This document shows, in pieces, positions 1 through 25,492 of a stretch of 25,492 nucleotides of DNA. The notes beneath the pieces were generated by a model. It did no database searches. It had not been told where the DNA came from and saw nothing but the letters and a program-made list of their open reading frames with translations. The DNA lies in IMG/VR virus record IMGVR_UViG_3300035698_013581, positions 1-25,492 of that record. One strand, written 5' to 3'. The translations under genes and the position numbers were made by a program. This DNA comes from a virus. Every line of letters begins with the position of its first letter. Within the stretch, counting starts at the first letter, position 1.

Positions 1-489
1 CAGCAACCACCAGCTCCGGCCGTCCATCGCGCAGCATCACCCTGTTCCGCATCGGGCCGGCCCCCTGCCATAGCGCCGCCAATCCGCGGGGAATGTGAAC
101 CTGGGCACCCCTCGATCGTCAGCCCAGGCTGCCGCGATCTCATCCGCGCCGGGCGGCTCGTCGCCCCTGGCACGGCAGCCGCCTTCGATCAGACAGCGCA
201 CCCCATGATCTGCCGCGATAGTATCCAGCGCCGCCCATAACGGCGCCTTGGCAATGTGGCTGCGCCGGCCGCAGGCCAACACCCGAAGCCCTGTGCGCAC
301 ACCCCAAGGAAGCTGCAGGAAGCGCTTGCGAAGTGGCCCCAGGTTCCCGCGGGCGCCACAATGCGGGCAATCTATCTGCCACCTATCGGCGCGGTGGTAG
401 AACGGGCGGGCTGCCGCACGGCAGGCTATCTCAAGGACGTTTCCGCGCGGTTCCCATCGGGCATCTGTGATGGTGTGGGGGTCAACCAC
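1..489 (-). pseudogene. SLOG-superfamily DUF2493 protein, frameshifted, runs off left edge
   Basis: Leftward gene starting at GTG 489, overlapping the end of the upstream gene by 8 nt. The open frame runs 150 codons to a stop at 37. The N-terminal part carries a CPHCG zinc-ribbon-like piece (residues about 41-45); the expected partner CxxC is degenerate. From about residue 68 it follows the DUF2493 pattern: VLACGRR near the position of the usual VxVCGGRxY, LIEGGCRARG...GADEIA for the nucleotide-binding GGARGAD loop, then RGVPRFTFPADWRRYGRG. The family normally continues AGPIRNxxML. That continuation (GPMRNRVMLRDGRPELVVA) is present but in another frame, reached by adding one base to the C5 run at 61-65. 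The SLOG fold binds nucleotides or nucleotide-derived ligands; the function of DUF2493 members in phages is not established. Either a real frameshift or a sequencing error. The 3' end lies outside the window. Confidence 0.75.
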
Positions 490-877
490 CCCTCGCCGCC
501 TGGGCGCTGGCTTCCATGAAGGCTTTCGCCCCTTCCATCACAGCCGCCACCATCTGCAGGCCGGCCGAAGTGACGCGCCATGTGCCGACGCCGGGCACGG
601 CATCAATGCACCCCTCTTCGATCAGACTGCGCGCCGCAGTTGCCGGGAACGCCCCCAGGAATAAGGGCACCGGCTGCGGTGCGCCTTGAACGGGAACCGC
701 CCTGAACACCCGCCAGACATCCTCGATGTCATGCGGCTTGCCTCCCTTCGGCATCGCCATGGCGCGGGCGTTCGGATCGGTGCACATCACCTGCAGCATC
801 GCCAAGGCAACTTGCGCGATCCGATGCCGCTCGTAGCCCTTCGGCGCCCCTGTATCGATCCAGGGATTACCGAGCAT
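482..877 (-). CDS. Small phage protein with winged-helix-like module (unknown function)
   Basis: 131 aa if started at ATG 877, which overlaps the stop of the upstream gene by 11 nt; an open frame extends upstream to 922 but would overlap that gene further. I do not recognise a named family. Visible features: a helix-rich stretch IAQVALAMLQVMC (about residues 20-32) and, towards the C-terminus, ARSLIEEGCIDAVPG...WRVTSAGLQMVA. The order 'helix, helix, xLIxxGxI, short beta hairpin, TxxGxxxx' is typical of winged-helix DNA-binding modules and also occurs in the two genes upstream, which suggests the three are related. It ends 8 nt inside the DUF2493 gene, so the two are probably translationally coupled. 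Expression as part of a leftward operon from the promoter near 2209-2238 is inferred. Confidence 0.6.
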   Translation of the reverse strand: MLGNPWIDTGAPKGYERHRIAQVALAMLQVMCTDPNARAMAMPKGGKPHDIEDVWRVFRAVPVQGAPQPVPLFLGAFPATAARSLIEEGCIDAVPGVGTWRVTSAGLQMVAAVMEGAKAFMEASAQAARGG

Positions 878-1223
878 TGCTGGCTTCCTTTTCCTGCACC
901 GCGTAGCTGATCGCCACACCATCGATCAGGGGCAGCCAGTAGGTGCCGCCCACAAGCTGACGATCGTCGGAAAGCCGATACTCCTTCATCCCGGTTTCGG
1001 TTTCGGGCAGCCGGAACAGGTAGCCGCTATTGAAAAGGAGCTGGCCTACATCGGAGCCGAAAATGCCGATAGTGTGCGGCCCGTGATGGGCGATCCAGTT
1101 GCCAGCATCGGTGCGCCGCACTGTGGCGCCGCGCTGCAGCAAGGCCACCGATAATGCCATTGCGCCCGCCGCAATGTGCGGCGGCACCATGGCCGCCCCG
1201 CGGGGCATCCTGGCGCCGTTCAC
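867..1223 (-). CDS. Small phage protein with winged-helix-like module (unknown function)
   Basis: 118 aa from GTG 1223, whose GTGA overlaps the stop of the upstream gene; the alternative ATG at 1208 would remove five residues. No named family recognised. A hydrophobic helix ALSVALLQRGATVRRTD is followed by NWIAHHGPHTIGIFG, then SDVGQLLFNSGYLFRLPETETGMKEYRLSDDRQLV. This resembles a winged-helix recognition unit ending in a hairpin, and parallels modules in the neighbouring genes. The stop overlaps the next gene by 11 nt. The tight overlaps on both sides (4 nt and 11 nt) argue strongly that this is a real operon member, although its job is unknown. It could be a small accessory or early regulatory protein of the phage. 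Confidence 0.6.
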   Translation of the reverse strand: MNGARMPRGAAMVPPHIAAGAMALSVALLQRGATVRRTDAGNWIAHHGPHTIGIFGSDVGQLLFNSGYLFRLPETETGMKEYRLSDDRQLVGGTYWLPLIDGVAISYAVQEKEASNAR

Positions 1224-2161
1224 AGCGCCACCCCGATGGCGCGGCGCCCCATGCGGGTAAGGCGCGGGCCGGTTGGGGTGTGATCGATCAAGGCGCGGGC
1301 ATGAAGGGCGCGGAAATCTTCCTTGTGATCTTCGAGCCACCAATGCGGCACGCCTTCACGGCGCTGCATCTGGTGTTCATGCAGCCGGCACATGATGTGC
1401 AGCAGGTAAGGCGGGGTTGCCCTGGCGATTTCATCGGCCGGGCGATCCGCCGGCGCCTGGGGCGCCCGTTCTTCCTGCCCGGCCCGGTAGCGCGCCCAAG
1501 CATCAAGCCCTAGATCGGTGGCGCTGCAGTACATGCCGCGCATCGGGTGCGGGCTGTAGTCGATCAAGCCGGCGCGGTACAAAGGGGCAGCATCTTCCGG
1601 ATCGATGCTGGCGCGCACCGGCAGCCCGGCCGGGCCGCAGCGTTGAATTATGCTGTGGGTGCTCGTCAGGCCATCGGCACAGATCGCTGGAGGGCCATAG
1701 GCACACAGCACTTCCATGAGCTGCAACGCCGCGGCCGTGGCACCCGTGATATCGGGCACGCCGTCGCGGTCGAGCGGATAGGGTGGCGGCGGCTCGTCGA
1801 TATCGTCAAATTCTGCATCTACCAACCAGCCCGCTACCGGCTGGCCCAGCACTGCGGCCGATGGTGGCGGCGCCGCAGCCGCCTGAATGTAGCCACGGAA
1901 TTCCGCCAGGGCGTTGCCAGCGGCCGTTTCCCCGCGGGGGGTGGCAGTGGCGTAGCCAGTGCCCGCGAAGTCCTCAGCGCTGATCTCGATGAGTCCCGCA
2001 TTGCGCAGCGCATCTGCAGCGGCACCGGATACCAACGCGCCGCGCGATGTCCAGCATAGCCGGCCATCCTGCCCCCGCGGCGCGTACCTCACCGGCGCAC
2101 CCGCCACGGCATCCAGCAGGATGCGCAGCGCCTCGGCCGCCTCAGTCTCCTGAATTGTCAT
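1220..2161 (-). CDS. Phage protein with three winged-helix-like repeats (unknown function)
   Basis: 313 aa, first gene of the leftward operon. Start ATG 2161 has an AAAGGGG ribosome-binding site about six bases upstream. I do not recognise the family. The protein reads as three related blocks separated by Pro/Ala-rich linkers (PPPSAAVLGQP; DEPPPPYPLD; APQAPADRPAD): EALRILLDAV...ADALRNAGLIEIS...YATATPRGETAAGNAL; AALQLMEVLCAYG...AAPLYRAGLIDYS...MYCSATDLGLDAW; and YLLHIMCRLHEHQ...RALHARALIDHT...PRLTRMGRRAI. Each has 'L..L/M......(L/A)xxAxLIxx......xxTxxGxxA', the layout of a winged-helix domain. No signal peptide or membrane segment. DNA binding is an inference from this pattern. The predicted promoter lies at 2209-2238 and overlaps an operator-like inverted repeat. 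Confidence 0.65.
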   Translation of the reverse strand: MTIQETEAAEALRILLDAVAGAPVRYAPRGQDGRLCWTSRGALVSGAAADALRNAGLIEISAEDFAGTGYATATPRGETAAGNALAEFRGYIQAAAAPPPSAAVLGQPVAGWLVDAEFDDIDEPPPPYPLDRDGVPDITGATAAALQLMEVLCAYGPPAICADGLTSTHSIIQRCGPAGLPVRASIDPEDAAPLYRAGLIDYSPHPMRGMYCSATDLGLDAWARYRAGQEERAPQAPADRPADEIARATPPYLLHIMCRLHEHQMQRREGVPHWWLEDHKEDFRALHARALIDHTPTGPRLTRMGRRAIGVAL

Positions 2162-2203
2162 GCATCGCCCCTTTCGCGGCTGTAGATCCGCGGACAGGCT
2201 ATG

Positions 2204-2238
2204 CGGTATTTATACCGTGTTCAAGGATTTATTACCAA
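2204..2238 (-). promoter_or_regulatory. Leftward promoter overlapping an operator-like inverted repeat
   Basis: On the minus strand TTGGTA (2238-2233) and TATAAA (2214-2209) are separated by 18 nt, a good sigma70-like pair 40-50 bp ahead of the gene starting at 2161. The -10 lies inside CGGTATTTATACCG (2204-2217), an inverted repeat with arms CGGTA/TACCG. A regulator bound here would block RNA polymerase. A related half-element, GCATTTTTACCG, sits at 2249-2260. Similar elements occur near 3124-3148, 8847-8872 and 11008-11018. Confidence 0.5.
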
Positions 2239-2367
2239 GCACAGTCGCGCATTTTTACCGACAACGGCATCCGCTGGCCACAGGAACGGAAATCGGCAAA
2301 ACCGGTAGGATTATCAATCGCTTAGGTGCTGAGCGCGCCGAAGTGGGAATCAGCCCAGGAATGGAAT

Positions 2368-2405
2368 CGAAAAAGGCCGCTGCAGCGGATCGCAACAGCG
2401 GCCTT
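2368..2405 (-). terminator. Rho-independent terminator (leftward)
   Basis: AAGGCCGCTG (2373-2382) and CAGCGGCCTT (2396-2405) form a perfect 10-bp stem with a 13-nt loop. Reading leftward, the stem is followed by a run of five T (complement of A2370-A2374, partly inside the stem), as expected of an intrinsic terminator. It lies about 110 nt beyond the stop of the leftward gene ending at 2512 and upstream of the promoter of the next leftward operon, so it would insulate the two. The rest of 2162-2511 shows no convincing gene, only the promoter and operator elements. Confidence 0.7.
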
Positions 2406-2511
2406 GTGGCGGCCTTGGTGGCTGGGCGCATCACCCCAGCATGGTGGCTGCCTGGGTAGGGCGGAACGATGGCGCGGCGCGCGCCTGGGGGCATCAGACA
2501 TCAGTGCTCCC

Positions 2512-2931
2512 CTATGCCTGACCTGCATGATGGACGGGGGCGCCCAGACCGGCCCGGCAAGCCCCGGCCAAAGCCTCGCGCTCGCGCAACCTACGGCCAT
2601 GCCGGATGAAGCACCGCGCGGCAGCCGGGAAGCTGCCAAACTGCCGGCAGTCGCTACCCTCTGCGCCCGCAAACGGGCCAAGCTGCACCCGCCACCTGCC
2701 ATCCCCGCACGGCAGCACAGCCAGTGGCTCCATCAGCCCGAAACCCGATCCGTTGTAGGCATAGATGCCGCCATTGCTGCGGAACAACGCGATCTCCCCC
2801 ACCTGAACCGCCTCGACTGACTCGCTCGAACGGGCCAGGAAGATCCGGACGACCTGATTGCGAGGCTTCTCAGAGCTTCCGATTTTCAATTCCGAATTCC
2901 CTTTCTGATATCCATCGTATTCAGCGGCCAT
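2512..2931 (-). CDS. Hypothetical protein, leftward, between repeat array and terminator
   Basis: 139 aa from ATG 2931. The same frame is open to another ATG at 3018, but that part is built from the 43-bp repeat array, whose units each carry a GGAAATG string, so the true start is uncertain. No family recognised. The middle looks like an ordinary folded protein (QVVRIFLARSSESVEAVQVG, then EIALFRSNGGIYAYNGSG and GDGRWRVQLGPFAG), rich in beta-strand patterns; the C-terminus is Arg/Ala rich (IRHGRRLREREALAGA). No membrane segment. It is followed by an intrinsic terminator at 2368-2405, which supports it being transcribed. Opposite-strand open frames here have poorer composition. Its place beside the control region would suit an early or regulatory phage protein, but nothing in the sequence proves this. 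Confidence 0.5.
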   Translation of the reverse strand: MAAEYDGYQKGNSELKIGSSEKPRNQVVRIFLARSSESVEAVQVGEIALFRSNGGIYAYNGSGFGLMEPLAVLPCGDGRWRVQLGPFAGAEGSDCRQFGSFPAAARCFIRHGRRLREREALAGACRAGLGAPVHHAGQA

Positions 2932-3109
2932 TTCCGAATTGCGCGAAGTGCCTACGGGACTATGCAGAAACCATTTCCCCGTTAAATGGGCTGGATTACC
3001 GAGATATGCTGAAACCATTTCCGCGCTTCATTTCCCGTTTCCCATCGTAGGCAGAAATCATTTCCGAATTGCATTCAGCGCATTTCTGAATTGCGCTTCC
3101 TGCAATTCC
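2887..3109. repeat. Phased direct-repeat array, about 43-bp period (iteron-like)
   Basis: CATTTCC begins at 2929, 2972, 3016 and 3059, spacings of 43, 44 and 43 bp. The related CAATTCC begins at 2887 and 3103, extending the same phase by one unit on each side (42 and 44 bp). Several units are preceded by a conserved block: GCAGAAAC (2964-2971), GCTGAAAC (3008-3015), GCAGAAAT (3051-3058). Units at 2929 and 3059 continue with GAATTGC. GAAACCATTTC is itself a short inverted repeat (GAAA/TTTC). The period is close to four helical turns, so bound proteins would line up on one face of the DNA. A replication-origin iteron set, partition site or enhancer-like operator array are all possible. Confidence 0.7.
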
Positions 3110-3123
3110 GGCCTGCCTGGAAT

Positions 3124-3155
3124 TGATATTTATACGGTATTTTTACGGTTTTCAA
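3124..3155 (-). promoter_or_regulatory. Overlapping operator-like elements with possible leftward promoter
   Basis: Two copies of the dispersed element overlap by 3 bp: TGATATTTATACGG (3124-3137, 11 of 14 matches to CGGTATTTATACCG) and CGGTATTTTTACGG (3135-3148, 12 of 14). Reading leftward, TTGAAA (3155-3150) and TAAATA (3132-3127) are 17 nt apart, a plausible promoter for the leftward gene ending at 2512, with a long leader running through the repeat array. The overlap of elements and -10 matches the layout at 2204-2238. Confidence 0.45.
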
Positions 3156-3275
3156 CTCCGCATCGGAATTTTCCCGCAATATCCGACACGATATTGCGGT
3201 CGCACCCAGATCCCAAGCCGGAATATAGGTTTTTCAATGGGTTAGCCGTTTTCCGGTTTCGAGTGCGAAACCCGC

Positions 3276-3593
3276 GGTGTAACCCCCTGGCGCCTGCCGG
3301 TTACAGCCGGTTTCACGAATTTCCCTTATAGATCAACGCTGTAACCGGTGTGCCCTGTGTAACCGCGGTTTTGCATGTAGGGGTGTAATGGGGTGGTGAT
3401 ATCATATTGGGGCATATCAATTACCCCTTTTGGCAATATGAATACTAAAATATGCAGAAATGGAGAATGCACCCTTATATATCTGTTATCTAGGTACACA
3501 AGTAACATTAGTAACACATAGGATAGAATGTAGGTTCTCTGCGGGTCTCCGGTGTAACAAAATTCTTAGAGTAAAATTACACCAGGTTACACA
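3276..3593. repeat. Cluster of GTGTAAC/GTTACAC motifs
   Basis: At least eight copies or near-copies lie within about 320 bp in both orientations: GGTGTAACC (3276-3284), CCGGTTACAG (3297-3306), CTGTAACCGG (3339-3348), GTGTAACCGCGGTT (3357-3370), AGTAACA (3501-3507), AGTAACACA (3510-3518), GGTGTAACAA (3551-3560), ATTACACC (3577-3584) and GGTTACACA (3585-3593). The copies at 3297 and 3339 form an exact 10-bp inverted repeat. A further copy, CGGTGTAACAG, is at 10992-11002. The stretch 2932-3755 holds no strong gene; it appears to be a control region. Confidence 0.55.
3326..3415 (-). CDS. Possible 29-aa leftward small ORF
   Basis: ATG 3415 is preceded by AAAAGGGG about eight bases upstream, a strong ribosome-binding site, and a possible leftward promoter lies further up (TTGTGT 3501-3496, 16-nt spacer, TATAAG 3479-3474). 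The peptide is MPQYDITTPLHPYMQNRGYT followed by GHTGYSVDL; its GYTGHTGY part is encoded by the GTGTAAC repeat motifs. No family recognised. It could be a real small protein, a leader peptide or chance, since the repeats alone may explain the sequence. Low confidence. Confidence 0.25.
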   Translation of the reverse strand: MPQYDITTPLHPYMQNRGYTGHTGYSVDL

Positions 3594-3755
3594 TCTTGAG
3601 CTGATCCCGCGGCCGTTTCAGGAAATCCTGCGGCTCGAATTCCCCCACCCCAGAACCCGCCCCTTCTGCCCTCGCCCCATACCCTCCACAATTTACCGCC
3701 CCAGATCCCGCATAAACCGCTTGATGATCGCGTATTTTTGCGCAACACTTCCGCC

Positions 3756-4385
3756 ATGGCACAGCCTGCGCTTGAAACCTCGATCACCCTGGATGACGCC
3801 CGGTTCCGCCGCTTCCTAGCATCGGCACCGCGGCGGCAACTGCCGTTTGCGGCAGCCCTGGCACTGACCCGCACGGCGAAGGGTGCCCAAGGGGAAGTGC
3901 AGGATGCCATGCGAGGGCATCTGACGCTTCGCAACACATGGGCGGAAAAAGGCATCCGGGTGGAGCGGGCCGAGAAGCGGGACGGCATCGCACGTATGGC
4001 CGCCAAGGTGGGCAGCCGGGATTGGTTCATGGCGGATCAACTGGATGAGCACAGCAACATCCGCCGCCCACAGAACGCCCGATACCGCTGGCAGCCAATT
4101 GAGGTGCGGCAGGACAAGACCCGAAGGATACCCAAGCGGAAGCGGCCCGGTGCCGTATTCGACGAAAAGGGCGTCTACACCATCCGCCAGGGCCGCCGCC
4201 TGCTGGTCCTGAAACGCACCGGCAAAGGCAGCAGGCAACGCATCCGCCTGCTGTACCGGGGCGTGCCAGAGCAACAGGTGCAGCCCCGCATATCGCTGCA
4301 CGCCATCGCCCTGGCCACAGCCAAGCGGGAGCTGCCCCGGCATATGCAGGAAGCCATCCGGCAGGCTGTGCGGGCCGCCCGATAA
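3756..4385 (+). CDS. Phage minor structural protein (minor tail protein Z/virion-completion-like)
   Basis: 209 aa from ATG 3756; no clear ribosome-binding site, and an in-frame TTG at 3738 is possible. The segment LPFAAALALTRTAKGAQGEV (about residues 31-50) is a pattern I associate with phage virion-completion or minor tail proteins, which usually read 'ALTRTAxxxxxxV'. It continues with TLRNTWAEKGIRVERAEKRD and GSRDWFMADQLDEHS, typical of the same group, whose members are small basic proteins near head or tail genes. The rest is very Arg/Lys rich (RRIPKRKRPG; TGKGSRQRIRLLYRG). No membrane segment. First gene of the rightward cluster, just after the control region. The specific role (neck, tail or DNA-ejection accessory) is inference; its place upstream of the terminase, away from other tail genes, is unusual. 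Confidence 0.45.
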   Translation: MAQPALETSITLDDARFRRFLASAPRRQLPFAAALALTRTAKGAQGEVQDAMRGHLTLRNTWAEKGIRVERAEKRDGIARMAAKVGSRDWFMADQLDEHSNIRRPQNARYRWQPIEVRQDKTRRIPKRKRPGAVFDEKGVYTIRQGRRLLVLKRTGKGSRQRIRLLYRGVPEQQVQPRISLHAIALATAKRELPRHMQEAIRQAVRAAR

Positions 4386-4405
4386 GATCCACCAAGGGGA
4401 AGACC

Positions 4406-4651
4406 ATGAGCGAATTCGGGGGCCAACATCTTCGCCAGATCGTCCAGCGGATCGAGCGGCTGGAAGAGGAAAAGGCAGCCCTGGCCGAGGACATCAAGCA
4501 GGTCTACGCCGAAGCCAAAGCCCACGGGTTCGATACCAAGATCCTCCGGCAGGTGATCCGGCTTCGGCAGATGGATAAGGCGGATCGGACGGAGCAGGAG
4601 GCGCTCGTCGACCTCTACCTGGATGTGCTGGAAGTGCAGCCTGTCGGTTAG
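4406..4651 (+). CDS. gapR: DUF2312/GapR-family DNA-binding protein
   Basis: 81 aa with a strong AAGGGGA ribosome-binding site six bases before ATG 4406. The protein matches the GapR/DUF2312 family (formerly UPF0335) over nearly its whole length: LRQIVQRIERLEEEKAALAE (residues 9-28), then DIKQVYAEAKAHGFDTKILR and QVIRLRQMDKADR...EQEALVDLYL. GapR of Caulobacter is a small coiled-coil, nucleoid-associated protein that clamps overtwisted DNA ahead of replication and transcription and stimulates type II topoisomerases. The long N-terminal coiled coil is visible as heptads. A phage copy may help replication or high-level late transcription, or shape DNA for packaging. The family is essentially alphaproteobacterial, which supports the host assignment. 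It lies 20 bp after the preceding gene and is probably co-transcribed. Confidence 0.88.
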   Translation: MSEFGGQHLRQIVQRIERLEEEKAALAEDIKQVYAEAKAHGFDTKILRQVIRLRQMDKADRTEQEALVDLYLDVLEVQPVG

Positions 4652-4758
4652 AGCCGAGGTCAGAACCTGAGATGCGCCGTCCGAATTTCTCTACCGGTTG
4701 CACACGGAAACCTGTGTTAACCTTCCGTCCTTGAACTGGATGGGGATGTTCAGAAGAA

Positions 4759-5154
4759 ATGCAAATTCAGAAGCATGAAGTTGAGGTCGTGATCTCGATT
4801 GCAAGAAATTGGGTAGCTGAACAAAACGAAAAGCACCCCGCGGCAATACTTCGTTCTTACACGATGGATGAAATCACAGAGGAAGCGCTCCAAGCACCGC
4901 GCGGATTTAGGAAGGAACTTATCGACTCACTTCGCTCACTTTCCGCGCAAAAACTACAGGAGCTTGTTGCGATAATGTGGCTCGGTCGCGGCGAATTTGA
5001 TAGCTACCAAGATGCCATGGCCCATTCCAGGGCGATGAATGGCCCTGGAATGAAGGAAGGGGAAAAGGGCGTGCTTGTGAGCTACATAGGCGCGAAGGTC
5101 GGAAGGCTTCCCCAATACCTCATGGCCGGCATGGGTAAACTAGGATGGCTTTAG
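4759..5154 (+). CDS. DUF3775-family protein
   Basis: 131 aa. Pattern matching DUF3775: a first part EVVISIARNWVAEQNEKHPA (about residues 9-28), then an acidic linker, then FRKELIDSLRSLSAQKLQEL and VAIMWLGRGEFDSYQDAMAH, where 'ELVAxxWLGRG' is the family's hallmark, and a C-terminal YIGAKVGRLPQYLMAGMGKL, equivalent to the usual 'YLLGxPxLxxYLExGL'. The function of the family is unknown. It has no membrane segment. Codon use is less GC-rich than in its neighbours and a 107-bp gap precedes it, containing a small ACGGAA/TTCCGT inverted repeat (4704-4709, 4723-4728). These traits suit a separately acquired accessory gene (moron). Confidence 0.65.
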   Translation: MQIQKHEVEVVISIARNWVAEQNEKHPAAILRSYTMDEITEEALQAPRGFRKELIDSLRSLSAQKLQELVAIMWLGRGEFDSYQDAMAHSRAMNGPGMKEGEKGVLVSYIGAKVGRLPQYLMAGMGKLGWL

Positions 5155-5170
5155 GTTCTTCCCAGGGGGA

Positions 5171-5186
5171 GGACCCTCGAGGGTCC
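5171..5186. other. Candidate cos site core (perfect 16-bp palindrome upstream of TerS)
   Basis: GGACCCTCGAGGGTCC is a perfect palindrome 66 bp upstream of the Nu1-like small terminase gene, flanked by G-rich (GGGGGA) and CGCGCG sequence. Lambda-type phages carry cosN, a GC-rich site with dyad symmetry, just upstream of nu1, followed by cosB. Position and composition fit. An alternative is a transcription hairpin after the gene ending at 5154, but no T-run follows in either direction. Confidence 0.45.
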
Positions 5187-5252
5187 CGCGCGCAGCGCAT
5201 TTCGTCGCTAATGTACGACCTTTTTCAGGTATAGAGAGATACTCATCCTCAA

Positions 5253-5786
5253 ATGGCACCGCCTCGCACCGTGAAACCTCTTGGCAGGGAATACAAGCTG
5301 CCGGATCTCGCGCAGGCATTTGGCATGGAGGTTTCCACACTTCGTCAGTATGTTCGGGCCGGCATGCCGGTTGTTCGTCTTGAGGGAAGAACAAACATCC
5401 TAAATTCCGCCGAGTGCTTCCGCTGGATTGTCGCTAAGCGCATCGGTATGGAGGCCGCGCCCTCCTCGCCCGCCCCCGGCAAGGCCGAGCGCGAGCCATC
5501 CGCGAAGGATCGCAAGGAGCGCGCCGATGCCGCCCGTGCCGAGCTTCGCGCCCTGGAGGATTACGGGGCGCTCATCTCGGTGGATGCGGTAGGCATGGCC
5601 ATTGATGATGCATTGGTCGCGGTTCGCCAGAACCTGCTCAACCTGCCCAAGCGCGCGGCGCCCGTACTCGTGGGGATCAATAACCCCAACAGGATCGAGG
5701 CTGAACTGCTGGAGCTGGTTAAAGGCGCTCTAGTCGAGGTATCGGGCAGAGATGTTCTACAATCCGCAGCAGCCGCAGCAGATTGA
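5253..5786 (+). CDS. Terminase small subunit, Nu1-like
   Basis: 177 aa. The N-terminus is a winged helix-turn-helix of the Nu1/MerR-like kind: LPDLAQAFGMEVSTLRQYVR (about residues 16-35), AGMPVVRLEGRTNILNSAEC and FRWIV. This part recognises the packaging site. The middle (residues 70-95) is a charged Arg/Glu-rich helix (AKDRKERADAARAELRALED), usual in Nu1 proteins, and the C-terminal part (AIDDALVAVRQNLLNLPKRA) matches the region that contacts the large subunit. Start ATG 5253 has only a weak ribosome-binding site, but no better start exists. The last 35 bp overlap the large-subunit gene, as expected for coupled translation. The likely DNA target is the palindrome-containing region at 5171-5252. 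Confidence 0.88.
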   Translation: MAPPRTVKPLGREYKLPDLAQAFGMEVSTLRQYVRAGMPVVRLEGRTNILNSAECFRWIVAKRIGMEAAPSSPAPGKAEREPSAKDRKERADAARAELRALEDYGALISVDAVGMAIDDALVAVRQNLLNLPKRAAPVLVGINNPNRIEAELLELVKGALVEVSGRDVLQSAAAAAD

Positions 5787-7830
5787 CTACCTGTTCGGTG
5801 AGTACCTTGTCGACATCGACAAGGTGGCCGAACGGGATGCAGACCGCGCCGCGGATCTGGTCCGCCGGGCGCTTGCACGCAGCTTCCGCCCGCCGCCCAC
5901 GCTCGCGGTTTGGGAGTGGGCGGATCGGTACCGGCAACTGCCTTCGGAAACGAGCAGCGAGCCGGGCCGCTGGCGTACCAGCCGGGCACCCTATCAGCGC
6001 GATATCATGGCCGATTTCACCGACCCGGAGGTCGAGTCAATCGACTGGTGGGCAGGTAGCCAGCTCGGCAAGTCCGAGGTGCTGCTCAACATCATCGGGT
6101 TCTGCATGCATCAAGATCCCAGTCCGATGCTGCTTCTGGAGCCCACTGTCGAGATGGTACGGGATTTCAGCCGCTCCCGCATCGCGACCATGCTCGAAGT
6201 TACCGAAGTGCTACGCGACCTGGTCGCCGCGAAGAACGCGCGCGAAGGCGAGAATAATACCCTCTTCAAGAAGTTCCCCGGCGGGCTGCTGGCTATGGCC
6301 GGCACCAATACCCCGGTGGGTCTGGCCACCCGCCCCATCCGCGTGCTGCTGGCCGATGAGTGCGACCGGTACCCATTGGAAGCCGGGCGTGAAGGTGCGC
6401 CGCTTGATCTGGCTGAGAAGCGCACGAGCAACTTTCACAATCGGAAGATTGTCACGGTAAGCAGTTGCACCGATGAGGCTACCAGCATCATCGCGGCGCG
6501 CTATGCCGATACCGACCGCCGGCAGTATCACATCGGCTGCCCAGGCTGCGGCGAACGGCAGGTGCTGCGCTGGCGCCCCGGCACCGATGGCCTGGGCGGC
6601 GTGGTGTGGAATGGCACCGATCCGGGCACGGCTGAATACTGCTGCGTATCCTGCGGCACCCTATGGCCTGATAGCGCGCGTTGGCAGGCGATCCGTGGAG
6701 GCATCTGGCTGCCGCAAGCGCCCTTCACTGGTCGCCGCGGGTACTGGCTATCGAGCATCAACTCGCCGTGGGTGAAGCTTTCCACCCTTGTGCGGGAGTT
6801 CAAGGGCGCCGGTGGCGATCCGGTGAAGTTGAAGACGTTCGTCAACACCCGCCTTGCGGAGCTGTGGAAGGATCAGAGCGACCGCATCGAAGAAAGCGAG
6901 GTGCACGAACGGGTCAAACATGAAGCCCTTGAGATCGATCAGGCGCCGGCAAGGGTCGTGGCCATCACGGTCGGCTGCGATGTGCAGGACGATCGTCTGG
7001 AAGCCGAGCGGGTTGGCTGGTGCGTTGGAGATGAGAGTTTCAGCCTGGAGTATCGGGTGTTCTTTGGCGACCCTTCGACACCTGAGTTATGGGAGGATTT
7101 CGAGCGGTGGGCGCTGGCGCCATACCCGCATGCGCTGATCGATGAAATGGCATGCCACGCCGTCTGCGTGGATAGCGGCGGCAGCCACACCCAGGCCGTC
7201 TACGATTTCTGCCGGCAGCGGCATGACCGCAATGTGTGGGCGATCAAGGGCGCGGATGGCCCGCGGCCGATCTGGCCGCAGCGCGCTACGAAGGCAAAGC
7301 GCGGCCTCGTGAACCTCTACATCGTCGGTGTGGATAGCGCGAAGGAGCAGGTCTACGCGCGCCTCAAGATGGATCGGCCCGGCGCCGGCTATATGTGGTT
7401 CCCAGCGGATCGCGATGCCGAGTACTTCCGGCAGTTAACGGCAGAGGAAAAGTTCACGGTCGTCGAGAAGGGCCGGCGGGTGCACAAGTGGCGCCCGCGC
7501 GGCCGGCGCCGGAACGAGGCACTGGACTGCAGGGTCTATGCATATGCTGCGCTGCACGGGCTGCGCGTGCTTCGCCGCGTCGATCTGGCTGCGGAATGGC
7601 GGGCGATCACCAACCGGGCGCGGCGGCTTGAAGCCACGGACGGGCGACAGCGGATGCCGGCAGATGTGCTGGCCATGCTGCAGGCCGTCGGCGCCGTGGC
7701 ACGTGCCCTGGCGGGCGGCAGGCGGGCGGTGCCTACGCCGATGGCCGATACGCCGCCGCCAGCACCGAAGCCTGCAGGCGGACGCCAGGGCAAGCGACGG
7801 CGCCGGGTGCTGGGGCGAATGAGGATTTGA
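5752..7830 (+). CDS. Terminase large subunit (gpA family)
   Basis: 692 aa, close to lambda gpA (641 aa). It drives ATP-dependent packaging and cuts the concatemer at cos. N-terminal ATPase: P-loop-like AGSQLGKSE at residues 101-109 and Walker B VLLADECDRYP around 198-208, with the acidic pair D202/E203. A Cys4 motif typical of this family lies at 263-300 (CPGCGERQ and CCVSCGTLW). The C-terminal nuclease has the RNase H-like acidic residues: GCDVQDD (D410), VCVDSGG (D474) and LDCRVYAY (D592). The start ATG 5752 lies inside the end of the small-subunit gene. The last 50 residues are Pro/Arg-rich and probably flexible (KPAGGRQGKRRRR); they may bind the portal, as the gpA C-terminus does in lambda. 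Confidence 0.95.
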   Translation: MFYNPQQPQQIDYLFGEYLVDIDKVAERDADRAADLVRRALARSFRPPPTLAVWEWADRYRQLPSETSSEPGRWRTSRAPYQRDIMADFTDPEVESIDWWAGSQLGKSEVLLNIIGFCMHQDPSPMLLLEPTVEMVRDFSRSRIATMLEVTEVLRDLVAAKNAREGENNTLFKKFPGGLLAMAGTNTPVGLATRPIRVLLADECDRYPLEAGREGAPLDLAEKRTSNFHNRKIVTVSSCTDEATSIIAARYADTDRRQYHIGCPGCGERQVLRWRPGTDGLGGVVWNGTDPGTAEYCCVSCGTLWPDSARWQAIRGGIWLPQAPFTGRRGYWLSSINSPWVKLSTLVREFKGAGGDPVKLKTFVNTRLAELWKDQSDRIEESEVHERVKHEALEIDQAPARVVAITVGCDVQDDRLEAERVGWCVGDESFSLEYRVFFGDPSTPELWEDFERWALAPYPHALIDEMACHAVCVDSGGSHTQAVYDFCRQRHDRNVWAIKGADGPRPIWPQRATKAKRGLVNLYIVGVDSAKEQVYARLKMDRPGAGYMWFPADRDAEYFRQLTAEEKFTVVEKGRRVHKWRPRGRRRNEALDCRVYAYAALHGLRVLRRVDLAAEWRAITNRARRLEATDGRQRMPADVLAMLQAVGAVARALAGGRRAVPTPMADTPPPAPKPAGGRQGKRRRRVLGRMRI

Positions 7831-7861
7831 AGCGGTCGGCGCCCCGGGTACCATCAGGCGC

Positions 7862-8629
7862 ATGGATAGGGATCGGCTGCAACGCATCATAGAGTTTGCC
7901 ATCAAGGGCGCGGTGGCAGCCGTCTGGGTTGTGGTTGGTGCGTTCGTTCTACTTCTGCTGATCCGCAAAGGCATTGAGGCAGACTATGGACCGCTCATCG
8001 TGCTGGACATGCGGGCCGGTACTTATGCCGATTGGTTCGGAGCTGTCGCGTCGGCAATGGCAGCTGGAGTCGCAGTGTATTTTGGCACAATGGAAGTGAG
8101 AAGAATTAGGCGACATCAAGAACAAATAGAGATAACAAGAAATTCGAAGGAAGCCGAGTTACTACAGGAATTGAGAAATCCTGTATTTGAATTCTATGAA
8201 TATCTGAAAATATGGAAGAAGGTGTTTTCTGAAATATTATCGGATGCGGAAATTGCCAACATATCTAGAGATGATATGTTTCGTGCCCCGTATGACAACA
8301 ACGTTCTAACTTCTGTTTCGGAAAAAATAAAGAATAAATTAGGATCTATTAGATTTGAAATTTTCGAATGTGACTATACGTTTTTCAGAATGGAGCAAAG
8401 AAAGGTTGACTATATGCTAGAAGGATTCAATTTTTGTGCAGATTTGTATGAATTTGGTATTAAATCATCAACTGACACAAGATCCGTCTCACTATCGCAT
8501 TTTGGCGGCATTGAATTTATGTTGGAGACTATAGAAGTAAATCTTTCTAGAATAGAACCCATACTATCTGCCATAGACACTCGTATATCTCTCTTTTCAA
8601 GCATCGAAACTTCTACTGACTACCTATAA
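7862..8629 (+). CDS. Two-TM membrane protein with AT-rich C-terminal domain (moron)
   Basis: 255 aa. Two hydrophobic segments: residues 15-36 (AIKGAVAAVWVVVGAFVLLL) and about 58-76 (WFGAVASAMAAGVAVYFG), followed by a charged, mainly helical domain of about 175 residues, probably cytoplasmic (VRRIRRHQEQIEITRNSKEA; LRNPVFEFYEYLKIWKKVF). This architecture resembles DUF4760-like or other two-TM phage accessory proteins, but I cannot assign a family firmly. Base composition changes inside the gene: the first ~230 bp are GC-rich like the neighbours, while from about 8095 to the stop it is strongly AT-rich with many AAA, ATA and TTT codons. It sits between large terminase and gpW, which are usually adjacent. 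It is probably a moron such as a superinfection-exclusion or defence protein; that role is a guess. Confidence 0.7.
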   Translation: MDRDRLQRIIEFAIKGAVAAVWVVVGAFVLLLLIRKGIEADYGPLIVLDMRAGTYADWFGAVASAMAAGVAVYFGTMEVRRIRRHQEQIEITRNSKEAELLQELRNPVFEFYEYLKIWKKVFSEILSDAEIANISRDDMFRAPYDNNVLTSVSEKIKNKLGSIRFEIFECDYTFFRMEQRKVDYMLEGFNFCADLYEFGIKSSTDTRSVSLSHFGGIEFMLETIEVNLSRIEPILSAIDTRISLFSSIETSTDYL

Positions 8630-8841
8630 GGTCTGTTTACTACCCTCCTGCAGATTTCTACGACCGGTCGCATCTCGCATCGCCTGGCCGATGATCCGAT
8701 CCAGGATGCTGCTCCCAATGCCCTCACTCTGCCCAGCGGCGCATTATCGCCGACATACGTCACCACGCCGCCGCCTTGCTTCGAGTGATCGAAGACCGTG
8801 ACGTAGCATTTCGCCACCTCCCCGCCTTTCATTCCACGCAT
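8620..8841 (-). CDS. Small leftward ORF, probably frameshifted, inside the late cluster
   Basis: The open frame from ATG 8841 gives 73 aa. Its first half reads like an ordinary protein (KCYVTVFDHSKQGGGVVTYV GDNAPLG), the second half less so. If one G is added at the CCC at 8732-8734 (GGG on the coding strand), the frame continues as QSEGIGSSILDRIIGQAMRD and ATGRRNLQEGSKQTL, ending at a stop at 8624-8626 directly next to the TAA (8627-8629) of the convergent upstream gene. The shifted version looks much more protein-like and fits its neighbour exactly. No family recognised. Transcription would start near the operator palindrome at 8847-8861. The gene faces against all others in the head module, so it is probably an accessory gene. 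Confidence 0.45.
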   Translation of the reverse strand: MRGMKGGEVAKCYVTVFDHSKQGGGVVTYVGDNAPLGRVRALGAASWIGSSARRCEMRPVVEICRRVVNRPYR

Positions 8842-8872
8842 TGTTGCGGTATACTATACCGGTATATTTACC
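8841..8872 (+). promoter_or_regulatory. Rightward promoter with palindromic operator in the spacer
   Basis: TTGTTG (8841-8846) and TATATT (8863-8868) are 16 nt apart, a good promoter whose start would lie about 15 nt before gpW at 8890. The spacer is CGGTATACTATACCG (8847-8861), a perfect palindrome around a central C. A second copy, CGGTATATTTACC (8860-8872), overlaps it by 2 bp and covers the -10. The pair belongs to the dispersed element family seen at 2204-2217 and 3124-3148. Confidence 0.55.
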
Positions 8873-8889
8873 TTTCCGTAGGCGAAGCA

Positions 8890-9108
8890 ATGGCCACTGT
8901 CGAAGAGCTGCAGGCGCAGCGCGCCGAGCTGGAAAGTGTCCTCAACACGGGCGCCGCCAGCGTTTCACATGGCGACAAGTCAACGGCATTCCGCTCCCAG
9001 CGGGATATCCGGGAAGCAATCGCGCGGATCGACCGACAGATCGCAGATGCGACGGGTGGCAAGCGTCGCCATCGGCAGGTCCGAGTTCTCACAAACAGGG
9101 GGCTGTAG
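8890..9108 (+). CDS. Head-tail joining protein, gpW family
   Basis: 72 aa, the length of lambda gpW (68 aa). ATG 8890 has AGGCGAAG upstream; longer open frames upstream are artefacts of the promoter region. The sequence follows the gpW pattern: helix VEELQAQRAELESVLNTGAA, beta hairpin SVSHGDKSTAFRSQRDIREA, then helix IARIDRQIADATGG and a basic tail RHRQVRVLTNRGL. gpW binds the portal after DNA packaging and makes the platform for the next neck protein. The gene lies directly before the portal gene, its usual place, and its stop overlaps the GTG start of the portal. Confidence 0.85.
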   Translation: MATVEELQAQRAELESVLNTGAASVSHGDKSTAFRSQRDIREAIARIDRQIADATGGKRRHRQVRVLTNRGL

Positions 9109-10631
9109 TGGCAGGCATGCAGGCGGGCCGTTACCCCGCTGTCCGCATCAAGGGAACAAAGCTCTACCTGCATCGCGGATCGTCGCGGATGTTCGATGGC
9201 GCCACCACCGGCCGCAGGCTGCGGAAGTGGAATCCTGGCGTCATGGGTATCAACACTGCCCTATCCTACACCCTGCCGCTTCTGCGCGCCCGCAGCCGCG
9301 ACCTGTACGCCAACTACCCATGGGTCCGCCGCGCGCTCCGCAGCTTGCGCAATAGCGTCGTCGGGCATGGCATTCGGGCACGCAGCAAGGCGCCAAGCCC
9401 GGAGCTGCGGGAAGAGATCAACGGGCTATGGGGCGACTGGTCATGGGAGGCCGATGCGGACCAGGTGCACCGGCTGGATGGGCTATTCTCCCTTGCGTTC
9501 CTTGAGCAGATGCGGGCTGGCGACTGCTTCATCCGGCTGCGGAACCGGCGGCCCGATGACGGGCTATCGGTGCCATTGCAGCTCCAGTTGCTGCCCGCGG
9601 AAATGTGCCCGTGCGAGCTGAATGGCACGGCTGCGAACGGCAATACGATCATTGCCGGCATCGAGATCGATCAGATCGGCCGGCGGGTAGCGTACCACTT
9701 CTACCGCAGCCATCCTCACGAACAGCACGGCAGCCGGATAGCGGGAGTGCAAACGGTGGCGGTGCCGGCAAGCGAGGTGCTGCACATGTACGACCCGGAA
9801 GTGGTAGGGCAGATGCGCGGCATTCCGGCCGCGGCAGCCATCCTGCTGCGCAGCCAGGAAACGCGGGAATACGAAGAGGCAGAGCTGGCCCGCAAGAAGG
9901 TGAGCGCCATGCTTGCCGGCTTCATCCAGCAGCCATCCGACGAGTCGCCCGGCGCCCTGAACGAAGACACCGACCACGAGTTTTCCGACAACGATGCCGG
10001 GATTGTCGAATGGGAGCCGGGCAGCATCCAGGTTCTCGGGCCGGGTGAAGAGATCACCTTCACGGCGCCCCAGGATAGCGGCGCCAGCTATGATCCTCAC
10101 ATGAAGATGCTGGCACGCAGCATCGCTGCCGGCCTGGGCGCGACTTACGAGCAGATGACGGGCGATCTATCACAGGTCAACTTTTCCAGCATCCGTGCCG
10201 GGCTGTTGGAGATGCAGAAGGAGTACGAGTATTTCCAGGGCGTGCTCACGTTCCAAGCCCTGCGCCCGGTGCGCAAGCGCTGGTTTGAGCAGGCCATCCT
10301 ATCGGGCGCCCTGCGCCTTCCGGGCAGCGCCCGGATAACGCCCCGGCTGTATCTGCGCACCGAGTACATTCCCCCCGGCTGGCGCTACGTCAATCCAAAG
10401 GATGAGCAGGCGGCGGATGAAGCTGCCATCCGCTCCGGCATCAAATCCCGCACCCAGGTTGTTGCCGAGCGCGGCCGCGATGTTGAGGAGGTGGACCGGG
10501 AGCAGGCTGAGGATGCGGCGCGCGAGGCGGCGCTTGGGCTTTCCTACAGCTTTGCTGGCGGTGCAGCGCAGCCCGCGGCCGCCGACCCTGCGCCGAACGA
10601 CGAGGCCGTTCCTGCAGCGACGGAGGGCTGA
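9108..10631 (+). CDS. Portal protein, lambda gpB family
   Basis: 507 aa from GTG 9108, which has AGGGGG about six bases upstream and shares its G with the gpW stop; ATG 9117 is an alternative. Lambda gpB is 533 aa. Recognisable family parts: RSRDLYANYPWVRRALRSLR (about residues 63-82), RNSVVGHGIRARSK, MRAGDCFIRLRNRRPDDGLS, the Pro-rich QLLPAEMC, AGIEIDQIGRRVAYHFYRSH P, EVLHMYDPEVVGQMRGIPAA, LARSIAAGLGATYEQMTGDL and SQVNFSSIRAG. The C-terminus holds RTEYIPPGWRYVNPKDEQAA and a long charged helix (residues 445-480). It forms the dodecameric ring at the capsid vertex through which DNA passes. A Pro/Ala-rich tail ends the protein. Overlap with the next gene is 1 nt (TGATG). Confidence 0.95.
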   Translation: MAGMQAGRYPAVRIKGTKLYLHRGSSRMFDGATTGRRLRKWNPGVMGINTALSYTLPLLRARSRDLYANYPWVRRALRSLRNSVVGHGIRARSKAPSPELREEINGLWGDWSWEADADQVHRLDGLFSLAFLEQMRAGDCFIRLRNRRPDDGLSVPLQLQLLPAEMCPCELNGTAANGNTIIAGIEIDQIGRRVAYHFYRSHPHEQHGSRIAGVQTVAVPASEVLHMYDPEVVGQMRGIPAAAAILLRSQETREYEEAELARKKVSAMLAGFIQQPSDESPGALNEDTDHEFSDNDAGIVEWEPGSIQVLGPGEEITFTAPQDSGASYDPHMKMLARSIAAGLGATYEQMTGDLSQVNFSSIRAGLLEMQKEYEYFQGVLTFQALRPVRKRWFEQAILSGALRLPGSARITPRLYLRTEYIPPGWRYVNPKDEQAADEAAIRSGIKSRTQVVAERGRDVEEVDREQAEDAAREAALGLSYSFAGGAAQPAAADPAPNDEAVPAATEG

Positions 10632-10975
10632 TGGGCACTGACGATTGGATCAATCTGATAGCGGCCGTCGGCGTACCTGTAGTGCTTGCCGTGATGGGCG
10701 TGATCTGGGCTCAGATCCGCGCGCTGGACGCCAAGGTGTATGCAATGAACGACGAGAAGGCGCCGCGCCAAGAGGTGGACGATCTGGAGAAGCAGACCGA
10801 TGCGAGGTTTGACCGGATCTATGAGCAGATCAGCGCCGATAAGCGCGAGATCCGATCCGACCTCAAGCAACTCACCGTCGAAACAAACTCCCTCGCGCTG
10901 AACGTGGCCCGCCTAACCGAGACCGTCCGGCAAGCTGTCCGGCGCGGCACCACCTTGCCCGAAGGTGATGGGTGA
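10631..10975 (+). CDS. Small membrane-anchored coiled-coil protein
   Basis: 114 aa, start ATG 10631 overlapping the portal stop. An N-terminal membrane helix (about residues 7-29, INLIAAVGVPVVLAVMGVIW) is followed by a long charged helical part with heptad repeats (residues 30-105: EVDDLEKQTDARFDRIYEQI; SADKREIRSDLKQLTVETN). No signal-peptidase site is evident, so it would be anchored with the coiled coil on one side of the inner membrane. No family recognised with confidence. Holin-like, spanin-like or exclusion proteins share this look, but it lies between portal and protease, where lysis genes are not usually found. Most likely a membrane-acting accessory gene, possibly in superinfection exclusion or DNA entry. 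The role is unproven. Confidence 0.65.
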   Translation: MGTDDWINLIAAVGVPVVLAVMGVIWAQIRALDAKVYAMNDEKAPRQEVDDLEKQTDARFDRIYEQISADKREIRSDLKQLTVETNSLALNVARLTETVRQAVRRGTTLPEGDG

Positions 10976-11085
10976 TCGTTGGCACTCGATACGGTGTAAC
11001 AGATCCCGCATTTTTACGTTTTCTTTTTCACGCATAATCGGTAAATCGATGGATCAGAAGGTAACCACCGGACGACCCAGCGAAT
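10976..11085. promoter_or_regulatory. Intergenic gap with operator-like elements
   Basis: This 110-bp AT-rich gap sits in an otherwise packed cluster. It contains GCATTTTTACG (11008-11018), nearly the same as 2249-2260, a CGGTAAATCGAT element (11039-11050, the reverse orientation) and a CGGTGTAACAG (10992-11002) related to the 3276-3593 cluster. CATAAT (11033-11038) could serve as a -10, but no good -35 lies at the right distance. No clear stem-loop terminator. Confidence 0.35.
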
Positions 11086-12054
11086 ATGCCAGAGCGGCGA
11101 GCCCAACTATCAGCACGAAACCTACCCGCCCAAGTGCGGGCGGTTGATGCCGCCCGCGGTGAAGGAACGGTTGAGATCACCTGGACCACCGGGGCGAGGG
11201 TGCCGCGCTATGATTGGGAAACCGGGGAAACCTACCTTGAGGAACTGAGCCTGGATGATGGCGCCGTCCGCATGGAACGGCTGCAGTCCGGCACAGCCCC
11301 ATTTGTCGATGCCCATAACACCTACAGCACCGACGCCATTCTCGGCGTGATCGAACGCGCTGAGATCAACGATGGCCAGGGCACGGCAACGGTTCGCTTC
11401 GACACCGAGGGCCGGGGCGCCGAGATCGCGCGCAAAGTCCGGGTCGGCATCCTGCGTTCAGTTTCTGTCGGCTATTGGATCCACAAGGCGCGCTGGAAGC
11501 GCGAAGGCGATAGCCGCGTCCTGATCGCCACCGATTGGGAGCCGTTCGAGGTTTCCGCTGTGCCCGTAGGGGCAGACCCCGGCGCCAATATCGCGAGGGC
11601 GCCATCCACCGCAACCATCATCGAGGAAGATATGCCGAAGGATGATGACGCCCAGGCGGCAGCCGCGGGCGATCAGGGCGAAGCTGCGCCCAAGCCGGGC
11701 GAAGGCAACCGCAGGCCAGCCGCGGCCGGCCAGAGTGCCACCGATCAGCCGCCGAAGCCGGAGGGTACCGACAGGTACGAGGAAGGCTTTCGCGCCGGCC
11801 GGCAGTCCGCCCTCGCCACCCTGGAACTCTGCGAGCTTTCCGGCGCCGGCTGCGCACGCGCTGCGGAAATGATCCGCGGTGGCATGAGTGCCGATCAGGT
11901 GCGAACGGCACTGCTGCAGGCGCGGGCCGGCACCGATACCGCCGCGATCACGGCAGCTAACAGCGGCGCCCATTCCGGGGGCGGCGGGGCACAGATCGGT
12001 GCCGACTTCCTCAGGGCGCGCATGGCCGCGCGCCACAACAGCGGGGGCAAGTGA
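11086..12054 (+). CDS. Prohead protease with C-terminal scaffold domain (HK97-type S78 family)
   Basis: 322 aa. The N-terminal part (residues 1-175) follows the prohead serine protease family: VDAHNTYSTDAILG holds the likely catalytic His77; RVGILRSVSVGYW holds the likely catalytic Ser127 in the 'xSVGY' motif; DWEPFEVSAVPVGADP (about 150-165) is the conserved 'ExSxVPVGAxP' strand. Residues 183-322 are acidic, Gln/Ala/Pro-rich and then helical (RYEEGFRAGRQSALATLELC), as expected of a scaffold. The enzyme cleaves scaffold and capsid proteins during head maturation. A second in-frame start at 11632 may yield scaffold alone. Start ATG 11086 is the first in frame; its ribosome-binding site is weak. 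Lambda uses an unrelated ClpP-like protease (gpC), so this is a replaced part within a lambda-type head module. Confidence 0.85.
   Translation: MPERRAQLSARNLPAQVRAVDAARGEGTVEITWTTGARVPRYDWETGETYLEELSLDDGAVRMERLQSGTAPFVDAHNTYSTDAILGVIERAEINDGQGTATVRFDTEGRGAEIARKVRVGILRSVSVGYWIHKARWKREGDSRVLIATDWEPFEVSAVPVGADPGANIARAPSTATIIEEDMPKDDDAQAAAAGDQGEAAPKPGEGNRRPAAAGQSATDQPPKPEGTDRYEEGFRAGRQSALATLELCELSGAGCARAAEMIRGGMSADQVRTALLQARAGTDTAAITAANSGAHSGGGGAQIGADFLRARMAARHNSGGK
11632..12054 (+). CDS. Nested scaffold protein (in-frame internal start)
   Basis: ATG 11632 is residue 183 of the protease frame and is preceded by GAGGAAGA, a good ribosome-binding site only a few bases upstream. It falls exactly at the boundary between the protease part and the acidic scaffold-like part, beginning MPKDDDAQ. 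The product would be 140 aa. Lambda makes its scaffold Nu3 in the same way, from an in-frame start within gene C. Translation from here is inferred. Confidence 0.55.
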   Translation: MPKDDDAQAAAAGDQGEAAPKPGEGNRRPAAAGQSATDQPPKPEGTDRYEEGFRAGRQSALATLELCELSGAGCARAAEMIRGGMSADQVRTALLQARAGTDTAAITAANSGAHSGGGGAQIGADFLRARMAARHNSGGK

Positions 12055-12057
12055 TCC

Positions 12058-12435
12058 ATGGCCACGAGCTACACCGAGGGCCGGTATCTGGATGAACTGA
12101 TCGGATGGGAAGCCCCGATCAGCCGCGATACCGGGACGATCGTCAGCGGTGCGGGGGTCCTCGCGATGGGCACTGTCCTGGGGCAGATCACGGCGTCCGG
12201 CAAGTGGGACCAGTTGGACCCTGATGCCGATACGGGGATCGAGGTAGCGGCCGCGGTGCTGCTGCGCGATGTGGACGCTACGAGCGCCGATGTGGCCGGC
12301 GCGCTTCTGCTGCGGCGCATCGCATCGGTGCGCGATGCCGGCCTGATCTGGCCCGAAGGCATCACCGGCGGCGAGAAGACCGCAGCCCTGGCGGAGCTGG
12401 CATCGCTGCACATCGTGCAGCGCACGGAGGCCTGA
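12058..12435 (+). CDS. Head decoration protein, gpD family
   Basis: 125 aa (lambda gpD 110 aa), start ATG 12058, with GGGGGCAAG about six bases upstream. It keeps the family pattern: N-terminal YTEGRYLDELIGWEAPISRD, central TIVSGAGVLAMGTVLGQIT, LDPDADTGIEVAAAVLLRDV DATSADVAGALL and C-terminal ASVRDAGLIWPEGITGGEKT followed by the terminal helix AALAELASLHIVQ. It forms trimers on the outer surface of the expanded capsid and stabilises it. The gene lies between protease and capsid, as in lambda. Stop is 4 nt before the capsid gene, so the two are co-expressed in the large amounts needed. Confidence 0.9.
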   Translation: MATSYTEGRYLDELIGWEAPISRDTGTIVSGAGVLAMGTVLGQITASGKWDQLDPDADTGIEVAAAVLLRDVDATSADVAGALLLRRIASVRDAGLIWPEGITGGEKTAALAELASLHIVQRTEA

Positions 12436-12439
12436 CCAT

Positions 12440-13471
12440 ATGAATATCGTCGATATCTTCAACCTGCGGCCGTTCTCGAACATCGCCTTGACCGAAGCGG
12501 TCAACCTGGTCCCGAACACCTACGGCCGCGTCGGCAGCCTGGGCATCTTCGGCACCCCGAAGCCGCTGACGACAACGGCCGTCGCCATCGAGCGCAAGAA
12601 TGGCGTGCTGGTGCTGCTGGACAATGTGCCACGTGGCGCACCGGCGCCGCAGGCCAGCCATGGCAAGCGCGAGATCAAGTATTTCGGCATCCCCCATTTC
12701 CCCATCGAGGACTCGCTTCTGGCCGACGAGATCCAGAACGTCCGTGCCTTCGGCGATACCGGCACCACCGATGGCGCCCGGCTGGAAGCGGTGGCCGACA
12801 AGGTGAATGAGCGCCTTGAGGACATCTCCGCTCGCGCCGATATCACCCACGAATACATGATGGCGCGAGCCCTGGGCGGTCAGGTTCTCGACAGCGGCGG
12901 AAACGCAATCGTCAACTACTTCACGGATTTCTCCGTGACCGAGAAGGTGGTCGACTTCGCCCTGGACTCGGATACCACCGACGTTCTGCTCAAGTGCATG
13001 GATGCCAAGCGCCACATCGAGCAGAACCTGCTGGGCGACGTGTTCACCGGCATCCATGCCCTGTGCAGCACGACCTTCTTCGACAGCCTGATCACGCACC
13101 CGAAGGTGACGGAGGCCTACAAGTATTTCCAGGCCACCCAGGCACCGTTGCGCGAAGATGTGCGCCGGGGCTTCTGGCATGGCGGCATCACCTTCGAGGA
13201 ATACCTGGGCAGCGCCACCGATGCAGCCGGCAATGTGCGGCCATTCGTGCCGGCGGGCGATGCCCGGATCTTCCCGACCGGCACGCGCCAGACGTTCCGT
13301 TCATACTATGCACCCGGCACCATGCTGGAGGCCGTCAACACGCCCGGCCAGCGGCTGTACGTGAGCCGCGAGATCATGCGGCATGGCAAGGGCGTGGAGC
13401 TGTACGGGGAGACGAACTATCTGCCGATGTGCGTCCGGCCGGAAGTGCTGGTGCGCGCGACGCTGACCTGA
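12440..13471 (+). CDS. Major capsid protein, gpE family
   Basis: 343 aa, the same size as lambda gpE (341 aa). ATG 12440 follows GGAGG by nine bases. Family features: N-terminal IFNLRPFSNIALTEAVNLVP, GRVGSLGIFGTPKPLTTTAV, IKYFGIPHFPIEDSLLADEI QNVRAFG, DKVNERLEDISARADITHEY, VNYFTDFSVTEKVVDFALDS and near the C-terminus RQTFRSYYAPGTMLEAVNTP with PEVLVRATLT. It builds the icosahedral shell with the HK97 fold. No sign of truncation. The decoration protein gene directly upstream supports this identity. Confidence 0.95.
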   Translation: MNIVDIFNLRPFSNIALTEAVNLVPNTYGRVGSLGIFGTPKPLTTTAVAIERKNGVLVLLDNVPRGAPAPQASHGKREIKYFGIPHFPIEDSLLADEIQNVRAFGDTGTTDGARLEAVADKVNERLEDISARADITHEYMMARALGGQVLDSGGNAIVNYFTDFSVTEKVVDFALDSDTTDVLLKCMDAKRHIEQNLLGDVFTGIHALCSTTFFDSLITHPKVTEAYKYFQATQAPLREDVRRGFWHGGITFEEYLGSATDAAGNVRPFVPAGDARIFPTGTRQTFRSYYAPGTMLEAVNTPGQRLYVSREIMRHGKGVELYGETNYLPMCVRPEVLVRATLT

Positions 13472-13501
13472 TCGGCCTAGGCGCCCTGGGGTACGGCAGA
13501 T

Positions 13502-13849
13502 ATGCCCGGCACATCGCTTTTCGCGCGGCTGGTGGATCATGGCGCCCGCATCGCCCAGGTGGCCATGCGTGAAACCGTGAACTACGCACCTGCCGCGGGC
13601 GGCGCCTTCGATGTACCGGGCATACCCTCAGGGCAGGCGGCCCGCGTGGATGCGGGTGGAGAACAGGAGTTCGCTACGGGCGTGCCTGCGGTTTCGTTCC
13701 GCAAAGCCGATTTCACGGCCAAGGGGCACGCGGCGCCAGTGAACGGCGATCAGCTAACCCTGCTTGGGATCAGCTACGAGATTGTCGAGGTCGAGGACAA
13801 CAGCGGAGCCGAATGGCGCTGCCTGCTGATGGAACTCGACGATGCTTGA
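13502..13849 (+). CDS. Head-tail attachment protein, gpFII-like
   Basis: 115 aa, close to lambda gpFII (117 aa). It lies directly after the capsid gene where gpFII-type proteins are found. The C-terminal half shows the beta pattern of the family: FRKADFTAKGHAAPVNGDQL TLLGISYEIVEVEDNSGAEW RCLLMEL ('G..Y.I......D..G'). gpFII attaches to gpW-bound portal and provides the binding surface for the tail. The start ATG 13502 has only a weak ribosome-binding site. It overlaps the next gene by 8 nt. Identification rests on size, position and this pattern, so it is good but not certain. Confidence 0.65.
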   Translation: MPGTSLFARLVDHGARIAQVAMRETVNYAPAAGGAFDVPGIPSGQAARVDAGGEQEFATGVPAVSFRKADFTAKGHAAPVNGDQLTLLGISYEIVEVEDNSGAEWRCLLMELDDA

Positions 13850-14396
13850 ACGCACGCGCATCCGGGCGGATGCCATCGCACGCATTGAGGCGCTTGTGCC
13901 GGCCCTCCCTGTGAAGGACAGCCCGGTTCATGCAGCCGACAGGCGCGCCCTGCCTGAGATAGCGGTTTACACGCCGCAGGATGATAGCGCCGCCCTGCAA
14001 GGTGCAACGCACATGCCGGCGCACCGCATAGTGACGACGCTCCGGATTGAGATTTCGGTCAGCGGGTCATCGAACGATTGGGCGGCGCGGGTTGAGGCCA
14101 TTGAGGAAACGATCAAGGCCGGACTTCTGACAGATGCGGCCTTCATCACGCAGTTCAACCGCATCGCGTTCATCCGGACGCGAGTGGGGTACGAAGGCGA
14201 TGCCGCGCAACCCATCGTCTCGTCAGTGGTCGAAATCGGCTTGGAATATGACTGGATCTACGAGCCGCCAGTCGCTGACGACTTCACGGATGTTCGCATC
14301 AACCTGGATGCCATCGAACCCTTCGACGGCAATCTTGCGGATGCAGGACCCGATGGCCGCAACGAGGCAACAATCGACCTGGAGGTGCCGCAGTGA
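13842..14396 (+). CDS. Tail terminator/completion protein (gpU-like)
   Basis: 184 aa. The N-terminal helix MLERTRIRADAIARIEALVP is followed by a beta region with LPEIAVYTPQDDSAALQG, then ITTLRIEISVSGSS-like strands (RIVTTLRIEISVSGSSNDWA), the helix RVEAIEETIKAGLLTD and a strand FIRTRVGYEGDAAQPIVSSV. This is the layout of tail terminators of the lambda gpU group, which form a hexamer capping the tail tube and join it to the head. The C-terminal extension (residues 150-184) is acidic. It sits at the change from the lambda-like head to the Mu-like tail genes, so it may adapt between the two. Its stop overlaps the next start by GTGA. Confidence 0.6.
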   Translation: MLERTRIRADAIARIEALVPALPVKDSPVHAADRRALPEIAVYTPQDDSAALQGATHMPAHRIVTTLRIEISVSGSSNDWAARVEAIEETIKAGLLTDAAFITQFNRIAFIRTRVGYEGDAAQPIVSSVVEIGLEYDWIYEPPVADDFTDVRINLDAIEPFDGNLADAGPDGRNEATIDLEVPQ

Positions 14397-14791
14397 CGTG
14401 GCGCGTGAAGCCCGCCGAGGGCAAGACGATCATCGATCCGGTGACCGGGCAGGCACTGCCCCTGGAAGGGCGGAACGTGCCTGAGAACGCCTACTGGCAT
14501 CGGCGCCTGCAGGATGGCGGCGTGATCCGGGCGGAGGCCCCCGCGGCGCCCCTGATGGGCCAGGAAAAGCCGGACAGCCTGCTGCTGGCAATCGGCAATC
14601 TGGAGCCGGGCAACGCGGAACACTGGACGCAGGCCGGCAAGCCCGAATGCGACGCGCTTTCGGCTGCCGCTGGCCGGAAGGTTTCCGCCAAAGAGCGCGA
14701 CGAAGCATGGGCGCTGTATGTGGCAGCCCTGCCGGATGCCGAACAGGGAAAGCAGGGCGGCGGCCCCCGGCTGGATGAGGGGGCAGAGTAA
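14393..14791 (+). CDS. DUF2635 protein with C-terminal extension
   Basis: 132 aa from GTG 14393 (GTGA overlap). The N-terminal 45 residues fit DUF2635, found in Mu-like phages before the sheath gene: RVKPAEGKTIIDPVTGQALP followed by LEGRNVPENAYWHRRLQDGG. The function of DUF2635 is unknown. The rest (residues 65-120) carries NAEHWTQAGKPECDALSAAA GRKVSAKERDEAWALY, a short helical motif common in other Mu-like phage neck or capsid-accessory proteins ('W...GKPxxxAL....G..VSAxERDxAW'). The two parts together look like a fusion. It overlaps the sheath start by TAATG, so it is coupled to sheath expression. Confidence 0.7.
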   Translation: MTWRVKPAEGKTIIDPVTGQALPLEGRNVPENAYWHRRLQDGGVIRAEAPAAPLMGQEKPDSLLLAIGNLEPGNAEHWTQAGKPECDALSAAAGRKVSAKERDEAWALYVAALPDAEQGKQGGGPRLDEGAE

Positions 14792-16275
14792 TGGCAATCA
14801 GCTTCAACAACATTCCCAGCAACCTGCGCACCCCGCTTTTCTATGCCGAGGTCGACAGTTCGCAGGCGCTGCCGGTTTCGGTGGGCGCCGGGCGCGCCCT
14901 GCTGATGGGCGTAAAGCTGGCCGCCGGGACCGCCACGGCGGACGAGCCGGTTCTGGTATCCAGCCCTGCCCAGGCCAAAACGCTGTTCGGCAACGGCAGC
15001 ATGCTGGCCCGCATGGTGGCCGCCTTCCGGGTGAACGATGATGCGACGGAACTGTGGGCGCTGCCGGTGGCGGAGCCGGCGGCAGGGGTGGCCGCGACGG
15101 GCGAACTGGAAATCACCGGCCCGGCAACCGCGGCGGGCACCATCAATATGTACGTCTCTGGCCAGCGGGTGCAGGTGGCGGTTGCGGATGAGGATACGGC
15201 GGCCGAAGTGGGAGACGCCATTGAGGCGGCAATCACGGCGGCGACCGATCTGCCGATCACCGCAGCGAACGATGCCGGCACCGTCACTTTGACGGCGAAG
15301 CACAAAGGAGCGGCCGGCAACAAGATCGACATTCGCCTGAACTACCGCGGCGAACTCGGGGGCGAGGCCACACCGGCCGGCATCACTGTGGCGATCACAG
15401 CCATGGCTAACGGAACCAGCTCGCCTGCCCTGGCTACGGCGCTGGCAGCGCTGGGTGACGAGGCGTTCGACTGGATCATTCATCCGTGGACCGACAGCAC
15501 AAGCCTGGATGCCATCGACGCGCTGTTGAACGATGCCGCCGGCCGCTGGGCGCCAACCGAGCAACTCTACGGTCACGCTTTCATGGCGCACACCGATACG
15601 GTGAGCAACCTGCAGACCTTCGGGGCAGCACGCAACGGGCAGCACCACACGTGCATGGGCTACGGCGCCGCCCCCACACCGCCGTGGGAAGTGGCGGCCA
15701 TGTACGGCGCCCAGGCGGCCCGGCATCTGGCCATCGATCCGGCGCGGCCGCTGCAGACGCTTCCGCTGATCGGCATGCTTCCTGCCGCCACTTCGGCACG
15801 CTGGACGAAGCTGGAGCGGAACACCCTGCTGCATGCTGGTGTGGCGACCTGCTACTTCGATGGCGGGCAGATGCGCATCGAGCGCGCTGTGACGACCTAT
15901 CAGGAGAACGCCTACGGGCAGGCCGATGCCAGCTATCTGGACACGGAAACGCTGGCGACGCTGCAGTATGTGCTGCGCTTCCTGGCTGCGCGGATCACGA
16001 CCAAGTTCCCGCGGCACAAGTTGGCCAACGATGGGACCAGGTTCGGCAGCGGGCAGGCGATCGTCACGCCGAATGTGATCCGGGCGGAGCTGATCGCGGG
16101 TTATGCCGCATTGGAGGATCAAGGCATCACGGAGAACGCGGCCGCGTTTCGCAACGCCCTGATTGTTGAGCGCGATGCCACCAATCCGAACCGCATCAAC
16201 GTCCTCTATCCCCCGGATCTGGTGAACGGCCTCCGCATCTTCGCGGTGCTGGCTCAGTTCCGGCTGCAGTTCTGA
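14791..16275 (+). CDS. Tail sheath protein, Mu gpL-like
   Basis: 494 aa, near the size of Mu gpL (495 aa). N-terminus ISFNNIPSNLRTPLFYAEVD is the hallmark of Mu-type sheaths ('IPxxxRxPxxYxExD'). It is followed by RALLMGVKLAAGTATADEPV, the loop VSSPAQAKTLFGNGSMLARM, a variable outer domain (residues 100-200) and the conserved core QLYGHAFMAHTDTVSNLQTF, GYGAAPTPPWEVAAMYGAQA and ERNTLLHAGVATCYFDGGQM with C-terminal YPPDLVNGLRIFAVLAQFRL QF. The sheath surrounds the tube and contracts on infection, so the particle is a contractile-tailed myovirus. Complete. Confidence 0.95.
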   Translation: MAISFNNIPSNLRTPLFYAEVDSSQALPVSVGAGRALLMGVKLAAGTATADEPVLVSSPAQAKTLFGNGSMLARMVAAFRVNDDATELWALPVAEPAAGVAATGELEITGPATAAGTINMYVSGQRVQVAVADEDTAAEVGDAIEAAITAATDLPITAANDAGTVTLTAKHKGAAGNKIDIRLNYRGELGGEATPAGITVAITAMANGTSSPALATALAALGDEAFDWIIHPWTDSTSLDAIDALLNDAAGRWAPTEQLYGHAFMAHTDTVSNLQTFGAARNGQHHTCMGYGAAPTPPWEVAAMYGAQAARHLAIDPARPLQTLPLIGMLPAATSARWTKLERNTLLHAGVATCYFDGGQMRIERAVTTYQENAYGQADASYLDTETLATLQYVLRFLAARITTKFPRHKLANDGTRFGSGQAIVTPNVIRAELIAGYAALEDQGITENAAAFRNALIVERDATNPNRINVLYPPDLVNGLRIFAVLAQFRLQF

Positions 16276-16298
16276 TCTAGCGCACAGGAGGCGCGAAC

Positions 16299-16670
16299 AT
16301 GGGCAAGCGCATCGCTGGCACCGCCTACCTCAAGGTTGACGGCCAGCAGTACACCCTCGGCGGTGAGTGGACCTCCAGCCCTTCGACGGTCGAGCGCGAA
16401 GGCGCGGTTGGCCTTTCGGGTGTGGCCGGTTTCACCGAGAAGCCGCGGGTGCCGTTCTGCGAAGGAGATGTCTACGACATGCCGGAGCTTTCGCTTGAAG
16501 AGCTGCAGGCCATCACGAACGCAACCGTGACGCTGGAGCTGGGCAACGGCAAGACGCACGTGTTCCGCGAGGCATGGACAACCGCCGCCTACGAGATCAG
16601 CGCCAGTTCCGGCACGTTCAAAGTCCGGTTCGAGGCTGTGGATGCCGACGAGATGAAGGGAGCCGCGTGA
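16299..16670 (+). CDS. Tail tube protein, Mu gpM-like
   Basis: 123 aa (Mu gpM 118 aa). AGGAGG lies about seven bases before ATG 16299, the best ribosome-binding site of the tail module, as expected for an abundant protein. The sequence follows the family: RIAGTAYLKVDGQQYTLGGE WTSSPSTVEREGAVGLSGVA GFTEKPRVPF and ELSLEELQAITNATVTLELG NGKTHVFREAWTTAAYEISA. It forms the inner tube inside the sheath. It directly follows the sheath gene, as in Mu. The ATG of the next gene overlaps its TGA. Confidence 0.9.
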   Translation: MGKRIAGTAYLKVDGQQYTLGGEWTSSPSTVEREGAVGLSGVAGFTEKPRVPFCEGDVYDMPELSLEELQAITNATVTLELGNGKTHVFREAWTTAAYEISASSGTFKVRFEAVDADEMKGAA

Positions 16671-16948
16671 TGGCAAAGACGATCCTGGCAACGCATGTGC
16701 TGGCCGATCCCATCGAAGGCCCTGATGGGCTGATCACTGAGGTCGAGATCGCGCGGCCGAAGCTTTCCCATGTGCGCGCCGCCGAACGGGGAAAGGGCAA
16801 CATCAGCAGAACCTGTGCATTCATCGGCGCCGTCTGCGGCCTCACCGACCGGCAAGTCGAAGCGATGGACCTGGACGATGCGGCCGCGATCATGACGCAT
16901 GTCGGCCCTTTCTTGGAGAAGTTCCAGGGAACTGGCGAGACGGAATAG
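16670..16948 (+). CDS. Tail assembly chaperone, Mu gp41-like (short form)
   Basis: 92 aa starting at ATG 16670, overlapping the tube stop. It resembles the small phage tail-assembly chaperone family of Mu gp41: HVLADPIEGPDGLITEVEIA RPKLSHVRAAERG (the 'V.L..P......I.EI.LR.P...D') followed by FIGAVCGLTDRQVEAMDLDD AAAIMTHVGPFLE, the usual helical end 'LTG.....V..LD..D......V..FL'. It lies between tube and tape measure, its standard place. A canonical -1 slippery site at 16906-16912 makes a longer version (see the next entry). Both forms probably coat the tape measure before tube polymerisation. Confidence 0.8.
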   Translation: MAKTILATHVLADPIEGPDGLITEVEIARPKLSHVRAAERGKGNISRTCAFIGAVCGLTDRQVEAMDLDDAAAIMTHVGPFLEKFQGTGETE

Positions 16949-17061
16949 CTTTCCTGGCCGCTGTGTATCGCTGGCCACCATCGGAGCTGTTCGAGCTTGA
17001 GACCGACGAATTCCTGTTCTGGATTGAACAGGCCGAGAAGGTGCGGCCCCTGAATGCCTGA
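16670..17061 (+). CDS. Tail assembly chaperone, -1 frameshift product
   Basis: The codons GGC CCT TTC contain C CCT TTC (16906-16912), a canonical X XXY YYZ slippery heptamer. A -1 slip there avoids the stop at 16946-16948 and adds 49 codons, giving 130 aa that end 8 nt inside the tape-measure gene. The added end reads AAVYRWPPSELFELETDEFL and FWIEQAEK, the typical 'hWPPsELxxLxxdELxxWxexA' signature of the GpE-type downstream half of tail chaperones. That half has no start of its own here, so it should only be made by frameshifting, as with P2 E/E' and lambda G/GT. Frequency and any stimulatory structure are unknown. Confidence 0.75.
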
Positions 17062-19162
17062 TTTCTCCATCTCAGCCCTCCTGAAACTGACCGACAGGTT
17101 CAGCGGGCCGCTGGGCCGGATCGACGAGAAGTTCGCGAAGTTCTCCCGCGGCATGAACCGGATGGGGAAGGTTACGGCGCCGGTGACGGCCGCGGTGGCG
17201 GCGGCAGGGCTGGTGATCGCCAACACAGGCCGGCGCTGGGAAAGGGCGAACTTCGACATTGAGCGCGATGCCTTCGATTGGGAGGAGTACGGCACGAAGC
17301 TCAAGAAGGCGATGCAAGGTGAAGTGGCCCGCGGCCTGGGGCTGGAGCAGGTTCAGAAGGCTTCCGAGCAGTTTGTCAGCCTGACCGGATCTGCCCAGAA
17401 GGCTGCGGAAGTTCTGCCGGATCTCGGGAACCTCGCGCTCGTCACCGGAATGGAAATGGCCGAAAGCACCAAGCTGCTTACTGATACCCTGGACGCGGTT
17501 GGCGATAGCAGCGCGGGCACCACACGCCAGTTCGCTGACATGTATTCGGTGCTATCGCGCCTTTCGAACACTGCCGATCTGGGGAAGGTGGCGGCCAGCG
17601 TACAGAAGCTGGCCCGAATCAGAGACGTCGCGAAACTCAGCAACAGCGCCCTGGTCGCACTGGTGACGACCATGGACGAGATGAAGTTCGAGTCCTCTGG
17701 CGAGCTGATGGGCAACGCATGGGCGTTCTTCCAGAAGTCCACGCTAGATCCGCGCTCAAAGGTGTTCGCCCTCAGCAAGCACATGGGCCTTGATGCCAAG
17801 CAGATCAAAGGCATGGGGCTGGTCGAACTCCTGGAGAGGCTGGACAAGTTCACGCGGGGGATGGACCCGGCCAAGCGCGCGGGAGTGATATCGGCGTTCT
17901 TCGGCGAGGAAGCCGGCAAGAAACTCGCTGATCAAATTGGCCGAATATCCGGCAGAACCGTCGAACTCAGCAAAGCCTTTGATGGCACCGGGGGTGCGGC
18001 AAAGAGGTTTGCCGAAAAAGTTGAAGGCACCTTTGACGGCATCTGGAGGCGAATAACCGGCACCTTCACCGCAACCCAGCTCGGCATCCTTGAGAACGGG
18101 TTCCTGGGAACGATGAAAAGCATCGGCGCAGGCGCGGTTGATCTTATGGAGCGCATCGGCAAGCTGCCCCCGTCCGTCCTGAAATGGGGCAGCATCATTG
18201 CGGGTGGCGCCGCGCTGATATCGCCCGTGGCGTTCGCCATAGGCGGGCTGACGCTGGCGTTCGGACTGCTGGGCACAGCCATGGCCGCGATATCCCTGCC
18301 CGTGCTGGGTGTGATCCTGGCCTTTGCAGCGCTCAGTGCCGCGGCCGCCGGCACCATCCTCTATTGGGATGAAATCCGGGCATGGTTCGCGGATGAATTG
18401 CCATGGATCGCCCGGCAGATCGGCATTGTGGGCGAAGAAGCCAAAAAGGAGGGAAGCGAGGGGTTCGGCGGGATGTGGCAGGACATCCTGAATATTGGCC
18501 GCTTTATGAGCCGGCGCGCGATCTCGGATATCAACACATTCGGCGGTGCATATTGGGAACGGCTGCTTTGGCCGATTGAGCAGATCAAACCCGAATGGGC
18601 GGCGGCGTTGCGGGAGTTGGGCGCAACACCGATAGGCGAACTGCTCGCCCCCATCGGCAGGCTCTGGGACGAGCAAACTGCGAAGTTCGACGCAACGTTT
18701 GCCCTTATCAAGAAGAGCCTGACAGGGCATCTGGACGAAGCGGTCGCGATCTTTGAAACGAAAGTGTTGGGGTTCAAGCCGGGCGAACTGGAAAAGGAGT
18801 GGAGCAGTTTTGCCGATGCCATGGGGGGCGTATGGGACCGCATCACGGCGCGCATCGACAAGGCGGCGAAATATCTTGAGGGCGCCTTTTCCTGGGTTGG
18901 CGATCTTACAGACAGCATCGGCGGCTTGTTCACCGATGAGCCCTCCCACGGCACAAGCGGCAGCCCTCGCGGGTTCGGTCTTGGCCCCGCCCGTGATGAA
19001 CTGAAATTGGCAGTTCCGCCGCCGCCCACGCAATTGGGCGGGCGCGTTCGCATGGACATGTATGTTCACGATGCGAAGCCGGGCACGCGCCTTGATGCAA
19101 CCGCCGACGCCCCGTTCGACCTCAACACGCATGTCGGCATAGCTATGGCTGGTCACCAATGA
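17054..19162 (+). CDS. Tail tape measure protein
   Basis: 702 aa. It sets tail length and passes into the cell envelope at infection. Features: N-terminal helix ALLKLTDRFSGPLGRIDEKF AKFSRGMNRMGK, then the conserved TMP region with MEMAESTKLLTDTLDAVGDS and LSNTADLGKVAASVQKLARI, and a long hydrophobic block at about residues 375-437 (SIIAGGAALISPVAFAIGGL; AMAAISLPVLGVILAFAALS), which could form membrane-crossing helices. A helical, Trp-rich C-terminal part follows. At the usual 1.5 angstrom per residue, 702 residues give a tail near 100 nm. It begins inside the end of the chaperone frameshift product. The start ATG 17054 has a weak ribosome-binding site, consistent with coupling. Confidence 0.93.
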   Translation: MPDFSISALLKLTDRFSGPLGRIDEKFAKFSRGMNRMGKVTAPVTAAVAAAGLVIANTGRRWERANFDIERDAFDWEEYGTKLKKAMQGEVARGLGLEQVQKASEQFVSLTGSAQKAAEVLPDLGNLALVTGMEMAESTKLLTDTLDAVGDSSAGTTRQFADMYSVLSRLSNTADLGKVAASVQKLARIRDVAKLSNSALVALVTTMDEMKFESSGELMGNAWAFFQKSTLDPRSKVFALSKHMGLDAKQIKGMGLVELLERLDKFTRGMDPAKRAGVISAFFGEEAGKKLADQIGRISGRTVELSKAFDGTGGAAKRFAEKVEGTFDGIWRRITGTFTATQLGILENGFLGTMKSIGAGAVDLMERIGKLPPSVLKWGSIIAGGAALISPVAFAIGGLTLAFGLLGTAMAAISLPVLGVILAFAALSAAAAGTILYWDEIRAWFADELPWIARQIGIVGEEAKKEGSEGFGGMWQDILNIGRFMSRRAISDINTFGGAYWERLLWPIEQIKPEWAAALRELGATPIGELLAPIGRLWDEQTAKFDATFALIKKSLTGHLDEAVAIFETKVLGFKPGELEKEWSSFADAMGGVWDRITARIDKAAKYLEGAFSWVGDLTDSIGGLFTDEPSHGTSGSPRGFGLGPARDELKLAVPPPPTQLGGRVRMDMYVHDAKPGTRLDATADAPFDLNTHVGIAMAGHQ

Positions 19163-20304
19163 CCGCCGCACCGGCATCCTTCCGCGGCGTTCCGTTCGAA
19201 GTCGATGTCACGGAACACAGCGGCGGCCGCCGCGGCCAGATGCACGAATATCCCGGCCGCGATATCCCCTATTGGGAAGATCTAGGCCGCGCCGCCCGGC
19301 GGTATCAGGTGGATGCCTTCGTGATCGGCGGCGATGTTGATGCGCGCCGCAATGCCCTGCTGGCAGCCTTGGAAAGGCCCGGCCCCGGAACCCTGCAGCA
19401 CCCACAGCATGGATCGATTGAGGTTGCGGTCGATAGGTTCGGTGTCCGGGATACCTGGGACAAGAAGCGCGCGAGCTACTTCCGCATATCGTTCGTGGAG
19501 GCCGGCCAGCGTGCCGCACCGGTGGCGGTAACGGATACCCCCTGGAAAGTTGGCCAAGCGGCGGCCGACCTCGACGCCATCGCGCTGCAGGATTTCACCG
19601 AGCGCTTCACCTTGGCCGGCATGCCGGGTTTCGTGCGCGATAGCGTGGCCGACGCCCTGGATGGCCTGGGGGGCGCTGTGGCGGGCATATCCGGCCTTGC
19701 CGATGTGCAGGCGGCCGTTGATGCCTTCGGGGCCGCTACGGCCCCCCTGCCCGCCCCGGCAGCCCTTGGCGGTGCTGTGCGCACCCTGCTACGGGATAGC
19801 CGCAAAATCATCGCCTCCGCCGGTGGTGCAGCCGAAGCAGTCGCCTTCGCGCAATCCCTCGCATCGTGGGCACCCGATATCGCGGCCATACCTGCCGCTA
19901 CATCGACCAGGCTGCGGCAGATCGCCAATCTGGATGTGCTGGGCAGCTTCACCCGCCTGCAGGCGACAACCGAGATGGCTGCGGCGTTCGCCGGCTATGG
20001 GACCGCCCTGCCCGCCGAAGCCCGCGGCTTCATGGCGAACTTCATGCCCACCGCAGATGCAGCCGAAGAAGCGGCCAACCCGAAGGTTGCCGCGGCGATC
20101 CGCCAACTTACTGCCGCCGCTGTGCGGGATGCCACATCCCGGGGCCAGCCAATAACCGTCAACGCCATGCGGGACTATGCGGAGCCGGCCCTTGTGGTGG
20201 CCTATGAGCTATTCGGTGACGCCAAGCGGGCGCGGGATGTGATGGCCGCAACCGGCTTGCGGCACCCTTCGTTTGTTGCCGGCCGGATTGAGGGTGTTCT
20301 GTGA
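19159..20304 (+). CDS. Mu gpN-like tail/DNA circularisation protein
   Basis: 381 aa (ATGA overlap with the tape measure). The N-terminal domain (residues 1-115) matches DNA_circ_N: ASFRGVPFEVDVTEHSGGRR GQMHEYPGRDIPYWEDLGRA with YQVDAFVIGGDVDARRNALL AALERPGPGTLQHPQHG and FRISFVEAG. This family includes Mu gpN, which by position is a baseplate hub protein; the 'circularisation' name is historical. The remainder is Ala-rich and helical. It lies directly after the tape measure and before the gpP-type hub, as in Mu. The gene overlaps the next by 4 nt (GTGA). Confidence 0.88.
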   Translation: MTAAPASFRGVPFEVDVTEHSGGRRGQMHEYPGRDIPYWEDLGRAARRYQVDAFVIGGDVDARRNALLAALERPGPGTLQHPQHGSIEVAVDRFGVRDTWDKKRASYFRISFVEAGQRAAPVAVTDTPWKVGQAAADLDAIALQDFTERFTLAGMPGFVRDSVADALDGLGGAVAGISGLADVQAAVDAFGAATAPLPAPAALGGAVRTLLRDSRKIIASAGGAAEAVAFAQSLASWAPDIAAIPAATSTRLRQIANLDVLGSFTRLQATTEMAAAFAGYGTALPAEARGFMANFMPTADAAEEAANPKVAAAIRQLTAAAVRDATSRGQPITVNAMRDYAEPALVVAYELFGDAKRARDVMAATGLRHPSFVAGRIEGVL

Positions 20305-21401
20305 CCATCGCCCTTCACATCAACGGCGCCTCCTACGATGGCTGGACGAGCGCGAAGGTGACCAGGGCCATCGACCAGTTCACGAGCGCATTCGAGTGCT
20401 TGGTATCAGAGCGGTGGCCAGGGGCGACGGCGGTGCCGAGTATCCGGCCGGGCGATGCTTGCAGCGTGGCCGTTGACGGCGAAAACCTCATCAAAGGCCA
20501 CGTCGATAGCGTCCGCCCGGCCTACGGCTCCGGGCAGCATGTGATCCGCGTTTCCGGCCGTAGCAAGACTGCCGATCTGATCGACTGTAGCCCCACGGGG
20601 CAAAGCCAATGGTCGAACATCAGGCTCGAGCAGATCGCGGCCGCGTTGGCAGCACCGTTTGGCGTGCACATCCATACCAGCGGCAGCACGGGCGATCCGA
20701 TCCAGGCATTCCGCATCCAGCAGGGCGAAACCGTTCAATCCGCCATCGAGCGCCTGTGCAGGATGCGGGCGATCCTGGCGCGCGATGATTCCGCCGGCAA
20801 TCTGATCATCGGCCCGCCCGCCTTCGCACGGGCTACCGATGCGATTTACTGCCAGGGCGGCCGCACGAACGCAGTTGGGGCGCAAGGCGAATTTTCGATG
20901 CTGGACAGGCATTCCGAGTATCGGGTGATTGGCCAGCAGCCGGGAACTGATCTGAGCTTCGGATCGGCAGCCGCCCATTCGCAGCACACTGCACGGGATG
21001 CCAATGTGCCGCGCTGGCGCCCGCTGGTGATTGTGGCCGAAAGCAACACTACCAATGCCGGCGCCCAGGCGCGTGCGCAATGGGAGCGCAGCAGCCGGGC
21101 CGGCCGCGCGGTGGCGGCTACCTACACCCTACAAGGCTGGCGCAACACTGCAGGTGCCCTATGGCGCGAGGGCCAGTTGGTGCAAGTACGCGACGACATG
21201 CTGCACCTGCATGGCCAGTTCGCGATATCGCGCGCTGAATACAGCTACGACCAGGGCGGGCAACTCGTCCGCCTCGAAGTGGTGTTGCCGGATGCCTTCC
21301 TACCGCCACCCAAAGAGATGATCGATGAAACGACTGTTTCGGGGTTGGCCAGCGGCCCGGTAAGCACTGGCGATGCGATCAGCGATATCCTGGCGAACTG
21401 A
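20301..21401 (+). CDS. Baseplate hub protein, Mu gpP (gp44)-like
   Basis: 366 aa starting GTG 20301. It follows the hub proteins of the Mu gp44 / gpD group: N-terminal IALHINGASYDGWTSAKVTR AIDQFTSAFECLVSE, then IRPGDACSVAVDGENLIKGH VDSVRPAYGSGQHVIRVSGR SKTADLIDC, IAAALAAPFGVHIHTSGS, ESAIERL-type helix (SAIERLCRMRAILARDD) and a C-terminal beta domain (LWREGQLVQVRDDMLHLHGQ FAISRAEYSYDQGGQ). The hub crowns the baseplate and joins tube to spike. It precedes the gp45-like gene with a 1-nt overlap, as in Mu. Confident by order and pattern. Confidence 0.88.
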   Translation: MTIALHINGASYDGWTSAKVTRAIDQFTSAFECLVSERWPGATAVPSIRPGDACSVAVDGENLIKGHVDSVRPAYGSGQHVIRVSGRSKTADLIDCSPTGQSQWSNIRLEQIAAALAAPFGVHIHTSGSTGDPIQAFRIQQGETVQSAIERLCRMRAILARDDSAGNLIIGPPAFARATDAIYCQGGRTNAVGAQGEFSMLDRHSEYRVIGQQPGTDLSFGSAAAHSQHTARDANVPRWRPLVIVAESNTTNAGAQARAQWERSSRAGRAVAATYTLQGWRNTAGALWREGQLVQVRDDMLHLHGQFAISRAEYSYDQGGQLVRLEVVLPDAFLPPPKEMIDETTVSGLASGPVSTGDAISDILAN

Positions 21402-21955
21402 TGCAGCGCCAGCTTGCCAGATACCTGCAGCCGCTTGTGACGCGCATCCGCATGGTCGCTTCCCGGGCTGTCGTCCACTTGGTTTCCGACGCCCTGCGAC
21501 TACAGGGCGTGCAACTGGAAATCCTGGCAGGTGAACCTGCTGAGGCTGTGGAGCGCTTCCAACAGTACGGGTTCACATCCTGCCCGCACCCAGGTGCTGA
21601 GGCTATTGTGCTGTGCCTGGGCGGCAGCCGAGATCATCCGATTTGCATCGCAGTGGACGACAGGCGCTATCGCCTAAAGCCTCTGCAATCCGGGGAAGTC
21701 GCCCTCTATACAGATGAAGATGAGGGTGGAAATGGCCATCGCATAGTCTTGCGGCGAAATGGTATAGTGGAAGTGCGCGCAGAAGCGGTCGATGTAGAGG
21801 CCGGTACAGTTGTGATCACCTCTAACAATATTCATCTCGGCGGGGAGGGTGGCCCGGCAGTGGCGCGTATCGGAGATTTGGTCGAGGTGGGCTCCGGATC
21901 ATCTGCCGGCCAGTGGCCAATCATTTCCGGCAGCGCAAAGGTGCGGGCGCTATGA
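21401..21955 (+). CDS. Baseplate assembly/spike protein, Mu gp45-like
   Basis: 184 aa (Mu gp45 197 aa). N-terminal helical part RQLARYLQPLVTRIRMVASR AVVHLVSDALRLQGVQLEIL followed by an OB-like domain GFTSCPHPGAEAIVLCLGGS RDHPICIAVDDRRYRLKPLQ SGEVALY, then a repetitive beta region VEVRAEAVDVEAGTVVITSN NIHLGG, as in the beta-helical spike of gp45. The trimeric spike pierces the outer membrane. Its end overlaps the next gene by 4 nt (ATGA). The C-terminal residues carry no obvious metal-binding HxH motif, unlike some phage spikes. Confidence 0.87.
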   Translation: MQRQLARYLQPLVTRIRMVASRAVVHLVSDALRLQGVQLEILAGEPAEAVERFQQYGFTSCPHPGAEAIVLCLGGSRDHPICIAVDDRRYRLKPLQSGEVALYTDEDEGGNGHRIVLRRNGIVEVRAEAVDVEAGTVVITSNNIHLGGEGGPAVARIGDLVEVGSGSSAGQWPIISGSAKVRAL

Positions 21956-22419
21956 CCGATTTGGCGATGGCTTGGGATGCCGAGATCGCGGTAGGCGATT
22001 TCATCCAGGCCGGCCCGGATCTGGCGACAGGCAACGAGCTGGCCGCAGCGGTGATCATATCGCTGTTCACGTGGCGGCGCGCTGCCACAGACGATCAGTT
22101 GCCCGAAGGTGTGGCGAGCCGGCAGGGCTGGTGGGCAGACAGCTTTGCAACCGGCGGCGATCAGATCGGCAGCCGGCTTTGGCTGTTGAGCCGTGAGAAG
22201 ATCCTGCCGGCCACCATCGCGAAAGCGGAGGGGTATGCGCGCGAAGCCCTGGCGTGGCTGGTTACCGATGGTGTGGCATCCCGCGTTGATGTGCGGGCGG
22301 AACGCAACGGAGTGCACCGGGTCGATATGCTGGTGACGGTTTATCGGGGTGACGGCACTCTGCGCCAATTCCAGTTCGCCGATCTGTGGACGCGTTTGGG
22401 GGCGGTGCCCAATGGCTGA
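21952..22419 (+). CDS. Baseplate wedge protein, Mu gp46-like
   Basis: 155 aa from ATG 21952 (ATGA overlap); an open frame starting upstream at 21913 is not needed. The pattern fits the GP46 family: DLATGNELAAAVIISLFTWR RAATDDQLPEG followed by QGWWADSF (the hallmark 'GWWGDSF'), QIGSRLWLLSREKILPATIA KAEGYAREALAWLV with a C-terminal strand VDMLVTVYRGDGTLRQFQFA DLW. It is a baseplate wedge component, related to gp25-like proteins. It ends 8 nt inside the next gene. The gene is complete. Confidence 0.9.
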   Translation: MTDLAMAWDAEIAVGDFIQAGPDLATGNELAAAVIISLFTWRRAATDDQLPEGVASRQGWWADSFATGGDQIGSRLWLLSREKILPATIAKAEGYAREALAWLVTDGVASRVDVRAERNGVHRVDMLVTVYRGDGTLRQFQFADLWTRLGAVPNG

Positions 22420-23500
22420 TCACGGCTTCACGCGACCGGCACTGGCCGAGATCATCGAGCAGGCTGAAACCACCATCAATGCCCGCCTGCCCGGCGCAGA
22501 TGCCCGCCTGCGCCGCAGCGCGCTGGGGGTGCTGGCCCGCGCCCTGGCGGGCCAGACAGACGGGCTGTACGGGTATCTTGATTACATCGCGCGGCAGGCC
22601 ATCCCTTCGCTTGCCGATAGCGAACACCTGAACGAGTGGGGACGCACCTGGGGGGTTGCACGCAAGGCACCGCAGAAGGCGAGTGGCTCTGCGTCGTTTG
22701 CTGCGACTGACGGCACAGTGTTGCCTGCTGGGACAGTGTTGCAGCGCGCAGACGGCGCGCGTTACATCACTACCGCAGCGGCGACCGCTACCGGGGGCAC
22801 TGTTGCGGTGACGATCGAGGCAGAAACCCGCGCCGTTGCCGGCAACGCCACTGCGGGCACCGTTGTTTCGCTGGTATCGGGTGTTCTGGGCGTAGCCACC
22901 GCCGGCACGATTTCTGCGCCCGGCGCCACCGGCGGTGCAGATGCGGAGGCCGATCCGGCTTTCCGCGCCCGGCTACTATCGCGCATCCAGGAACCGCCCC
23001 AGGGCGGCGCGGTTCACGATTTCAAACGGTGGGCGCTGGAGGTGCCGGGGGTGACCCGGGCGTGGGTGGCGCCGCGTGAATTGGGGCACGGCACCATAAC
23101 CGTCCGCTTCCTCATGGAAGATACCTATGAGGATGGCATCCCCGTTGGCGATGGTGGCCCGGATTACAGCGGCGATCTGGCGACCATCTATGAGTACATC
23201 GACGCCCGCCGGCCGGTTGCAACCGAGCTTTATGTGGTGGCGCCGGAAGCAGTGGCCGTGGCCGTTACTGTATCCGGCCTTTCGCCTGATACGACCGCCG
23301 TGCGGACGGCCGTGCAGGCAGAGCTGGTTGACCTGTTCTTGCGCGAAGGCGAACCGGGCGCCGCCGCGCGGGTGAGCAAGATATGGGAGGCGGTTAGCAT
23401 CGCCTCTGGCGAGCGCTATCACACCATCACCAGCCCCGTAGCCGATGTCGCGATGGGCGCCAGTGAACTGCCGGTACTTGGCACGGTGACGTTCGCATGA
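22412..23500 (+). CDS. Baseplate protein J-like, Mu gp47
   Basis: 362 aa from ATG 22412. It belongs to the baseplate J family: FTRPALAEIIEQAETTINAR LPGADARLRRSALGVLARAL AGQTDGLYGYLDYIARQAIP SLADSEHLNEWGRTWGVARK, then the beta domain AATDGTVLPAGTVLQRADGA RYITT and AEADPAFRARLLSRIQEPPQ GGAVHDFKRWALEVPGVTRA WV, and the C-terminal part with RRPVATELYVVAPEAVAVAV. It forms the outer wedge of the baseplate, linking to fibres. It starts inside the end of the gp46 gene and overlaps the next gene by 4 nt. Confidence 0.93.
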   Translation: MADHGFTRPALAEIIEQAETTINARLPGADARLRRSALGVLARALAGQTDGLYGYLDYIARQAIPSLADSEHLNEWGRTWGVARKAPQKASGSASFAATDGTVLPAGTVLQRADGARYITTAAATATGGTVAVTIEAETRAVAGNATAGTVVSLVSGVLGVATAGTISAPGATGGADAEADPAFRARLLSRIQEPPQGGAVHDFKRWALEVPGVTRAWVAPRELGHGTITVRFLMEDTYEDGIPVGDGGPDYSGDLATIYEYIDARRPVATELYVVAPEAVAVAVTVSGLSPDTTAVRTAVQAELVDLFLREGEPGAAARVSKIWEAVSIASGERYHTITSPVADVAMGASELPVLGTVTFA

Positions 23501-24153
23501 ACGAACTCGCAGATGCATATCTCGGCTCCCTGCAAGCCCTGATGCCCACTGGCCCCGCATGGCCGCGCGAAGATGGGTTGCGGCAGACAACATTGCTGGC
23601 AGCGTGGGCTGAGATCTTCGCTTCGGCCCATGCCCGCGGCGATCAGTTCCCGCATCAGGCAAACCCGCTGACCACCATCGAAATGATGACCGATTGGGAA
23701 GCCGATGCAGGATTGCCGGACGATTGTTCGCCCGCGGTGCAGACAATGGCAGAGCGCCGCAAGTTGCTACTGCTGCGCCTGACGACCGTAGGCGGGCAGT
23801 CGGCCGCCTACTTCGTATCGCTTCTTGCCTCTGTAGGGCACATCATTGAGGCGGACGATTTCGTTACACATTGGATCGGTCCTTCGCGCGCTGGCGCGGT
23901 GGTACCGGGCGATGCCCGTCACTATTGGCGGGTGACGGTAGGCGATGTCGTTTCATATCCGCCCATTGCCGGTGAGATGCGCGCCGGAGAACCCCTCGGT
24001 TACACCACCGGCGCGGACGAGATCCTTTGCCTGATTGAGCGATACAAGCCCGCCGGCACCGAAGTCGTTGCCCGCGCGGGCAACTGGCTTGTGAACGCTG
24101 CAGGCGAACGCATCGTCACTGCCGCGGGAGAGGGGATTTTGGTCAATGGCTAA
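23497..24153 (+). CDS. Tail protein Mu gp48-like (DUF2313/YmfQ family)
   Basis: 218 aa; ATG 23497 overlaps the stop of gp47. It fits DUF2313: AYLGSLQALMPTGPAWPRED GLRQTTLLAAWAEIFASAHA RGDQFPHQANPLTTIEMMTD WEADAGLPDDCSPAVQTMAE RRKLLLLRLTTVGGQSAAYF, the typical 'LLPxGxAWP...L...WE...GLPD.C.......RR..V...' pattern. It joins the baseplate wedge to the tail fibres. The C-terminus holds a short Trp/Asn repeat (NWLVNAAGERIVTAAGEGIL VNG). It overlaps the fibre gene by 8 nt. Confidence 0.9.
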   Translation: MNELADAYLGSLQALMPTGPAWPREDGLRQTTLLAAWAEIFASAHARGDQFPHQANPLTTIEMMTDWEADAGLPDDCSPAVQTMAERRKLLLLRLTTVGGQSAAYFVSLLASVGHIIEADDFVTHWIGPSRAGAVVPGDARHYWRVTVGDVVSYPPIAGEMRAGEPLGYTTGADEILCLIERYKPAGTEVVARAGNWLVNAAGERIVTAAGEGILVNG

Positions 24154-24982
24154 GACGCTTGCGGAACTCGACCCAACAACAGTGCTGGCCGCCAACGACC
24201 TCCTTCCGGCATGGAAGCCCAATGCCAGCCCAGCCGATATCTACCAGATCACGTTCGCAAACTTGACCGCAGCGCTTCTCGCATCCGGCCTGCTGGATGA
24301 AGCTGCGGCCGATGCCATCTACGCTCGATTTGAAGCCCTGGGCGAAGCGAACGGAATTGCGACCCTGGATGGAAGCGGCAAGCTGCCGCTTTCCCAGATA
24401 CCGGAAAGCGCACAAGGCGGCTTCAATTTCGTGGCCGACTGGAACGCCACCACAAACGCACCCGACATCAGCGCCACCACTCCGACGAAGGGTGACTACT
24501 ACCTCGTCACCACGGCCGGCACGACCGACCTTGATGGGGTGGATGAATGGGATGTTGGCGACCGCGCAATCTACAACGGCACGACTTGGGTCAAGTGGGA
24601 TCAATCGACGAAGATCGAGGAGGATGTCGCCCCGAAGCTGGGCGGGCACCTGAACGCCAACCTCAAGCAAATCTACGGGCATCTACTGATCATCGAGAGC
24701 AGCGCATCCACAGCCTACAGCACGACGGATGCGGATGTTGGCAAGCACAAGGAGTTTACGGCTACCAGCGCGATAACTGTGACCCTGCAAAACCAGCCCA
24801 TCGGCAGCGTGATCGGCTTCTCGCCTGAGGGAGTTGGGCAGATCACCTTTGCCGCAGCCGGCGGGCTGTCCATCCAAAGCCGGGGCGGTAAGCTCAAATC
24901 GGCCGGGCAGTATGCTGAGATTTATGCGCGCAAGCGCTCTGCAACCGTGTGGCGCCTCGCTGGCGATCTGGTGGACGAGTAA
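24146..24982 (+). CDS. Tail fibre protein
   Basis: 278 aa starting ATG 24146. Residues 1-80 are helical with LAELDPTTVLAANDLLPAWK and the collar-type GIATLDGSGKLPLSQIPESA (about residues 68-88), common where phage fibres attach. Residues 90-155 contain FVADWNATTNAPDISATTPT KGDYYLVTTAGTTDLDGVDE WDVGDRAIYNGTTWVKWD, a small beta module often seen in phage tail fibres ('GDYYxVxxxGxTxLDGxxxWxxGDxxxxNGxxWxK'). The C-terminal third looks like a distinct beta-rich tip (TATSAITVTLQNQPIGSVIG). It determines host receptor recognition. Its TAA overlaps the next start by one nt, so the two are expressed together. Confidence 0.82.
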   Translation: MAKTLAELDPTTVLAANDLLPAWKPNASPADIYQITFANLTAALLASGLLDEAAADAIYARFEALGEANGIATLDGSGKLPLSQIPESAQGGFNFVADWNATTNAPDISATTPTKGDYYLVTTAGTTDLDGVDEWDVGDRAIYNGTTWVKWDQSTKIEEDVAPKLGGHLNANLKQIYGHLLIIESSASTAYSTTDADVGKHKEFTATSAITVTLQNQPIGSVIGFSPEGVGQITFAAAGGLSIQSRGGKLKSAGQYAEIYARKRSATVWRLAGDLVDE

Positions 24983-25455
24983 TGCTGTTCGCCAGCCAAC
25001 GGGCATGCGTCGCGCCTGACTCCGGAAGCATCACCCGTACCGTTGAACTTAAGCTCTGGGCAGCCGGTGGCGGTGTCTCACAAACACCGCACGCTGAGCG
25101 TAGTGCCGGCGGGGGTGGCTACGGCATTGCCACCTTCAATCTGGAAACTGGCACTGCGCTGAAAATCATAGTCGGGCAGGCTGGCCAGAACGGTTCGGGC
25201 GTCAACGGCAGCGGTGGGGGCGGGCTATCGGGCGTATTTATTGACTCTGTCAGCTTAGAAACCGCCCTCCTTGTTGCCGGCGGCGGTGGCGGCGCTGGCA
25301 CACCCGCCCATGTCGGTCGCGGCGGCGGTGGCGGCGGCGCCGCAAGCCAGGGCGGGGCCGGGGCCACCGTAAGCGGTGCGCCGCCCCCACCTGATTTCCC
25401 GGTTCCCAATTTTGCCGCCACTGCCATCGTTCGTTTGGAAAACGATGGAGCATAG
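24982..25455 (+). CDS. Glycine-rich tail-tip/adhesin-like protein
   Basis: 157 aa from ATG 24982 (TAATG overlap with the fibre gene). After a short N-terminus the sequence is very Gly-rich: TVELKLWAAGGGVSQT, SAGGGGYGIATFNLETGTAL KIIVGQAGQNGSGVNGSGGG GLSGVF, then LLVAGGGGGAGTPAHVGRGG GGGGAASQGGAGA. This matches the Gly-rich receptor-binding or fibre-tip domains ('xWGAGGGGG...GGGGGYxxG.....GxxLxVxVG..G') found on phage fibres, where glycine runs form polyglycine-II sheets. Binding of host surface polymer is likely. The C-terminus AATAIVRLENDGA is a usual ending for such domains. No coding problem seen. It could be a chaperone-like fibre adhesin as in T-even gp38; the fold similarity is only inferred. 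Confidence 0.65.
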   Translation: MLFASQRACVAPDSGSITRTVELKLWAAGGGVSQTPHAERSAGGGGYGIATFNLETGTALKIIVGQAGQNGSGVNGSGGGGLSGVFIDSVSLETALLVAGGGGGAGTPAHVGRGGGGGGAASQGGAGATVSGAPPPPDFPVPNFAATAIVRLENDGA

Positions 25456-25457
25456 CC

Positions 25458-25492
25458 TTGCAACAAACAGTGCAGCCTTTGTTGGACGCGAG
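25458..25492 (+). CDS. Possible start of next gene (partial)
   Basis: A TTG at 25458 is preceded by GGAG (25447-25450) with a 7-nt spacer, and the frame is open to the window end (LQQTVQPLLDA). Too short to identify. It could be a further fibre assembly or lysis gene. Confidence 0.3.
   Translation, partial: MQQTVQPLLDA

Follow-up and report, generated by a model that had tools for sequence, protein, structure and literature searches.

Gene and feature context of the array

The window analyzed here is the whole 25,492-bp stretch covering positions 1–25,492 of IMG/VR virus record IMGVR_UViG_3300035698_013581. Lambda-type packaging and head genes occupy its right part, small and largely unrecognized leftward genes its left end, and an array of short repeats is placed between the leftward group and the rightward packaging/head group (Table 1). 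The leftward gene next to the array has no recognized relative or domain; ATG at 2931 is its likely start, with TTG at 2884 also possible. Codon statistics supported coding from 2931 to 2512 and disfavored an upstream extension through 2932–3018, which identifies the array as a non-coding leader that overlaps the gene start. The array is thus non-coding except at its left end, where the minus-strand gene begins. Searches with this gene returned zero matches in the phages and plasmids covered, a single-protein scan was likewise empty, and ten genomes gave marginal matches only. Structures predicted for two leftward proteins were below usable quality (pLDDT 52 and 37). No ParB-, repressor- or initiator-like gene and no partition gene was recognized among the scanned proteins of the window, which is an incomplete fragment.

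Two further genes of the window deserve mention. Directly right of the control region, positions 4406–4651 encode a GapR-like nucleoid-associated protein (PF10073, E 1.3e-32), here phage-encoded. Between TerL and the portal gene, a low-GC gene at 7862–8629 apparently encodes a membrane protein; the 8001–9000 stretch has a GC content of 45% versus 63% overall, and the gene looks like a late acquisition.

Two leftward promoter-like blocks were identified, one beside the array and one ahead of the gene that starts at 2161. They are identical at 21 of 25 positions (3155–3127 versus 2224–2200), a score reached in none of 300 shuffles, and this similarity suggests joint control of two leftward units. 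In both, the spacer contains an operator-like CGGTATAAATACCG element. Neither block was listed by a stricter consensus promoter scan, so that we infer the promoter from a weak consensus match. The array would fall in the transcribed leader of a leftward transcript from the 3155–3127 block.

Table 1. Coordinates of genes and sequence features (window positions unless another contig is named)
Feature	Position	Strand	Remarks
Second leftward promoter-like block, TTGAAC-ACGGTATAAATACCGCA-TAGCCT	2196–2224	−	Upstream of gene starting at 2161
Leftward gene	2512–2931	−	139 aa
Site 1, CAATTCCGAATTC	2887–2899	+	Dyad CAWTTCNGAAWTG with one mismatch; lies over early codons of the leftward gene
Site 2, CATTTCCGAATTG	2929–2941	+	Perfect dyad; CAT at 2929–2931 is the likely ATG of the leftward gene
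Site 3, GCAGAAAC-CATTTCC	2964–2978	+	Left-hand dyad GAAACCATTTC
Site 4, GCTGAAAC-CATTTCC	3008–3022	+	
Extra CATTTCC	3029–3035	+	Out of phase; 13 bp past site 4
Site 5, GCAGAAATCATTTCCGAATTGC	3051–3072	+	Most complete unit; both dyads
Site 6, GCATTTCTGAATTGC	3080–3094	+	Perfect 15-bp dyad; 22 bp past site 5
Site 7, GCAATTCCGGCCTGCCTGGAATTG	3102–3125	+	Half-site on 22-bp step; inverted copy 3119–3125
Leftward promoter-like block, TTGAAA-N17-TAAATA	3127–3155	−	Operator-like ACCGTAAAAATACCG within spacer
Inverted repeat CCGCAATATC-CGACAC-GATATTGCGG	3174–3199		Perfect, 10-bp arms; upstream of the leftward promoter-like block
TGTAACC/GGTTACA repeats	3275–3590		Both orientations, around AT-rich stretch
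TerS-like gene	5253–5786		
TerL gene	5752–7830		
Portal gene	8841–10631		
O-like HTH_36 replication initiator gene, viral contig L003	976–1755		GGAAACCATTTCCG repeats at 1290–1346 and around

Architecture of the repeat sites

The array comprises seven in-phase sites and one out-of-phase copy. Exact CATTTCC occurs at 2929, 2972, 3016, 3029 and 3059 (spacing 43, 44 and 43 bp without 3029, which is out of phase), CAATTCC at 2887 and 3103, and the near-copy CATTTCT at 3081. A sequence-only reading of this DNA had reported six of these sites, and its coordinates proved right in each case, as did its placement of the array beside the leftward genes and across the start of one of them; two others escaped it, the copy at 3029, which is out of phase, and the near-copy at 3081, which falls on a half-step. 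Its conserved block ahead of several units was recovered as a GCAGAAAC-like element preceding three of them (2964, 3008 and 3051). GAATTGC, which it had placed after two units, does follow the sites, but it does so three times (2936, 3066 and 3088).

Conservation within the array is limited to the sites and does not extend to the spacers. In core-aligned units, the TATGCAGAAAC element preceding CATTTCC showed a mean identity of 68% versus 26% in shuffles (maximum 50%), whereas the spacers, one pair excepted, reached 44% identity versus 41% after shuffling, with their lengths nearly kept.

Part of the sites are also symmetric. The dyad CAWTTCNGAAWTG is present at four of them, three times perfectly and once with one mismatch, and no further copy with ≤2 mismatches was detected elsewhere in the 25-kb window. 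At sites 3 and 4, the right dyad half is missing and the left-hand dyad GAAACCATTTC is present instead, while site 5 has both. Gap-1 dyads with 6-bp arms numbered six against 1.6 expected, a count that one of 500 shuffles reached. As to operator-type features, four sites are dyads, the three others do not have the same dyad form, and the adjoining promoter is predicted from sequence.

Spacing and helical phase

Autocorrelation gave peaks at 130, 87, 43 and 65 bp, with 22 bp also raised. The distances between individual sites include two consecutive 22-bp steps (3059–3081–3103) and one of 42 bp (2887–2929). Together with the half-step copy at 3081, these peaks point to an underlying grid of ~21.7 bp with several slots empty. 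The 43-bp period proposed from sequence is hence one of the peaks and not the grid itself. Compared with iteron-like tandem repeats of 17–22 bp, the grid here has most of its half-steps vacant.

The period had further been equated with four turns of B-DNA, placing all bound proteins on one face. Computed over all eight forward sites, vector strength peaked within the range of 9–12 bp/turn at 10.8 bp/turn, where it was 0.88, compared with 0.26 at 10.5 bp/turn; on the 21.7-bp grid it rose to 0.99 with 3029 omitted. The first and the last site would lie over half a turn apart around the helix if the DNA were relaxed. These values indicate that a shared face is a fair description for neighboring sites and not for the entire array on relaxed DNA. 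Of the original proposal, a non-random array in an apparent control region stands, a pure 43-bp grid does not, and one-face phasing is approximate.

Excess over chance and search for relatives

Chains of four copies of any exact 7-mer, at any period of 20–70 bp (±1), appeared in none of 2,000 dinucleotide-preserving shuffles of 2800–3200. This comparison is post hoc, because the region was picked for its array, and a scan of other loci provides the fairer control: only four loci in 1.98 Mb contained such a chain, and the two that were viewed (L023 and L103) consist of plain tandem or coding repeats. On the strength of the shuffles, the other-loci scan and the alphaproteobacterial genomes, we rejected a chance origin of the array.

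Searches of phages, plasmids, viral contigs and 385 alphaproteobacterial genomes yielded no related array among the matches listed. Triple CAWTTCC occurred in 96 stretches of the viral contigs; among 118 matches in the loci retrieved, 112 were spaced throughout by multiples of 3, as is typical of coding repeats, and six were plain tandem repeats, low-complexity or unrelated sequence, with no relative among them. Two of the 385 alphaproteobacterial genomes matched the pattern, neither being array-like beyond it. The control region itself had no match in phages and matched plasmids in one short stretch outside the array, an 87-bp segment within a histidine kinase gene of a Pseudoroseomonas plasmid that was taken as unrelated. 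Two viral contigs with doubled GAAACCATTTCC (L004 and L005) were discarded as relatives, their matches falling in coding sequence. Another such contig, L003, carries 22-bp-spaced GGAAACCATTTCCG repeats within a lambda O-like HTH_36 initiator gene; it was selected by the doubled GAAACCATTTCC pattern itself. The corresponding GGAAATGGTTTCC tandem class was rejected as a general iteron class in alphaproteobacterial genomes, where one match in 240 genomes equals the control level. In the open-licence literature, we found no described 43-bp phage array.

Alignment-based scans of phages, plasmids, genomes and viral contigs recovered TerL relatives with ~50% identity or less among the matches listed, so that closer relatives may exist beyond these; a single-protein TerL scan had no match. 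The TerL-relative loci from the first scans contained neither GapR/DUF3775 genes nor any of the leftward genes.

A neighboring TGTAACC cluster as a probable replication origin

Within 3250–3600, GTAAC/GTTAC is present in eight copies versus 1.0 expected (shuffle maximum 7), surrounding an AT-rich stretch (3400–3600, GC 34–37%). The cluster and this stretch lie 150–450 bp away from the array, and the TGTAACC repeats are closer than the array to the AT-rich stretch. A pattern search of viral contigs retrieved similar clusters in 25 contigs, and in some of these as many as 21 copies fall within 350 bp. The 19 proteins beside such clusters included one each with VapE-like, toprim, Prim-Pol plus DUF927, and helicase domains, as well as two integrases and one baseplate protein; the rest were unrecognized. 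Because such clusters lie beside primase or helicase genes in some contigs, the TGTAACC cluster with its AT-rich stretch is probably a replication origin. The DnaA-box patterns applied to the window had no match, and a phased array like the present one was absent near the cluster in all 25 contigs. TGTAACC clusters may represent a recurrent phage origin type and are simpler to pursue than the array. The view that a non-random array occupies an apparent control region is supported, with a probable origin in its vicinity.

Candidate functions of the array

We tentatively favor, at somewhat less than an even chance, a cooperative operator array for one sequence-specific DNA-binding protein. This prediction is preferred because conserved sites alternate with unconserved spacers of near-constant length, part of the sites are dyads, the 22-bp steps stand at the promoter-like block, and the array overlaps the start codon. 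The three 22-bp-step sites adjoin a promoter-like block that resembles the one ahead of another leftward gene. The regulator would be a phage protein encoded outside the fragment or one of the unrecognized products within it. Cooperative binding could spread from the 22-bp-spaced sites near the transcription start (3059–3125) along the 43-bp-spaced ones, and the bound regulator would repress the leftward transcript and block the start codon at 2931. Against the operator array, most sites lie 60–230 bp downstream of the supposed transcription start, which is unusual for a simple operator; no candidate binding protein was recognized among the scanned proteins; sites 3 and 4 deviate in symmetry; the promoter matches the consensus weakly; no related phage with the array appeared among the matches listed; and the sites are out of phase at 10.5 bp/turn.

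Because an AT-rich region and the TGTAACC cluster lie so near, the array might instead belong to the origin and work with both, as iterons or as an incompatibility/copy-control set for a phage initiator. The usual iteron spacing is ~22 bp, and the initiator gene of L003 carries repeats at this spacing. In some contigs, TGTAACC clusters have VapE-like, toprim or Prim-Pol/DUF927 genes as neighbors, which fits a replication function. Cooperativity of iterons depends on their helical placement (PMC4980987). We nevertheless regard this possibility as unlikely, given that the 25 contigs with TGTAACC clusters are all without a comparable phased array close by, that L003 was pattern-selected and carries a motif that does not form a general class of iterons, that the array occupies the leader of the leftward gene, and that no DnaA box was detected in the window. 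Slightly less credence goes to a tandem duplication, now decayed and without present function, of the region where the leftward gene starts. On the minus strand, the units read GGAA-ATG followed by M-x-S/A-A/E-Y-like codons (MISAYDG at 3061, MVSAYLG at 3018, MVSA-stop at 2974 and MAAEYDG at 2931), and the lag-130 pair shares 72% identity along 46 nt that include the spacer, so that duplication is probably part of the history of the array. Neutral decay, however, would erode sites and spacers equally, whereas here the sites and their 42–44-bp distances are kept and the spacers, one pair apart, are no longer similar. The reading frames of the units also differ, no evident Shine-Dalgarno sequence precedes their start codons, codon statistics oppose coding in 2932–3018, and one unit, at 3081, occupies a half-step.

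Two other proposals carry little weight. Control of translation by the repeats in leader RNA, as hairpins or protein sites combined with short upstream reading frames, appears improbable: a transcribed leader of ~190 nt would contain MR-stop, a 21-residue frame and MVSA-stop, with GGA in most units, but the leader strand folds barely above shuffles (z −1.69), folding is stronger on the opposite strand (z −3.33, partly via the inverted repeat at 3174–3199), and no RNA family reached the gathering threshold at any position of the window. More improbable still is a centromere-like partition site for a ParB-, ParR- or ParG-like protein. Arrays of short repeats beside a promoter are the usual form of such sites, and the shape of the array is what speaks for this function; the failure to recognize a partition gene among the scanned window proteins speaks weakly against it, the fragment being incomplete.

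A bolder version of regulation can also be formulated, to which we assign a low probability: a regulator of an undescribed family might assemble along the 240-bp leader on the 21.7/43-bp grid, which at ~10.8 bp/turn would be matched to underwound DNA or a superhelical filament, and might couple repression of the leftward operon to firing of the adjacent origin.

If the array does bind protein, it would mark the control point of a phage lineage for which no close relative was found in the collections searched, and its mixed 22/43-bp spacing would offer a natural test of helical-phase dependence in cooperative repressors or initiators.

Comparison with known systems

Iterons of the RK2, P1, R6K and lambda O type resemble the array in their ~20-bp repeats, cooperativity dependent on helical placement, and nearby AT-rich region (PMC4980987). 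L003 supplies a phage iteron example that shares a similar GAAACCATTTCC core, with the repeats located within the initiator gene, an arrangement also seen in lambda O. The array differs from iterons in that alternate steps of its grid are mostly empty, it is situated in a gene leader, and an initiator was not recognized in the fragment; moreover, the TGTAACC family here already fits the part of origin iterons.

The cooperative operator array that we favor has a counterpart in phage 186, where Apl binds helically spaced direct-repeat operators in the switch region with strong cooperativity and DNA bending (PMC7498355). The likeness to the Apl operators (pR-pL and att) consists in near-helical direct repeats within a switch region, while the spacing is 10–11 bp there and 22/43 bp here, and the protein is known there whereas no Apl homologue was identified here.

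Lambda OR/OL present three operators beside an early promoter. Here, four more sites follow at 42–44 bp far downstream, sites 3 and 4 differ in symmetry, and a CI-like gene was not recognized in this fragment; the resemblance resides in the three 22-bp-step sites at an early-type, putative promoter, some of them dyads.
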